A stretch of 64,000 nucleotides of DNA from Kyrpidia tusciae DSM 2912 (GCF_000092905.1 NC_014098.1:124001-188000), one strand, 5' to 3'; positions 1 to 64,000 are shown, counted from the first letter of the stretch. Numbers and translations: made by a program. The notes: generated by a model from the sequence alone, not told the origin.

Positions 1-742
1 GGTCGCGAAACAAACCGGGCAGCTTGTGGTCAGCATTTCTCAGCGCCGGGGTGTCATTACCCTGTACCAAGCCAATCTGCGCTATGCGTTGAAAGACCTG
101 GGAGTGATTCTGACCAAGGCGAATCAAGCGATCCAGACATTGGAGAAATATAAAGCGGTTTTGGATCAATCCCTCACGAATCTGAGCGCCTTAGAATTCG
201 AAGAGCTCGTGACATTGCAAGAAGTGGCCCAGGTCATTCAGCGAATTGAAATGGTGTTGCGCATCAAGGCAGAAATCCGCCGTTATATCGTCGAGTTGGG
301 GACGGAGGGGCGGCTGATCTCCATGCAACTGGAGGAGCTGGTGTCCCGGGTGGATGAGGAAGCGTACCTTCTTGTAAAGGACTATTGCCGTGAAGGGGTG
401 GACGTCACTCCCCACCACATTCTGACCAATCTGCACGAACTGAGTGCCGAAGAGTTGTTGGACCCCGGTGCCATCGTCCGGGTACTCGGGTATCCGGGTG
501 GCGTGAATGTGGCGGAAGAGACGGTGTATCCCCGAGGCTATCGGGTACTGAATAAGATTCCTCGGCTGCCCCAGCCGGTTGTGGAAAACTTAGTAAAGCA
601 GTTTCAGGGTCTGTCTGGTGTCATGGGGGCGACGATTGAGCAATTGGACGATGTCGAGGGAATCGGGGAGGTGCGGGCTCGGGCGATCCGGGAGGGGCTG
701 AAGCGGGTCCGGGAGTTGGTGCTGATCGATCGACATATGTGA
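1..742 (+). CDS. disA: DNA integrity scanning diadenylate cyclase DisA, 3' part (5' truncated by window edge)
   Basis: The reading frame is open from base 2, so the gene begins outside the window and about 246 C-terminal residues remain. The first visible residues ([17 protein letters not shown]) match the end of the DAC domain of DisA. The all-helical linker follows ([16 protein letters not shown]), and the C-terminus carries a helix-hairpin-helix DNA-binding motif ([17 protein letters not shown]). DisA makes cyclic di-AMP from two ATP and scans DNA for branched structures during growth and sporulation. The catalytic DGA and RHR motifs lie upstream of the window and cannot be checked. Its position before carD and the PIN-TRAM gene matches the usual radA-disA neighbourhood. 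A strong hairpin terminator follows the stop codon. Confidence 0.96.
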
Positions 743-747
743 CGATG

Positions 748-775
748 CCGGCCGGAGTACGGCCGGAAATTTTTT
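748..775 (+). terminator. Rho-independent terminator after disA
   Basis: A 7-bp perfect stem, CCGGCCG (748-754) with CGGCCGG (760-766), has a 5-nt loop and is followed by AAATTTTTT. It begins 5 nt after the disA stop codon. Confidence 0.85.
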
Positions 776-840
776 CGTTGCGTGCCCGGGTCGGACATTG
801 ACGAATCGTGTCGGAGCGTGATATTATGTAAATTTAAAAA

Positions 841-869
841 TTGACACAAAGAGTCAGATGTGATATGCT
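841..869 (+). promoter_or_regulatory. Sigma-A promoter for carD, extended -10
   Basis: TTGACA (841-846), a 17-nt spacer and TATGCT (864-869), with an extended -10 TG at 861-862. It lies 38 bases upstream of the carD start, just after the disA terminator. Confidence 0.75.
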
Positions 870-906
870 GGAGGCGTATCCCGTTGAATTCTAAACCCAG
901 AGGTGC

Positions 907-1410
907 ATGCACTTGTTTAATGTTGGGGACCGCGTGGTCTATCCGATGCACGGAGCGGGTGTGATCGAGTCGATTGAAGAACGCGAAGTGTTGGGGAAGA
1001 CAGGACGGTACTACATCATGCGGATGCCGGTGGGAGACATCAAGGTGATGGTCCCCATTGAACAAACCGGGGCTGTGGGGTTGCGGGAGGTCGTCGACGC
1101 CGAAGGTGTTCACAAGATCCTCGACATTTTGTTCGATGAGGGAACCCAGGAGACGGCCGCCTGGAATCGCCGCTACCGAGACAATATGGACAAGATCAAA
1201 AGTGGCGATGCGTTTGCCATCGCCGATGTCGTCAGGCAGTTGGCCTGGCTGGACCGCCACAAAGGCCTGTCCACGGGGGAGAAGCGGATGTATGAGATGG
1301 CCCGGCAGATCTTGCTGAGTGAATTGAGGCTGGCGGCTCCACAGGAAGATGCGGATCGGCTGGAGGAACTCACGGCACGGCTGGGTGGGAACCGGAGAAC
1401 CGGATGCTGA
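907..1410 (+). CDS. carD: CarD/CdnL-family RNA polymerase-binding transcription regulator
   Basis: The 167-residue protein opens with the RNA-polymerase interaction domain of the CarD/CdnL/TRCF family (FNVGDRVVYPMHGAGVIESIEE, residues 4-25). A helical C-terminal domain typical of CdnL follows. Family members bind the RNA polymerase beta subunit and stabilise open promoter complexes, notably at rRNA promoters. The ATG at 907 is preceded by a modest Shine-Dalgarno (AGAGGTG). The gene has its own promoter and sits between disA and the PIN-TRAM gene, as in many Bacilli and Clostridia. The family call is secure; the promoters it regulates are not visible here. Confidence 0.93.
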   Translation: MHLFNVGDRVVYPMHGAGVIESIEEREVLGKTGRYYIMRMPVGDIKVMVPIEQTGAVGLREVVDAEGVHKILDILFDEGTQETAAWNRRYRDNMDKIKSGDAFAIADVVRQLAWLDRHKGLSTGEKRMYEMARQILLSELRLAAPQEDADRLEELTARLGGNRRTGC

Positions 1411-1440
1411 AAGGTCGGCGACAAAACCAAAGAGCGAAGG

Positions 1441-1467
1441 TTGGTGTGCCGCGGCACTGTCTATAAT
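1441..1467 (+). promoter_or_regulatory. Possible promoter for the PIN-TRAM gene
   Basis: A perfect TATAAT (1462-1467) lies 21 bases before the start codon of the next gene. The only -35 candidate, TTGGTG (1441-1446), is 15 nt away, which is short. Activity is therefore uncertain. Confidence 0.35.
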
Positions 1468-1488
1468 GGATACGTAGGAGGTGACTTC

Positions 1489-2556
1489 ATGATCAAGCGC
1501 ATCGTCCAACTGTTTTTTATCGTCATCGGCCTTGTGCTCGGGTATGCGTTGATCCCAGTGCTCTTTGAAACAGTGGGAATCAGCCGACCTCCTTTCGACA
1601 ACCCATACTTTGGAGCGGTTCTTGGGGGCAGCATATTTGCGATCGTAACCGGGTGGCTCGTGGGGTACATGATGAGCTTGATCCGCTGGGTGGAGGACCG
1701 ATTTCAGAGGATGCCGTTGCCCGACATGATTGCCGGCATCGTGGGATTGATCGTCGGTTTAATCGTGGCCTATCTTTTGACGCCGACAATGGTCCGGATT
1801 CCGATCGTCGGATCGGTGGTTCAGATATTCATGAGTGTTTTGTTTGGATACTTGGGATTTCGTGTGAGCTACGCCAAGCGCGAAGAGCTGAAACCTTTTC
1901 TGCCGGGAAAGATCGGCAGCAAGGAGAAGAAAACCGGAACGCGCCCGGGAGAACATAAGATTCTCGATACCAGTGTGATCATTGACGGACGAATCGCGGA
2001 TATCGTGGGCACGGGATTTTTGGATGGGGTTCTGGTGATTCCCTCTTTCGTCCTGGAGGAACTCCAGCATATTGCCGACTCTTCGGATGTGTTGAAGCGC
2101 AACCGCGGGCGCCGAGGGTTAGACATTCTGAACCGGATTCAAAAAGAAACCAGCGTCAAAGTTCAGATTGTCGAAACCGATTTTGAGGACGTTCAGGAAG
2201 TGGACAGTAAACTCGTCCGCCTGGCGAAAAAGATGCAGGGTAAGGTTGTGACCAACGATTTTAACCTGAACAAGGTCTGTGAATTGCAGGGCGTTCCGGT
2301 GTTGAACATCAACGATTTGGCCAACGCCGTCAAACCTGTCGTTCTGCCTGGCGAGGAGATTGTCGTTCAGGTGATCAAGGATGGCAAGGAGTACGGTCAG
2401 GGAGTTGGGTATCTGGACGACGGCACGATGATTGTCGTCGAAGGAGGCCGGGACTACATCGGAACCCATGTGGATGTGCTGGTGACCAGTGTTCTCCAAA
2501 CGTCTGCGGGCCGCATGATTTTCGCGAAACCGAAGTTGTTGGAAAAGGCACTTTGA
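1489..2556 (+). CDS. PIN and TRAM domain membrane protein (YacL family)
   Basis: The start chosen is ATG 1489, preceded at good distance by AGGAGGTG, rather than an upstream in-frame GTG; this gives 355 residues. Four hydrophobic segments (about residues 4-26, 41-64, 79-97 and 104-125) are followed by a PIN nuclease domain with acidic residues D160 and D166 (ILDTSVIIDGR) and a later NDFNLN motif. A C-terminal TRAM RNA-binding domain covers about residues 290-350. This is the architecture of B. subtilis YacL, a conserved membrane protein between disA and ispD. It is probably a membrane-tethered RNase or RNA-binding protein, but its physiological substrate is unknown. Confidence 0.92.
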   Translation: MIKRIVQLFFIVIGLVLGYALIPVLFETVGISRPPFDNPYFGAVLGGSIFAIVTGWLVGYMMSLIRWVEDRFQRMPLPDMIAGIVGLIVGLIVAYLLTPTMVRIPIVGSVVQIFMSVLFGYLGFRVSYAKREELKPFLPGKIGSKEKKTGTRPGEHKILDTSVIIDGRIADIVGTGFLDGVLVIPSFVLEELQHIADSSDVLKRNRGRRGLDILNRIQKETSVKVQIVETDFEDVQEVDSKLVRLAKKMQGKVVTNDFNLNKVCELQGVPVLNINDLANAVKPVVLPGEEIVVQVIKDGKEYGQGVGYLDDGTMIVVEGGRDYIGTHVDVLVTSVLQTSAGRMIFAKPKLLEKAL

Positions 2557-2614
2557 GCCCGGAGGCGCAGTTTGTTGAGGCAAGCGTCGGGCCGAATAAG
2601 ATCTGCGGATCAGA

Positions 2615-2638
2615 CAAAGCGGGGGAAACCCCGCTTTG
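2615..2638. terminator. Hairpin between convergent yacL-like gene and ispD
   Basis: A perfect 10-bp stem, CAAAGCGGGG (2615-2624) with CCCCGCTTTG (2629-2638), is closed by a GAAA tetraloop. It lies between the 3' ends of two convergent genes. There is no good T-run on either strand, so termination efficiency is uncertain. Confidence 0.55.
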
Positions 2639-2643
2639 CGCCG

Positions 2644-3324
2644 TCATATGCCTCTCTCCAAGAGAGCTTCAGCCAGTGTGAGGTCCTCAGGGGTCGTGAT
2701 TTTGAAGTTAAAAGGGGAACCCGTTACAATGTGGACGGGGATGCCAAGCTTTTCGACCAGGGATGCGTCGTCCGTTGCCGACCAATGTTCGGCCCGAGCG
2801 CGCTCGTGGGCTTGCCGGAGGAGATCACCGGCAAAAGCTTGCGGGGTTTGGGATAGCCACATTTTTTCCCTCGGCATGGTTCGCTCGACCCGGCCGTTTT
2901 CCACCCACTTCACGGTGTCTTTGACCGGGGCCGCAAGGATAGCGGCTGGATGATCGTGAAGCGCGGCGAGAAGCCTGCGGACGTCGTCCTGTTGGACCAG
3001 GGGACGAGCTCCGTCGTGAACGAGGAGATGGGAACTTTCTCCGGCTGCGAGGATGCCCTGGTAGACGGACTCCTGGCGTTCCGGGCCCCCGGCGGTGATC
3101 CGCGTTGGCACTGGAATCCGGGCCCGTTCTATAAGATGGTGGGTGCGGACAATGTCCTCGGCGGCAGTGACCACGACGATGTTCCGGATGGCGGGAACAT
3201 GGGCGATCCGTTCGACGGCGTGGAGGAAAATCGGTTTCTGCCCTAGAAGCAAAAACTGTTTCTTCTCTGAGGCGCCCATACGGCGGCCTCGGCCTGCCGC
3301 AACGATGATGGCGGTGACATTCAT
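2644..3324 (-). CDS. ispD: 2-C-methyl-D-erythritol 4-phosphate cytidylyltransferase (IspD), inverted relative to neighbours
   Basis: IspD couples CTP to MEP in the non-mevalonate isoprenoid pathway. The 226-residue protein has the N-terminal nucleotide-binding loop AAGRGRRMG (residues 9-17), DGARP (104-108), a PVKDTVK motif and a C-terminal PFNFKITTPEDL segment, all typical of the family. ATG is preceded by AGGTGAGG. In most Bacilli ispD lies co-directionally between yacL and ispF. Here it has the same neighbours but the opposite strand, with its own extended -10 promoter, so the change looks like an inversion of this single gene. It cannot be co-transcribed with ispF. Confidence 0.96.
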   Translation of the reverse strand: MNVTAIIVAAGRGRRMGASEKKQFLLLGQKPIFLHAVERIAHVPAIRNIVVVTAAEDIVRTHHLIERARIPVPTRITAGGPERQESVYQGILAAGESSHLLVHDGARPLVQQDDVRRLLAALHDHPAAILAAPVKDTVKWVENGRVERTMPREKMWLSQTPQAFAGDLLRQAHERARAEHWSATDDASLVEKLGIPVHIVTGSPFNFKITTPEDLTLAEALLERGI

Positions 3325-3359
3325 CGATTCGAAAACCTCACCTGATCAGTCATATCGTC

Positions 3360-3368
3360 ATTATATCA
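3360..3368 (-). promoter_or_regulatory. Extended -10 promoter for the inverted ispD
   Basis: On the minus strand the sequence reads TGATATAAT, a perfect extended -10 element, 35 bases before the ispD start. The -35 region at 3383-3388 reads CCGACG on that strand, a weak match. It overlaps the ispF ribosome-binding region. Confidence 0.6.
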
Positions 3369-3387
3369 CGGGGAGAGGAGAGCGTCG

Positions 3388-3867
3388 GTGGTGAGGATTG
3401 GCATCGGGGTGGATGTCCACCCATTTCAGAACGTACCTGGCCATCTGCGGCTGGGTGGGATCGCGATTCCTTTCGAGAAAACCCTGGCGGGCCATTCGGA
3501 TGCAGACGTGGTGTTGCACGCGGTGATCGACGCGGTTTTGGGGGCCCTTGCCGAAGGGGATATCGGAGGCCATTTCCCGGACAATGATGCGACCTATCGG
3601 GGGGCGGACAGCGGGGATCTCTGTCGCCGGGTATGGGGAATCGCCCGGGAGCGCGGCTACCGATTGGGGAACGTCGACGTGGTGATTCTCGCTGAGCGTC
3701 CCCGGATCGCACCCCATGTCCCGGCGATGCGGGGGAGACTGGCGGAGTTGCTCGAGGCTGACATTAGCCAGGTCAGCATTAAGGCAACGACCACCGAAAA
3801 AATGGGATTCATTGGCCGGGAGGAAGGACTGGGCGCGCAAGCGGTGGTTCTGTTGCTCCCAAGGTGA
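3388..3867 (+). CDS. ispF: 2-C-methyl-D-erythritol 2,4-cyclodiphosphate synthase (IspF)
   Basis: IspF cyclises CDP-methylerythritol phosphate to MEcPP and CMP in the MEP isoprenoid pathway. The 159-residue length is normal. The zinc ligands D9, H11 (GVDVHPF) and H44 (DADVVLHAV) are present, as is the C-terminal TTTEKMGFIGREEG motif. Translation starts at GTG 3388, preceded by GGGGAGAGGAG. The start is divergent from ispD, only 63 bp away. The stop codon TGA (3865-3867) forms part of the extended -10 promoter of the next gene, gltX. Confidence 0.96.
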   Translation: MVRIGIGVDVHPFQNVPGHLRLGGIAIPFEKTLAGHSDADVVLHAVIDAVLGALAEGDIGGHFPDNDATYRGADSGDLCRRVWGIARERGYRLGNVDVVILAERPRIAPHVPAMRGRLAELLEADISQVSIKATTTEKMGFIGREEGLGAQAVVLLLPR

Positions 3868-3873
3868 TATAAT
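3865..3873 (+). promoter_or_regulatory. Extended -10 promoter for gltX
   Basis: The sequence TGATATAAT (3865-3873) is a perfect extended -10 element whose TGA is also the ispF stop codon. No good -35 is visible at 17 nt. It lies 49 bases before the gltX start. Confidence 0.5.
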
Positions 3874-3922
3874 GCTGACAGATTGTCGGGGAATCTGGCC
3901 CGGCGAGGAGGGACCCGTTGGC

Positions 3923-5398
3923 GTGCGCATTCGGGTGCGGTACGCGCCCAGTCCCACCGGCCATCTGCACATCGGTGGGGCGAGGACGGCGTTGTTCAAT
4001 TGGTTGTTCGCCCGTCAAAAGGGCGGGCAGATGGTGTTGCGTATCGAAGATACCGACCGTTCCCGGGAGGTTGCCGGGGCGGAGGAAAAGATGGTCGATG
4101 CGCTGCGCTGGTTGGGGTTGGACTGGGATGAAGGACCGGATATCGGCGGAAAGTTTGGTCCGTACCGGTCCATGGAGAGGCTGGATTTGTACCGTTCGCT
4201 GGCCAATCGCCTTCTCGAAGAGGGGCGGGCGTATCCGTGTTACTGTACGCCCGAAGAGTTGGAGGCACAGCGGGAGGAGATGCGACGCCGCGGGGTGATG
4301 CCGCGGTACTCGGGGCGATGCCGCCACCTGACGGCAGCCGAGAGGCGGCGCCTTGCTGCGGAAGGTCGGCCATTCACCGTGAGGTTTCGAGTTCCCGAAG
4401 GGCAAACGGTTTCTTTTGAAGATCTGGTACATGGCACCGTCAGCTTCGAAACCGATGGTATCGGCGACTTTGTCATCGTGAAATCTGACGGGATTCCGAC
4501 CTATAATTTCGCCGTGGCGGTGGATGACCACTCCATGCAGATCTCCCATGTGATTCGAGGAGAGGAACACCTCTCCAATACTGCAATCCAGCTTCTGGTG
4601 TATGATGCCCTTGGGTTTCCGACTCCCGGGTTTGCCCACGTTCCCTTGATTCTGAATGAGTCGGGAAAGAAGCTGAGCAAGCGGGACGAATCCGTGGTTC
4701 AGTTTGTCGAGCAGTACCGGGATCTGGGATATGTTCCGGAGGCGGTGGTGAACTACTTGGCTCTGCTTGGCTGGTCTCCGGTTGGTGAGCGGGAGTTCCT
4801 GTCCTTGGAAGAGCTGGTTCAGGAGTTTTCTCTCGATCGGGTTGGCAAGAGCGGGGCGGTGTTTGATCCCGTGAAGCTGCGTTGGCTCAATGCCCACTAC
4901 CTGCGCGGGCGGCCGGATGAGGAGCTCCTGAAGTTGTGTCTTCCGCATCTCGTGGCGGCGGGGCTTCTCGCGGAGCCACCGAGCGCCGAAGACCTGGAGT
5001 GGGCGCGGCGGGCCGTGGAACTGTACCGAGACCAGTTAGAATATGCCGCACAGCTGCCGGAGTTGGCGGGCTGGCTGAAATCTCTCCCCGATCCGGATCC
5101 AGAGGGAGAGCGGATTCTAGAAGATCCCTCGGCCCGGAAGGCGGCCGATGCCTTTTATCAAGAGATATCGGCATTGAGCCAATGGACTCCAGACGGGATT
5201 CATGCGGCGTTCAAGCGGGTCCAGAAAACCACCGGTTTACGCGGGCGCCAGTTGTTCATGCCGATTCGGGTGGCGGTCACCGGGCGAACCCACGGGCCGG
5301 AGCTACCGAAGGTGCTGAACCTATTGGGGCGTGAGGTCGTGTTGGGGCGGCTTCGGGAGTATGCGGGCCGTTCCCGGACGCTGCCCGGGGAGAATTGA
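3923..5398 (+). CDS. gltX: Glutamyl-tRNA synthetase
   Basis: This class I aminoacyl-tRNA synthetase charges tRNA-Glu and, in organisms lacking GlnRS, usually tRNA-Gln as well. The start chosen is GTG 3923, 10 bases after GAGGAGGGA, which places the HIGH-type motif (PTGHLHIGG) at residues 11-19 as expected; 491 residues. The KMSKS-type motif is GKKLSKRD. A CxC plus CxH zinc site is visible around residues 100-130 (YPCYCTPEE and SGRCRH). The open frame continues upstream through ispF, but that extension is not family-like. The gene is followed by the T-box leader of cysE. Confidence 0.96.
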   Translation: MRIRVRYAPSPTGHLHIGGARTALFNWLFARQKGGQMVLRIEDTDRSREVAGAEEKMVDALRWLGLDWDEGPDIGGKFGPYRSMERLDLYRSLANRLLEEGRAYPCYCTPEELEAQREEMRRRGVMPRYSGRCRHLTAAERRRLAAEGRPFTVRFRVPEGQTVSFEDLVHGTVSFETDGIGDFVIVKSDGIPTYNFAVAVDDHSMQISHVIRGEEHLSNTAIQLLVYDALGFPTPGFAHVPLILNESGKKLSKRDESVVQFVEQYRDLGYVPEAVVNYLALLGWSPVGEREFLSLEELVQEFSLDRVGKSGAVFDPVKLRWLNAHYLRGRPDEELLKLCLPHLVAAGLLAEPPSAEDLEWARRAVELYRDQLEYAAQLPELAGWLKSLPDPDPEGERILEDPSARKAADAFYQEISALSQWTPDGIHAAFKRVQKTTGLRGRQLFMPIRVAVTGRTHGPELPKVLNLLGREVVLGRLREYAGRSRTLPGEN

Positions 5399-5429
5399 TT
5401 GCTGATCCTTGGATCTGCCGGGACAAAAC

Positions 5430-5700
5430 CGAAGATGGCAAACCCGTCGGGCGGGAGGAGTACCGGAGGGAACCGCACAGAGAGGGCCGCACCCCAAGCC
5501 GGGGGCTGAGAGTGGCCTGCGGGACTCCCTGTGGGAATGCGCCCGCCCCTGTGGGGCGAGAGGAACGGCGGCGTCTCGCCGCTCAGTAATGCTCGCCGGA
5601 TAGCCTCTCCGTGATCGGAGGCCCAAGAGGAAAGAAGGCCCCCTTCTTTCAAACAGAGTGGAACCGCGGGAACACCGTCTCTGATGGGATGGTGTTTTTT
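5430..5700 (+). promoter_or_regulatory. T-box riboswitch, cysteine specifier, controlling cysE-cysS
   Basis: The conserved T-box sequence AGAGTGGAACCGCGGG is at 5655-5670, immediately followed by an intrinsic terminator. Stem I can be folded: GGGCGGG (5449-5455) pairs with CCCGCCC (5542-5548). Above it the specifier loop is formed by AGTA (5459-5462) opposite GAATGC (5535-5540), and a further helix uses 5463-5470 with 5527-5534. The specifier codon is TGC at 5538-5540, cysteine, matching the downstream serine acetyltransferase and cysteinyl-tRNA synthetase genes. Uncharged tRNA-Cys should stabilise the antiterminator. This RNA fills the 385-bp gap after gltX. Confidence 0.93.
5671..5700 (+). 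terminator. T-box regulated terminator
   Basis: AACACCGTCTC (5671-5681) pairs with GGGATGGTGTT (5686-5696), with one wobble pair, and is followed by a T-run to 5700. It is mutually exclusive with the antiterminator formed by the T-box sequence at 5655-5670. Confidence 0.88.
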
Positions 5701-5783
5701 GCTATACACCGCACCTTGTCAGGATTCCGGAGACATGGACACCGAACGGCTGGGAGCCGGAGGAGTGAGAGGAGGCGTGAAGA

Positions 5784-6473
5784 GTGTTTCGAAGGTTGCG
5801 CGAAGATATCCAGTGCATCATGGACCGGGATCCTGCGGCGCGCAGCGCGGTGGAGGTGTTGTTGACCTACTCGGGCCTTCACGCGCTTTGGTTTTATCGC
5901 GTTGCCCACCGGTTGTATTTGCGCCGGAGATTCACGTTGGCGCGGATGGTTTCCCAGTTTGCGAGATTTCTCACGGGAATCGAGATTCATCCCGGTGCAA
6001 AAATCGGACGGGGGGTGTTCATCGATCACGGGAGTGGGGTGGTGATTGGGGAAACCGCAGAGATCGGGGATAATGTTACCATCTATCAGGGTGTGACTTT
6101 GGGCGGGACCGGGAAAGAAAAGGGCAAGCGCCATCCGACAGTCGGCAACAATGTTCTCATCTCCACTGGGGCGAAAATTCTGGGGGCCATCACCATCGGA
6201 GACAACAGCAAAATCGGGGCGGGCTCGGTGGTTCTGAAAGACGTACCGCCGAATTCCACCGTGGTGGGGATTCCGGGGAGGGTGGTCATCCTGGACGGCC
6301 GTCGGGTCAACGATATGGATCACGTCAATCTGCCGGATCCGGTGGCCGACTTATTGCGCTCGATGCAGCAACAGATTAACGAATTGCGGCGTGAGATCAT
6401 GGAACTCAAGGGGGAAGTCGTGGATGCCGATCCGCGTGTTCAATACATTAACAAAACGAAAGGAAGTGTTTGA
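5784..6473 (+). CDS. cysE: Serine O-acetyltransferase
   Basis: CysE acetylates L-serine with acetyl-CoA, the committed step of cysteine synthesis. The 229-residue protein has an N-terminal helical domain and a C-terminal left-handed beta-helix of hexapeptide repeats. The active-site region [15 protein letters not shown] and the [13 protein letters not shown] loop are visible. GTG 5784 follows a strong GGAGGCG ribosome site. Expression is expected to respond to cysteinyl-tRNA charging through the T-box upstream. Its 3' end overlaps the start of cysS by 50 bp, so the two genes form one operon. Confidence 0.96.
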
Positions 6474-7854
6474 ACCCCAGGAACCCGGTGTGGTCAAAAT
6501 GTACTGTTGCGGTCCGACGGTGTACGATTATTTTCATATCGGCAACGCCAGAGCTTTTGTGGTTTTCGATCTGGTTCGGCGATATCTCAGGTATCGGGGC
6601 TATCGCGTGACATATGTGCAGAATTTCACAGACGTTGATGACAAGATCATCCGGAGGGCGGCGGAAGAACACATGGCAGTCCAAGACCTGGCTGAAAAAT
6701 ACATCCGGGCATATTTTGAAGACGCCGCCGCTTTAGGCATTGAGCCGGCCGATGTGCAACCGCGGGTGACGATGCACATGCACGAAATCATCGATATGAT
6801 CCAGGCTTTGCTAGACAAAGGATTTGCCTATCGAATCCAAGAGGATGTGTACTTCGACACGAGCCGGGATCCGGACTATGGAAAATTGTCCGGCCAAGAC
6901 CCCGCGGCCTTGATGGCCGGGGCCCGGGTGGAGGTCGACGAGCGGAAGCGCCATCCTTTGGATTTTGCGCTGTGGAAAGGGAGCAAGCCTGGGGAGGTGG
7001 CCTGGGACAGCCCATGGGGCAAGGGGCGACCGGGATGGCACATCGAGTGTTCGGCCATGAGCCGGACGTATCTCGGAGATACCTTGGACATTCACGCAGG
7101 CGGCCAGGACTTGATTTTTCCCCACCACGAAAACGAGATTGCGCAGTCGGAATGTGTCACCGGGCATCCTTTCGCACGGTATTGGATGCACAATGGATAT
7201 CTTCAATGGAACCGGGTCAAGATGTCCAAATCCCTTGGTAACGTGGTGACGGTCCGGGAGCTCCTCAAGCGGGTGCGACCTCACGCGATCCGATTGTACT
7301 TGTTGTCGGCCCATTATCGTCATCCGTTAAATTTTTCCTTAGAGTTGCTGGAGCAAGCCGACCGGGGTCTCGAACGGATCGAATCATCGCTTCGGGATTT
7401 GGGAGATTGGTTGGGGCCGGACTCGTCTTTAACGGGGGCGGTCACTGAAGAATCGGGGCACGTGCCTGGGCTTGAGGTCGATGAGGTGCAGAGAATTCAT
7501 GAAAAATGGACGGAGGCCATGGACGACGATTTTAATACGGCCGAAGCGTTGGGAGCGCTGTATGAAGGTGTGGGACTGGCAAACCGGGCGATTCGCGAGC
7601 AGGATGTCACCCGGGCGAAGGCCTGGCAGGGTTGGCTTTCCTATCACGCCCGATTCATGGGTTTGATCGCCGATGGGCAGAAAGAATCAGAAACAGAACG
7701 TGAGAAGATCGAAGCCCTGATTGCCCGGCGGGCCGAGGCGCGCAAAAAACGGGATTGGGCCGCTGCTGATCGCATCCGAGACCAGTTGTCGGAGATGGGC
7801 ATTGTATTGGAAGACACCCCCTACGGGGTACGGTGGCGGCGGAGGGGATCGTGA
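6424..7854 (+). CDS. cysS: Cysteinyl-tRNA synthetase
   Basis: CysRS charges tRNA-Cys. The start ATG 6424, preceded by AAGGGGGAAG, places [14 protein letters not shown] at residues 28-41, the normal position of the HIGH motif and first zinc cysteine; 476 residues. Other zinc ligands are seen in [10 protein letters not shown] and [10 protein letters not shown], and the KMSKS loop is intact. The coding region starts inside the last 50 bp of cysE in another frame, an unusually long overlap that implies translational coupling. In B. subtilis mrnC (Mini-III RNase) follows; here rlmB follows directly. Confidence 0.97.
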
Positions 7855-7855
7855 C

Positions 7856-8662
7856 ATGAAGGGGCGAGAGAAAGGGGCGGCCCGAAATGCGGGCGGGTTC
7901 CGCCGGCGGGTGCAGGGTGAATCCCAACGTCGGAGAGTGGTCGGAAGGCAGCCTGTTTTGGAGTTGCTTCGGGCGGGGCGGCCGGTGAATCGGCTGTTTA
8001 TTGCCGAGGGGGCGGAGGGCGGAAGTATGGCGGAGATCACAGCCAGGGCCAAGGAAGCGGGGATCGTGATCATCCGGGTGCCCAGGAACCGGTTGGACGA
8101 ATGGGCGAGCGGTGTGAACCACCAAGGCGTGATGGCGGACGTGGCGCCCTTCGCATATGCTGACCTGGACGAGTGTTTGCGTGCTGCGAAGTTGCACCGA
8201 CGGCCCGGCCTGTTTGTGCTCCTGGACGGGATTGAAGATCCGCACAATCTCGGTTCAATCCTTCGTACCGCGGAGGCCTGCGCGGTGGACGGGGTGGTGG
8301 TTCCGAAGCGGCGGGCCGCAGCAGTGAACGAGACGGTGGTAAAGGCTTCCGCAGGTGCGGCGGAGTTCGTTCCGGTGATTCGGGTGGGCAATCTCGGCCA
8401 AACCATTTTGGCATTAAAAAGGTCTGGGTATCGGGTGGTGGGGGCCGATACCGAGGGTGAATGCGACTATACCGATGTGGATTATCGGGTTCCAACGGCT
8501 TTGGTCATCGGCGGAGAGGGGAAGGGGTTGGGTCGGCTGGTACGGGAACGGTGTGATGAAGTGGTGCATATTCCCATGGCGGGACGGGTTAATTCTTTGA
8601 ATGCCGGGGTGGCGGCCGGTGTGCTCCTGTATGAGGCGATTCGGCAACGGTCCGCACCTTGA
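7856..8662 (+). CDS. rlmB: 23S rRNA 2'-O-methyltransferase RlmB (SpoU/TrmH family)
   Basis: This SPOUT-class methyltransferase is expected to modify the ribose of 23S rRNA G2251 (E. coli numbering). The ATG at 7856, one base past the cysS stop and after GGAGGGG, gives 268 residues. The N-terminal L30e-like substrate-binding domain is followed by the SPOUT domain with DGIEDPHNLGSILRTAEA, a VIGGEGKGL loop and the C-terminal NSLNAGVAAGVLLYEA knot motif. The first 40 residues are basic and likely disordered. It is tightly packed with cysS and rae1 in one operon. Confidence 0.93.
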   Translation: MKGREKGAARNAGGFRRRVQGESQRRRVVGRQPVLELLRAGRPVNRLFIAEGAEGGSMAEITARAKEAGIVIIRVPRNRLDEWASGVNHQGVMADVAPFAYADLDECLRAAKLHRRPGLFVLLDGIEDPHNLGSILRTAEACAVDGVVVPKRRAAAVNETVVKASAGAAEFVPVIRVGNLGQTILALKRSGYRVVGADTEGECDYTDVDYRVPTALVIGGEGKGLGRLVRERCDEVVHIPMAGRVNSLNAGVAAGVLLYEAIRQRSAP

Positions 8663-8668
8663 TGGTGG

Positions 8669-9187
8669 GTGCGGACGATGGAAGAGGTCGTTATTGTCGA
8701 TGGGTACAACGTCATCGGGACGTCCCCGGAGCTGGCGGCTTTGAAGGTGGAAAGCATGGAGGAGGCCAGGGCGAGATTACTCCAGTGGTTGGGGGAGTAT
8801 GGAGCGTACACCGGGAGAACGGTGATCGCCGTGTTCGACGGGCGATGCGCCCCGGAGCGCCGCGGACCGGACCGCGTGAATGGCGTCGAGGTGTATTTTA
8901 CGGGCGACGATCAAACGGCGGATCAGTGGATTGAGCGAGTGGTTCGGGAAAGGGTGGGAAACCGGAATGCGCGGATCTTTGTCGCGACATCGGATGAATT
9001 GGAACAATCCCTCTCTTTCGGATGGGGCGGGCTGCGCATTTCCTCTAGGGAATTCCTCGATGAATTGTTCAAAGTGCGCGCAGAGATCTCTCGTCGGGTG
9101 CGGACCCAGGAATCGGGGAGGGCGCCCATGAGAGAGCGCGTTCGGGACGACATTGCGAAAATATTCGAACGTTGGCGCAGGTCCTAG
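8669..9187 (+). CDS. rae1: NYN-domain ribonuclease, YacP/Rae1 family
   Basis: The 172-residue protein has the NYN (PIN-like) fold opening VVIVDGYNVIG, the acidic VFDGR segment and FVATSDELEQ, which match B. subtilis YacP/Rae1. That endonuclease cleaves mRNA in the ribosomal A site in a translation-dependent way. The start could be GTG 8669 or ATG 8678; a weak GGTGGG lies upstream of both. It is 6 bp downstream of rlmB and 5' of sigH, its canonical position. Rae1-like cleavage activity is inferred from synteny and family only. Confidence 0.88.
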   Translation: MRTMEEVVIVDGYNVIGTSPELAALKVESMEEARARLLQWLGEYGAYTGRTVIAVFDGRCAPERRGPDRVNGVEVYFTGDDQTADQWIERVVRERVGNRNARIFVATSDELEQSLSFGWGGLRISSREFLDELFKVRAEISRRVRTQESGRAPMRERVRDDIAKIFERWRRS

Positions 9188-9199
9188 CCTTTTGTTTCA

Positions 9200-9228
9200 T
9201 TGACCGTGCTAGACCCCTCCGGTATAAT
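9200..9228 (+). promoter_or_regulatory. Sigma-A promoter for sigH
   Basis: TTGACC (9200-9205), a 17-nt spacer and TATAAT (9223-9228), 40 bases before the sigH start. Confidence 0.85.
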
Positions 9229-9268
9229 AGAAGAACCCTAGCTTCAACCTTGGTCGGAGGGATGTGCA

Positions 9269-9934
9269 TTGGCCCACCAATTCGAAGCGGTGTTGTCAAA
9301 AGGCCTTCAGTTCCAATCACTCTCCGATGAGGATTTAGTCGATCGAGTTCGGGACGGGGACGAAGAGGCCCTGGAGTACCTGATTCATCGCTACAAGAAC
9401 TTTGTGCGTGCCAAGGCGCGCTCGTATTTTCTGATCGGTGCGGACCGGGAGGACATCGTACAAGAGGGAATGATCGGCCTGTATAAGTCGATCAGGGATT
9501 TTCGCAACGATAAGCTGGTTTCATTCCGCGCCTTCGCCGAATTGTGTATCACACGTCAGATCATTACGGCCATAAAAACGGCCACCCGCCAGAAACACAT
9601 TCCGCTCAATTCCTACATTTCGTTGGACAAGCCCATTTACGATGAGGAATCTGATCGAACTCTACTGGATGTGCTGTGTGGCACGCGGGTGGCTGACCCC
9701 GAAGAATTGATTATCAATCAAGAAGAATTTGACGATATTGAAGTGAAGATGGGGGAAATCCTCAGCGATCTGGAACAACAAGTGCTTATGCTGTACTTGG
9801 ACGGACGATCGTATCAGGAGATTGCGGTGGACCTCAAACGCCACGTGAAATCCATCGATAATGCCCTTCAGCGAGTCAAGCGCAAACTGGAGCGGTATCT
9901 CGAGGTGCGCAACGTGGGAAGCAGTGCTTCCTGA
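9269..9934 (+). CDS. sigH: RNA polymerase sigma factor SigH (sigma-30)
   Basis: SigH directs transcription of early-stationary and sporulation-entry genes in Bacilli. The 221-residue protein has region 2 (DEEALEYLIHRYKNFVRAKA and DREDIVQEGMIGLYK) and region 4 (VLMLYLDGRSYQEIAVDLKRHVKSIDNALQRVK). The length matches the B. subtilis protein. Translation starts at TTG 9269 after CGGAGGGATG. It has its own sigma-A promoter. The downstream link to rpmG-secE is interrupted by the insertion sequence at 10017. Confidence 0.97.
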   Translation: MAHQFEAVLSKGLQFQSLSDEDLVDRVRDGDEEALEYLIHRYKNFVRAKARSYFLIGADREDIVQEGMIGLYKSIRDFRNDKLVSFRAFAELCITRQIITAIKTATRQKHIPLNSYISLDKPIYDEESDRTLLDVLCGTRVADPEELIINQEEFDDIEVKMGEILSDLEQQVLMLYLDGRSYQEIAVDLKRHVKSIDNALQRVKRKLERYLEVRNVGSSAS

Positions 9935-10007
9935 TTGACTGGGGAATTTCAGTCGCAGTGGAGCCGGGCGGAGCATGTGGTGCGGCAGCACCAGGACCGC
10001 GCCCGCG

Positions 10008-10037
10008 GGAAGGCGCCAGTGCTGACGCATGAACCGG
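10008..10037 (+). repeat. Left target duplication and left terminal inverted repeat
   Basis: The 9-bp direct repeat is 10008-10016 and the terminal repeat is 10017-10037, beginning CAGTGCTGACG and ending GAACCGG. The boundary between the two is ambiguous by one or two bases because the flanks are GC palindromic (GGCGCC). Confidence 0.9.
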
Positions 10038-10161
10038 GAAGCCCTTGGGACGCTTGACTTCAGAGCGTGTCTCAAGAAAATTTGATTGCAAATACGACTG
10101 GACAGTTCTGAGCCCATCTGAGATGATAACCTTGGAGATGATGTCGAGAGGTGAGTCTCAG

Positions 10162-11070
10162 ATGGACGTACCCTTTTGGATTGGCGACCGAGAGTTTCGC
10201 GAGGCGGACCTGGAATTGATTCGAAACACGGTCCAGCGGTTTTCCCGCTTGAGTCGAGAGGAAATCGCGGCGACCTTGTGTGAGAATCTGCCGTGGAAGT
10301 CTCCGAATGGCCGGCTGAAAGTCGAAGCCTGCCACAAGCTGCTTCTAAAACTCGAGCAAAAAGGAGTGATTACTCTTCCGCCCTTGCGAGCCCAGGGTCC
10401 CCGAGGGTGCCGGGAACGAAGAGGGGGGGTGGTACAAACCCAGCTTCAGGCGTGCCTGCGGGATGTCCTTCCGGTCATCGTGGAGCCGGTCCGTCCGGAA
10501 GAACGGGCAGACTGGAACGCGACCATGGCGACGTATCACCCGTTGGGGTACCTTCGTGCGATCGGGGCCCGCATCCAGTACTGGATCCGGGCACAGGGGC
10601 CAAACGGACCGGTCATTGTGGGGGCGATGTTGTTTGGGGCTGCGGCGAAGGCCCTGGCTGCACGGGATCAGTGGATCGGATGGACGGCGGAGCAGCGCAG
10701 GCGGTATCGCCCACGAATCGTGAACAACAATCGGTTTCTGATTCTGCCGGGTGTACAGATTCCCCATCTGGCCAGTCATGCGCTTGCGTTGGCGGCCCGG
10801 CGGATTCGAGCGGATTGGAAGGCGCGCTATGGGTTTGAACCGGTTCTTTTGGAGACGTTTATCGAACCCCAATATCCAGGAACTTGCTACCGAGCGGCCA
10901 ACTGGATCGAGATCGGGAAGACGGCGGGACGAGGAAGACAGGATCGATTCTTCGAGTATGGAACGTCCGTGAAATCGATCTGGGTCTATCCGCTGGTGCG
11001 GGACTGGCGGAAGCGGTTGGTCGAACCCTTTCCACAGCTTGTGGAAGACGAGTGGGGGGAATCGAGATGA
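10162..11070 (+). CDS. DruA-like DUF4338 protein encoded within the insertion sequence
   Basis: The start chosen is ATG 10162, preceded by AGAGGTGAG, giving 302 residues; the frame is open to TTG 10045. Conserved DUF4338 features are visible: YHPLG (125-129), RDQWIGW (168-174), NNNRFLILPGVQIPHLASH (188-206), a DWKARYGF segment, LETFIE, GTCYRAANW (240-248) and GRGR (256-259). DUF4338 is the family of DruA of the Druantia anti-phage systems, but no DruE-type helicase or other defence gene is present. The stop codon overlaps the transposase start as ATGA. A role in transposition, or as a passenger, is inferred. The biochemical activity of the family is not something I can state. Confidence 0.85.
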   Translation: MDVPFWIGDREFREADLELIRNTVQRFSRLSREEIAATLCENLPWKSPNGRLKVEACHKLLLKLEQKGVITLPPLRAQGPRGCRERRGGVVQTQLQACLRDVLPVIVEPVRPEERADWNATMATYHPLGYLRAIGARIQYWIRAQGPNGPVIVGAMLFGAAAKALAARDQWIGWTAEQRRRYRPRIVNNNRFLILPGVQIPHLASHALALAARRIRADWKARYGFEPVLLETFIEPQYPGTCYRAANWIEIGKTAGRGRQDRFFEYGTSVKSIWVYPLVRDWRKRLVEPFPQLVEDEWGESR

Positions 11071-12482
11071 CGCTTCGGAATCCCGAGTCGATTCACCCCT
11101 GGACCCTTCCGAATCGGAAAAGCTCGTATCGAAACAGCGAGGAGGAGCGAGCGGACCGGCAAACGGCCGTGGAAGCCCAGTTGCCGGTTTGGCGAGCGTT
11201 GTTGCCGGGCTTGATGGAGAAGTTTTCACGGATTGCCGACCCCCGACGTCCAGGGAGCATTCGGCACAAACTGACTGTGCTTCTGACGTTTGGGCTGTTT
11301 ATGTTTATCTTTCAGTATGCCTCCCGCAGAAGAGCCAATCGGGAACTGACGCGTCCAACGTTTTGGGAACACTTTCGGGAGATCTTTCCGGAGGTGGAAA
11401 CCATCCCGCATATGGACACGGTGCAGCGGATCTTGGAACGGATCAATCCGGGGGAGCTCGAGGAGGTGATGACGGCGACGGTGAAGCGCCTTCTGCGGTC
11501 GGGACGACTGAAGGCGCTGTTGGTCGAGAAGCAATACGTGATCGCCATAGACGGCACCCAAAAGGCGAGTCGGGGGCAGCCCTGGGCCTCGGAGGCTTTG
11601 CATCGTCGGCACGGGGAGAACCAGGTCTCGTCCATGGCCTATGCCCTGGAGGCTAGCCTTGTCAGCCCTCAAGGGGTGGTCCTCCCGTTTCTCACGGAGT
11701 TTTGCGAGAATGCGGCTGAGCAGCAGGAGTTCGAGAAGCAAGACAGTGAACTGAAGGCCTGCAAACGGCTGCTGACCCGCCTGCGCAAGATGTTTCCCAA
11801 ATTGCGGATCTTGGTGGTGGCCGACGGGCTGTACCCCAACGGGCCGATGATGGCGCTGTGTCGGGATCTGCATCTGGACTTTATGTTTGTCCTGCCCCAA
11901 AGCTGTTTGCCCAGTGTGTGGGAAGAGGTCAAAGGCTTGAGAAAGATCGAACCCAACGAGCGGAGACACCGGTGGGGCAATCGCGAGCAAATCTTTTGGT
12001 GGATCAATCAGATCGACTATGATTTCAGGGAGGCTTCCGGGGCGCACCGTCGGCTTAAGGTGCATGTCGTGGGATGTACAGAGTTTTGGGAAGAGGGGGG
12101 GAAGCAGCAGGAGGCGCATTGGGCGTGGGTGTCCGGGCAGCCGCTGACGGCACAAAATGTGGTGAACCGCTGCAATCGTGCGGCACGCCACCGATGGGAC
12201 ATTGAGGAACAGATCCTGACGGAGAAGCACCGGGGATACGAGTATGAGCACCTGTACTCCACCGACTGGACGGCGATGCGAAACTGGCACGTGCTGATGC
12301 ACCTCGGCCATCTGGTGAACGTCATGGCCTTGCATACCGAAGGGCTGATGAAGAAAGTGCGGGAACTGGGCTTTAGCGGGACGTTGAAGTTTCTGTACGA
12401 AAGCTGGACGCAGGGGTGGATGGATCGGGACTGGCTGCTGGCGCGTTGCCAAGGTCCTCCGCGGCTGACGATGGCGTTTTAA
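11067..12482 (+). CDS. DDE-type transposase (IS4-superfamily-like)
   Basis: ATG 11067 overlaps the stop of the DruA-like gene and gives 471 residues. A likely DDE triad is D162 (AIDGTQK), D253 (VVADGLYP) and a glutamate of RWDIEEQ (380-381), in a context like the YREK-type motif of IS4-like transposases. The short N-terminal domain contains DPRRPGSIRHKL. No frameshift or internal stop is seen, so the enzyme should be active. Its preserved reading frame and perfect element ends suggest recent mobility. The exact insertion-sequence family is unresolved. Confidence 0.9.
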   Translation: MTLRNPESIHPWTLPNRKSSYRNSEEERADRQTAVEAQLPVWRALLPGLMEKFSRIADPRRPGSIRHKLTVLLTFGLFMFIFQYASRRRANRELTRPTFWEHFREIFPEVETIPHMDTVQRILERINPGELEEVMTATVKRLLRSGRLKALLVEKQYVIAIDGTQKASRGQPWASEALHRRHGENQVSSMAYALEASLVSPQGVVLPFLTEFCENAAEQQEFEKQDSELKACKRLLTRLRKMFPKLRILVVADGLYPNGPMMALCRDLHLDFMFVLPQSCLPSVWEEVKGLRKIEPNERRHRWGNREQIFWWINQIDYDFREASGAHRRLKVHVVGCTEFWEEGGKQQEAHWAWVSGQPLTAQNVVNRCNRAARHRWDIEEQILTEKHRGYEYEHLYSTDWTAMRNWHVLMHLGHLVNVMALHTEGLMKKVRELGFSGTLKFLYESWTQGWMDRDWLLARCQGPPRLTMAF

Positions 12483-12661
12483 CAGGAATATCTTGCAATA
12501 TCGTTCTGTGGGGGAGGGGAGGTGTAACCTCTGGTGAACCAATTATCAACAGAAATGGATTTCCCTGTCATTCACGGCGATTCTCCTTTACAAGGACACC
12601 CTACAGGCAGAAGGGATTCAGACTCCGGGGCCGCCTCAGCTGCCTCCGAATTTTTTCTACA

Positions 12662-12691
12662 CCGGTTCATGCGTCAGCACTGGGAAGGCGC
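12662..12691 (-). repeat. Right terminal inverted repeat and right target duplication
   Basis: Positions 12662-12682 are the exact reverse complement of the left terminal repeat. Positions 12683-12691 repeat the 9-bp target sequence. The -35 box of the next promoter begins 8 bp further on. Confidence 0.9.
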
Positions 12692-12699
12692 CAGCAGGG

Positions 12700-12728
12700 T
12701 TGACACCAAAGTCTGGCTGTGATAGTGT
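12700..12728 (+). promoter_or_regulatory. Promoter of rpmG-secE-nusG, adjacent to the insertion site
   Basis: TTGACA (12700-12705), a 17-nt spacer and TAGTGT (12723-12728) with an extended -10 TG at 12720-12721. The -35 box lies 8 bp outside the right target duplication, so the element did not destroy this promoter. Confidence 0.7.
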
Positions 12729-12778
12729 ATTTGGGGTATCCGGCTGGATCATCGGGCCATTTCCTGGAGGTGTCACGG

Positions 12779-12928
12779 TTGCGCGTCAATATCATCCTTG
12801 CGTGTACGGAATGTAAACATCGCAATTACGTATCGCGCAAGAACAAGAAGAACAATCCGGACCGGCTCGAGCGCAGGAAGTTCTGCCGCTGGTGCAATCA
12901 GCATACCCTGCACCGGGAGACTCGGTAG
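12779..12928 (+). CDS. rpmG: Ribosomal protein L33, zinc-binding form
   Basis: The 49-residue protein starts at TTG 12779 after CTGGAGGTG. It carries CTEC near the N-terminus and CRWC near the C-terminus, the four-cysteine zinc ribbon of the C+ form of L33. It immediately precedes secE, the usual location of rpmG in Bacilli. It sits in the large ribosomal subunit near the E site. Confidence 0.95.
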
Positions 12929-12947
12929 TCCGGCGGCGAGGGGAACT

Positions 12948-13169
12948 ATGGGATTTGTAGAAGCCGTGCGCAATGGCTCGTCCCGGGTGGTGGGGTATTT
13001 TCGGGACGTGGTCGGCGAACTCAGACGGGTGCGTTGGCCGAATCGGAAGGAACTGGTTAGCTATACCATTGTCGTGATCACCACGGTGATCGTCATGGCC
13101 GTTCTGATCTATCTTTTCGATCTTCTTTTCTCCTTGTTCCTGAACGCCATCGGCCTGGGGACGAGGTAG
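12948..13169 (+). CDS. secE: Preprotein translocase subunit SecE
   Basis: SecE is the small clamp-like subunit of the SecYEG channel. ATG 12948 after GCGAGGGGAA gives 73 residues. An amphipathic segment with ELRRVRWPNRKELVSYT is followed by a single transmembrane helix (about residues 44-66). That is the one-TM form found in Gram-positive bacteria. It lies between rpmG and nusG as usual. Confidence 0.95.
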   Translation: MGFVEAVRNGSSRVVGYFRDVVGELRRVRWPNRKELVSYTIVVITTVIVMAVLIYLFDLLFSLFLNAIGLGTR

Positions 13170-13215
13170 GACTACAACCGCAGGGGAGGGTGGGCGTTAT
13201 ACGCCCGGGATTCCG

Positions 13216-13758
13216 ATGGAACAACTGGAAAAGCGGTGGTATGTCGTTCACACCTATTCCGGGTTCGAGAACAAAGTGAAAACGAACTTGGAAAAGCGCG
13301 TCCTGTCCATGAATATGGAGGATAAGATTTTTCGCGTTTTGGTGCCAACCGAGGAAGAGATCGAAACGAAGAACGGCAAGAAACGGGCGGTCATGAAGAA
13401 AGTGTTTCCCGGCTATGTGCTGGTGGAGATGATCATGACGGACGACTCGTGGTATGTGGTGAGAAACACGCCCGGAGTCACCGGCTTTGTGGGTTCCACA
13501 GGAGCTGGCTCCAAACCGATTCCCCTTCATCCCGCCGAGGTTCGGGCGATCTTGAAACAGATGGGAATGGATGAACCGAAGGAACGGGTCGATCTTCACG
13601 TCCGGGATGCGGTCCGGGTCGTGGAGGGGCCTTTTGCTGACTTCGTCGGGAGCATCGAGGAAGTGTATCCTGAAAAGCAGAAGGTTCGGGTGCTTGTTTC
13701 CATGTTCGGGCGGGACACGCCGTTGGAGTTGGAGTTTTCTCAGGTGGAGAAGATTTAA
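13216..13758 (+). CDS. nusG: Transcription elongation/antitermination factor NusG
   Basis: NusG binds the RNA polymerase clamp and couples it to other factors. The 180-residue protein has the NGN domain (WYVVHTYSGFENKVKTNLE near the N-terminus, FPGYVLVEM) and a C-terminal KOW domain (VRVVEGPFADFVGSIEEV). It follows secE and precedes the L11-L1 operon. The length is normal. Confidence 0.97.
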   Translation: MEQLEKRWYVVHTYSGFENKVKTNLEKRVLSMNMEDKIFRVLVPTEEEIETKNGKKRAVMKKVFPGYVLVEMIMTDDSWYVVRNTPGVTGFVGSTGAGSKPIPLHPAEVRAILKQMGMDEPKERVDLHVRDAVRVVEGPFADFVGSIEEVYPEKQKVRVLVSMFGRDTPLELEFSQVEKI

Positions 13759-13812
13759 TGGTGTGAAGACGTTTTGGCGAGATCCTCCGTCGGGTGAAGG
13801 AGGTGAAAGTCG

Positions 13813-14238
13813 TTGGCGAAAAAGATCATCAAAGTGGTCAAACTGCAGATTCCAGCCGGAAAGGCGACACCCGCGCCGCCTGTGGGTCCTGCTCTTGGAC
13901 AGGCGGGTGTGAATATCATGGGCTTTTGCAAAGAGTTCAACGCCCGCACGGCGGACCAAGCGGGCATGGTTATTCCCGTGGTCATCAGCGTGTTTGAAGA
14001 TCGGTCCTTCACGTTCGAAACCAAGACTCCGCCGGCATCCGATTTGTTGAAGAAGGCGGCCGGCGTCGAACGCGGGTCCGGAGAGCCGAATAAAAAGAAA
14101 GTGGCTGTTGTCAAGCGAGCCAAGGTGCGCGAGATTGCAGAGATGAAGATGCAGGATCTCAATGCGGCCTCGGTGGAGGCTGCGATGCGCATGATCGAGG
14201 GCACGGCCCGAAGCATGGGCATTACCGTCGAAGATTGA
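13813..14238 (+). CDS. rplK: Ribosomal protein L11
   Basis: The 141-residue protein starts at TTG 13813 after GAAGGAGGTG. The N-terminal domain has the proline-rich [17 protein letters not shown] segment, and the C-terminal rRNA-binding domain ends with [11 protein letters not shown]11 forms the GTPase-associated centre with 23S rRNA. It is followed by rplA. Confidence 0.98.
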
Positions 14239-14289
14239 CGGGTTATCGTGGGAGGTTCGCGCCGAAGGGACCACGAAGGAGGTAGACAC

Positions 14290-14994
14290 ATGGCCCATAT
14301 GGGAAAACGGTATGAGGAAGCGGTGAAGTCTGTCGACCGGGATCGCCTCTATGATCCCGAAGAGGCCCTGGCTTTGGTGAAACAACTGGCGAAAGCCAAG
14401 TTCGATGAAACGGTGGAGGTCGCGGTGCGCCTGGGCGTCGATCCGAAAAAGGCGGATCAGCAGGTTCGAGGTGCGGTGGTGTTACCCCATGGTACAGGGA
14501 AAACGGTTCGTGTGCTGGTGTTCGCTAAGGGCGAGAAAGCGAAAGAAGCCGAGGCCGCCGGTGCGGACATCGTCGGGGATGATGAATTGATTGCCCGAAT
14601 CCAACAGGGATGGCTTGATTTTGATGTGGCGGTGGCGACTCCGGATATGATGGGGGCGGTGGGCCGTCTGGGCCGTATCCTGGGGCCAAAAGGGATGATG
14701 CCCAATCCCAAGACGGGTACAGTGACCTTCGACGTTGAACGGGCGGTCCAGGAGATCAAGGCCGGGAAGATTGAGTACCGCGTGGACAAGGCGGGGAATA
14801 TTCATGCGCCGATTGGAAAGGTTTCCTTTGAGACGGCGCACCTCGTCGAGAATTTCCACGCGCTGATGGATGCCTTGCAAAAGGCAAAACCCGCGGCGGC
14901 CAAAGGGCAATACATCCGTAGCGTGGCCGTTAGTTCGACGATGGGCCCTGGGGTGAGGGTCAATCCGACCAAGGCGGTGGCCGTTGTATCCTGA
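14290..14994 (+). CDS. rplA: Ribosomal protein L1
   Basis: ATG 14290, directly after GAAGGAGGTAG, gives 234 residues, the usual length; the upstream in-frame extension lacks a ribosome site. The L1 signature around [11 protein letters not shown] is present. L1 forms the L1 stalk and in many bacteria autoregulates the L11-L1 operon by binding its mRNA. No obvious L1-binding leader was identified here. Confidence 0.98.
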
Positions 14995-15021
14995 GGGTAG
15001 ATGAAAAAACCACATCCCGTT

Positions 15022-15147
15022 GCGCCGTAGACAGCAGGGGTGCAGAAGGCACTTAATCATCCTGCCGAGGCTGAATCACGTGGAACGGACATCCGAAAGG
15101 AAGTCCTCGGGAAGCCATGTGTCGCCTCCGTCTGCGGAGGCTTTTTT
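15022..15147 (+). promoter_or_regulatory. L10 leader (autoregulatory mRNA structure) with attenuator
   Basis: Between rplA and rplJ the sequence contains the conserved L10-leader features: GCCGTAGACAGCAGG near 15028, TTAATCATCCTGCCGAGGC near 15053 and a terminal GC stem. GCCTCCG (15124-15130) pairs with CGGAGGC (15135-15141) and is followed by TTTTTT, forming an intrinsic terminator. Binding of the L10-L12 complex to the leader is expected to promote termination and so limit its own synthesis. Confidence 0.88.
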
Positions 15148-15193
15148 CATGCCTTGGCGGCGAGGCGGTGTGGGAAGCGAGGAGGTGCGGGCA

Positions 15194-15706
15194 GTGGCCG
15201 TACGGCCGGAGAAAGTCCAGGCGGTTGAGGAGATTACTGCGAAATTGCGGGATGCTCGGGCGGCGATCATCACCGATTATCGGGGGTTGAATGTCGCCGA
15301 GATGACAGAGCTGCGCAAGCGGTTGCGGGAAGCGGGCGTGGAGTTTAAAGTCGTGAAGAATACGTTGACCCGCAGAGCCACCGCAGCTGTTCAAGTTCAG
15401 GATTTGGATCAGCATTTGACGGGTCCTACGGCCATCGCCTTCGGTTTTGACGATGTGGTCGTGCCTGCGAAGATTCTCAGCGAGTTTGCCAAAGATCACA
15501 AGGCTTTGGAGATCAAGGGCGGACTTATCGAGGGGAAAGCGGTGGATGCCGCAGGGGTGGATGCCTTGGCAAAACTGCCTCCCCGGGAGGGTCTGTTGTC
15601 GATGCTGCTGAGCGTCATGCAGGCGCCGATGCGCAATTTGGCCTATGCTGTGAAGCAGATCGCTGAGCAGAAAGAAACGGGTGGAGCTGCGGCTTCCGAG
15701 GCCTGA
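15194..15706 (+). CDS. rplJ: Ribosomal protein L10
   Basis: GTG 15194, seven bases after GAGGAGGTG, gives 170 residues beginning with [13 protein letters not shown]; the open frame upstream runs through the leader and is not family-like. The rRNA-binding region (ADYRG-like [16 protein letters not shown]) and the C-terminal helix that anchors L7/L12 dimers are present. Expression is probably attenuated by the L10 leader upstream. Confidence 0.97.
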
Positions 15707-15734
15707 TAACCAGGAATTCAGGAGGGGGATTGGA

Positions 15735-16106
15735 ATGACGAAAGAGGACATTATCGCGGCGATCAAGGGCATGTCCGTGCTCGAACTGAATGATTTGGTC
15801 AAAGCGATCGAGGAGGAGTTCGGCGTGACGGCGGCGGCCCCGGTGGCTGTGATGGGCGGAGCGGCCGGTGGTGCGGCGGAGGCTGTGGAAGAACAGACCG
15901 AATTCGATGTGATCCTCACCGCACCTGGGGGCTCGAAGATCAATGTGATCAAAGTGGTGCGGGAGATCACTGGACTGGGTCTTAAAGAGGCGAAAGACCT
16001 GGTGGACAATGCGCCGAAGCCGGTGAAGGAGAAGGTTTCGAAAGAAGAGGCCGAGACCGTCAAGAAGAAACTGGAAGATGCCGGCGCGTCCGTTGAGATT
16101 AAGTAA
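15735..16106 (+). CDS. rplL: Ribosomal protein L7/L12
   Basis: ATG 15735 after GGAGGGGGAT gives 123 residues. The N-terminal dimerisation helix pair, an alanine/glycine-rich hinge ([20 protein letters not shown]) and the C-terminal factor-binding domain ([20 protein letters not shown]) are all visible. It forms the stalk that recruits translational GTPases. A strong terminator follows. Confidence 0.98.
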
Positions 16107-16124
16107 CAAAGGTTTTCGAGCATA

Positions 16125-16160
16125 TCCTGCCCGGGTCAGCACTGTTCGGGCAGGATTTTG
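16125..16160 (+). terminator. Terminator after rplL
   Basis: TCCTGCCCG (16125-16133) pairs with CGGGCAGGA (16147-16155), followed by TTTTG and a second T-rich stretch. Confidence 0.85.
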
Positions 16161-16189
16161 CTTTTAGAATGGTTGGCGAGGGGATGGGT

Positions 16190-16822
16190 GTGGGGGATCA
16201 GTATTTTGTCTCGCAGCCCGGGGCGCCTTCCGAGCGCCGGGCCGTGGCCTTGCGAGTGCGGGGCTTGGATGTGATGCTGATGACCGATACTGGGGTATTT
16301 TCCCGTCATCGAGTGGATTATGGAACCCGGCTGCTCATTGAATCGATGGACGTGCCCAAGCGTGGCCGAGTTTTGGATTTGGGCTGCGGCTACGGCCCCA
16401 TTGGGATTGCCGCGGCTTTGCTTGAACCCGGGGTCCAAGTCACCATGGCGGACATCAACGAACGGGCGGTGGAGTTGGCCAAGGAAAACGCCCGGCGACT
16501 CCGGCTCCAGCGGGTTGAGGTGTACGTCAGTGACGGATTCGCTGGCCTCGGGGATCGGCGGTTTGACCGCGTGTATTGCAATCCTCCCATCCGGGCCGGC
16601 AAAGAGCAGGTGTACCGACTGTTGTCGGAAGCCGCCGGCCACCTCGCCGATAAAGGCCAGGTGTGGGTGGTCGTCCAGAAGAAGCAAGGGGCGGATAGCT
16701 TGAAGCGGGAACTGGCTCGGCATTTTCGGGAGGTTTCGGATGTGGCCCGCAGCGCCGGGTTTCACGTATACCGGTGCATGGAGCCTGTGAATCTGCCCGA
16801 ATCGCCCGAATCGGGCTCTTGA
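16190..16822 (+). CDS. Class I SAM-dependent methyltransferase, RsmC-like (YbxB family)
   Basis: The GTG at 16190 is seven bases after GAGGGG and gives 210 residues. ATG 16169 and ATG 16184 are alternatives but lack proper spacing. Motif I VLDLGCGYGPIG and the NPPIRAG active-site motif place it with RsmC/RlmG-type N2-guanine or related RNA methyltransferases. A homologue (YbxB) occupies the same place between rplL and rpoB in Bacilli. An rRNA target is probable but unproven. Confidence 0.9.
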   Translation: MGDQYFVSQPGAPSERRAVALRVRGLDVMLMTDTGVFSRHRVDYGTRLLIESMDVPKRGRVLDLGCGYGPIGIAAALLEPGVQVTMADINERAVELAKENARRLRLQRVEVYVSDGFAGLGDRRFDRVYCNPPIRAGKEQVYRLLSEAAGHLADKGQVWVVVQKKQGADSLKRELARHFREVSDVARSAGFHVYRCMEPVNLPESPESGS

Positions 16823-16827
16823 CCCGG

Positions 16828-16855
16828 TTGAGCGTCTGTGATATCTTTATACAAT
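16828..16855 (+). promoter_or_regulatory. Sigma-A promoter upstream of rpoB
   Basis: TTGAGC (16828-16833), a 16-nt spacer and TACAAT (16850-16855). A second candidate, TTGCGT (16890-16895) with TATAGC (16913-16918) at 17 nt, lies downstream. About 185-215 nt of leader precede rpoB, including a short ATGGG/CCCAT hairpin followed by six T (16948-16983). Confidence 0.55.
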
Positions 16856-17040
16856 GCGGACTAAGATGTACTGTGTTGTTTGCGCATAATTGCGTGCGGA
16901 ATTGGAAATCCCTATAGCATAATGGCAGCAGTGTGGCGGGACGACAGATGGGCTGACTCACCTGTGAATACGACCCATTTTTTGTTTATGGGGCAATCTG
17001 AGGTCGACAAGGGGCAGCCATCCACGACAAGGTGTGAGGG

Positions 17041-20000
17041 GTGACAGCATTGCGCGGGCAGCTCGTCGACTATGGTCGTCGCAAACGATGGTCCTTCGCG
17101 CGGATTCATGAGGTTCTCCCATTGCCGAATCTCATTGAGATTCAACAGAATTCGTACCGATGGTTTCTCGAAGAAGGACTCCGGGAGATGTTTCAAGACA
17201 TTTCGCCGATTACCGATTTCACGGGGAACCTGGTGCTGGAGTTCGTAGATTACACCCTGGGAGAACCGAAGTATTCGGTCGAAGAGTCCAAGGAACGAGA
17301 TGTAACCTATGCGGCGCCCCTGCGCGTCAAAGTTCGGCTGATCAATCGGGAGACCGGCGAGGTCAAAGAACAAGAAGTGTTCATGGGGGATTTTCCTCTC
17401 ATGACCGAGACCGGAACGTTTATTATCAATGGTGCTGAACGGGTGATTGTCAGCCAGCTGGTGCGTTCGCCCAGCGTGTATTTTAACGCGAAAGCGGATA
17501 AGAATGGAAAACGCACCTATGGGGCTACAGTCATTCCCAATCGAGGCGCTTGGTTGGAGCTCGAGACTGACACGAAGGACGTGATCTACGCTCGAATCGA
17601 TCGCACGAGGAAGATCCCGGTGACAGTGCTCCTCAGGGCGCTCGGTTTCTCCACCGATGCCGACATTGTACATCTTCTCGGAGAAGATGAGTACTTGCGC
17701 AACACCCTGGAAAAGGATAACACCGACAGCGTGGAGAAGGCGCTGCTGGAGATTTATGACCGGCTCCGGCCGGGTGAGCCGCCGACTTTGGAGAATGCCC
17801 GGGCGCTGTTGAAGTCCCGGTTTTTCGATCCCAAGCGGTACGACTTGGCGAATGTCGGCCGATACAAGATCAATAAAAAGCTTCATCTGAAGAATCGTCT
17901 GTTAAATCAGCGTTTGGCCGAGGACTTGGTGGACCCCCGAACCGGGGAAGTTGTGGCTGAATCGGGGCGGGTTCTGGACCGGCGCTTGCTGGACAAAGTG
18001 GTTCCGGCCCTGGAGGCCGGCATGAATATGAAGGAGTATCGCAAATCCTCCGGGGTGGTGGAGGACGATGTGATTCGCCTTCAAGAGGTGCGGATATTCA
18101 GCCCGCTTGTAGAAGGCCAGGTCATCAAGGTCATTGGCAATGGCATGGTGGATAAGTCGGTGAAATACATCGTGCCGGCCGATATCATCGCATCGGTCAA
18201 CTATTTTCTCAACCTTCTTCACGGGGTGGGAGATATTGACGATATCGACCACTTGGGGAATCGTCGTCTTCGGTCGGTGGGGGAACTGCTGCAAAACCAG
18301 TTCCGAATTGGCCTGTCCCGGATGGAGCGAGTGGTTCGGGAGCGTATGTCCATCCAGGATGCCAACGCCATCACGCCCCAAGCGCTGATCAACATCCGGC
18401 CGGTGATTGCTGCCATCAAAGAGTTTTTCGGTTCTAGCCAGTTATCCCAATTCATGGATCAAACCAATCCCCTGGCGGAATTGACCCATAAACGCCGTTT
18501 ATCGGCTCTGGGTCCTGGGGGCTTAACCCGAGAACGGGCGGGGTTTGAGGTGCGGGACGTTCACCATTCTCACTATGGGCGGATGTGCCCGATTGAAACT
18601 CCGGAAGGGCCGAACATTGGCTTGATCAATTCCCTCTCCTCCTACGCCCGGATTAACGAATACGGGTTTATTGAAACGCCGTACCGCCGGGTGGACCCGG
18701 AAACGGGTGTGGTGACCGACGAGATCCATTACCTGACGGCGGACGAGGAGGACAATTATGTGATCGCCCAGGCCAATGCGGAACTGGACGAAGATGGAAG
18801 GTTCACCCAAGAACAGGTCATCGCCCGATATAAAGAAGAGATCGGCATGTTTCCCCGCTCCCGAATCGATTACATGGACGTGTCTCCTAAACAGGTGGTT
18901 TCCGTGGCCACGGCGTTGATCCCATTCTTGGAAAATGATGACGCCAACCGTGCCTTGATGGGGTCGAACATGCAGCGACAAGCAGTGCCCTTGCTTGTTA
19001 CCGAATCTCCTTTCGTCGGTACGGGTATGGAGTATAAGGCGGCCAAGGATTCCGGGGTATGTACCGTGGCGAAACGGGGCGGTGTGGTGGAGCGGGTGAC
19101 CGCCGATGAAATTTGGATCCGGGTACAGGAGGAAGTCGATGGCAAAGTCGTGTCCGGAGACCTGGACAAATATAAACTGCTGAAGTTCCGGCGTTCCAAT
19201 CAGGGCACCTGTATCAATCAGCGTCCGATTGTCCGCAAAGGCGAAAAGGTGCAAGCCGGCGACATCATCGCCGACGGCCCGGCGACTGACCAAGGAGAGC
19301 TCGCCCTTGGCCGGAACGTGCTGGTGGCCTTCATGACCTGGGAGGGCTACAACTACGAGGATGCCATCCTCCTCAGCGAGAAGTTGGTCAAGGAGGATGT
19401 CTACACGTCGATTCATATCGAGGAATACGAGGCTGAAGCCCGAGACACCAAGCTGGGACCCGAGGAGATCACCCGGGACATTCCGAATGTCGGGGAAGAT
19501 GCCCTGCGACACCTGGATGATCGGGGGATCATCCGCATTGGAGCGGAGATTTACGCCGGGGATATCCTGGTCGGCAAAGTCACGCCGAAGGGCATGACGG
19601 AACTGACCGCGGAAGAGCGGTTGCTTCACGCCATTTTTGGAGAGAAGGCCCGGGAAGTCCGGGACACTTCCCTTCGGGTTCCCCACGGCGGGGCCGGGAT
19701 TGTCGTAGACGTGAAGGTGTTCACCCGGGAAAACGGGGATGAATTGCCCCCGGGGGTCAACCAGTTGGTCCGGGTGTACATCGCCCAAAAGCGAAAGATT
19801 TCCGAAGGGGATAAGATGGCGGGACGTCATGGCAATAAAGGCGTGATCGCCCGAATCCTCCCCGAGGAAGACATGCCCTTCTTGCCCGACGGGACGCCGG
19901 TGGAAATCGTCTTGAATCCCCTCGGGGTGCCTTCCCGAATGAACATCGGACAGGTGCTGGAAACCCATTTGGGCATGGTGGCAAAAGCCATGGGGCTGCG

Positions 20001-20577
20001 CATGGCCACCCCGGTGTTCGATGGCGCCACAGAGCACGACATTTTTGATGCGTTAGAAGAAGCCGGCCTCGACCGGGATGGGAAGACGGTCCTGTACGAT
20101 GGCCGCACCGGGGAGCCCTTCGACGACCGGGTGACAGTCGGGTACGTCTACATGTTGAAACTTCACCACCTGGTGGATGACAAGATCCACGCCCGATCCA
20201 CGGGCCCGTACTCCTTGGTCACCCAACAGCCTCTGGGGGGCAAGGCGCAGTTTGGCGGCCAGCGATTCGGAGAGATGGAGGTCTGGGCTCTGGAGGCCTA
20301 CGGAGCGGCCTATACGCTGCAGGAGATTCTCACAGTGAAGTCGGACGACGTCGTGGGGCGCGTCAAGACGTACGAGGCGATCGTCAAAGGCGAGAACGTG
20401 CCGGAGCCCGGGGTTCCGGAATCGTTTAAAGTGTTGATCAAGGAACTGCAAAGCCTTGCGATGGACGTCAAAATCCTCTCCGAAGACGAACAGGAGATCA
20501 TCATGCGGGAGTCTGACGATGACGAAGAAGATAAACTTCACCTGAATCTCGAAGCCCGCGAAACCGGTGAGGATTGA
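17041..20577 (+). CDS. rpoB: RNA polymerase beta subunit
   Basis: The 1,178-residue protein starts at GTG 17041 after a modest AAGGTGTGAGG. The rifampicin region is intact and wild-type in appearance ([17 protein letters not shown], then [13 protein letters not shown]). The C-terminal clamp-interacting segments ([11 protein letters not shown] and [13 protein letters not shown]) are present. It forms the catalytic core with RpoC. The acidic C-terminal tail (SDDDEEDK) is as in other Bacilli. Confidence 0.99.
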
Positions 20578-20610
20578 GGGAGAAGCCCAGGGAAAAGGGA
20601 GGAACGCTCC

Positions 20611-23600
20611 TTGTTGGACGTCAACAACTTCGAGTTCATGAAGATCGGCCTGGCATCGCCGGAAAAGATTCGCTCGTGGTCGCACGGTGAAGTCAAAAAA
20701 CCCGAGACGATCAATTACCGCACGTTGAAACCGGAAAAAGAGGGTCTCTTTTGCGAGAAAATTTTCGGCCCCACCCGGGATTGGGAGTGCCACTGTGGCA
20801 AATACAAACGGGTTCGATACAAAGGGGTGGTCTGCGACCGCTGCGGTGTGGAAGTCACCCGGGCGAAAGTCCGGCGGGAGCGGATGGGACATATCGAACT
20901 GGCGGCGCCGGTCTCGCATATTTGGTATTTTAAAGGGATCCCCAGCCGCATGGGCTTGGTATTGGATATGTCCCCCAGGGCCTTGGAGGAGGTGATTTAT
21001 TTTGCCTCCTATGTCGTGACCGATCCCGGAGACACGCCTCTTGAGAAAAAACAACTTCTTTCGGAAAAGGAGTACCGCAGCTATCGGGAGAAATACGGGT
21101 ATGCCTTTGAGGCGGGGATGGGCGCAGAAGCGATCAAAAAGCTTCTCCAAGAGATCGATTTGGACAAAGAAGCGGAGCAGCTCAAAGAAGAGCTTCGCAC
21201 CGCCCAAGGCCAGCGCCGAAACCGGGCCATCAAGCGCCTGGAGGTGGTGGAGGCCTTCCGCCAGTCCGGCAATCGCCCGGAGTGGATGATCCTCGACGTA
21301 TTGCCGGTCATTCCGCCGGAATTGCGCCCAATGGTACAACTGGACGGGGGAAGATTTGCAACGTCTGATTTGAACGATCTGTACCGGCGGGTGATCAACC
21401 GGAACAACCGGCTCAAGCGGCTCCTGGACCTGGGTGCTCCAGACATTATCGTTCAAAACGAAAAACGGATGCTTCAGGAAGCGGTGGACGCCCTCATCGA
21501 CAATGGGCGCCGGGGTCGGCCGGTGACCGGGCCGGGGAATCGACCGCTGAAATCCCTCTCCCATATGCTGAAAGGGAAGCAGGGGCGGTTCCGGCAGAAT
21601 CTCCTCGGCAAGCGCGTCGATTATTCCGGGCGCTCGGTGATCGTGGTGGGCCCAGAGTTGAAGATGTACCAATGCGGTCTGCCCAAGGAGATGGCCCTGG
21701 AGCTGTTCAAACCTTTTGTGATGAAAGAACTGGTGAGTCAGGGGCTGGCCCACAATATCAAGAGTGCGAAACGGAAAGTGGAGCGCGTCTCTCCCGAGGT
21801 GTGGGATGTGCTGGAGGACGTTATCCGGGAGCATCCCGTCCTGTTGAACCGCGCGCCCACCTTGCATCGCCTGGGCATTCAAGCCTTTGAACCCGTATTG
21901 GTGGAGGGGCGGGCCATCAAGCTCCACCCGCTGGTGTGCACCGCGTACAACGCCGACTTTGACGGGGACCAAATGGCCGTCCACGTGCCGCTTTCGGCGG
22001 AAGCCCAAGCCGAGGCGAGAATTTTGATGTTGGCGGCCCACAACATTTTAAACCCGAAAGACGGGAAGCCAGTGGTCACGCCAACCCAGGATATGGTTCT
22101 GGGAAGTTATTACCTGACCATTGAAAAGGAGGGCGGGAAAGGCGAAGGGCGGATTTTCGCCGATCCCAATGAGGCGATCGCCGCCTATGAGCGGGGGATC
22201 GTTGGATTGCACAGCCGCATTGCCCTGCCGGCCGCTTCTCTCAACAAGACGTCATTGACCGCGGCTCAACAGCGCGCTCTCTTGATTACGACGGTGGGGA
22301 AGCTGATCTTTAATGAGATTTTCCCGGCGGACTTTCCGTACATCAATACCGGGAGTATGGAAAATCTGCTCAAGGGGACTCCAGATCGCTACTTTATTTT
22401 CGAAAAAGGCGCGGATGTGTCGGCCCGAATTCGCGACTTGAATGTGGCCGATTCCCAAGCAGTTGTAAAGGGCTATCTCGGTTCGATCATCGCCGATTGT
22501 TTCCGGAGATACGGGACCACGGAGACCGCCGTGATCTTGGACCGCATCAAGAAACTCGGATTTCACTATTCCACCAAGGCGGGTATTACCATCTCCGTGG
22601 CGGACATCACCGTTCCCGAGGAGAAGGAAGAGATTCTCGCCGAGGCTGAAAAGAACGTGCAGGTGGTGCAGAATCAGTACCGCCGGGGCCTGATCACCGA
22701 GGATGAACGGTACGGACGGGTGATCTCCATCTGGGGGAAGGCCAAAGACGATCTGACCGACGTCCTGATGCGCTCTTTGGATCACTTTAACCCGATCTAT
22801 ATGATGGCCAACTCCGGTGCACGGGGTAACGTGTCCCAGATTACGCAATTGGCCGGGATGCGCGGGCTGATGGCCAATCCCTCGGGCAGGATCATCGAGC
22901 TGCCGATTAAATCGAACTTCCGGGAAGGTCTAACGGTGTTGGAGTATTTTATTTCTACTCACGGAGCTCGGAAAGGTCTCGCGGACACAGCCCTGCGGAC
23001 GGCAGACTCGGGGTATTTGACCCGGCGCCTGGTGGACGTCGCCCAAGATGTCATCGTTCGAGAGGAAGACTGCGGCACCGACAAGGGGTTTGAAGTGGAT
23101 GAGATTCGGGATGGTCGGGAAGTCATCGAAGACCTGTTCGATCGGATCAATGGGCGAGTGGCGTTTCAGAATGTCCATCATCCTGAGACCGGCGAGGTCA
23201 TCGTCCATCGCAACGAGCTGATCGATGAAGACAAAGCGCGGGCCATTGTTGAAGCGGGCATCCGGAAGGTCGTCATTCGGACGGTCCTGACCTGCCGCAC
23301 GAAACATGGGGTGTGTGTGCGGTGTTACGGCCGGAATCTCGCCACGGGCAAGATGGTGGAGATCGGCGAGGCGGTGGGAATCATCGCGGCCCAGTCCATC
23401 GGGGAGCCGGGCACCCAGTTGACGATGCGGACGTTCCACACCGGCGGCGTGGCCGGGGACGATATCACTCAGGGGTTGCCTCGCGTCCAGGAGCTTTTTG
23501 AAGCGAGGAATCCCCGGGGCCAGGCGGTGATCACCGAGATTGATGGGACCGTGGCCGACATCCGGGACGGCAAAGATAAACGGGAGATCGAGATCGCGGG

Positions 23601-24261
23601 CGAAAAGGAAACGAAGGTGTACGCGGTCCCCTATGGTTCCCGGATCCGGGTGATCGTGGGTCAAATGGTGGAGGCCGGGGACGAGTTGATCGAAGGGTCT
23701 GTCGATCCCAAGGATATGCTCCGGGTCAAAGGACTGAAGGGGGTCCAGAATTACCTTCTCCGGGAAGTCCAGCGCGTCTACCGGCTTCAGGGGGTAGACA
23801 TCAATGACAAGCATGTCGAGGTTATGATTCGCCAGATGTTGCGCAAGGTTCGAATCGTGGATAGCGGGGATACCGATCTGCTTCCGGGGACTTACGTGGA
23901 TCTCCGGGATTACGAGGAAGCGAACCGCCAGGCCTTTGCCAGCGGCCTCGAACCGGCAATTGCTCGCCCGGCTCTCCTCGGGATCACCAAGGCTTCTCTG
24001 GAGACCGATTCGTTCTTGTCGGCGGCGTCATTCCAAGAGACGACCCGGGTCCTCACCGATGCGGCGATCAAAGGAAAGGTCGACCGGCTGCTTGGGTTGA
24101 AGGAAAATGTGATCATCGGGAAGTTGGTCCCGGCGGGGACGGGAATGGCGCGCTACCGGGGCTTGACATTGGAGGAGGAGGCACTGCCGGAGCCGGCGGT
24201 GGAAGATGAAGAAAACCCCGGCTGGGAAGAGGACGTCGAGGCGGAAACCGTCACGGAATAA
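20611..24261 (+). CDS. rpoC: RNA polymerase beta-prime subunit
   Basis: The 1,216-residue protein starts at TTG 20611 (TTG 20614 is an alternative) after GGGAGGAACG. The catalytic magnesium-binding NADFDGDQ is at residues 447-454. The N-terminal zinc ribbon (CHCGKYK and CDRCGVE) and the second zinc site ([13 protein letters not shown]) are intact. It is cotranscribed with rpoB, 33 bp downstream. The acidic C-terminal tail is slightly longer than in B. subtilis. Confidence 0.99.
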
Positions 24262-24275
24262 ACGGGATTCACAAG

Positions 24276-24305
24276 TTGACACCGCTTAACGCCGGGTGCT
24301 AATAT
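24276..24305 (+). promoter_or_regulatory. Promoter for the str operon region
   Basis: TTGACA (24276-24281), an 18-nt spacer and TAATAT (24300-24305), 41 bases before the L7Ae-like gene. Confidence 0.7.
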
Positions 24306-24346
24306 ATCTGAGTGTGTCCACGGCCGGTGTCTGAGGAGGCGGTTGG

Positions 24347-24607
24347 ATGCCTTATGACCGATTAAAGCGCGCCAAACGGATCGTCATCGGCACCAATCAA
24401 ACTCTCAAAGCTTTACAGGAGAAGAGTCCCGTTGAGGTTTACGTGGCAAAGGACGCCGACCGGCATGTGGTGGCGCGCGTGGTGGCGTTGTGTGAGCAAA
24501 AGCAAGTGAGCCTTGTATGGGTCGATTCCATGAAACAACTTGGCAAAGCCTGTGGAATTGACGTGGGTGCCGCTGCTGCGGCGATCATCGAAGAGAACTG
24601 GAGTTGA
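24347..24607 (+). CDS. rplGB: L7Ae-like ribosomal protein (YbxF / L8e family)
   Basis: The 86-residue protein contains the L7Ae/L30e fold with the kink-turn-binding GTNQTLKALQ segment (residues 15-24). It lies between rpoC and rpsL, where ybxF is found in B. subtilis. Family members bind k-turn RNA and associate with the ribosome. ATG 24347 follows GAGGAGGCGG. The exact ribosomal role is not established. Confidence 0.92.
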   Translation: MPYDRLKRAKRIVIGTNQTLKALQEKSPVEVYVAKDADRHVVARVVALCEQKQVSLVWVDSMKQLGKACGIDVGAAAAAIIEENWS

Positions 24608-24634
24608 AGGTCTCTTCTTGATCATGGGGTGGCG

Positions 24635-24670
24635 GCCCGGCGGGGCCTTGCTGAGGATCTCCCGCCGGGC
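24635..24670. other. Perfect 10-bp hairpin in the rpsL leader
   Basis: GCCCGGCGGG (24635-24644) and CCCGCCGGGC (24661-24670) are exact reverse complements with a 16-nt loop. No T-run follows, so it is not a standard terminator. It lies between the L7Ae-like gene and rpsL. Confidence 0.55.
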
Positions 24671-24715
24671 GCGGGGCTGACCGTTCGATCGTGAATGCGG
24701 GAAGGGGGTGTCGGC

Positions 24716-25132
24716 ATGCCGACCATTAATCAATTGGTGCGCCAAGGGCGTAAGATCGTGGAGAAAAAGTCCACTGCACCCGCGTTGTTGAAGGGATACA
24801 ATACCTTCACCAAGGAAGAGACTGATCTTCCTTCTCCTCAGAAGCGCGGCGTGTGCACCCGTGTCGGCACGATGACGCCGAAAAAGCCGAATTCGGCGCT
24901 GCGAAAGTACGCCCGGGTTCGCTTGACAAACGGGATTGAAGTGACAGCCTATATTCCCGGGGTTGGTCACAACCTTCAAGAACACTCGGTCGTTCTCGTG
25001 CGGGGGGGCCGGGTCAAAGATCTCCCGGGGGTGCGGTACCATATCGTGCGGGGAACGTTGGATGCAGCCGGCGTGAAAGACCGGATGCAAGGACGGTCCA
25101 AGTACGGTGCGAAACGGCCGAAGCAGAAGTGA
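24716..25132 (+). CDS. rpsL: Ribosomal protein S12
   Basis: ATG 24716 after GAAGGGGGTG gives 138 residues. The universally conserved decoding-centre segments are wild type ([11 protein letters not shown] and [13 protein letters not shown]), so there is no visible streptomycin-resistance change. It opens the S12-S7-EF-G-EF-Tu operon. Confidence 0.98.
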
Positions 25133-25164
25133 TGAGCGTGTGAAGGCGGGAAGGAGGGATCAAT

Positions 25165-25635
25165 ATGCCGAGAAAAGGACCGGTGCCCCAGAGGGATGTC
25201 ATGCCGGACCCGATATACGATAGCAAGCTCGTGACTCGCCTCATCAATAAGGTCATGATGGACGGCAAAAGGGGTCTGGCGGAACGGATCGTCTACGGCG
25301 CCTTTGACCTGGTCCGGGAACGGACAGGCCGGGATCCACTGGAAGTGTTCGAACAAGCAGTGAAAAACACCATGCCCGTCCTGGAGGTTAAAGCTCGACG
25401 GGTCGGAGGGGCGAACTACCAAGTTCCCGTCGAGGTCCGCCCGGAGCGACGGGTGACTTTGAGCCTGCGGTGGCTGGTGAATTACGCGCGGGAACGCAAC
25501 GAAAAGTCGATGCGGGAGCGGCTCGCCAATGAGATTCTCGATGCGGCCAACGGGACCGGTGGCGCGGTGAAGAAGAAGGACGATACCCACCGGATGGCGG
25601 AGGCGAACAAAGCTTTTGCACATTACCGATGGTGA
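25165..25635 (+). CDS. rpsG: Ribosomal protein S7
   Basis: The 156-residue protein starts at ATG 25165 after GAAGGAGGGAT. The conserved GGKRGLAER-like segment ([16 protein letters not shown]) and the [12 protein letters not shown] beta-ribbon are present. S7 initiates assembly of the 30S head and autoregulates str operons in some bacteria. Confidence 0.98.
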
Positions 25636-25732
25636 TTCGGGGTTATCCCACAGCCGCTGGGTGATGTCAAGGGTTGTCAGTTCGCTGATCGATGGAGCCG
25701 GCGCGACTCTGTAAAGAAAGGGGGAACATGGG

Positions 25733-27808
25733 ATGGCCAGGGAATTCCCGCTGGAGAAAACGCGGAACATCGGTATCATGGCCCACATTGACGCGGGAAA
25801 AACCACGACCACGGAGCGGATTCTGTTTTACACCGGCAGGGTGCACAAGATCGGTGAGGTCCATGAAGGCGCTGCCACCATGGACTGGATGGTTCAAGAG
25901 CAGGAGCGGGGGATCACCATTACGTCCGCCGCCACGACGTGCCAGTGGAAGGGGCACCGCATTAATATTATTGACACGCCCGGACACGTGGACTTTACCG
26001 TCGAGGTGGAACGCTCGCTCCGGGTACTCGACGGGGCTGTTGGCGTTTTTTGCGCCAAGGGCGGCGTTGAACCCCAGTCCGAGACGGTGTGGCGCCAAGC
26101 CGATAAGTACCATGTGCCGCGCATCGCGTATGTGAACAAGATGGACATCATCGGCGCGGATTTCTATCGCGCCGTGAGTCAGATGAAGGAACGGCTGGGA
26201 GCCAACGCTGTCCCTATTCAACTCCCCATCGGGGCGGAGGATGCCTTTGAAGGGATGATTGACCTCGTCAGCATGCAGGCGTATTACTACCTCGACGATC
26301 TCGGCACCCGTAGCGAAGCCCGGGAGATCCCGGCGGAGTACAAGGACCGTGCCGAGGAATATCGTCAGAACCTGCTGGAAGCCGTGGCTGAGGTCGATGA
26401 AGATTTGATGATGAAATACCTCGAGGGTGAGGAGATCACCGTCGATGAAATCAAAGGTGCTCTGAGGGCGGGAACGATTTCCGGAAAGATCGTTCCGGTA
26501 TTGTGCGGCTCTTCCTACCGGAACAAAGGGGTTCAGCTGTTGCTGGACGCCATTGTCGATTTCCTGCCATCTCCGGTGGATATTCCGCCGGTTCGTGGCA
26601 CAGATTCAGAAGGGAACGAAGTGGAGCGCCATTCGGGGGACGACGAACCTTTTTCGGCCTTGGCTTTTAAAATCATGACCGACCCCTATGTCGGCAAATT
26701 GGCGTTCTTCCGGGTGTACTCCGGGACCCTAAGTTCTGGATCCTATGTCCTAAATTCCACAAAGAACAAACGGGAGCGGATCGGACGCATCGTTCGGATG
26801 CACGCGAATCATCGGGAGGACATCGACACGGTGTACGCCGGGGATATCGCGGCCGCCGTTGGCTTGAAGGATACATCTACCGGGGACACTCTTTGCGACG
26901 ATAAAAACGTCGTCATCCTGGAATCGATGGAATTTCCCGAGCCGGTCATTCGGGTCGCCATTGAGCCGAAAACCAAGGCAGACCAAGATAAGATGGGGCT
27001 AGCCCTTCAAAAGCTGGCGGAAGAAGACCCCACCTTCCGGACCTGGACGGACCAGGAGACGGGGCAAACGATTATTGCCGGCATGGGAGAACTCCACTTG
27101 GAGATCATCGTCGATCGCCTGCAGCGGGAGTTCAAAGTCGAGGCCAACGTGGGTAAACCCCAGGTGGCTTATAAGGAAACCATCCGGAAGAAAGTCAAGG
27201 TGGAAGGCAAGTTCGTCCGTCAATCCGGTGGACGCGGTCAGTACGGCCACGTGTGGCTCGAACTCGAACCTCTTGAGCGCGGCCAGGGCTACGTGTTCGA
27301 GAACAAGATTGTCGGCGGCGTGGTCCCCAAGGAATACGTTCCGGCTGTGGATGAAGGGATCCATGAGGCCATGCAAAACGGCGTGGTCGCGGGGTATCCG
27401 CTTATCGATATGAAGGCGACCTTGGTGGATGGGTCCTATCACGATGTCGACTCTTCGGAGATGGCCTTCAAGATTGCAGGCTCCATGGCGCTGAAATCAG
27501 GCGCTGCCAAGGCAGACCCCTATCTCCTCGAACCGATCATGAAGGTCGAGGTCATTGTGCCGGAGGAGTATATGGGGGATATCATGGGCGACATCAATTC
27601 CCGGCGGGGACGCATCGAAGGGATGGAGACCCGGGCCGGTGCCCAAGTGATTCGTGGTTACGTCCCCTTGGCGGAGATGTTCGGCTACGCGACCAACCTG
27701 CGTTCCCGAACTCAAGGCCGGGGCGTTTACAGTATGGAGTTTTACAGCTACGAGGAAGTACCCAAGTCTGTGGCCCAGGAGATCATCGCCAAATCTAAGG
27801 GCGAATGA
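25733..27808 (+). CDS. fusA: Elongation factor G
   Basis: EF-G drives translocation with GTP hydrolysis. The 691-residue protein has the P-loop [13 protein letters not shown] (near residue 20), switch [11 protein letters not shown] and the NKMD G4 motif. Domains II to V are complete, including the domain IV loop near [14 protein letters not shown] 25733 follows AAAGGGGGAAC. It is a single typical EF-G in the str operon. Confidence 0.98.
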
Positions 27809-27847
27809 GCTTCACCAAACGATTATTACAAGAGGGAGTTGAAACCC

Positions 27848-29038
<1,191 letters not shown>

Positions 29039-29055
29039 CTGGCGGGTCGGAAACG

Positions 29056-29080
29056 GTCGGGCCTTCGGGCCCGACTTTTT
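29056..29080 (+). terminator. Terminator after tuf
   Basis: GTCGGGCC (29056-29063), a TTCG tetraloop and GGCCCGAC (29068-29075), followed by five T. Confidence 0.92.
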
Positions 29081-29154
29081 CCTGCCGTCCGCCGCCCATG
29101 AGCGGTCTCAAGGAGGTTGACGCCTTTCTCTCTTTTGTGGCTGAAAAATTTCGG

Positions 29155-29184
29155 TTGAGTTTCACGGAGGCCTTATAGTATAAT
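29155..29184 (+). promoter_or_regulatory. Promoter of the S10-spc-alpha array
   Basis: TTGAGT (29155-29160), an 18-nt spacer and TATAAT (29179-29184). It gives a leader of about 120 nt before rpsJ. No other strong promoter is seen until the end of the array. Confidence 0.7.
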
Positions 29185-29274
29185 TTTGACTGTTGGGCAC
29201 TTGCTGCGATGAAGCAAAAGGTTGCCGATGTGCCGGGCCATATGGGCACCAATCGGGGAATTTTTGCGGAGTAG

Positions 29275-29619
<345 letters not shown>

Positions 29620-29649
29620 CGAACTCCGCAAGGTCGAGGAGGTGGAATC

Positions 29650-30282
29650 ATGAAAGGTATCTTGGGACGGAAACTCGGCATGACCCAGGTGTTCCGGGAG
29701 GATGGACGCGTGGTCCCGGTGACCGTCATCGAAGCGGGTCCGTGCATTGTCCTGCAAAAGAAAACCGTGGAAACCGACGGGTATGTAGCGATCCAGTTGG
29801 GGTTTGCCGACAAAAAGGGCCGGCGGGCAAACCGGCCGGAGACTGGCCACGCAGCCAAGTCCGGGGCGACTCCGAAGAAATATATTCGCGAGATCCGCAA
29901 CGTCGATATCGCGAAATATGAAGTGGGGCAGGAATTGCGGGCGGACGTTTTCGCTCCGGGGGAACTGGTGGACGTCACCGGGACCTCCAAAGGTAAAGGC
30001 TACGCGGGCACGATCAAGCGCCACAATCAGGCGCGCGGCCCCATGGCCCACGGCTCAAAATATCACCGGGGCGTGGGTTCCCTGGGCTCCATCGCGCCCA
30101 ACCGGGTGTTTAAGGGCCAGACCCTGCCCGGCCGAATGGGCGGAGAGCGGGTGACCGTTCAAAACCTGGAAGTGATCCAGGCCGATCCCGAGCGCAACCT
30201 GCTCCTTGTAAAAGGTGCGGTACCGGGCCCCCGGAACAGTTATGTGATCGTGAAATCGGCGGTCAAAGCAGCGGTGAAGTGA
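29650..30282 (+). CDS. rplC: Ribosomal protein L3
   Basis: The 210-residue protein has the family start [15 protein letters not shown] and the extended loop near [18 protein letters not shown] that reaches the peptidyl-transferase region. ATG 29650 follows GAGGAGGTGG. Its length is normal. Confidence 0.98.
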
Positions 30283-30308
30283 CTACACCCGGAAAGGAGG
30301 AAAGCCCA

Positions 30309-30932
30309 GTGCCAAAAGTTGCGGTATACAATGCGGCGGGAGAGCAGGTCGGCGAACTTGAGTTATCGGAAAAAGTGTTTGGAGTGGACGTCAAGCCGGC
30401 AGTGCTTCACCAGGCGGTGGTGGCTCAGTTGGCCAACGCGAGACAAGGCACCCGGGCCACCAAGAACCGAGCCCTGGTGCGCGGCGGCGGGCGCAAGCCA
30501 TGGCGCCAAAAAGGGACGGGCCGGGCTCGGCAGGGCAGCATTCGCGCGCCGCAATGGGTGGGGGGCGGCACGGTTTTTGGACCCCAACCCCGGGATTTTT
30601 CAATGCGGCTGCCCAAGAAGCTCCGCCGTCTGGCGATTCGCGGCGCCCTCAGCTCGAAGGTGTCCGAGGGTAGCCTGATCGTCCTGGATTCCCTCCAAAT
30701 CGAGGCTCCGAAAACCAAAGAAATGATCCGCATCCTGTCTAATCTGAAGGTGCCGGGCAAGGCGCTGGTGGTCGGAGAAGGTCTCAACCAGCCCGCACAC
30801 CTGTCAGCCCGGAACATCCCGGGTGTGAAATACCTCCCGGCGACGGATATCAATGTGGTCGATCTTTTACACCACGATCACCTCGTTGTCACGACGGCTG
30901 CTGTAAAGCGGATCGAGGAGGTGTTCGCCTGA
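30309..30932 (+). CDS. rplD: Ribosomal protein L4
   Basis: GTG 30309 after AAAGGAGGAAAG gives 207 residues ([15 protein letters not shown]). The tunnel loop [19 protein letters not shown] is present. L4 lines the exit tunnel and in some bacteria autoregulates the S10 operon. The stop overlaps the start of rplW as TGATG. Confidence 0.97.
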
Positions 30933-31222
30933 TGAAAAGCCCCTATGACATCATCCTTCGACCCGTGGTCACCGAGGAAAGTACCGACCAGATGGCATTG
31001 CGAAAATATACCTTTTTTGTGGACCCGCGGGCGAACAAAGTGGAGATCAAAAAAGCGGTAGAAGCGATCTTCGACGTGAAGGTCGCGAAGGTCAACACGA
31101 TCCGCGTACCCGGCAAAAAGAAACGGTACGGGCGGCACACCGGTTATACGGCAGAACGGAAGAAGGCCGTGGTCACGTTGACCCAGGACTCGAAGGAGAT
31201 CAAGATCTTTGACGGAGCGTGA
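30932..31222 (+). CDS. rplW: Ribosomal protein L23
   Basis: The 96-residue protein begins [16 protein letters not shown] and contains [16 protein letters not shown] 30932 overlaps the rplD stop by one base. L23 sits at the tunnel exit and docks trigger factor and SRP. Confidence 0.98.
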
Positions 31223-31253
31223 TCCGATCCCCACAGAAAAGGAGGGAGTCTAG

Positions 31254-32084
31254 ATGCCGATTAAAAAGTTCAAACCGACCTCTGCCGGCCGGCGATTCAT
31301 GACGGTGTCGACCTTTGACGAAATTACCACCGACGAACCGGAACGGTCGTTGCTCGCTCCCCTGAAAAAACACGCAGGTCGCAACAACCAAGGCAGGCTG
31401 ACCGTTCGTCATCGGGGCGGGGGCACAAAGCGAAAATATCGCATCATTGATTTTAAACGCGACAAGGATGGCATTCCCGGACGCGTTGCTTCGATTGAAT
31501 ACGATCCAAACCGATCTGCCAATATTGCTCTCATCCATTATGCGGATGGGGAGAAGCGGTACATTCTCGCTCCTCACGGCTTGTCCGTGGGAGACACGAT
31601 CCACTCCGGGCCGCAGGCGGACATCAAAGTGGGGAATGCGTTGCCATTGGCGAACATCCCGGTGGGCACCATTATCCACAACATCGAGTTAAAACCGGGG
31701 GCTGGCGGTCAGTTGGTGAGGGCTGCAGGCACCGAGGCCCAGCTGCTGGCAAAAGAAGGAGCGTACGCCCATGTTCGGCTGGCCTCCGGAGAAGTGCGGT
31801 TGATCCGATTGGAGTGCCGGGCGACAATCGGCCAAGTCGGCAACCTCGATCACGAAAATGTGAGCATCGGCAAAGCCGGGCGATCCCGATGGATGGGTAA
31901 ACGGCCGACGGTCCGGGGTGTCGTCATGAATCCCGTGGACCACCCCCACGGTGGCGGTGAAGGGCGATCTCCCATCGGCCGCAAAGCGCCGGTTAGCCCT
32001 TGGGGTAAACCCACTCTCGGCAAAAAAACTCGCAAGAAGAACAAGCCAAGCGATCAGTACATTGTCCGGCCTCGTAAGAAATGA
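31254..32084 (+). CDS. rplB: Ribosomal protein L2
   Basis: The 276-residue protein ends with the conserved [19 protein letters not shown] region containing the functionally important histidine near the peptidyl-transferase centre. ATG 31254 follows AAAGGAGGGAG. It is a typical full-length L2. Confidence 0.98.
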
Positions 32085-32126
32085 GGTCGTCGGATCAATC
32101 GGGTCAATAGGAAAGGAGGCGGAAGG

Positions 32127-32408
32127 ATGGGGCGGTCCTTAAAGAAAGGTCCCTTTTGCGACGCGTATCTCCTGAAGAAGATCGAGGAGATGAACGCGAA
32201 AGGGGAGAAGAAGGTCATCAAAACCTGGTCCCGGAGGTCGACCATTTTTCCACAATTCGTAGGCCACACCCTCGCGGTGCACGACGGCCGCAAGCATGTG
32301 CCCGTGTACATTACCGAGGACATGGTCGGCCATAAGCTGGGAGAATTTGCGCCGACCAGGACGTACAAGGGACATGCAGGAGACGAAAAGTCGTCCCGCA
32401 GTCGGTAA
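32127..32408 (+). CDS. rpsS: Ribosomal protein S19
   Basis: The 93-residue protein opens [18 protein letters not shown] and includes the [19 protein letters not shown] signature. ATG 32127 follows AAAGGAGGCGG. Confidence 0.98.
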
Positions 32409-32436
32409 CCCGGGATGACGGAAGGAGGGGAAGAGG

Positions 32437-32778
32437 ATGGAAGCGACAGCAGTGGCGAGGTATATTCGCATCTCGCCGCGCAAAGCCCGCCTCGTTGTGG
32501 ATCTGATCCGTGGGAAGTCGGTGGGTGAAGCGCTGGCAATTCTGAAGCACACCCCCAAGGCGGCCTCGCCGGTGGTGGAAAAAGTGCTCCGCTCCGCTGT
32601 GGCTAATGCCGAACACAATTACGATATGGACGTCGAGCGGCTCTATATCAGTAAAATCTGCGTCGATCCAGGCCCCACGTTAAAGCGGTTTCAGCCGCAC
32701 GCTCAAGGCCGCGCTTTTCCGATTCACAAGCGCACGAGCCACATCACAGTGGTCGTCAGTGAGAAAAAGGAGGGATAG
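32437..32778 (+). CDS. rplV: Ribosomal protein L22
   Basis: The 113-residue protein has the [19 protein letters not shown] start region and the C-terminal tunnel hairpin ([17 protein letters not shown]). ATG 32437 follows GAAGGAGGGGAAG. No insertion or deletion in the macrolide-related loop is evident. Confidence 0.98.
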
Positions 32779-32784
32779 AACTGC

Positions 32785-33465
32785 ATGGGGCAAAAGGTGA
32801 GTCCGGTCGGGCTGCGCATTGGAATCATTCGTGACTGGGAATCGAAATGGTACGCCGGCAAGAAGGAATACGGGAAGCTCCTTCTCGAAGACGTAAAGAT
32901 TCGCGACTATATTTTTAAGCGATTGAAAGATGCCGCGGTCTCCGCGGTGGAGATCGAGCGGGCGGCCAACCGCGTGAACATCACTGTTCACACGGCGAAG
33001 CCCGGGATGGTGATCGGCAAAGGCGGTACCGAGGTCGAAGCTCTGCGGGCGGCGTTGGCGCACATGACCGGAAAACGGGTACACATCAATATCGCTGAAG
33101 TGAAAAACCCGGAGTTGTCCGCCAAGCTCGTCGCAGAGAACGTGGCTTCCCAATTGGAACGACGCGTGGCGTTCCGTCGGGCCATGAAGCAGGCGATCCA
33201 GCGCACGATGCGAGCCGGGGCGAAGGGTGTGAAAATCCAGGTCTCCGGGCGGCTGGCCGGAGCGGAGATCGCCCGTACTGAAGGCTATTCTGAAGGGACG
33301 GTTCCTCTTCACACTCTGCGCGCCGATATCGATTATGCGCTGGCCGAGGCCCACACCACGTATGGGCGAATTGGTGTAAAGGTGTGGATTTATCGCGGGG
33401 AGATTCTTCCGGTTAAAGGGGATCGGAACGCGGAGAAGTCGAGCGGAGAGGAAGGGGGCAAGTAG
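32785..33465 (+). CDS. rpsC: Ribosomal protein S3
   Basis: The 226-residue protein has a KH domain ([16 protein letters not shown]) and the C-terminal S3 signature ([13 protein letters not shown]). It lies at the mRNA entry channel. ATG 32785 follows AAAAGGAGGGA, only 6 bp after rplV. Confidence 0.98.
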
Positions 33466-33467
33466 AG

Positions 33468-33902
33468 ATGCTGATGCCCAAACGCGTCAAACATCGGAAA
33501 GAGCACCGCGGGCGCCTGAAAGGCCGATCGAAGGGCGGCAACGAGATTGCCTTTGGCGAATACGGCCTTCAGGCTTTGGAACCTGCGTGGATCACCAACC
33601 GGCAGATCGAGGCGGCGCGAATTGCCATGACCCGTTATATCCGCCGGGGCGGAAAAGTATGGATCAAGATCTTCCCGGCCAAGCCCGTGACGAAAAAGCC
33701 GGCGGAGACCCGTATGGGAAGCGGAAAAGGATCCCCGGAGCAGTGGGTTGCCGTGGTGAAGCCTGGGCGCATCCTATTTGAGCTGGCAGGCGTTCCGGAA
33801 GAAGTGGCGAAGGAAGCGATGCGCCTCGCTTCTCACAAGCTCCCCATCAAGACGAAGTTTGTGACCAGGGGTGAGATGGGTGGTGACAGCCATGAAGCCT
33901 AA
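33468..33902 (+). CDS. rplP: Ribosomal protein L16
   Basis: ATG 33468, two bases after the rpsC stop, gives 144 residues ([15 protein letters not shown]), matching the usual MLxPKR start. The [19 protein letters not shown] segment is typical. The last 11 bases overlap rpmC. Confidence 0.98.
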
Positions 33903-34089
33903 GGACTTGCGGCACCTCAGCGATGATGAAATTCAGGATAAGGTCAATGACCTCAAAGAGGAACTGTTCAACCTGCGGTTTCAATTGGCCACGGGACAAC
34001 TCGACAATCCCATGCGGATTCGGCAGGTAAAAAAGGACATTGCCCGGGCGAAGACGATCCTTCGGGAAAGGGAACTCGGAATTCGCTGA
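33892..34089 (+). CDS. rpmC: Ribosomal protein L29
   Basis: ATG 33892, inside the rplP end, gives 65 residues ([17 protein letters not shown], then [15 protein letters not shown]). The long open frame upstream is not part of the family. L29 lies at the tunnel exit next to L23. Confidence 0.97.
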
Positions 34090-34108
34090 GGCGGAAAGGG
34101 GGAGCACG

Positions 34109-34375
34109 GTGAGCGAAGAGCGGAATCAGCGCAAGACACGGATTGGCAGGGTCGTCAGCGATAAGATGGATAAAACCATTGTCGTGGCGGTGGTCCAGAG
34201 CGTGACCCACCCACTGTACGGGAAAACCGTAAAGCGGACGACCAAGTTTAAGGCGCACGATGAGAATAACGAGGCCAGGGTCGGGGACACGGTCAAGATT
34301 ATGGAGACACGGCCCCTTTCCAAGGAGAAGCGTTGGCGCCTCGTGGAGATTTTGGAGCGGGCAGAAGTCCTGTAA
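34109..34375 (+). CDS. rpsQ: Ribosomal protein S17
   Basis: GTG 34109 after GGAAAGGGGGAG gives 88 residues. The signature [18 protein letters not shown] near the N-terminus and [19 protein letters not shown] at the C-terminus are present. The frame extends upstream without a ribosome site. Confidence 0.97.
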
Positions 34376-34402
34376 TTCTCGCTTGGGAAAGGAGGGGGTA
34401 CG

Positions 34403-34771
34403 ATGATTCAGCCGCAAACCAGACTGGTGGTGGCCGACAATTCCGGGGCCAAGGAGATCATGTGTTTCCGGGTTCTGGGCGGATCAAACAGGAAGACGGC
34501 GAACATCGGCGATATCATTGTCGCCTCGGTGAAAAGCGCAACACCCGGCGGCGTTGTCAAAAAAGGGGATGTGGTCAAGGCGGTGGTCGTGCGATCCCGA
34601 CGGGGAGTGCGACGGGCGGACGGCAGTTATATCCGCTTTGACGAAAACGCAGCAGTGATCATTCGAGAAGACAAAAGTCCGCGGGGCACGCGGATTTTTG
34701 GGCCGGTGGCCCGAGAACTCCGAGATCGGGATTTCATGAAGATCATTTCACTGGCTCCCGAAGTGTTGTAA
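34403..34771 (+). CDS. rplN: Ribosomal protein L14
   Basis: The 122-residue protein starts [18 protein letters not shown], the universal L14 start, at ATG 34403 after AAAGGAGGGGG. The length is canonical. Confidence 0.98.
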
Positions 34772-34837
34772 CAAGAGCCTTGCTCGACCAGGGTATCGAC
34801 CCCGGACCGGGAAGGAACGAGGAGGTGTGGTGGCGGG

Positions 34838-35167
34838 ATGTCCCAAACCAAGATGCGGATCAAAAAGGGCGACATGGTGGCGGTGATCGCCGGCAAGGAC
34901 AAAGGGAAAAAGGGCCGCGTGCTGGCGGCTTATCCGAAAAAGCAGAGGGTGCTTGTGGAAGGTGTGAACATGGTCAAGCGCCATATGAAGCCAAATCCCA
35001 CTTATCCCCAGGGAGGCATCATCTCCAAGGAAGCCCCCCTTCACGTTTCAAACGTGATGATCGTGGACCCGAAAACCGGTGAACCGACTCGGGTGGGGAT
35101 GAAGATTCTTGCGGATGGCAAAAAGGTCCGGTACGCGAAGAAGTCCGGTGAAATCTTAGATAAGTGA
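34838..35167 (+). CDS. rplX: Ribosomal protein L24
   Basis: The 109-residue protein contains the KOW motif ([21 protein letters not shown]) and the [10 protein letters not shown] segment. ATG 34838 is 11 bases after GAGGAGGTG. L24 is an early assembly protein of the 50S subunit. Confidence 0.97.
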
Positions 35168-35189
35168 TCGGCGAAAGGAGGGTGTACGT

Positions 35190-35735
35190 GTGGCGCCCCG
35201 ATTGTTAGAGCGGTACAAGCGGGATGTGATTCCCGCCCTCATGCAGAGATTCGGCTACAGGAACGTGATGCAGGTTCCGAAGGTTGAGAAGGTGGTCCTC
35301 AACATCGGACTTGGGGAGGCGGTTCAGAACCCGAAGGCTCTCGATGCGGCGGTTGATGATTTGACGGCGATCTCCGGCCAGAAACCCGTGGTCACCTGGG
35401 CTCGCAAGTCCGTGGCCAGCTTCAAGCTGCGGACGGGAATGCCCATCGGAGTCAAGGTCACTTTGCGCGGAGAGCGGATGTATTATTTTCTGGATAAGCT
35501 GTTCAACGTCGCGTTGCCGCGGGTTCGAGACTTCCGCGGCGTGTCGCCCAGGGGTTTTGACGGGCGCGGAAACTATAGTCTAGGACTTCGGGAACAACTG
35601 ATTTTCCCGGAGATCGATTACGATAAAATCGACAAAGTTCGCGGCCTGGAGGTCATCATCGTAACCACAGCGGACAGCGATGAAGAGGCCCGGGAGCTGT
35701 TGGCGCAGTTGGGTATGCCCTTTCGGGCGAGCTGA
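35190..35735 (+). CDS. rplE: Ribosomal protein L5
   Basis: The 181-residue protein starts at GTG 35190 after AAAGGAGGGTG. The [16 protein letters not shown] segment and the [12 protein letters not shown]-like region ([16 protein letters not shown]) are typical. It binds 5S rRNA in the central protuberance. Confidence 0.98.
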
Positions 35736-35764
35736 TCCACCGATACCAGGGGGAGGTGTGCTGC

Positions 35765-35950
35765 GTGGCGAAAAAATCGATGATCGTGAAGGCGCAGCGC
35801 AAGCCGAAGTTCAAGACTCGGGCGTACACCCGCTGCCAGCTGTGTGGCCGTCCGCACGCGGTCTTGCGCAAATTTGGCGTCTGCCGGATCTGCTTCCGGG
35901 AACTCGCCTATCAAGGGCGGTTGCCGGGGGTCAAGAAGGCAAGTTGGTGA
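35765..35950 (+). CDS. rpsN: Ribosomal protein S14, zinc-binding form
   Basis: GTG 35765 after GGGGGAGGTG gives 61 residues. It is the short type Z S14 with two CxxC pairs (CQLC and CRIC). No zinc-independent paralogue is present in the window. It sits between rplE and rpsH as usual. Confidence 0.96.
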
Positions 35951-35997
35951 GGGAAAAGTTTTGACCGTTGACGGGTTCAGGAGGGAGGGTAATTGCC

Positions 35998-36396
35998 ATG
36001 GTGATGACCGATCCGATCGCCGATATGTTGACGCGCATCCGTAACGCCAACCTGGTCGGGCATGAGAAGGTCGAGATTCCGGCGTCCAACGTGAAGCGTG
36101 CCATCGCGAACATCCTAAAAGAAGAAGGGTTCATCCGGGACGCTGAATTTATCCCCGACAACAAACAGGGCATGATTCGGGTGTTCCTCAAGTACGGGCC
36201 GAACAATGAGCGGGTGATCACCGGACTGAAGCGGATCAGCAAACCCGGCCGCCGTGTGTACGTGAAGAATGACGGCGTGCCCAGGGTTTTGGGCGGACTG
36301 GGCTTGGCTATTCTATCGACGTCCCGGGGGATTATGACCGATAAAGATGCGCGGCGAAACGGTGTGGGCGGCGAAGTCATTTGCTACGTGTGGTGA
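35998..36396 (+). CDS. rpsH: Ribosomal protein S8
   Basis: ATG 35998 after AGGAGGGAGGG gives 132 residues ([18 protein letters not shown]). The C-terminal [20 protein letters not shown] signature is intact. S8 is a regulator of the spc operon in E. coli. Confidence 0.98.
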
Positions 36397-36426
36397 ATAC
36401 GAGGGCGGGAACGGAGGTGAAGGAGC

Positions 36427-36966
36427 TTGTCTCGGATTGGAAGAAAACCCATTGAAATTCCGGCCGGCGTGGAGGTGTCCATCGAGGGGCAGACGGTGAC
36501 CGTCAAGGGACCGAAGGGCACTCTGACCCGGAATATCCACAAAGATATGGTCGTCACCATCGAGGGCAACCAGGTTGTGGTGACCCGGCCCACTGACGAG
36601 AAGCTGCACAAAAGTTTGCACGGGACCACCCGCAGCATCATCGCCAACATGGTGGAGGGCGTAACGAAAGGCTTCCAGAAAAACCTCGAACTTGTGGGCG
36701 TGGGCTATCGGGCAGTGAAATCCGGCAATAAGGTCACCCTGTCTTTGGGCTTCTCACACCCCGTCGAATTGGTGCCCGATGCCGGCATCGAAATCGATGT
36801 CCCGGCTCCCAACAAACTGGTGGTGAGCGGCATCGACAAGGAGCAGGTTGGCACGGTGGCGGCGTCCATCCGGCGAATTCGAGAGCCTGAACCGTATAAG
36901 GGCAAGGGCATTAAATACGAAAACGAAAAGATTCGGCGCAAAGTGGGTAAGACCGGAAAGAAGTGA
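36427..36966 (+). CDS. rplF: Ribosomal protein L6
   Basis: The 179-residue protein starts at TTG 36427 after [29 protein letters not shown] and the C-terminal [14 protein letters not shown] signature identify it. Confidence 0.98.
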
Positions 36967-37019
36967 TGGCCGTGTGAAGGCTGCAGACGCCATTTGGTCT
37001 GAGAAGGGAGGTTATAATC

Positions 37020-37388
37020 ATGGCGGCGAGTGTGAGTCGGAAAGAAGCGCGCCATCGGCGCCATCTGCGGGTGCGTAAGAAAGTGTTCGGCACCCCCGAC
37101 CGGCCGCGGCTAAACGTGTTTCGCTCGGCGAGGCACATTTACGCCCAGGTGATCGACGATACCAAAGGCCATACCTATGTGGCGGCGTCCACCCTGGACC
37201 CGGAATTGCGGGGGCAGATCGGCTATGGAGGCAATGTGGAGGCGGCCCGTAAGGTGGGAGAGTTGGTGGCGAAGCGGGCGCTGGAGAAGGGGATCTCGAA
37301 GGTTGTCTTCGACCGCGGCGGGTATTTGTACCACGGCCGGGTGCGGGCACTGGCGGATGCCGCGCGGGAGGCGGGCCTGGAATTCTAA
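37020..37388 (+). CDS. rplR: Ribosomal protein L18
   Basis: The 122-residue protein has the basic N-terminus ([21 protein letters not shown]) and the C-terminal [20 protein letters not shown] segment. ATG 37020 follows GAAGGGAGG. L18 binds 5S rRNA. Confidence 0.98.
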
Positions 37389-37412
37389 TTGACAGGCGAA
37401 GGAGGGGAAGAC

Positions 37413-37910
37413 ATGCGCGTTGATCCAAACCAGTTGGAACTGACGGAAAAAGTTGTGGCGATCAACCGGGTGGCCAAAGTGGTTAAAGGTGGGCGCCGAT
37501 TCAGTTTTAGCGCTGTTGTCGTCGTCGGAGACGGCAACGGATGGGTGGGGGCCGGTTTGGGAAAGGCCGGAGAAGTGCCGGACGCTATCCGCAAAGGGAT
37601 CGAAGATGCAAAAAAGAACCTGTTTCACGTCCCGCTTCGGGGGACCACTCTCCCCCATGAAGTGGTGGGCCATTTTGGCGCAGGAAAAGTTTTGTTGAAG
37701 CCGGCTTCCCCGGGTACCGGCGTCATTGCCGGGGGTCCGGTGCGGGCGGTGCTGGAATTGGCCGGTGTGAAGGATATCCTGACCAAATCCTTGGGTTCCA
37801 ACAATCCTTTGAACATGGTGAATGCCACCATCACCGGGCTCAAACAATTGAAGCGACCGGAAGAAGTGGCCCGGCTGCGCGGCAAAACGCTTCAGGAAAT
37901 CCTGGGATAG
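37413..37910 (+). CDS. rpsE: Ribosomal protein S5
   Basis: ATG 37413 after GAAGGAGGGGAAG gives 165 residues. The double-stranded RNA-binding region ([19 protein letters not shown]) and the ribosomal S5 C-terminal domain are complete. The spectinomycin-related loop appears normal. Confidence 0.98.
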
Positions 37911-37922
37911 GGGGGAGAGATC

Positions 37923-38108
37923 GTGGCGAGACTGGCCATTACCCTGGTCCGGAGCACCATCGGCCGACCAGAAGATCAACGGGCGACGGTCCGTAGTCTC
38001 GGTCTTCGTAAAATCCGGGACACTGTGGTGCACGAGGACACCCCGACGATTCGCGGGATGGTGAAAAAGATCGACCATTTGGTGCGGGTCGAGGAAGTGG
38101 CCGAGTGA
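37923..38108 (+). CDS. rpmD: Ribosomal protein L30
   Basis: The 61-residue protein starts at GTG 37923 after [30 protein letters not shown] is the family signature. Confidence 0.97.
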
Positions 38109-38136
38109 TCAAAAGCACGCAGAGGGGGTGGAACGA

Positions 38137-38580
38137 TTGAAGCTGCACGATCTCAAGCCGGCGCCTGGTTCGAAAAAGGCGCCCAAACGGGTGGGCAGGG
38201 GAATCGGATCGGGCCTCGGAAAGACGGCCGGCCGCGGCACGAAGGGGCAGAAAGCGCGCTCGGGCGGCGGCGTTCGCCCGGGGTTCGAAGGCGGCCAGAC
38301 GCCCTTGTACCGCCGGCTGCCGAAGCGAGGGTTCAGCAACGCCCCGTTCAAAAGAAACTGGGCTGAGGTGAACGTCGGCAAGTTGAATCGTTTTGCACCG
38401 GGAACCGTGGTCACCCTGGAGATGCTCCGGGAGGCGGGCCTGGTCAAAGGGGCAAAGGACGGGGTGAAGATTCTCGGGCAGGGGGATCTGGAAGTCAGTA
38501 TCACGGTTAAGGCGAACGGATTCTCCAAGTCGGCCATGGAAAAAATCCAGGCGGCCGGCGGCACCGCTGAGGTGATTTAA
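38137..38580 (+). CDS. rplO: Ribosomal protein L15
   Basis: TTG 38137, seven bases after AGAGGGGGT, is chosen over GTG 38128 because it gives the usual MKLHDLKP start; 147 residues. The glycine-rich [20 protein letters not shown] and [18 protein letters not shown] regions are present. Confidence 0.97.
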
Positions 38581-38581
38581 C

Positions 38582-39868
38582 ATGTTCCAAACCATCGCGG
38601 GCATGTGGAAGGCCCGGGATCTCAGGAATCGGGTGCTGTTTACCCTCGGCATTCTCGCTGTATTTCGAATCGGGTCGTTCATCCCCGTGCCGAGCGTAAA
38701 CGCCACGGTTCTCAAACAACTCGGGGAGAACCCCGTGTTTGGATTGTTAAACACCTTTTCAGGCGGTGCTCTGCAGAATTTCTCGCTCTTTGCGATGAGT
38801 ATCACGCCGTATATCACCGCTTCCATCATTGTACAACTGTTGTCGATGGACGTGATTCCGCGATTCGCGGAATGGGCCAAGGAAGGGGAGCACGGAAGGC
38901 GCCGTTTGGCCCAGGTGACGCGCTACTTGACAGTGGTGTTAGGATTGATACAGGCGGTGGGCCTGTCGATTTCGTTCAATCGGACATTGCCGGGTCTGAT
39001 TGTGAACCCCGGGGTCGAAACTTACGCGGTCATCGCGATCACATTGACGGCTGGAACCGCATTTTTGATGTGGCTCGGCGAGCAGATCACGGAAAAGGGG
39101 ATCGGGAACGGCATTTCCATCATTATTTTCGCCGGGATTGTCGCCCGATTGGAAGGGGCCGTCCGGACCGTTTACCAGAGCTGGTTCTACCAACATCCGG
39201 ACCAACTGTTCCTGAACATCGTGAAGGTCGTCCTCATGTTGGTGGGAATCGTGATTGTGGTGATGGCTGTAATTTTTGTCCAGCAGGGCGTGCGCCGGAT
39301 ACCCGTCCAGTATTCCAAGCGGGTGGTGGGACGGCGCATGTACGGGGGGCAAACCACCCACATCCCCCTGCGGGTGAACGCGGCCGGCGTGATTCCGGTG
39401 ATTTTCGCCACCTCCTTGCTCTTGTTCCCGGCGACCATCGCCCAGTTCTTTCGAGGCCATTGGTTTGCCGACTGGGTGATGACGATATTCAGCTATCAAT
39501 CCACCACCTATCTGGTCCTGGAGGTTCTCTTGATCATCGGGTTTACGTTCTTCTATACGTATGTCCAGATCAACCCTCAGCAGCTGGCGGACCAGATGAG
39601 AAAGTACTCCGGCTTCATCCCGGGTATTCGACCGGGTAAAGCCACGGAAGCGTTCATCATCCGAGTGATGAACCGGATCACCTTGGCCGGTGCCCTGTTT
39701 TTGGCGGCGGTGACCGTTTTGCCCATCTTGTTTGGAAATCTCACCGGGCTAAACCTGTATTTTGGGGGAACAGGGCTGTTGATCGTCACCGGGGTGGCTC
39801 TGGAAACGATGAAGCAAATCGAGAGCCAGTTGTTGCAGCGGCATTACCGGGGCTTTATTCGGTCATGA
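38582..39868 (+). CDS. secY: Preprotein translocase subunit SecY
   Basis: SecY forms the protein-conducting channel. The 428-residue protein has ten predicted transmembrane helices. The SecY signatures are present, for example SITPYITASIIVQLL near residue 74 and the cytoplasmic loop ending RRIPVQYSKR. The ATG lies one base after the rplO stop, so the two are tightly coupled. Confidence 0.98.
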   Translation: MFQTIAGMWKARDLRNRVLFTLGILAVFRIGSFIPVPSVNATVLKQLGENPVFGLLNTFSGGALQNFSLFAMSITPYITASIIVQLLSMDVIPRFAEWAKEGEHGRRRLAQVTRYLTVVLGLIQAVGLSISFNRTLPGLIVNPGVETYAVIAITLTAGTAFLMWLGEQITEKGIGNGISIIIFAGIVARLEGAVRTVYQSWFYQHPDQLFLNIVKVVLMLVGIVIVVMAVIFVQQGVRRIPVQYSKRVVGRRMYGGQTTHIPLRVNAAGVIPVIFATSLLLFPATIAQFFRGHWFADWVMTIFSYQSTTYLVLEVLLIIGFTFFYTYVQINPQQLADQMRKYSGFIPGIRPGKATEAFIIRVMNRITLAGALFLAAVTVLPILFGNLTGLNLYFGGTGLLIVTGVALETMKQIESQLLQRHYRGFIRS

Positions 39869-41280
<1,412 letters not shown>

Positions 41281-41297
41281 GCGAGGTGGTGCCGGAG

Positions 41298-41629
41298 ATG
41301 GCGAGAGTGCACTCCACGCCTGAGATCGGCGAAATCGTTGAAGTGCGGCAGGGACGAGAGGCCGGTCGATATATGGTTGTGATCGATCGGTCTGAAGACC
41401 GCTGGGTCTGGCTGGCAGACGGGCAAGGTCGAACGGTGGAGCGACCGAAAAAGAAAAATGTCCTCCATGTCCGGCCTACGGGCAAACGCGCCGGGAAGGT
41501 CCTAGAACGGCTTCATACAATGGGAAAGGTGACCGACGCCGACCTGAGATACAGCCTTCGGATCTTTCACCAAGAACAGTCAAAGGATGCCAGAGAAGAC
41601 GGCGGAGACGCAGAAAGGGGAGTGGATTG

Positions 41630-41630
<1 letters not shown>
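41298..41630 (+). CDS. KOW-domain RNA-binding protein between map and infA
   Basis: ATG 41298, seven bases after GAGGTGGT, gives 110 residues; GTG 41277 is a less likely start. The N-terminal half reads like a KOW/L14e domain ([21 protein letters not shown]). The C-terminal part is charged and without recognisable domains. A similar small KOW protein often lies between map and infA in Bacillota. It is probably ribosome- or RNA-associated, function unknown. The stop overlaps the infA start as TGATG. Confidence 0.8.
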
Positions 41631-42063
<433 letters not shown>

Positions 42064-42152
42064 TTGGAGGCCCGACCTCCGGGCCTTGGTTGTACGAGCC
42101 CAGGATGTGAGGATCTTTCACTGATTCCAATGAACTCGAGGAGGTGGAACCT

Positions 42153-42521
42153 ATGGCACGAATCGCTGGTGTGGATCTTCCGCGAGAAAAACGGGTGGAG
42201 ATCGGCCTGACCTATATTTACGGCATTGGCCGTCCAATGTCGAATCGAATTCTTCGGGAAACAGGGGTGAACCCCGATACCCGAGTCCGGGATCTCACCG
42301 ATGAAGAGGTGGCGCGGCTTCGGGAGTACATCGACAGGAACCTGAAGGTCGAAGGAGACCTTCGCCGGGACGTGGCGATGAACATCAAGCGCCTGACCGA
42401 AATCGGCTGCTACCGCGGGCTGCGGCATCGCCGGGGGTTGCCGGTGCGCGGACAAAGGACGAAAACGAACGCCCGCACACGAAAAGGGCCGCGCCGCACG
42501 GTGGCCGGGAAGAAAAAATAA
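42153..42521 (+). CDS. rpsM: Ribosomal protein S13
   Basis: ATG 42153 after GAGGAGGTGG gives 122 residues ([16 protein letters not shown]). The C-terminal [20 protein letters not shown] signature is intact. Confidence 0.98.
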
Positions 42522-42556
42522 AGTGCACGATCTAGATGAAAGGAGGACGGGACTCT

Positions 42557-42964
42557 ATGGCAAAACCGAAACGCAGGGCGGCCACCGCCACTCGCATGAA
42601 ACGCCGGGACCGAAAGAACATTGAAGCGGGCATCGCCCATATTCGGTCCACGTTCAACAATACCATCGTCACCATTACCGATGGTGCGGGAAACGCCATT
42701 TCCTGGGCCAGCGCCGGGAACGTCGGATTCAAGGGCTCTCGGAAAAGCACGCCTTTTGCCGCCCAGATGGCCGCCGATTCTGCTGCCCGGAAGGCTATGG
42801 AGCACGGGATGCGAACGGTGGAGGTCTATGTCAAGGGACCGGGAGCGGGACGGGAAGCGGCGATTCGTTCGCTGCAAGCGGCGGGCTTGGAAGTGAGCCT
42901 GATCAAGGACGTGACCCCCATTCCGCACAACGGCTGCCGTCCGCCAAAGCGCCGGCGCGTCTGA
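42557..42964 (+). CDS. rpsK: Ribosomal protein S11
   Basis: ATG 42557 after AAAGGAGGACGG gives 135 residues, with a slightly longer basic N-terminus. [15 protein letters not shown] and the C-terminal [18 protein letters not shown] signature are present. Confidence 0.98.
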
Positions 42965-43021
42965 TTGGGGTCCGGAACAATTCGTTGAGTATACAAATGA
43001 TCAGGAGGTGTCTATACTAGA

Positions 43022-43648
43022 ATGGCAAGATATACCGGTCCGGTTTGTCGACTGTGCCGGCGGGAGGGCGTCAAGCTCTATCTAAAGGGCGAGCGCTGCT
43101 ATTCCGACAAATGCGCCATTGACCGACGCGGATACGCACCGGGTCAGCATGGTCAGGGCCGCCGGAAACAGTCCGAATACGGCATTCAACTGCGGGAAAA
43201 ACAAAAAGCTCGCCGGACTTACGGTGTGCTGGAGAAACAGTTCCGACATTACTATGAAGAGGCGAACCGGCAGCACGGGGTCACCGGTGAGGTGCTCCTC
43301 CAGTTGCTCGAGCGGCGCCTCGATAATGTCGTGTACCGGTTGGGGTACGCTGCCTCCCGGGCTGAGGCGAGGCAGTTGGTGCGTCACGGTCATTTTACGG
43401 TGAATGGGCGCCGGGTGGACATTCCTTCGTACCAACTGAAAGAAGGGGACGTTGTGGCCGTGAGGGAAAAGAGCCTGGAATCCCCGCGGCTCAAAGAGCT
43501 GGTAGAGACCGCCGACAGCAGGACGGTGCCTGCGTGGCTCGACCGGGATTCAGCCACGGCTTCCGGAAAGGTCCTCCGTATCCCCACCCGAGACGAGATT
43601 GACACGCCGGTACAGGAGCAGATGATCGTCGAGTTGTACTCGCGGTAA
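43022..43648 (+). CDS. rpsD: Ribosomal protein S4, four-cysteine form
   Basis: The 208-residue protein has an N-terminal zinc motif with C9, C12, C26 and C31 and an S4 RNA-binding domain ([23 protein letters not shown]). It lies between rpsK and rpoA. B. subtilis has rpsD as a separate locus, so this is the alternative arrangement. ATG 43022 follows AGGAGGTG. Confidence 0.97.
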
Positions 43649-43729
43649 TGCCGGGTAAAGTTCCACCCGGCTCTCGGCCGATCGCCGCGAACCGGACTGT
43701 CGAGATGGTCGAGAAGGAGGGTCACGTGG

Positions 43730-44674
43730 ATGATCGAAATGGAAAAGCCGCGATTGGAGACGGTCGAGATCAACGAGTCTGGGACCTACGGCAAGTTTGT
43801 GATCGAGCCGCTTGAGCGTGGCTACGGTACCACCTTGGGCAACGCCTTGCGGCGCATCCTGTTGTCGTCGTTACCCGGGGCTGCCTGTACGTCGGTCAAG
43901 ATCGACGGGGTACTCCATGAATTTTCGACCATTCCCGGGGTTGTGGAGGACACGACGGAGATCATTCTGAACTTGAAACACCTGGCCTTGAGGATCCATT
44001 CGGATGAGGAGAAAACCCTCATCATCGACGCCGAAGGCGAGGGGGAAATCAAGGCCGGGGACATTCAAGCCGATTCGGATGTGGACATCCTCAACCCCGA
44101 ATTGCATATCGCCACTTTGGCGGAAGGGGCGCGGCTGTACGCCGAGATTAAAGCCGCCCGGGGGCGGGGTTATGTACCGGCCGACCGGAATAAAAACGAG
44201 GAGCAGCCGATCGGCGTCATTCCCATGGATTCGATTTTTACTCCGATCAGTCGGGTGAATTACAGTATCGAAAACACCCGGGTCGGCCAGGTGACCGATT
44301 ATGATAAATTGACCTTTGAAGTGTGGACGGACGGAAGTATTCGGCCTGACGAGGCGGTCAGTTATGGGGCCCGGATCCTCACCGAGCACCTCACCCTATT
44401 CCTCGGCCTCACCGATCAGCCCCGGGCCGGCGATGTGTTGGTGGAACGGGACGAGCAGCGCCGGGAAAAGGTGCTCGACATGACTATCGAGGAGTTGGAC
44501 CTTTCCGTCCGTTCCTACAACTGTCTCAAACGGGCGGGAATTAACACCGTGGCCGAATTGTGCTCGAAAACCGAAGAGGAAATGATGAAAGTCCGCAATC
44601 TCGGCCGAAAGTCCTTGGAAGAAGTTCAAGAGAAACTGGCCGAGTTGGGTTTGGCCTTGCGCCAAGAAGAATAA
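43730..44674 (+). CDS. rpoA: RNA polymerase alpha subunit
   Basis: The 314-residue protein has the N-terminal dimerisation domain ([22 protein letters not shown]) and the C-terminal domain that contacts UP elements and regulators ([22 protein letters not shown]). ATG 43730 follows GAAGGAGGG. Confidence 0.99.
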
Positions 44675-44703
44675 GGTCGGCAGAAAGAAGGGAGGGAGTA
44701 CCC

Positions 44704-45069
44704 GTGTCGTATCGAAAGCTGGGAAGATACTCGTCAGCACGCAAAGCGCTCTTCCGCAGCCTGGTCACAGATTTGTTCATGTATGAGCGCATTCGCACCA
44801 CTGAGGCCAAGGCGAAAGAAGTGCGCAAAGTGGCGGAGAAAATGATCACCTTGGCAAAACGGGGGGATCTTCACGCCCGGCGCCAGGTGGCGGCTTTTGT
44901 CTATAAAGAGACGGCAGACGAAGACACGAATCAGGATGTGGTGCAAAAGTTGTTCAGCGAGATTGCACCCCGGTACCAGGAACGCAACGGCGGCTACACC
45001 CGCATCCTGAAGCTGGGTCCGCGCCGGGGGGACGCTGCACCCATGGTTTACCTTGAACTGGTGGAATAA
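44704..45069 (+). CDS. rplQ: Ribosomal protein L17
   Basis: GTG 44704 after GAAGGGAGGGAG gives 121 residues ([19 protein letters not shown]). It closes the S10-spc-alpha array and is followed by a terminator. Confidence 0.98.
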
Positions 45070-45095
45070 TTGTTTCTGACAACAACCGCGCGGGC

Positions 45096-45128
45096 GAGGT
45101 TTGTCCTCCGGGGGCAAGCCTCGTTTTC
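45096..45128 (+). terminator. Terminator after rplQ
   Basis: GAGGTTTGTCC (45096-45106) pairs along its full 11 bp, with two wobbles, to GGGCAAGCCTC (45112-45122), followed by GTTTT. Confidence 0.8.
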
Positions 45129-45190
45129 CGTATGCTTTGGGAGAGATACCCGGACGCTCCAGGCCCACCGGCTAGGAAAGGGGCGCGGCG

Positions 45191-46024
45191 GTGTACGTTA
45201 AGGCGAAGGTGGGTTACGATGGGACCGATTATCACGGATTCCAGCGGCAACCCGGCCTGAGAACAGTTCAGGGGGTGCTGGAAGGGGCCTTAGGGGAGTT
45301 GGCCGGCCGGGAGGTTTCGATTGTCGGGGCGGGGCGGACAGATGCCGGAGTGCACGCCCGGGGACAGGTGATCGCCTTCGAGTGGCCGGGACCGATTCCC
45401 TGGCAGCGATTAGAGCGGGTTTTGCTTCGGCGGCTGCCGGAAGATCTGGTGGTATCCAATCTTGAACCGGCGCCGGAGTCCTTTCACCCGCGTTTTTCCG
45501 CAGTGGGCAAATGCTATCGTTACACCCTGGATCAAGGGGTGTATCCCTCGGTGTTTCTCCGCCGCTATACGTGGCACGTACCGACTCAGATGGATCTGGG
45601 GTCGATGCGCCGGGCGGCCCTCGCGGCTGCAGGGACTCACGATTATACCAGCTTTTGCGCCGCCAGCACTCCGGTACAGAACAAGGTGCGGACGGTATAC
45701 GCCATCCGCCTGGCCGAGGAGCCGCCTTTTGTCCACCTTTACGTGTTTGGCAACGGCTTTCTGTACCAGATGGTCCGCATCCTGGTCGGCACCCTGGTGG
45801 AGGTGGGGATCGGGAAGCGATCGGTCGAGTCTATCTCCGGGATTTTGGCCGCCCGGGATCGTCGGGCGGCGGGAGTGACGGCCCCTGCTAAAGGGCTGAC
45901 CTTGTGGGACGTGTACTATGAGACGGGCGATTTCACCCGAGCTTGGAGCGGTTTTCTTGACTTGACTGCGGCAGCTCAGTACAATGAGCATGGAGTTTTC
46001 GGCCCATGGAACCACGAGGGTTGA
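45191..46024 (+). CDS. truA: tRNA pseudouridine synthase A
   Basis: TruA makes pseudouridine at positions 38-40 of tRNA anticodon arms. The 277-residue protein has the active-site GAGRTDAGVHARGQV with the catalytic Asp and the FLYQMVRILVGTL motif. The start is GTG 45191. The ecfA1-ecfA2-ecfT transporter genes that normally precede truA in Bacilli are missing. It is followed by L13 and S9. Confidence 0.96.
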   Translation: MYVKAKVGYDGTDYHGFQRQPGLRTVQGVLEGALGELAGREVSIVGAGRTDAGVHARGQVIAFEWPGPIPWQRLERVLLRRLPEDLVVSNLEPAPESFHPRFSAVGKCYRYTLDQGVYPSVFLRRYTWHVPTQMDLGSMRRAALAAAGTHDYTSFCAASTPVQNKVRTVYAIRLAEEPPFVHLYVFGNGFLYQMVRILVGTLVEVGIGKRSVESISGILAARDRRAAGVTAPAKGLTLWDVYYETGDFTRAWSGFLDLTAAAQYNEHGVFGPWNHEG

Positions 46025-46050
46025 AATGATAGGGCGGAGGGAAACAGTTC

Positions 46051-46503
46051 ATGCAAACGACATTCATGCAGAAAAAGGAGGACGTGAAACGCCGGTGGTA
46101 CGTGATTGACGCGACCGGGCAGACGGTAGGCCGTTTGGCCTCGGAGATTGCCGTCATTTTGCGCGGAAAGCACAAGCCCGAGTATACGCCTCACGTGGAC
46201 ACGGGAGATCACGTTGTTGTCATCAACGCGGATAAAGTCGTGTTTACGGGTAAAAAGTGGACGGATAAACTGTATCGGCGGCATTCCGGCTATCCTGGCG
46301 GGTTGAAAGAGATGCGGGCCAAGGACGTCCTTGCCCGATATCCCGAACGCATTCTGTATTACGCCGTAAAAGGCATGTTGCCACACAATCCGTTGGGCCG
46401 AAGTCAGTTGAAGAAATTAAAAGTGTACGCCGGTCCGGATCATCCCCACGAAGCCCAGCAGCCCGTTCCGTGGCAGCCCGGAACGGTGAGAGGAGGGAAG
46501 TGA
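46051..46503 (+). CDS. rplM: Ribosomal protein L13
   Basis: The 150-residue protein carries [19 protein letters not shown] and [16 protein letters not shown], and the conserved [20 protein letters not shown]. The start may be ATG 46051 or ATG 46066; the first is better spaced from GGGCGGAGGG. Confidence 0.97.
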
Positions 46504-46508
46504 CGCCT

Positions 46509-46901
46509 ATGGCACAGGTGCAATATTGGGGAACCGGGAGACGGAAGGAGTCTGTCGCCCGGGTGCGGCTTTACCCTGGGGATGGGCAGATTCTGATCAA
46601 CCGGCGGCCATTGGAAGAGTATTTTGGCCTTGAGACGTTGAAATTAATGGTAAAACAACCGCTCATTCTCACGGACAGCCTGAACCGCTACGACGTTCAC
46701 GTGAATGTAAAAGGCGGCGGGATCTCAGGTCAGGCCGGGGCCATCCGTCACGGCATTGCCCGAGCCCTTCTGAAAGTCGATCCCGACCTTCGCACGCCGC
46801 TGAAAAGGGCGGGATTGTTGACCAGGGATCCCCGCATGAAGGAGCGCAAAAAGTACGGGTTGAAAAAAGCCCGCCGCGCTCCCCAATTCTCCAAACGTTA
46901 A
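46509..46901 (+). CDS. rpsI: Ribosomal protein S9
   Basis: ATG 46509 gives 130 residues. The conserved [14 protein letters not shown] start and the basic C-terminal tail ending with PQFSKR, which reaches the P-site tRNA, are intact. A strong terminator follows. Confidence 0.98.
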
Positions 46902-46906
46902 CCACA

Positions 46907-46942
46907 AGCCCGTCGGCGCCCAAGCGTCACGGGCTCTTTTTT
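46907..46942 (+). terminator. Terminator after rpsI
   Basis: AGCCCGT (46907-46913) pairs with ACGGGCT (46929-46935), followed by C and six T. Confidence 0.88.
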
Positions 46943-46967
46943 GCGGTGAAAGGCAGTGCTTTCCTCG

Positions 46968-46997
46968 TTGTCTTTTCCTGAAGCAGTGGGGTACAAT
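46968..46997 (+). promoter_or_regulatory. Promoter for mrp
   Basis: TTGTCT (46968-46973), an 18-nt spacer and TACAAT (46992-46997), 22 bases before the start codon. Confidence 0.55.
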
Positions 46998-47019
46998 GCC
47001 CTAAAGGAGGGCGAAAGCC

Positions 47020-48114
47020 ATGGCTGCACTGACAGAGAAGACGGTGCTTGATGCGTTGCGGCCCGTCCAAGATCCGGAAGCGCATCGCAGCATTGTCGAC
47101 CTCGGGATGGTTCGAAAAGTGGAGATTGCCGGCGGGTTCGTCACCGTTGAGGTGGCGTTAACGATTAAAGGGTGTCCTTTGCATACGGTGATTCAAGATG
47201 AAGTGGAAAAGGCGGTTCGCAACCTGCCGGGGGTCACCGACTGTCGAGTGATTCTGGCGACGATGACCGACGAGGAGCGGGCCCGCTTCCGGGATGTACT
47301 CCAAGGGGGCACCGGGGCTGAACGGTCTCAGGGGGTTGAAGATGTACCGCCCTTGCTGCGGCCCAATGTGCAGACCCGTTTTGTGGCGGTCACCAGTGGC
47401 AAAGGTGGAGTTGGAAAATCCACGGTGACGGCGAACCTCGCCCTGGCCTTGGCCCGGGACGGTTACCGAGTGGGTGTGATCGACGCAGACATCTACGGGT
47501 TCAGCATTCCGGGCCTGTTCGGAGCGGCGGATCGAAAACCGACGGTGATTGATGAGCTGATCATGCCGGTCCAGGCCGAGGGTGTCAAGATTATGTCGAT
47601 GAACTTTTTTGTCCCAGAGAATACCCCGGTGATCTGGCGCGGACCGATGCTGGGCAAGATGCTGCGAAATTTCTTTGCCGAAGTCCACTGGGGGGACCTG
47701 GACGTTATGCTGCTCGATCTTCCTCCTGGCACTGGCGATGTCGCCTTGGATGTCCATCAATTGTTGCCCAAAGCCGGGGAGTTGATCGTGACCACTCCGC
47801 AGCGCAACGCCGCAGACGTGGCCGTGCGGGCCGGTATGATGGCGAAAAAGACCGGCCACGAAATTCTGGGCGTTGTGGAGAACATGGCCTATCGGGTGTG
47901 CCCTCATTGCGGCGGCCGGGATGAACTTTTCGGCCGGGGCGGAGGCCAGCGGGTAGCGGATGAGCTTAAGGTCAAGGTGCTGGCCCAGATCCCGCTACAG
48001 CCAGAGACCCTTGGGGAGACCGGCCTTTACGAGCCCGATACCCCCGCGGGCCAGGCTTTCGACGATTTGGCGAAGATTGTGGGGGGGCTGGTGTCCGCCG
48101 GGTTAGCCGGTTGA
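47020..48114 (+). CDS. mrp: Mrp/NBP35-family iron-sulfur carrier ATPase (SalA/ApbC type)
   Basis: The 364-residue protein has an N-terminal MIP18/DUF59 domain (about residues 1-95). A P-loop ATPase domain follows with GKGGVGKST (127-135), and the C-terminal part carries a CPHC pair. Such proteins carry or insert iron-sulfur clusters. The B. subtilis homologue SalA, next to gerD, is also reported as a transcription regulator. ATG 47020 follows AAAGGAGGGCG. Its position before gerD and kbaA matches B. subtilis, although cwlD, normally upstream, is absent. Confidence 0.95.
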   Translation: MAALTEKTVLDALRPVQDPEAHRSIVDLGMVRKVEIAGGFVTVEVALTIKGCPLHTVIQDEVEKAVRNLPGVTDCRVILATMTDEERARFRDVLQGGTGAERSQGVEDVPPLLRPNVQTRFVAVTSGKGGVGKSTVTANLALALARDGYRVGVIDADIYGFSIPGLFGAADRKPTVIDELIMPVQAEGVKIMSMNFFVPENTPVIWRGPMLGKMLRNFFAEVHWGDLDVMLLDLPPGTGDVALDVHQLLPKAGELIVTTPQRNAADVAVRAGMMAKKTGHEILGVVENMAYRVCPHCGGRDELFGRGGGQRVADELKVKVLAQIPLQPETLGETGLYEPDTPAGQAFDDLAKIVGGLVSAGLAG

Positions 48115-48218
48115 AGCGAGCCGTCTTGGACAAGGCGCGGAGGGGCATCCCATTAGGCAGACAGGAAGGGCCGCCACGCGGGGTGCTGGGCCGTGCCTCT
48201 TCCCCGGGGCTGCCCGGT

Positions 48219-48896
48219 TCACCCTCCGCCCATATCTTGACTCTGCTGATCCTGATCCCCGCCGCCCCCGGAGGATTGTCCGCCTCCTTGTTGCTGGCCG
48301 CCCTGTCCCCCTTGTTTGCCTTGCCCGGCCTGAGGGCCTATTTCTCGTACGGCCTGTTTCAGGCTATCCGTAAAAAGCAGTCGAAAACTCGGATTCTGAA
48401 GGGCCTCCTGCATCACTTTCATGGTTTGCTGGCGGTATGGCGGGGAAGACATGAGGCTCAGGATTTGCTTTTGAAAGTCTGGGCTTTTCATCAAATCGAG
48501 CATCATCTGCTGGTATTCAGGGTCTTTCATGAGATCTTTCAACAACTGGCGATTTTGCTCCTTCAAGGCGTCAGCCAAAGCTTTTGCGAACTGGGGTTGC
48601 TGAAGTTGTTGTTGCAGCAAGTTTTTGTTTTCGCCCTGGGTGAGGGCGGTGGTGAGGGCTTTTTGCATATCGGCATCGGACAGGATCAGAGACCGTTTGA
48701 ATTCCTGGCTCTGAACCGTTTGGCGCAGGGTATCCATTCCTTCTTTAGAATGGAGAATATCCAGCACCATACTCTTGGTTTCTTGATAAGGGTGCTGTCC
48801 TTGCTGGGGCTCAGGACCGGACGATCGTGCACATCCTTCAGCCAGGGAAACGGCACACAGGCCCAGAAGGAACATCCATCGCCACCCACGTCTCAT
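48219..48896 (-). CDS. gerD: Spore germination lipoprotein GerD
   Basis: GerD clusters nutrient germinant receptors into the germinosome in the spore inner membrane. The 225-residue protein has a lipoprotein-type signal peptide (cleavage probably before C22 in LAEGCARSS). The central helical GerD region with KDLMKDPEYQQMMLDLMKSP is followed by a low-complexity tail rich in Gly and Gln. The ATG is preceded by GGAGGGAGGTGG. A sigma-G-like promoter is visible upstream, agreeing with forespore expression of gerD in B. subtilis. It is divergent from kbaA. Confidence 0.92.
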   Translation of the reverse strand: MRRGWRWMFLLGLCAVSLAEGCARSSGPEPQQGQHPYQETKSMVLDILHSKEGMDTLRQTVQSQEFKRSLILSDADMQKALTTALTQGENKNLLQQQLQQPQFAKALADALKEQNRQLLKDLMKDPEYQQMMLDLMKSPDFQKQILSLMSSPPYRQQTMKVMQEALQNPSFRLLFTDSLKQAVREIGPQAGQGKQGGQGGQQQGGGQSSGGGGDQDQQSQDMGGG

Positions 48897-48927
48897 AGAC
48901 CGTCCACCTCCCTCCGATCATCAGTTG

Positions 48928-48956
48928 TAATATGGGCGGGCAAACGGTCGTTATTC
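48928..48956 (-). promoter_or_regulatory. Sigma-G-type promoter of gerD
   Basis: On the minus strand GAATA (-35, 48956-48952) is followed after 17 nt by CATATTA (-10, 48934-48928), a full match to the forespore sigma-G consensus (GHATR and CATnnTA). Confidence 0.75.
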
Positions 48957-48988
48957 GAGACTTTGCCGGGAAGAAAGAGGATGCGGAT

Positions 48989-49579
48989 GTGAATCTTCAG
49001 AGATTGTTTTTTCTCATCGGCACCACAGTGATTGTGGGCGTGTCCGCGGGCGCAATTGCTGCTCTTGTAACCCACATCGACCCGCTGCACGGGGCGATTG
49101 TGGGGGGATTTATCAGCGCGACCAGCCTTATGGGGCTGTGGGCTTATTTAACCTTGAATTACCTGATTCAAGGCTTTCTCCCCCGGGCTTTTTGGGATGC
49201 CGTCCAGCTCTTCCTTGTGGTGGTTGTCGCGGTGGATCTGGTCTACGCCCGCCACCTGGCAGCCGGGGGAGCGGGAGGGTGGACACCTTACGTCACTTAC
49301 GCCCTGTTTCCCTTGACTTGGGCCCTGGTGGCGGCCGGAGCTCGGGCCTTGATATCGGGAATCCGGGCTTTTATCCCCGGCTTCTTCTATCTGTTTGTCT
49401 TTACCGTTGTGGAGTGGTTTCCGGCGTTGAAAGCGGGAACGGGCATGCCGACTCTCCAGATCGGCATCGTTCTTTTGGTGTGCAATACGTATTTGCTATT
49501 CGTCCTACGCCGCCTCACTGCACATCCCGTCGCCCCTTCCAAGGACGGGCGACGGGATGTGCAGCCGGATCCTCGGTAA
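48989..49579 (+). CDS. kbaA: KinB-signalling pathway activation protein KbaA
   Basis: KbaA is a membrane protein that activates the sporulation sensor kinase KinB. The start chosen is GTG 48989 after AAGAGGAT, giving 196 residues with the family start NLQRLFFLIGTT; ATG 48932 lacks a ribosome site. Six hydrophobic segments are visible, with the conserved LWAYLTLNYLIQGF and FWDAVQLFLV region. It sits between gerD and pdaB as in B. subtilis. Its last 60 bases contain a perfect 18-bp inverted repeat, so the C-terminal tail sequence is constrained by an RNA or DNA structure. Confidence 0.88.
   Translation: MNLQRLFFLIGTTVIVGVSAGAIAALVTHIDPLHGAIVGGFISATSLMGLWAYLTLNYLIQGFLPRAFWDAVQLFLVVVVAVDLVYARHLAAGGAGGWTPYVTYALFPLTWALVAAGARALISGIRAFIPGFFYLFVFTVVEWFPALKAGTGMPTLQIGIVLLVCNTYLLFVLRRLTAHPVAPSKDGRRDVQPDPR
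49518..49564. repeat. Perfect 18-bp inverted repeat within the 3' end of kbaA
   Basis: The arm 49518-49535 (CTGCACATCCCG, then TCGCCC) is the exact reverse complement of 49547-49564, with an 11-nt loop. The repeat is wholly inside the coding region, ending 12 bases before the stop codon. It is followed 26 bp later by a second hairpin with a short T-run. Confidence 0.9.
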
Positions 49580-49590
49580 CGTTTCGGACG

Positions 49591-49612
49591 CCGGGCCCCT
49601 GCGGCCCGGTTT
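49591..49612. terminator. Terminator between convergent kbaA and pdaB
   Basis: CCGGGCC (49591-49597), a 5-nt loop and GGCCCGG (49603-49609), followed by TTTCTTCC. It could serve kbaA; the minus strand has no T-run. Confidence 0.7.
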
Positions 49613-49628
49613 CTTCCTGGCTTGGGGC

Positions 49629-50381
49629 TCACTCAAGTTTGCTTTTGGGTGAAGCGTCCTGAAGCAGCTCCGAAACGGTGACAAACTCGAATCCTTTTTG
49701 TCGTAGGCCGTCGATGATGGCCGGAAGTGCCCGGTCGGTCTGTTTGCAAGTGTCGCTGGCGTGCAGCAAGATGATGTCGCCGGGTACCGCCCGTGTTAAG
49801 ACCCGTTGGGCGATCGCGCCAACGCCAGGGTTCTTCCAGTCCAACGAGTCGGTGTGCCATTGGATCACCGTATAACCCATGTCGTGGAGGGTGCGCAAAA
49901 CCCGCTTATCAAAATCGCCGTTCGGGGTGCGGATCAAGCGAGTTTTGACTCCTGTAACGTCATAAATCGCTTGCTCCGCCTTGGTGACTTGACTGCGGAT
50001 CCAGTCATTGCTGTGTTCGGTAAAATTGTCATGTTTGTAGCCGTGGCTGCCGATTTCATAGCCCATGTCCCGAATCCGCTTGGCGATCGCTGATTTTTGT
50101 AGGGTCCAAGGCCCGGAGAGGAAAAATGTCGCTTTTGTCACACCTTTGTTTTTCAAGACATCCAATACTTTGGGAGCCATTTGATCTCCCCAACTGATGT
50201 CGAATGTCAGGGCTACGATTTTTCGGTTGGTATCCACTTTGTAGATGGCGGACGGCGGTTGTTGGCCAACCAATGTCGCGATGGCTCCGCTCTGCCAGTA
50301 AAATACGGCCATGAAGAGTACGACCGTGGCGGCGGCGATAAGGATCTGTGTCAATGTCCTCGCACGCCAGATGACGAACAT
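49629..50381 (-). CDS. pdaB: Sporulation polysaccharide deacetylase PdaB
   Basis: The start ATG at 50381 after GGGAGGGAC gives 250 residues; the open frame extends further upstream. An N-terminal transmembrane anchor (about residues 12-32) precedes a NodB-like deacetylase domain with LTFD (58-61) and zinc-type histidines H113 and H117 in SHGYKH. As in known PdaB, the second Asp of the TFDD motif is replaced (TFDI). PdaB is needed for spore maintenance late in sporulation. A weak sigma-E-like element is upstream on the minus strand (50431-50414), not certain. Confidence 0.93.
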   Translation of the reverse strand: MFVIWRARTLTQILIAAATVVLFMAVFYWQSGAIATLVGQQPPSAIYKVDTNRKIVALTFDISWGDQMAPKVLDVLKNKGVTKATFFLSGPWTLQKSAIAKRIRDMGYEIGSHGYKHDNFTEHSNDWIRSQVTKAEQAIYDVTGVKTRLIRTPNGDFDKRVLRTLHDMGYTVIQWHTDSLDWKNPGVGAIAQRVLTRAVPGDIILLHASDTCKQTDRALPAIIDGLRQKGFEFVTVSELLQDASPKSKLE

Positions 50382-50568
50382 CGCTTGTCCCTCCCTTGCA
50401 CCGTCTGCAGTTTGTACATATGGGTATGCTTTGTGCACAAGGTATAGCATGGATAAGAGATTAAGCCCTCATGCGCCGGATTTCATTCGGGGGATTCCGG
50501 CAGGGCAGCGGCCGCCTGACCTCGAAAGGACGCAGCACGGGACGGGAGATTGCAACGGGGGTGAACCC

Positions 50569-51162
50569 ATGGGGCGGTGGATTTGGATCAATCGAGGATA
50601 CCTGTGGACGGCGGTGGTGATTTTTGCAGTCGGGGTGGCGACGGGATACTTGGCATCTGATCCCCTGCGACAAGTTCTTATGTCGCAACTGACCCAGATC
50701 CGGGACCTGGCAGGGCAGGTGCGGGCAGTCGACAACCCCGCCTACACGGTTATGGTGATTTTTCTCAATAACGCCAAGGTCGCTATATTTTTCCTGTTGA
50801 CGGGGATTCTCGCCGGAATCCCTGCCATCGTTGGCGTTTTTGGCAATGGGGCTTTGATCGGGTTCGTCTTAGCGACGCTCCATCATCAGGGGGTGCCTGT
50901 CGGGTCCGTTTTGCTATACGGGATCCTGCCCCACGGGATTTTTGAGATCCCCGCGTTTTTAATCGCCGCGGCCTTCGGTTTGAAATTGGGCTGGGGATGG
51001 TGGCGTCCCGCCAATGGGTACACTCGAAGAGAGGCGTTTTTTCAGGGATGGAGAGATGCGTTCCGGGCGGCTGGGGTGGCGGTGGTGATGCTGGCAGTCG
51101 CCGCCGTGGTGGAAGGCACCGTGACGCCGTATCTGTTGAGCCGCTACGTATTGCAGGGCTAG
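50569..51162 (+). CDS. Stage II sporulation protein M family membrane protein
   Basis: ATG 50569 after ACGGGGGTG gives 197 residues. About five hydrophobic segments and the conserved NNAKVAIFF and LLYGILPHGIFEIPA motifs identify the SpoIIM/DUF95 family. SpoIIM acts with SpoIID and SpoIIP in engulfment, but many family members are generic membrane proteins of unknown role, and this copy is not in the usual spoIIM locus. It is followed at 16 bp by arginase, possibly an operon. Confidence 0.82.
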   Translation: MGRWIWINRGYLWTAVVIFAVGVATGYLASDPLRQVLMSQLTQIRDLAGQVRAVDNPAYTVMVIFLNNAKVAIFFLLTGILAGIPAIVGVFGNGALIGFVLATLHHQGVPVGSVLLYGILPHGIFEIPAFLIAAAFGLKLGWGWWRPANGYTRREAFFQGWRDAFRAAGVAVVMLAVAAVVEGTVTPYLLSRYVLQG

Positions 51163-51178
51163 AGGTGGGGGTGGGGGG

Positions 51179-52090
51179 ATGATGGTGGCCAGAATCGAGG
51201 TCCTCGGCGTCCCGTTGGATCTGGGGCAGGGACGCCGAGGGGTGGACATGGGGCCCAGTGCCATTCGGTATGCGGGTCTTCAGGACCGAGTGAGGGCCCT
51301 CGGGTTTGAGGTACAGGATCTCGGCAACGTGTCGGTGCCGGAACCCGAGGCCAAGGAAATCCAAGATCCGAAGTTGAAATATCTTCCAGAAATTGAACGT
51401 GTCAGCGAGGAGATTGCAGCCAGGGTTTCGGAAGTCCTCAAACGCGGGTCGATGCCCGTGATCCTCGGCGGAGATCACAGCTTGGCCATCGGTTCTCTGG
51501 CCGGCGTGGCATTGGCCAAGGCGCGGGTCGGGGTGATCTGGTTCGACGCCCATGGGGATATGAATACCCAGGAAACCACTCCCTCCGGCAATATCCACGG
51601 AATGCCTCTGGCGGCGTCTCTGGGGCTCGGACACCCCGGTCTGACCCGGGTGGCGGGGTTTGCCCCGAAGGTTCGACCGGAAAATGTGGTTCTTGTTGGC
51701 GCCCGGTCTATCGATGAAGGTGAGGCGCGCTTGATTCGGAAGTCGGGGCTGCGCGTGTTCACCATGCATGAGATCGATCGGCAGGGCATTGGAGCGGTGA
51801 TGGAAGAGGCGATCCGCATCGCGTCCCGGGGCGTAGACGGGGTTCATCTGAGTTTGGATTTGGATGCCTTGGATCCCATGACCGCCCCGGGGGTGGGAAC
51901 CCCGGTGCGGGGAGGGATCACTTACCGAGAAGGACACCTGGCCATGGAACTTCTCGCCGAAGCGGGAGTCTTGTGTTCCGTAGACGTGGTGGAGGTCAAC
52001 CCGATCTTGGATGTCGCCAACCGGACGGCCGAGATGGCGGTGGACCTGTTGTGCTCGGCTCTGGGGAAAAAGATCCTGCCGGATTCTTGA
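51179..52090 (+). CDS. rocF: Arginase
   Basis: Arginase hydrolyses L-arginine to ornithine and urea using a dinuclear manganese centre. The 303-residue protein contains all metal ligands: H100 (GGDHS), D123, H125 and D127 (DAHGD), and D227 and D229 (SLDLDALDP). The start may be ATG 51179 or ATG 51182. A terminator follows. In related genomes arginase lies beside cdaA, and here a sulfate-assimilation cassette separates them. Confidence 0.95.
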   Translation: MMVARIEVLGVPLDLGQGRRGVDMGPSAIRYAGLQDRVRALGFEVQDLGNVSVPEPEAKEIQDPKLKYLPEIERVSEEIAARVSEVLKRGSMPVILGGDHSLAIGSLAGVALAKARVGVIWFDAHGDMNTQETTPSGNIHGMPLAASLGLGHPGLTRVAGFAPKVRPENVVLVGARSIDEGEARLIRKSGLRVFTMHEIDRQGIGAVMEEAIRIASRGVDGVHLSLDLDALDPMTAPGVGTPVRGGITYREGHLAMELLAEAGVLCSVDVVEVNPILDVANRTAEMAVDLLCSALGKKILPDS

Positions 52091-52110
52091 GCGAAAAGGG
52101 CGAAAGGGGT

Positions 52111-52140
52111 CACCGGCGAAACACCCGGTGTATTTTTTTT
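52111..52140 (+). terminator. Terminator after rocF
   Basis: CACCGG (52111-52116) pairs with CCGGTG (52125-52130), followed by TATTTTTTTT. Confidence 0.8.
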
Positions 52141-52163
52141 GCCCTTTGCCCGCCAAAATCCTA

Positions 52164-52193
52164 TTGACTTGATTTAAATAGTAGGGTTATTAT
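52164..52193 (+). promoter_or_regulatory. Promoter and AT-rich control region of the sulfate cluster
   Basis: TTGACT (52164-52169), an 18-nt spacer and TATTAT (52188-52193). The following bases to 52250 are unusually AT-rich for this genome and contain an imperfect palindrome TTATTCGGATAA (52220-52231), a candidate operator. The cognate regulator is not identified. Confidence 0.55.
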
Positions 52194-52329
52194 ATCCCCA
52201 TATTCCAATTAAACATATTTGTTATTCGGATAATAGAATTGAGCAAAGGGCAGGCACAATCCTGGGCCCGTGCCCGTATCGTGGTAAAGCCGGTCAGAAC
52301 CGCAGATCATTCGAAATGGAGGTGCGATC

Positions 52330-53040
52330 GTGGAGCATGTCACCCGTGTTCCCGTTATGAGCCCGGAGGAAGTGAGGGCTTGGGCGGAAGGTCTGGAGGG
52401 CTGCCCGCCCGAAGAGATTCTGGAGTGGGCCCTGGAGCGGTTCTCTCCTCGCATTGCGTTGGCTTGCAGCTTTGGAGTCGAAGACGTGGTACTGCTGGAT
52501 ATGGCGACAAGAATTCTCCCCCATGTCCAAATTTTTTATTTGGATACGGGGCTGTTGTTCCCGGAAACTTACGAGGTCCGAGATCGCGTCGTGGACCGGT
52601 ACCGGCCGAACCTCCGGCGGGTAACTCCTCAACTTGATCTGCGCCAACAAGCAGTCGAATACGGCGAGGCGCTTTGGACCCGGGACCCCAATACGTGCTG
52701 CCGACTGCGCAAAGTTGAGCCCCTCCGCGACGTCTTGGCGGAACAAGATGCCTGGGTGACGGGGATTCGTCGGGAACAATCCCCGACCCGGGCCGGAGCC
52801 AAAGTCGTCGAAGTGGACCGTAAGTTCGGGCTGATCAAAGTGAATCCCCTGGCCGGATGGGACAGCCGGCAGGTGTGGAATTACGTGCATACACACGAGG
52901 TCCCGTACAATTCTTTGCACGATCGCGGATATCCGAGCATCGGCTGCGCCCCGTGCACACGTCCGGTGCGGCCGGGGGAAGATCCCCGGGCCGGTCGATG
53001 GGCCGGCTTTGACAAGACAGAATGTGGACTTCACGGATAG
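52330..53040 (+). CDS. cysH: Adenylyl-sulfate (APS) reductase, iron-sulfur type
   Basis: The enzyme reduces activated sulfate to sulfite with thioredoxin. The 236-residue protein has two cysteine pairs, C123-C124 (TCCRLRK) and C206-C209 (GCAPC), that bind a [4Fe-4S] cluster and mark APS rather than PAPS reductases. The catalytic cysteine C232 is in ECGLHG. GTG 52330 follows TGGAGGTGCG. No APS kinase gene is seen nearby, in line with direct APS use. Confidence 0.94.
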   Translation: MEHVTRVPVMSPEEVRAWAEGLEGCPPEEILEWALERFSPRIALACSFGVEDVVLLDMATRILPHVQIFYLDTGLLFPETYEVRDRVVDRYRPNLRRVTPQLDLRQQAVEYGEALWTRDPNTCCRLRKVEPLRDVLAEQDAWVTGIRREQSPTRAGAKVVEVDRKFGLIKVNPLAGWDSRQVWNYVHTHEVPYNSLHDRGYPSIGCAPCTRPVRPGEDPRAGRWAGFDKTECGLHG

Positions 53041-53062
53041 CTCGAATCGGGAGGGAGGGTTA

Positions 53063-53824
53063 GTGGGTCTGGAGATTTCCCTCGGCGGGTTTGCGGTGGG
53101 TTTACTCATCGGCTTTACGGGCATGGGGGGAGGGTTCCTCATGACCCCGATGTTGATCCTCCTTTTCGGTGTTCACCCTTCGGTGGCGGTGGGGACAGAC
53201 CTCGTTTATGCATCGATCACCAAATTTGTGGGGGCGTGGCAACATTGGCGCCAGGGCACAGTGGATCTTCGGGTGGTTAAGGTTTTGGCGGCGGGGAGCG
53301 TGCCGGGGGCGGTGGCCGGTGCAGCAGGCGTCCAAATCTTTCACGGATGGTTTGGCCCGGGTTTTGAGGGAATAATGAGTCGGGTTCTCGGGCTTGCGTT
53401 TTTGGTTGTGAGTGCCGTGCTCCTTCTTCGAGCAGCCATCCCGGGTCCTGGTGGGGGCAGTGGAGAGATGTCCCGACCGGCGGCCTGGAAGCTGGTCACG
53501 CTCGGTGTGGTGGGCGGGGGGATTGTCGGCCTGACTTCGGTGGGGAGCGGGTCATTGTTTATTGCGCTGTTGACCTTTCTTTATCCCGTATCCGCGTCCA
53601 GGCTGGTCGGCACCGATATCGCCCATGCATTTATTGTGAGTGCAGTGGCGGGTTTGGTGCATTTTGCCGCCGGGACGGTGGATCTGCCCCTGGTGGGTTG
53701 GCTGCTCGTCGGCTCTTTACCGGGCATCGTACTCGGCAGCCGATTGTCCAAGCGAGTTCCCGACCGGATCGTGCGCCTCGGGCTGACCGTCATGCTGGTG
53801 GTCTCGGGGTTGAAATTGTTGTAA
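53063..53824 (+). CDS. TauE/SafE-family anion permease, probable sulfate transporter
   Basis: GTG 53063 after GGGAGGGAGGG gives 253 residues. About eight hydrophobic segments and the paired repeats [17 protein letters not shown] and [18 protein letters not shown] are typical of TauE/SafE transporters. It lies between APS reductase and ATP sulfurylase, the position held by the permease cysP in B. subtilis. Sulfate uptake is therefore the likely job, although the family also includes sulfite and sulfonate exporters. Confidence 0.85.
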
Positions 53825-53831
53825 AGGAGCG

Positions 53832-55010
53832 ATGACCGTGACGACATTGGTGGCGCCTCACGGCGGGCACCTGGTAGATCGAACAGCGGATTCTTCACCA
53901 GAGTGGGAGCGAGAGCTGCTGTCGGGCAAAACTGTGACTCTTCCTGAGGAATCTCTGGCCGACCTGGAATTGATCGCGGTGGGTGCCTATTCTCCTTTGA
54001 CCGGTTTTATGGTTCGAGCGGATTATGAGCGGGTGGTGGCCGAGATGCGCCTGCAGGACGGCACGGTCTGGAGTTTGCCGGTCACTCTGGCGGTCGACGA
54101 AGATTTCGCCAGGCGGATTCACGCGGGGGAACGCGTGGCTTTAACAGGTCGAGATGGTCTTCCGTATGGGTGGATGGTCATCCAGGACCTGTATCCCGTG
54201 GATTCCCGGGTGGAGGCGGAACACGTCTACGGCACGTCCGAGGCCGCTCACCCGGGGGTGGCCAGGTTATACCAGCGGCCCGGATGGCGGATCGGCGGGC
54301 CGGTTTGGATGTGCCGACAGCGGGATCGGGGCGTGTTTTCCCGTTACTGGCTCCGGCCGCAGGAGTCCCGGGAAACCTTTCACCGTCGCGGTTGGAGGAC
54401 GGTGGTGGGGTTTCAAACCCGAAACCCGATACATCGTGCCCACGAATACATTCAAAAATGCGCTCTGGAAACAGTGGATGGTCTGTTTCTTCATCCTCTT
54501 GTCGGGGAAACCAAAGCGGACGACGTGCCTGCAGAGGTACGGCTTCGCAGTTATGAAGCTCTGCTGGAGCGCTATTACCCGGCCGGGCGGGTGATACTCG
54601 GCGTTTTTCCGGCCGCAATGCGCTATGCCGGGCCCCGGGAGGCGATTTTTCACGCCCTGATAAGAAAAAATTTCGGCTGCTCACATTTTATCGTCGGGCG
54701 GGACCACGCCGGCGTCGGGAACTACTACGGGCCGTATGACGCTCAACGGATTTTTACACAGTTTAAAGCCGAAGAACTCGGGATCATCCCGCTGTTTTTC
54801 GAGCACGCATTTTTTTGCCGCCGGTGTGAAGGCATGGCCTCAACCAAGACCTGCCCCCATGCCCCGGAAGACCGCGTCGTCTTATCTGGCACCCGGGTCC
54901 GGGAACTCCTGCGGGAAGGCCTCTTGCCGCCCCCGGAGTTCACCCGGCCAGAGGTGGCCCGAATCCTGCAGGAAGGTTTGCGGGAAAAAGTCGGGTCGAC
55001 CGACCGGTAA
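53832..55010 (+). CDS. sat: Sulfate adenylyltransferase (ATP sulfurylase)
   Basis: Sat forms APS from ATP and sulfate. The 392-residue monomeric enzyme has [11 protein letters not shown] (195-205) and GRDHAGVG (289-296). A zinc site with C328, C331, C340 and H342 is typical of bacterial and archaeal Sat. ATG 53832 is 7 bp after the permease gene. No fused APS kinase domain is present. A good terminator follows. Confidence 0.96.
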
Positions 55011-55045
55011 ACGACTTCGGTCGATCTCTTCAAAATCACTCCATG

Positions 55046-55086
55046 AGGCCGCCTTCCTTGGCAGAAGAAGGACGGCCTGTATTTTT
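55046..55086 (+). terminator. Terminator after sat
   Basis: AGGCCG with CCTTC (55046-55056) pairs with GAAGG and CGGCCT (55067-55078) across one bulge, followed by GTATTTTTG. Confidence 0.8.
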
Positions 55087-55161
55087 GTTGCCTGGGAAGA
55101 GGAAACGGACCTGGAGAAGCGAATACTAGAACTATGGACGAATTGACGATGGGTGTGCTGC

Positions 55162-55983
55162 ATGGACCGGTTATGGAACCTACTGAGCCATTTTAATATC
55201 CTGACGGATTTACTGGACATCCTGCTGGTCACCTATGTCCTGTATCGGATGATTCTTCTCATCCGGGGAACCCGGGCCGTGCAGCTGCTCAAAGGCATTG
55301 TGGTCATTCTCATCGCCACGGGGCTGAGCAATTATCTTCACCTGCGGGCTATGAGCTGGCTGTTGGACAAGGCCTTGACGATCGGGCTGTTCGCAATTCC
55401 CGTGGTGTTTCAACCGGAATTGCGCCGGGCACTGGAACAGCTGGGACGCGGCCGTTTGTTCTCCTGGTCACTGCAGATGGCAAGCAGCGATCGTGAGGTG
55501 GACAAGATTGTGACCGAAGTGACCCGGGCGGCGCAGGTGCTGGCGAAAAACCGCATAGGGGCGCTCATTGCCCTGGAACGGGAGACGGGTCTGAGCGACT
55601 ACGTGGAAACGGGGATCGCGATCGATGCGGAAGTCAGCGCGGAACTTCTGGTGAACATTTTTATCCCAAATACCCCCCTTCACGACGGGGCCGTGGTGGT
55701 CCGCCAAGGTCGGATCGCGGCTGCGGGGTGTGTCCTTCCCCTTTCGGACAGTCGGACCATCGATAAACAACTCGGAACCCGCCACCGAGCAGCCGTGGGC
55801 TTGTCCGAGCATTCGGATGCGGTGGCGGTGGTGGTATCTGAAGAGACGGGCCAGATCTCCCTGGCTGCCGAAGGTCAATTGAACCGCGATTTAGATGAGC
55901 AAGCGCTTCGGGAGATGCTTGGCACGATGCTGGCGCCCCAACGGGGGAGTTTTTCGTTTTTTCATAGGAGGTCATCGGCATGA
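55162..55983 (+). CDS. cdaA: Membrane diadenylate cyclase CdaA
   Basis: CdaA makes c-di-AMP from ATP. ATG 55162 is chosen over GTG 55153, though the ribosome site is weak for both; 273 residues. Three N-terminal transmembrane segments precede the DAC domain with DGA (175-177) and RHR (207-209). It is followed by cdaR and glmM, the conserved module in which GlmM and CdaR control CdaA activity. The cdaR start overlaps its stop. Confidence 0.95.
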   Translation: MDRLWNLLSHFNILTDLLDILLVTYVLYRMILLIRGTRAVQLLKGIVVILIATGLSNYLHLRAMSWLLDKALTIGLFAIPVVFQPELRRALEQLGRGRLFSWSLQMASSDREVDKIVTEVTRAAQVLAKNRIGALIALERETGLSDYVETGIAIDAEVSAELLVNIFIPNTPLHDGAVVVRQGRIAAAGCVLPLSDSRTIDKQLGTRHRAAVGLSEHSDAVAVVVSEETGQISLAAEGQLNRDLDEQALREMLGTMLAPQRGSFSFFHRRSSA

Positions 55984-57236
55984 GAAAGGGCGGGCCGATG
56001 GGACGACTGGCCCGAATGTGGAACCGGGAAAATGCGGTTCCAAAGTTGATCGCCTTTGTGCTCGCCGTGTTGTTGTGGTTTGTGGCGGGAGCCGGCACCA
56101 CCGACACTCCCAGCTCTGTTCTCGCCCCCTCGGCGAAGGTGGTTCACGGGGTCGCGGTGCAGGTGTTGTACGATGAGGGTGCCGTGGTGCCGGTGGGTGG
56201 GCAGCCCCAGGTGGACCTGACCCTCCGGGGAACCCGTTTGGACCTGATGTCCCCGCTGCTCGGCGGGATTCGGGCTTTTGTCGACGCCCGGGGTTTGGGG
56301 GCAGGGGTGTACGAACTGCCGGTCCAGTTGGAAAATGTCCCTTCGGGGATTCTCTATGACCCGGTATATGCCACCGTTCGCCTGGAGCGGGCGGCTTCCC
56401 GGCAGATTCAGGTCACCGTGCGCACCACCGGAACGCCAAAATCCGGCTTCGCGGTGGGGACAATGTCCTCGTCACCGGCCCAGGTCACCGTTTCCGGTCC
56501 GGCGGAGGAAGTCAACCGGGTGGCTGCGGTGGTGGCGCAGGTGTCGGTAGACGGTGCAGATCACCCCGTCAAGGGCCGCGTCCCGGTGGCGGCGGTGGAT
56601 TCGCAGGGGCAGTCGATCACCGGTTTACGGATTGAACCCGATAGTGTGGATCTGGCGGTGGCGGTGGACGCCCAAAGTAAGGTCGTGCCCGTAACCGTGG
56701 AATTACGTAATGCTCCCGCCGGAGACCTGGCTGTAGAGTCGTGGTCAGTGCAGCCGAGTAACGTAACAGTAACGGGTCCCCCCGATGTTTTGTCGAGGAT
56801 CGACCAGGTGACGGGCACCGTCGACGTGTCGGGGATCACCGGGGACCGCACGTTTACCGTTCGTTTGAACGTTCCGGACGGAGTTCGGGCGATCCAACCC
56901 GAGACGATTCAAGTCGCTGTACATGTGGTGCCGGGGAAGACCACGAAGGCGGCCCGGGTTCCTGTTCGGGTGGTGGGGCTTGAACCCGGCGCTCAGGCGA
57001 CGGTGAATCCCCCGGAGGTGAGCGTGACGATCAGCGGTTCCACCTCCCACATAACGGCCATGCAAACTTCTGATTTAACGGCGACAGTGGATGTGACGGG
57101 AAAGGGACCGGGAACTTATACAGTCCCCGTGGCGGTGAAGGCGCCCCCCTGGGCGACTTTGGATGACGTTCCGTCCGTTCAAGTGACGATCACCGCACCC
57201 CCACCCGCACAATCCGCGGGGGGCGGAAGTGGCTGA
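55980..57236 (+). CDS. cdaR: CdaA regulator CdaR (YbbR-domain protein)
   Basis: The 418-residue protein has a cytoplasmic start, one transmembrane segment (about residues 20-40) and several extracytoplasmic YbbR repeats of about 80 residues, ending in a low-complexity Pro/Gly tail. It modulates CdaA in B. subtilis and Listeria. ATG 55980 overlaps the cdaA stop (ATGA) after a strong AGGAGGT. The 266-bp gap before glmM holds only the glmM promoter and weak hairpins. Confidence 0.93.
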   Translation: MRKGGPMGRLARMWNRENAVPKLIAFVLAVLLWFVAGAGTTDTPSSVLAPSAKVVHGVAVQVLYDEGAVVPVGGQPQVDLTLRGTRLDLMSPLLGGIRAFVDARGLGAGVYELPVQLENVPSGILYDPVYATVRLERAASRQIQVTVRTTGTPKSGFAVGTMSSSPAQVTVSGPAEEVNRVAAVVAQVSVDGADHPVKGRVPVAAVDSQGQSITGLRIEPDSVDLAVAVDAQSKVVPVTVELRNAPAGDLAVESWSVQPSNVTVTGPPDVLSRIDQVTGTVDVSGITGDRTFTVRLNVPDGVRAIQPETIQVAVHVVPGKTTKAARVPVRVVGLEPGAQATVNPPEVSVTISGSTSHITAMQTSDLTATVDVTGKGPGTYTVPVAVKAPPWATLDDVPSVQVTITAPPPAQSAGGGSG

Positions 57237-57356
57237 GGCCACTGCGGTTGGATGTAAACGAAGAGCAACAATCGATTGGTCGCCCGGCATTGGGCGGCAT
57301 TTCTTTGAACTTCTGCCGCGCACACTCCCCGACCGCGGCCTCCCCGTGCCCGGGTA

Positions 57357-57385
57357 TTGGCCGGCGGTACTTCTTGTGATAGACT
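57357..57385 (+). promoter_or_regulatory. Promoter for glmM
   Basis: TTGGCC (57357-57362), a 17-nt spacer and TAGACT (57380-57385), preceded by TGA as an extended -10. Confidence 0.5.
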
Positions 57386-57502
57386 CAGGCAAGAGGTGCT
57401 GGAATTCCAGGCACCCTCGGCCCATGAAGGTCCACTGCGACCGGGCTGAAATTCGTCGAACCTGATCCTGTGAGGAAAAAGGGTTGAAATGGGGAGTGGA
57501 CT

Positions 57503-58888
57503 TTGGCACGTCTGTTTGGGACGGACGGGGTGCGAGGAGTGGCCAATGCCGATCTGACCCCGGAATTGGCTTTTCGCCTCGGCCGTGCGGCGGCCTACGT
57601 GCTGGCTCTCGGGTCGGAAGACGGGGGTGCCGATGAGGACAAGCGTATCGCCGTGGGCAGGGATACCCGGGCGTCCGGTGATCTTTTGGAATCGGCTCTT
57701 ATTGCGGGTATCCTCTCAGCGGGGGTTTCGGTCCTGCGACTGGGCGTCGTGCCCACCCCTGGCGTGGCACGCTTGACCCGTACCTTGTCCTGTTCGGCGG
57801 GGGCGATGATTTCGGCCTCCCACAATCCGGTGGAGGATAATGGCATCAAGTTTTTTGGCGCAGACGGCTTTAAACTTCAGGATGAAGTTGAAGATGCGAT
57901 CGAGGCAGCGATGGAAGGTGACAGTTGGGCCCGGATTCCCCGCCCGGCTGGGATCGGAGTGGGACGGATTGTAGACGGCCGAGATCAGGTGGCCAAGTAT
58001 GTCGAATTCCTCACCGAGACGGTCCGGTCTCGCTTCGATGGGCTGAAAGTGGTCATAGATTGTGCTTACGGGGCCGCCTACCGGATCGCCCCCGAAGTGT
58101 TTCGGCGGCTGGGCGCCGAGGTGGTGGTCATCAACGATCGCCCCACCGGCGACAACATCAACGTGGGTTGCGGTTCCACCCATCCGGAAGTGATTCAGGA
58201 GGCGGTTCTCCGCCACGGTGGGGAGGTCGGTCTTTCCTTTGACGGCGATGCGGACCGGTTAATCGCCGTGGATGAAAAAGGGGAGCGGATCGATGGAGAT
58301 CATATTCTCGCCATCTGCGCCAGGCGGTTGAAACAGCACGGGGAATTGGATGGAGATACCGTGGTGGCGACGGTGATGAGTAACGTCGGCCTGGAGAAAT
58401 CCCTGAAGCAGGCTGGCATTTCTTTGGTACGCACGGCGGTGGGGGATCGTTATGTCATGGAGGAAATGGTCCGAGGCGGCTATGTCCTCGGAGGTGAACA
58501 GTCGGGTCACATCATTTTTCTTCGCCACAACACCACCGGAGACGGGATTCTCACTGCCCTCCAATTGGTGGACACCATGGTGGCTTCAGCCCGACCGCTC
58601 AGCGAGTTGAGAGAGGTCATGACCACCTACCCGCAAAAACTGGTGAATGTGCGGGTGGCGGACAAGCATGAGTTGGGGGGCAACGTCTCCATTCGCGATG
58701 AAATCCGCCGGGTACAAGAGCAGCTTGGCCGAGATGGGCGTGTGTTGGTGCGTCCCTCGGGAACCGAGCCCTTGGTGCGGATCATGGTGGAGGGCCCGGA
58801 TGCCAGTGCGGTGGACGCCGCCGCGAATCGGTTGGCCCGGGTGATTCAGCGGGAGTTGGGGAGCGGAGATGGCCCGGTCACACCGTGA
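57503..58888 (+). CDS. glmM: Phosphoglucosamine mutase
   Basis: GlmM converts glucosamine-6-phosphate to glucosamine-1-phosphate for cell-wall precursors. The 461-residue protein starts at TTG 57503. Its active-site loop SASHNP is at 104-109, with the likely phosphoserine S106, and it has the magnesium loop DGDADR and the C-terminal phosphate-binding RPSGTEP. In Bacilli GlmM also binds and inhibits CdaA. A 13-residue insertion with acidic character occurs near residues 37-49. Confidence 0.96.
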   Translation: MARLFGTDGVRGVANADLTPELAFRLGRAAAYVLALGSEDGGADEDKRIAVGRDTRASGDLLESALIAGILSAGVSVLRLGVVPTPGVARLTRTLSCSAGAMISASHNPVEDNGIKFFGADGFKLQDEVEDAIEAAMEGDSWARIPRPAGIGVGRIVDGRDQVAKYVEFLTETVRSRFDGLKVVIDCAYGAAYRIAPEVFRRLGAEVVVINDRPTGDNINVGCGSTHPEVIQEAVLRHGGEVGLSFDGDADRLIAVDEKGERIDGDHILAICARRLKQHGELDGDTVVATVMSNVGLEKSLKQAGISLVRTAVGDRYVMEEMVRGGYVLGGEQSGHIIFLRHNTTGDGILTALQLVDTMVASARPLSELREVMTTYPQKLVNVRVADKHELGGNVSIRDEIRRVQEQLGRDGRVLVRPSGTEPLVRIMVEGPDASAVDAAANRLARVIQRELGSGDGPVTP

Positions 58889-59127
58889 CATCGGATTTTC
58901 GTTTGAATATAAGCCTGGCGGTACGCTCAACGGGCGCGGGGCATAAGGTGATAGAGGGAGATCGGCTTCTCGCGCGCTGATCGAGATTCCGAGGGCTCCT
59001 GAAAGGCCTCGCTCGGAAAGGCAGATGGGGGGCCGACAAAGGGGGTGGGAGATGGAGAGCGAGGAGTCGGTGGCCGGATCGCTTGGTGGCCAGACGCAGT
59101 GTTTACCACAGGATTCGACTTGACGTG

Positions 59128-59290
59128 AAAGCGCCTGGACTGTCCGGGGAACGGGTTGAAGGCGGACAGTTGACGAGGGGGAGGTTCATCGAACCATTCG
59201 GCGGATGCCTCCCGGCGCATCCTGTCGCCGTGACGAAAGGGGAAAAACCTTTGGTGACAAAGGCAATAAAGACCTTTCGAACAGGAAGTG
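59128..59290 (+). promoter_or_regulatory. glmS ribozyme (glucosamine-6-phosphate-responsive)
   Basis: The core of the glmS ribozyme is recognisable. It has a cleavage-site context AAA/GCGCCTGGACTG with GCGCC starting at 59131 and GACAGTTGACGAGG near 59164. It continues with GGAGGTTCATCGAA, then TTCGGCGGATGCCTCCCGGC (59197-59216), and ends with a P3/P4 region through 59290. It self-cleaves the mRNA when GlcN6P is abundant, lowering glmS expression. The 240 bases between the glmM stop and the ribozyme show no gene or clear promoter; with the ribozyme they fill the 517-bp gap. Confidence 0.93.
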
Positions 59291-59405
59291 TGGACGCGGG
59301 TCAGGTATGACCTCGCGGTGCGAATGACGGGTGCCCCCGGGAATTCTCTGGCGGGGGCGGCCCCGCGCCAGGGAGATCCGGGGGCTAAAGGAGGACGGGC
59401 TCCGG

Positions 59406-61232
59406 GTGTGTGGGATTGTCGGATATATCGGGGAACGGCAGGCACAGCAGGTGTTGTTGCACGGATTGGAGAAATTGGAATATCGAGGCTATGATTCGGC
59501 GGGCATCGCCGTATTTGACGGCCAAGCTATCCGGGTGAAAAAGAAGCTGGGGCGGTTGGCCAATTTGGAGAACACGTTAAACGGTCACGGGTTGCCCGGG
59601 GTTTTGGGCATCGGTCATACGCGGTGGGCGACCCACGGAAGGCCATCGGACGCCAATGCCCATCCCCACGGTGACTGCACCGGCCGGTTCGTCGTGGCGC
59701 ACAACGGGATTATTGAAAATTACCTGCGCCTGCGGCAGGAGCTGATACAGGCCGGCCACCAGTTTCGCTCAGAGACGGATACGGAAGTGGTGGCGCACCT
59801 GGTTGAATCCTTGTACGATGGGGATTTGTTGCGGACGGTGTTCAAGGTTGCCGCGAAGCTGCGAGGGGCCTACGCCCTGGTCGTGATGAGCGCCGAAGAG
59901 CCGGGCAGGCTGGTGGCGGTCCGTAAACACAGTCCCTTGGTCGTGGGCCTCGGAGATGAAGAGAATTTTGTCGCATCGGACATTCCCGCCCTTCTCAATT
60001 ACACCCGCAATGTGTATGTGCTCGAAGAAGGAGAAGTGGCGGACATCACTGCAAAGGCGGTGCACTGTTATCGATTGGACGGCACCCCGGTCAGCAAAGA
60101 AGTTCTGACAGTGACCTGGGACGTCGATGCGGCAGAAAAAGGCGGATACGAGCATTTTATGCTCAAAGAGATCTATGAGCAGCCAAAGGCAGTGGCGGAC
60201 ACCCTGACGGGTCGTCTATCCGACGACAACCGGGCCGTTTTGCCGGAACTCCACTGGACCCTGGGGATGGCACGCGGAATAGACCGCATTCATATCGTGG
60301 CCTGCGGAACCGCCTATCACGCGGGGATGGTGGGAAGGCAGATCCTGGAACGCCTGACCCGCATTCCCGTGGAAGTCGAGGTGGCTTCTGAATACCGGTA
60401 CCGGGATCCCATCTATACGGATCACACCTTGGTGCTGGTCATCAGCCAGTCCGGGGAAACGGCAGATACGTTGGCGGCCCTGCGGGAGGCCAGGGCCCGG
60501 GGTGCCAGGGTGGTGGCCGTGACAAATGTGGTGGGGAGTTCCGTGGCCCGGGAAGCGGATGATGTCATCATCACCTGGGCCGGGCCAGAGATTGCCGTGG
60601 CGTCGACCAAAGCTTACACCACCCAGTTGGTGGCACTGTATCTGTTTGCATGTTATCTGGCCCAGATTCGGGGCGCGGCCGATCCCGCGACGATCGAGGA
60701 AGTGTTGGCGGGTCTTCGGGATCTCCCGGATGCTGTGTCCAAGGTGCTGGACACGGCCCCGGCGATGAAAGCTTTTGCTCAGCAGTTTGCCTGGAAGGAG
60801 AGCGCGTTTTTCATCGGCCGAGGTCTCGACTACGTGGCCGCCCTGGAAGGGGCGCTCAAGCTCAAAGAGATCTCGTATATTCACGCCGAAGCTTACGCGG
60901 CCGGTGAATTGAAGCACGGCACCCTGGCGCTGATCGCCGAAGGGGTGCCGGTGATCGCCCTGGCCACCCAGGATCACCTGTACGAGAAGACGGTGAGCAA
61001 TATCAAGGAGGTCAAGGCCAGGGATGCCCACGTGCTGGCCCTGACCTGGACGGGGGACGAGGAGATGGCCTCGGTGGCTGACGAGGTGCTCTACCTGCCC
61101 CGGGTCAGTCCGTGGCTGGCTCCGGCGGTGGTGGCGGTACCGCTGCAGTTGCTCGCCTACTTTGCGGCTGTTGAGCGAGGGAACGACGTCGACAAACCCC
61201 GCAACCTCGCCAAGAGCGTGACGGTGGAATAA
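59406..61232 (+). CDS. glmS: Glutamine-fructose-6-phosphate aminotransferase
   Basis: GlmS makes glucosamine-6-phosphate. GTG 59406, ten bases after AAAGGAGG, is chosen because it exposes the catalytic cysteine as residue 2 (MCGIVGYIG); 608 residues. The N-terminal glutaminase domain and two SIS sugar isomerase domains (SQSGETADTLAAL) are complete, with the C-terminal KPRNLAKSVTVE. Expression is expected to be controlled by the ribozyme upstream. Confidence 0.97.
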   Translation: MCGIVGYIGERQAQQVLLHGLEKLEYRGYDSAGIAVFDGQAIRVKKKLGRLANLENTLNGHGLPGVLGIGHTRWATHGRPSDANAHPHGDCTGRFVVAHNGIIENYLRLRQELIQAGHQFRSETDTEVVAHLVESLYDGDLLRTVFKVAAKLRGAYALVVMSAEEPGRLVAVRKHSPLVVGLGDEENFVASDIPALLNYTRNVYVLEEGEVADITAKAVHCYRLDGTPVSKEVLTVTWDVDAAEKGGYEHFMLKEIYEQPKAVADTLTGRLSDDNRAVLPELHWTLGMARGIDRIHIVACGTAYHAGMVGRQILERLTRIPVEVEVASEYRYRDPIYTDHTLVLVISQSGETADTLAALREARARGARVVAVTNVVGSSVAREADDVIITWAGPEIAVASTKAYTTQLVALYLFACYLAQIRGAADPATIEEVLAGLRDLPDAVSKVLDTAPAMKAFAQQFAWKESAFFIGRGLDYVAALEGALKLKEISYIHAEAYAAGELKHGTLALIAEGVPVIALATQDHLYEKTVSNIKEVKARDAHVLALTWTGDEEMASVADEVLYLPRVSPWLAPAVVAVPLQLLAYFAAVERGNDVDKPRNLAKSVTVE

Positions 61233-61259
61233 GCAGGGGATAATAAAAAGTGTCCATGA

Positions 61260-61305
61260 AGCCGAGCATGGAGGGGTTTTTCCTGAAACCATGCTGGGCT
61301 TTTTC
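61260..61305 (+). terminator. Terminator after glmS
   Basis: AGCCGAGCATGG (61260-61271) pairs with CCATGCTGGGCT (61289-61300), one mismatch, followed by TTTTTCTTTT. Confidence 0.85.
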
Positions 61306-61371
61306 TTTTGAACCGTGGTATACTGGGATTGAAGGACTGAATGGAAAGTATTCGCTGAGGGGATGACATTA

Positions 61372-61533
61372 ATGACTGTGAAAGAGAGTTGCCGAAATTG
61401 CGGCGGCACTTCATTTGTCCAAGCTACGGATTATGTAAACCTGCGACCGCTCGATAAGAAAATTTACACGGTTTGTCTTGATTGTGGAGAGGTTTTATCC
61501 ATAAAAATTAAATATCCTGAAATATTGAAATAA
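61372..61533 (+). CDS. Small zinc-ribbon protein, 53 residues
   Basis: ATG 61372 follows GAGGGGATGAC and opens a 53-codon frame ending TAA. The protein has CRNC (residues 7-10) and CLDC (35-38), a classic two-CxxC zinc ribbon, and ends in a lysine- and isoleucine-rich segment. No family is recognised. The gene is clearly AT-richer than its surroundings, which suggests foreign origin. It lies between the glmS terminator and a transposase remnant. Confidence 0.6.
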   Translation: MTVKESCRNCGGTSFVQATDYVNLRPLDKKIYTVCLDCGEVLSIKIKYPEILK

Positions 61534-61585
61534 ATTTCACCGAATGGATGAAAAAGAAAAAGAAGTGGATTATCGGATACAGGGC

Positions 61586-61993
61586 TTATTTGGACAATTC
61601 TTCTGGGTGACCTTTTTGGTACCGCCCGCGATGCGACAACGCCTCTTCGACCACTGGTTTGCCCGACTGCATTCGTTCTCCGGCGATGTAATGACCGCCG
61701 GCCCGCTGCAGGAGCCGTAAGTTGTCCTCCGAGACGAATCCCCGGTCCACGACGGTGAGCACCCGCCCCAATTTCCAACCGATCAGATCCCTTTTCACTT
61801 GTTCGACACGGGTGACGTCCGCTGTGTTGCCCGACCACACCCAACAACGAATCGAGATGCCTTCTCGCGTGACGGCCAGACCGATCACCATCTGAACCAA
61901 CCGATGATCCTTGGAGTGGCCACGCCGGCGCAGAACATACCCGCTCTCTTCGTCCTTTTTGTCTTTCCGCCGAATAATCAGGTTTATCGCCGT
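61586..61993 (-). pseudogene. Transposase remnant, IS1634/IS4-like
   Basis: The minus frame encodes about 135 residues like the catalytic core of IS1634-type transposases: RRGHSKDHR, WSGNTADVT and VVDRGFVSEDNLRLLQRAGGHYIAGERM. Both the N-terminal and C-terminal parts of the usual ~500-residue enzyme are missing. The remnant abuts and slightly overlaps the 3' end of azlC. It is a decayed fragment, not a functional gene. Confidence 0.82.
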
Positions 61994-62700
61994 GGTCGCG
62001 GTGCGTCGACAACTCGACGCCGGTCTGCGGCAGCCTGCACACCGGCGCCCGTGGTGGCGCCCATCACTGCTCCGAGAGCGATGCCCAGAGTGGACGATTG
62101 GTGCAGACCGGCTGCCGTAGCGACCAATGCCCCCATTCCAGCGGATACGAGGTGGGCGCCGGATGGCCGGCTGAGAAACAGCAGTGCGAGAAAGAGAGCG
62201 GGTAGGGCGAACCTCAAAGCCTCGGAGACGTGAGCTGGAATCATCCCGCCGATCAACGCACCGGCGGCTGTCCCTGCCACCCAGGATAAGTAGCAGGTGA
62301 ACACCAGCGCGAGGTGTGGGCCGGGCTCGTGGGGGCTCTCCCGCACCCGGGACCCGGTGAGGGCAAAGACCTCGTCGGTGAGTCCGAAGGCCGAAAGCCA
62401 TCTCGCCTTCGCGGACCAGTGGAGGAACGCCGGCCCCAAAGCGGTCCCGTACAAAACGTGTCGGGCATTCACCAGCAGGATGGCCAGGACCGTGGCAACG
62501 ACCGGGCTGCCCGATAATGCCAGACTCAACAGCATGAACTGAGCGCCCCCGGCGTATACCCAGGCCGAGATGAGTAGGGCGATCCAGCCCGGTACCCCTT
62601 GGTTGACGGCGAGGGCACCGAAAGTCATGGCGATGGGAAAGTACGCCGTGACCACGGGCAGGGCGTCGCGCAGAGCCCTTTGAATCGGCGAATGGGTCAT
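61984..62700 (-). CDS. azlC: Branched-chain amino acid exporter large subunit AzlC
   Basis: ATG at 62700 after GAGAGGAGAAAG gives 238 residues. Several hydrophobic segments and the family motifs VTAYFPIAMTFG and VNARHVLYG identify AzlC, which with AzlD exports branched-chain amino acids and analogues such as 4-azaleucine. The last 10-20 residues (ending PRPRR) are basic and run into the transposase remnant, so the native C-terminus may have been replaced. Confidence 0.9.
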   Translation of the reverse strand: MTHSPIQRALRDALPVVTAYFPIAMTFGALAVNQGVPGWIALLISAWVYAGGAQFMLLSLALSGSPVVATVLAILLVNARHVLYGTALGPAFLHWSAKARWLSAFGLTDEVFALTGSRVRESPHEPGPHLALVFTCYLSWVAGTAAGALIGGMIPAHVSEALRFALPALFLALLFLSRPSGAHLVSAGMGALVATAAGLHQSSTLGIALGAVMGATTGAGVQAAADRRRVVDAPRPRR

Positions 62701-62713
62701 CTTTCTTCTCCTC

Positions 62714-63034
62714 TCATAACCAATACATCGCTGCGGTATAGCACAGAACGCCAAGGACAACCGTGGGGAACAGACGCCGGGACCACCAAGCGAACAAGGC
62801 GGTGGGGACGGCGGCGATTAAAGCTGGGTTCTCAAGATCTAGCGCCACTCTGCCATCGCCAGAAAGAAAGAGGACGGGCCCGAGAAGCGCTCCCAAGACT
62901 CCGGGGGTGACAAAAGACAGCCATCGCCGGACGCCGTCGGGCCAAGGGGCCCGTCCGCCCAACGCCAGGGACAGGGCCCGGAGAAGATAGGTTCCCAGAC
63001 CGATGAGCAGAGTTTCAACCACCAGAGAGGACAA
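62714..63034 (-). CDS. azlD: Branched-chain amino acid exporter small subunit AzlD
   Basis: The start chosen is TTG at 63034 after AAAGGGGGCG, giving 106 residues; the frame is open further upstream. Hydrophobic segments and the AzlD pattern TYLLRALSLAL plus VTPGVLGALL are visible. It lies 13 bp upstream of azlC, the two forming one operon divergent from the XRE-cupin regulator. Confidence 0.88.
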   Translation of the reverse strand: MSSLVVETLLIGLGTYLLRALSLALGGRAPWPDGVRRWLSFVTPGVLGALLGPVLFLSGDGRVALDLENPALIAAVPTALFAWWSRRLFPTVVLGVLCYTAAMYWL

Positions 63035-63068
63035 TCCTTTACGCCCCCTTTCCAAATGGCTACTGAGT

Positions 63069-63077
63069 AGTATATCA
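63069..63077 (-). promoter_or_regulatory. Extended -10 promoter for azlDC
   Basis: The minus strand reads TGATATACT, an extended -10, about 35 bases before the azlD start. The -35 is weak. It lies in the 112-bp divergent region shared with the XRE-cupin gene. Confidence 0.5.
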
Positions 63078-63146
63078 TATCGGTAAGCGTTATAACATAC
63101 AGAACCCTGCAAAATCGGCCGGGAAGTGCATCAGAAGGGGGGATGG

Positions 63147-63734
63147 ATGTTGGAGCCGGTTGATTTCTCTCGGCGGATCGGGCAGATCCTTCGGTCCCTG
63201 CGCAGGGACCGGGGGTGGACCCTGGACAAGATGGCGGCGGTCACCGGAGTCAGTAAACCCATGCTCGGGCAAATTGAGCGGGGAGAGTCGAATCCCACCG
63301 TGGTGACCCTGTGGAAGATCGCCACCGGGCTGGGGGTTCCGTTTTCGACCTTTCTTCGGGATCCAGATGACCCTCGGGTGGCCATCGTCCCGCAGTCCCG
63401 GCAGCCGGGAGTGAAGGACGACGACGGCGGGTACGTAGTCCGCAGTCTCGTCACCGCCGCTGATCCCCAGCCCGCCGAGCTATTTCATGTTTTCTTAGCG
63501 CCGGGCTGCACTCACCGGGCTTCCGCCCATGGAGCCGGAGTCACAGAACTCATCTGGGTACACAAGGGCCGGTTGGATCTGGAAGTCGGAGGGGAGGTCT
63601 ACTCCTTGGATGAAGGAGATGCGGCCCGGTTCGTTGCCCATCTCGACCATCGATATAAAAACCCCGGGACGGAAGACTGCTCTTGTCTCATTCTTTTGCT
63701 CTACCCGCATCTGCCCGGTGTTTCGTGGCCATAA
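63147..63734 (+). CDS. XRE-family regulator with C-terminal cupin domain
   Basis: ATG 63147 after AGAAGGGGGG gives 195 residues (TTG 63150 and GTG 63126 are alternatives). A helix-turn-helix domain (about residues 6-60, with SRRIGQILRSLRRDRG and SKPMLGQIERGESNP) precedes a cupin_2 ligand-sensing domain (about 115-185). Such regulators often control the divergent amino-acid exporter operon, here azlDC. The ligand is not known. Confidence 0.9.
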   Translation: MLEPVDFSRRIGQILRSLRRDRGWTLDKMAAVTGVSKPMLGQIERGESNPTVVTLWKIATGLGVPFSTFLRDPDDPRVAIVPQSRQPGVKDDDGGYVVRSLVTAADPQPAELFHVFLAPGCTHRASAHGAGVTELIWVHKGRLDLEVGGEVYSLDEGDAARFVAHLDHRYKNPGTEDCSCLILLLYPHLPGVSWP

Positions 63735-63770
63735 AAAATGTCCAGACCCGCAGGAGTGCAGGTTTGGACA
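63733..63770 (-). terminator. Terminator for the hsp20 gene
   Basis: On the minus strand TGTCCAAACCTGCA pairs with TGCGGGTCTGGACA (one mismatch, 4-nt loop), followed by TTTTTT. The T-run overlaps the stop codon of the XRE-cupin gene on the other strand. Confidence 0.75.
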
Positions 63771-63828
63771 TACCGCGCCGGTTAAGTTCCCCCGGACGGC
63801 CCAGGAGTGGGTCCAGGGTTTTGAATGA

Positions 63829-64000
63829 TTATTCAATATCGAGCTTTTTCCCGCGCTCCCCTTCTTTATGCGTCTTCGGGAAGGTCAGGCGCAGGACGCC
63901 ATCCCGATAGGTAGCCTTGCCTTCGTCGATGTCCACCTCGACGGGGAAAGCGATAAACCGCTCGGTCTTGCCGTAGGAGCGCTCCCGACGATAATACTTT
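63829..64000 (-). CDS. Hsp20/alpha-crystallin small heat-shock protein, C-terminal part
   Basis: The minus frame is open from the window edge to TAA at 63829-63831 and encodes 57 residues ending KKLDIE. RYGKTERFIAFP-like (RSYGKTERFIAFPVEVD), ATYRDGVLRLTFPK and the final acidic/basic tail match the end of an alpha-crystallin domain. The N-terminal part lies outside the window. Confidence 0.88.
   Translation of the reverse strand, partial: KYYRRERSYGKTERFIAFPVEVDIDEGKATYRDGVLRLTFPKTHKEGERGKKLDIE

What the first reader, a model, noticed from the sequence alone, without database searches (positions are those of the whole stretch)
10017..12682. A DruA (DUF4338) homologue is an integral gene of a complete insertion sequence
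The element has 21-bp perfect terminal inverted repeats, a 9-bp target duplication and only two genes: a DUF4338/DruA-like protein and a DDE transposase, overlapping as ATGA. DruA is known as part of Druantia anti-phage systems, yet here no DruE helicase or other defence gene is present. The coupling suggests the DruA-like protein works with the transposase (end binding, target choice or regulation), or that the element carries a single-gene passenger defence. Either would inform the origin of the Druantia family.
Basis: partly seen in the sequence, partly recalled or inferred. Interest (0 to 1): 0.78.

Follow-up and report, generated by a model that had tools for sequence, protein, structure and literature searches.

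The report
Insertion sequence with built-in Mom-like enzyme
A bacterial jumping gene, present in eight intact copies, carries next to its transposase a protein that looks like phage Mu's DNA-modifying enzyme Mom, and relatives of this protein are coupled or fused to at least seven families of transposases, which suggests that many jumping genes bring their own chemistry to help or control their movement.

Summary
The element (10017-12682) has 21-bp perfect ends and a 9-bp target duplication; eight full copies lie in this genome, all with perfect ends, 9-bp duplications and both genes intact.

ORF1 passes Pfam PF14236 (DruA/DUF4338) but is not Druantia DruA. PADLOC's DruA models barely see it, the genome has no DruE-type MZB domain, and a tree splits the insertion-sequence type from Druantia DruA (100/100, long branches).

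Its AlphaFold model (pLDDT 89) matches phage Mu Mom best of all the PDB. The Mom profile hits 25 of 43 insertion-sequence relatives and 0 of 14 Druantia-type proteins. Mom's His, its Ser (Ala in the inactive crystal mutant) and its Tyr are conserved 43/43 here; His and Ser are lost in Druantia DruA.

Relatives are fused to, or overlap or abut, transposases of the IS4/Tn5, ISAs1, ISAzo13, IS701, IS66 and ISKra4 families, and track them in the tree. I found no paper describing this.

Best reading: an element-borne Mom-like acyltransferase working with the transposase, probably on DNA. The substrate and the effect on transposition are inferred.

The parts
10017..12682 (+). complete insertion sequence, 2666 bp, one of eight near-identical copies in the genome
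10017..10037 (+). left terminal inverted repeat, 21 bp
12662..12682 (-). right terminal inverted repeat, 21 bp, perfect
10008..10016 (.). target-site duplication, left copy GGAAGGCGC
   Evidence: all eight copies have their own 9-bp duplication
12683..12691 (.). target-site duplication, right copy GGAAGGCGC
10099..10127 (+). promoter-like site TGGACA-N17-GATGAT with TG before the -10, kept in relatives
   Evidence: 2 sites found in the leader against 0.1 in shuffles
10114..10165 (+). hairpin, arms 10114-10124 and 10155-10165; the right arm covers the ORF1 start codon; the left arm lies before the expected transcript start, so only read-through RNA would fold (inferred)
   Evidence: arms differ in sequence but pair in most relatives
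10162..11070 (+). ORF1, 302 aa, DUF4338/DruA-like protein of the insertion-sequence type, predicted Mom-like GNAT acyltransferase
10162..10359 (+). N-terminal three-helix domain of ORF1 (residues 1-66), possibly winged-helix-like (inferred); absent from the ISAs1 and IS701 fusions
10462..11025 (+). GNAT-fold domain of ORF1 (residues 101-288)
10537..10539 (+). His126, invariant in 43/43; aligns with Mom His48; Trp in Druantia DruA
10774..10776 (+). Ser205, invariant in 43/43; aligns with the Mom Ser that is Ala in the inactive mutant structure 8bv8; Gly (Ala once) in Druantia DruA
10852..10854 (+). Glu231, invariant in 43/43
10888..10890 (+). Tyr243, invariant in 43/43; aligns with Mom Tyr149
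11067..12482 (+). ORF2, 471 aa, DDE transposase of the IS4 superfamily, nearest IS1380/ISAs1 but below their cut-offs
11067..11070 (+). ATGA overlap of the ORF1 stop and the ORF2 start (translational coupling inferred)
12483..12661 (+). 3' noncoding stretch, the most variable part among the eight copies (16 of 49 variable columns)

Best explanation
The element is a two-gene insertion sequence. Its first gene encodes a Mom-like GNAT acyltransferase with an N-terminal helical domain, the second a DDE transposase of the IS4 superfamily. The two are made as one operon from an internal promoter, with overlapping genes, and a hairpin over the first start codon would silence read-through messages, as in IS10 and IS50. 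The first protein most likely acts together with the transposase on DNA: it would place an acyl-type mark on adenines at or near the element, protecting transposing or newly inserted DNA from nucleases or restriction, or setting the activity of the ends, much as Dam methylation does for IS10/IS50. Shown: the element, its mobility history, the coupling, the conservation of the genes. Well supported by computation: the Mom-like fold and active site. Inferred: catalysis, DNA as substrate, and the effect on transposition.
For: Eight intact copies with different 9-bp duplications, both genes open in all, pN/pS about 0.28 for ORF1 and 0.24 for the transposase. Fusion of the same domain to IS4/Tn5, ISAs1, ISAzo13 and IS701 transposases, and adjacency with overlap or abutment to IS66, ISKra4 and the window type. 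In a survey of three phyla, 34 of 49 insertion-sequence-type loci have a transposase on the same strand within 500 nt (4 more sit at contig ends), against 0 of 14 Druantia-type (Fisher 2e-6). The domain's tree follows the transposase family: 10 label changes, minimum 9, shuffled mean 34.9; an ISAzo13 fusion branches inside the window clade (100/98), a partner swap. Complete elements with the domain inside the ends: L231/L232 (IS701 fusion, two copies, 21-bp ends), L042 (Tn5 fusion, 17-bp ends, 8-bp duplication), L246 (ISKra4, 26-bp ends), L234. Mom: model pLDDT 89, best PDB match 8bv8 Mom E 2e-5; Mom profile hits 25 of 43 members, no other GNAT family does; a Mom search of 299 genomes independently found three of these loci; His, Ser and Tyr of Mom are kept in 43 of 43, Gly146, Asn153 and Asp139 (as D/E) in most. 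Hairpin with changed but pairing arms in relatives.
Against: The window protein itself gets no Mom hit from Pfam, the direct profile comparison is weak (hhalign E 0.0045, probability 8%), and the TM-score to Mom is about 0.5, with ordinary GNATs close behind. Nothing shows catalysis, the substrate or an effect on transposition. Most members of IS4, IS66, ISAs1 and the other families are known to move without such a domain, so it cannot be generally required. A few apparently intact genes stand alone (L078, L135, L136).
Confidence: 0.55

Rival explanations
1. Passenger anti-restriction. The protein modifies bulk DNA of the cell or of the plasmid or phage that carries the element, as Mom does for Mu, so that the carrier survives entry into a new host. 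It plays no part in transposition itself.
For: Mom's known role is protection of Mu DNA from restriction (PMC7824862; general knowledge); the Mom-type site is conserved.
Against: Repeated fusion to the transposase and a tree that follows the transposase family point to work at the transposition complex. Expression looks restrained by a hairpin, which suits a transposition protein better than a protector of bulk DNA.
Confidence: 0.2
2. Mom-fold enzyme with a non-DNA substrate: it acylates the transposase or another protein, or RNA, and tunes transposase activity or stability.
For: Most GNAT enzymes act on amines of proteins or small molecules, and many such structures match the model nearly as well as Mom. 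Fusion would suit modification of its own partner.
Against: The sequence signal is specific to Mom: 25 of 43 members, no other GNAT family. Seven transposase families, several unrelated, share the domain, so a common protein target site is unlikely.
Confidence: 0.15
3. A non-catalytic helper that binds the ends, chooses the target or represses the transposase through its N-terminal helical domain.
For: N-terminal three-helix domain; many insertion sequences carry small regulatory or targeting proteins (general knowledge).
Against: The N-terminal domain is missing in the ISAs1 and IS701 fusions, while the putative active-site residues are invariant in 43 of 43.
Confidence: 0.06
4. Single-gene anti-phage defence related to Druantia, carried as cargo.
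For: Shares Pfam PF14236 with DruA.
Against: No DruE-type MZB domain in the genome; PADLOC DruA models give only E 0.012 against 1e-86 or better for real ones; separate clade and different active site.
Confidence: 0.04

Closest known systems
Phage Mu Mom (Pfam PF25680; PDB 8bv8), DNA adenine modification enzyme of a transposable phage
   Same: Best structural match in the PDB; profile similarity in 25 of 43 relatives; His, Ser and Tyr positions of Mom invariant, Gly, Ala and Asn positions mostly kept; also encoded by a transposing element that uses a DDE transposase
   Different: Mom is a late gene of a phage and is not fused or overlapped with the transposase; the insertion-sequence proteins carry an N-terminal helical domain and an extra RD...W segment (Arg168, Asp169, Trp174); overall sequence identity is low and activity is untested
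Druantia DruA (PF14236; PADLOC PDLC00001/PDLC00002)
   Same: Same broad Pfam family; Gly135, Arg168, Tyr243 and Gly252 positions largely shared; GNAT-like fold
   Different: Separate clade (100/100); Trp and Gly in place of His and Ser; 0 of 14 match the Mom profile; Foldseek finds only weak GNAT matches (best E 0.04) and no Mom among the 50 listed; none of 14 has a transposase partner
IS1380 and ISAs1 family insertion sequences (IS4 superfamily)
   Same: Transposase gives weak matches (IS1380 6e-8; PF13808 5e-14); DDE chemistry, terminal repeats
   Different: Scores far below the curated cut-offs (31.7 of 180; 18 of 70 bits); 9-bp duplication and a second gene present in every close relative
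IS66 and IS21 type elements with accessory proteins (TnpB, IstB)
   Same: Elements in which an accessory protein is encoded in an operon with the transposase
   Different: Those accessory proteins are unrelated; here one enzyme-like domain is shared across seven transposase families and often fused
IS10/IS50 regulation (fold-back inhibition, Dam methylation of ends)
   Same: Hairpin in read-through RNA that would hide the first start codon; base modification as a control of ends is an established principle (general knowledge)
   Different: Those elements use the host's Dam methylase; this one would bring its own modifier (inferred)

Membership tests
Insertion sequence | terminal inverted repeats | tested here: met
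   21 bp perfect, all eight copies
Insertion sequence | target-site duplication | tested here: met
   9 bp, different at each of eight copies
Insertion sequence | transposase and multiple copies | tested here: met
Pfam PF14236 (DruA/DUF4338) | score above the gathering cut-off | tested here: met
   114 bits, cut-off 27
Druantia DruA | match to the curated defence-system models | tested here: not met
   PADLOC E 0.012 and 0.044; true members 5e-87 to 3e-178
Druantia system | DruE helicase or other Druantia genes | tested here: not met
   no PF09369 (MZB/DUF1998) match in the genome; control rings in 8 of 14 genomes
Druantia DruA | same clade as Druantia DruA | tested here: not met
   100/100 split with long branches
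Mom family (PF25680) | score above the gathering cut-off | tested here: not met
   window protein has no Mom hit up to E 1; 25 of 43 relatives do, best E 1.3e-5
Mom family (PF25680) | Mom fold | tested here: met
   best PDB match 8bv8 E 2e-5, probability 1.0, but TM about 0.5
Mom family (PF25680) | Mom active-site residues (His48, Ser114, Tyr149 in the numbering of AAF01131) | tested here: met
   His126, Ser205, Tyr243, 43 of 43; only the Ser is tied to activity by a solved mutant here
Mom family (PF25680) | modifies adenine in DNA | not testable with these tools
   needs expression and nucleoside mass spectrometry
IS1380 family | NCBIfam equivalog cut-off | tested here: not met
   31.7 bits, cut-off 180
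ISAs1 family | NCBIfam equivalog cut-off | tested here: not met
   18 bits, cut-off 70
Fold-back-inhibited insertion sequence (IS10/IS50 type) | hairpin over the first start codon formed only by read-through RNA | tested here: inconclusive
   hairpin z-score -2.2 and paired arms in most relatives; the transcript start was not mapped

The most novel reading that the evidence does not exclude
A widespread class of insertion sequences, spanning at least seven DDE transposase families, encodes its own Mom-like base-modifying enzyme as a transposase domain or partner. It chemically marks DNA during transposition, and Druantia DruA is a distant branch that lost this active site.
Probability: 0.4. 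Interest if true: 0.9.

Novelty: new variant of a known kind. Interest (0 to 1): 0.74.

Why it matters
If true, DNA modification joins cutting and joining as a built-in activity of many bacterial transposons, and a large group of proteins now labelled as Druantia defence genes is mislabelled: they are transposition proteins closer to phage Mu Mom. The split also gives a testable idea about Druantia, whose DruA function is unknown: its GNAT-like fold has lost the Mom-type site. Practically, defence-gene surveys that use PF14236 alone would count insertion sequences as defence.

Tried and rejected
Passenger defence and Druantia membership were tested and rejected. A start at TTG 10045 was rejected: relatives align from about codon 40 of that frame, and in L045 the leader homology changes frame. 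Lone genes were checked for short paired ends as non-autonomous elements: none found. A global profile alignment to Mom failed, so residue mapping rests on the local alignment and MAFFT. Phage-derived Mom loci were too alike to help. Viral contigs hold few relatives of ORF1, and the phmmer search of ORF1 against PDB sequences gave only chance hits. The element is absent from plasmids at DNA level. I considered whether the terminal repeat carries Mom-type sites; with the loose Mom context about one is expected by chance, so this was dropped. Literature searches found no description of DruA/DUF4338 with transposases; PMC10853773 calls DUF4338 a GNAT domain. The library holds open-access papers only.

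Full report
What is there. The element at 10017-12682 is a complete insertion sequence of 2666 bp. Its ends are 21-bp perfect inverted repeats (CAGTGCTGACGCATGAACCGG), and it is flanked by 9-bp direct repeats GGAAGGCGC. The genome (one contig, 3.38 Mb) holds eight full copies at about 99% identity. Every one has perfect ends and its own 9-bp duplication: GGAAGGCGC, CAGGCCGGC, TGAGTGATT, GAGCCAAAG, ATTACAAAA, GATGGGGTT, ATGCCGGGC, TGCGCGGAT. Both genes are open in all eight, and 49 columns vary. In ORF1 the changes are 5 non-synonymous and 6 synonymous, in ORF2 9 and 11, giving pN/pS near 0.28 and 0.24. So ORF1 is kept about as well as the transposase. A decayed older relative sits elsewhere in the genome.

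The two genes. ORF1 (start most likely ATG 10162, 302 aa) passes Pfam PF14236 with 114 bits against a cut-off of 27. ORF2 (11067-12482, 471 aa) is a DDE transposase with the PF13808 domain and weak IS1380/IS701/ISAs1 similarity, below the curated cut-offs. They overlap as ATGA. The leader holds a promoter-like site (TGGACA-N17-GATGAT, 10099-10127) that relatives keep, followed by a hairpin whose right arm covers the ORF1 start codon. The arms differ in sequence among relatives but still pair, for example AGTGTGGG/CCCACACT, ATAGTGTGG/CCACACTAT, AGGGTGGG/CCCACCCT. By the usual spacing the transcript would start after most of the left arm, so only read-through RNA would fold. This is the logic of IS10 and IS50; here it is an inference.

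Is the first gene an integral part of the element? Among transposase relatives at 40% identity or more with readable context, all carry it upstream; cousins at 23-27% lack it. Beyond this family the same domain (PF14236) is coupled to other transposases. It is fused to IS4/Tn5 (L040: NCBIfam 7e-102), ISAzo13 (L041: 2e-179), ISAs1 (L056: 3.5e-39) and IS701 (L059: 8e-90) transposases, and lies directly upstream, with overlapping or abutting reading frames, of IS66 (L241: 1e-68) and ISKra4 (L246: 2e-73; L241: 1e-108) transposases. Several of these are demonstrable elements with the domain inside the ends: two 99.5% identical copies of the IS701 fusion in one genome with 21-bp perfect ends; a Tn5-type fusion with 17-bp ends and an 8-bp duplication; an ISKra4 element with 26-bp ends.

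Survey. PF14236 was sought in 300 genomes of the window's phylum (37 positive), 399 of the phylum of a Propionivibrio genome (17) and 148 of the phylum of a Desulfuromusa genome (16). Of 49 loci of the insertion-sequence type, 34 have a recognisable transposase on the same strand within 500 nt and 4 more end at a contig border; of 14 Druantia-type loci none has one (Fisher 2e-6). The sorting was automatic with one locus (L109) moved by hand.

Tree. With 52 proteins, Druantia-type and insertion-sequence-type proteins are separated by a fully supported, very long split. Within the latter, labels by transposase family need 10 changes where 9 is the minimum and shuffles need 34.9. The ISAzo13 fusions sit inside the window clade (100/98), which suggests that an unrelated transposase took over the gene from a window-type element. 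Repeated fusion, overlap and partner exchange over a long time argue for work with the transposase rather than for chance cargo.

What the protein is. An AlphaFold model from 43 relatives has mean pLDDT 89. Against all of the PDB the best match is phage Mu Mom (8bv8, described as the inactive mutant S124A; E 2e-5), then other GNAT acyltransferases. The Pfam Mom profile matches 25 of the 43 relatives (best 1.3e-5) and no other GNAT family does; it matches 0 of 14 Druantia-type proteins. A Mom search of 299 genomes, made only to collect Mom sequences, hit three of these loci on its own. A profile comparison aligned invariant Ser205 with the Mom serine that is alanine in 8bv8 (Ser114 in the numbering of the Mu record), though with a weak score (E 0.0045). 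A joint alignment places His126 on Mom His48 and Tyr243 on Tyr149, all invariant in 43 of 43. In Druantia-type proteins the His position is Trp, the Ser position Gly (Ala once), and the acid at position 235 is missing, while the Tyr stays. A model of a Druantia-type protein (pLDDT 84) finds only weak GNAT matches, best E 0.04, with no Mom among the 50 listed. Thus the window protein resembles Mom in fold and site, and Druantia DruA is a distant branch without that site. It falls below the Mom family's cut-off, so I do not file it as Mom; I say it works like Mom is expected to.

How it most likely works. Mom transfers an acyl-type group to adenine in Mu DNA and protects it from restriction (PMC7824862; general knowledge). 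A protein with this site, made in a controlled operon with the transposase and fused to it in other elements, would most simply act on DNA within the transposition complex: it would mark ends, target or new copies, and so protect them or set their activity. The coupling is shown, the Mom-like site is computed, and catalysis and substrate are inferred. Anti-restriction cargo, a protein or RNA substrate, and a purely structural role remain possible in that order.

Relation to what is known. The searches of open-access full text found no paper that links DruA/DUF4338 with transposases. PMC10853773 notes that DUF4338 is a GNAT domain when fused to DndF. PMC12774648 reports phage proteins with structural similarity to DruA. 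Elements with accessory genes are known; a shared, enzyme-like accessory domain across seven transposase families appears to be new. Subscription papers and ISfinder could not be checked.

Noticed in passing
12699-12730: The element sits a few bases upstream of a TTGACA...GATAGT promoter-like site before rpmG-secE-nusG, in the same direction as the operon, so insertion may leave that operon's own promoter intact.
   Followed up: no
12499-12623: The 3' noncoding stretch holds 16 of the 49 columns that vary among the eight copies, in blocks that suggest exchange between copies or loose constraint.
   Followed up: partly
L241 1-5493: Two different elements with this domain lie head to head on one contig: ISKra4 plus domain, and domain plus IS66, within 39-bp direct repeats.
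   Followed up: partly
L009 and L010 (genome 3140278-3140815): Decayed older relative of the element, 66-68% identical, next to another transposase gene.
   Followed up: partly
L027 1501-1521 (genome 879574): Lone end-like sequence TAGTGCTGACGCATGAATTGG without a partner end.
   Followed up: yes
L057 (G001, same genus): A sister species has a fragment of a Druantia-type DruA gene, distinct from the insertion-sequence type.
   Followed up: no
L071 and L132: Full-length Druantia-type DruA genes lie beside a P-loop ATPase that looks like HerA, a neighbourhood other than classic Druantia.
   Followed up: no
L078, L135, L136: Apparently intact insertion-sequence-type genes without a transposase or terminal repeats nearby; solo genes or remnants.
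   Followed up: partly
L245 1129-2911: The domain lies next to a transposase-like gene that matches no Pfam family (217-aa piece tested), perhaps a further partner.
   Followed up: partly
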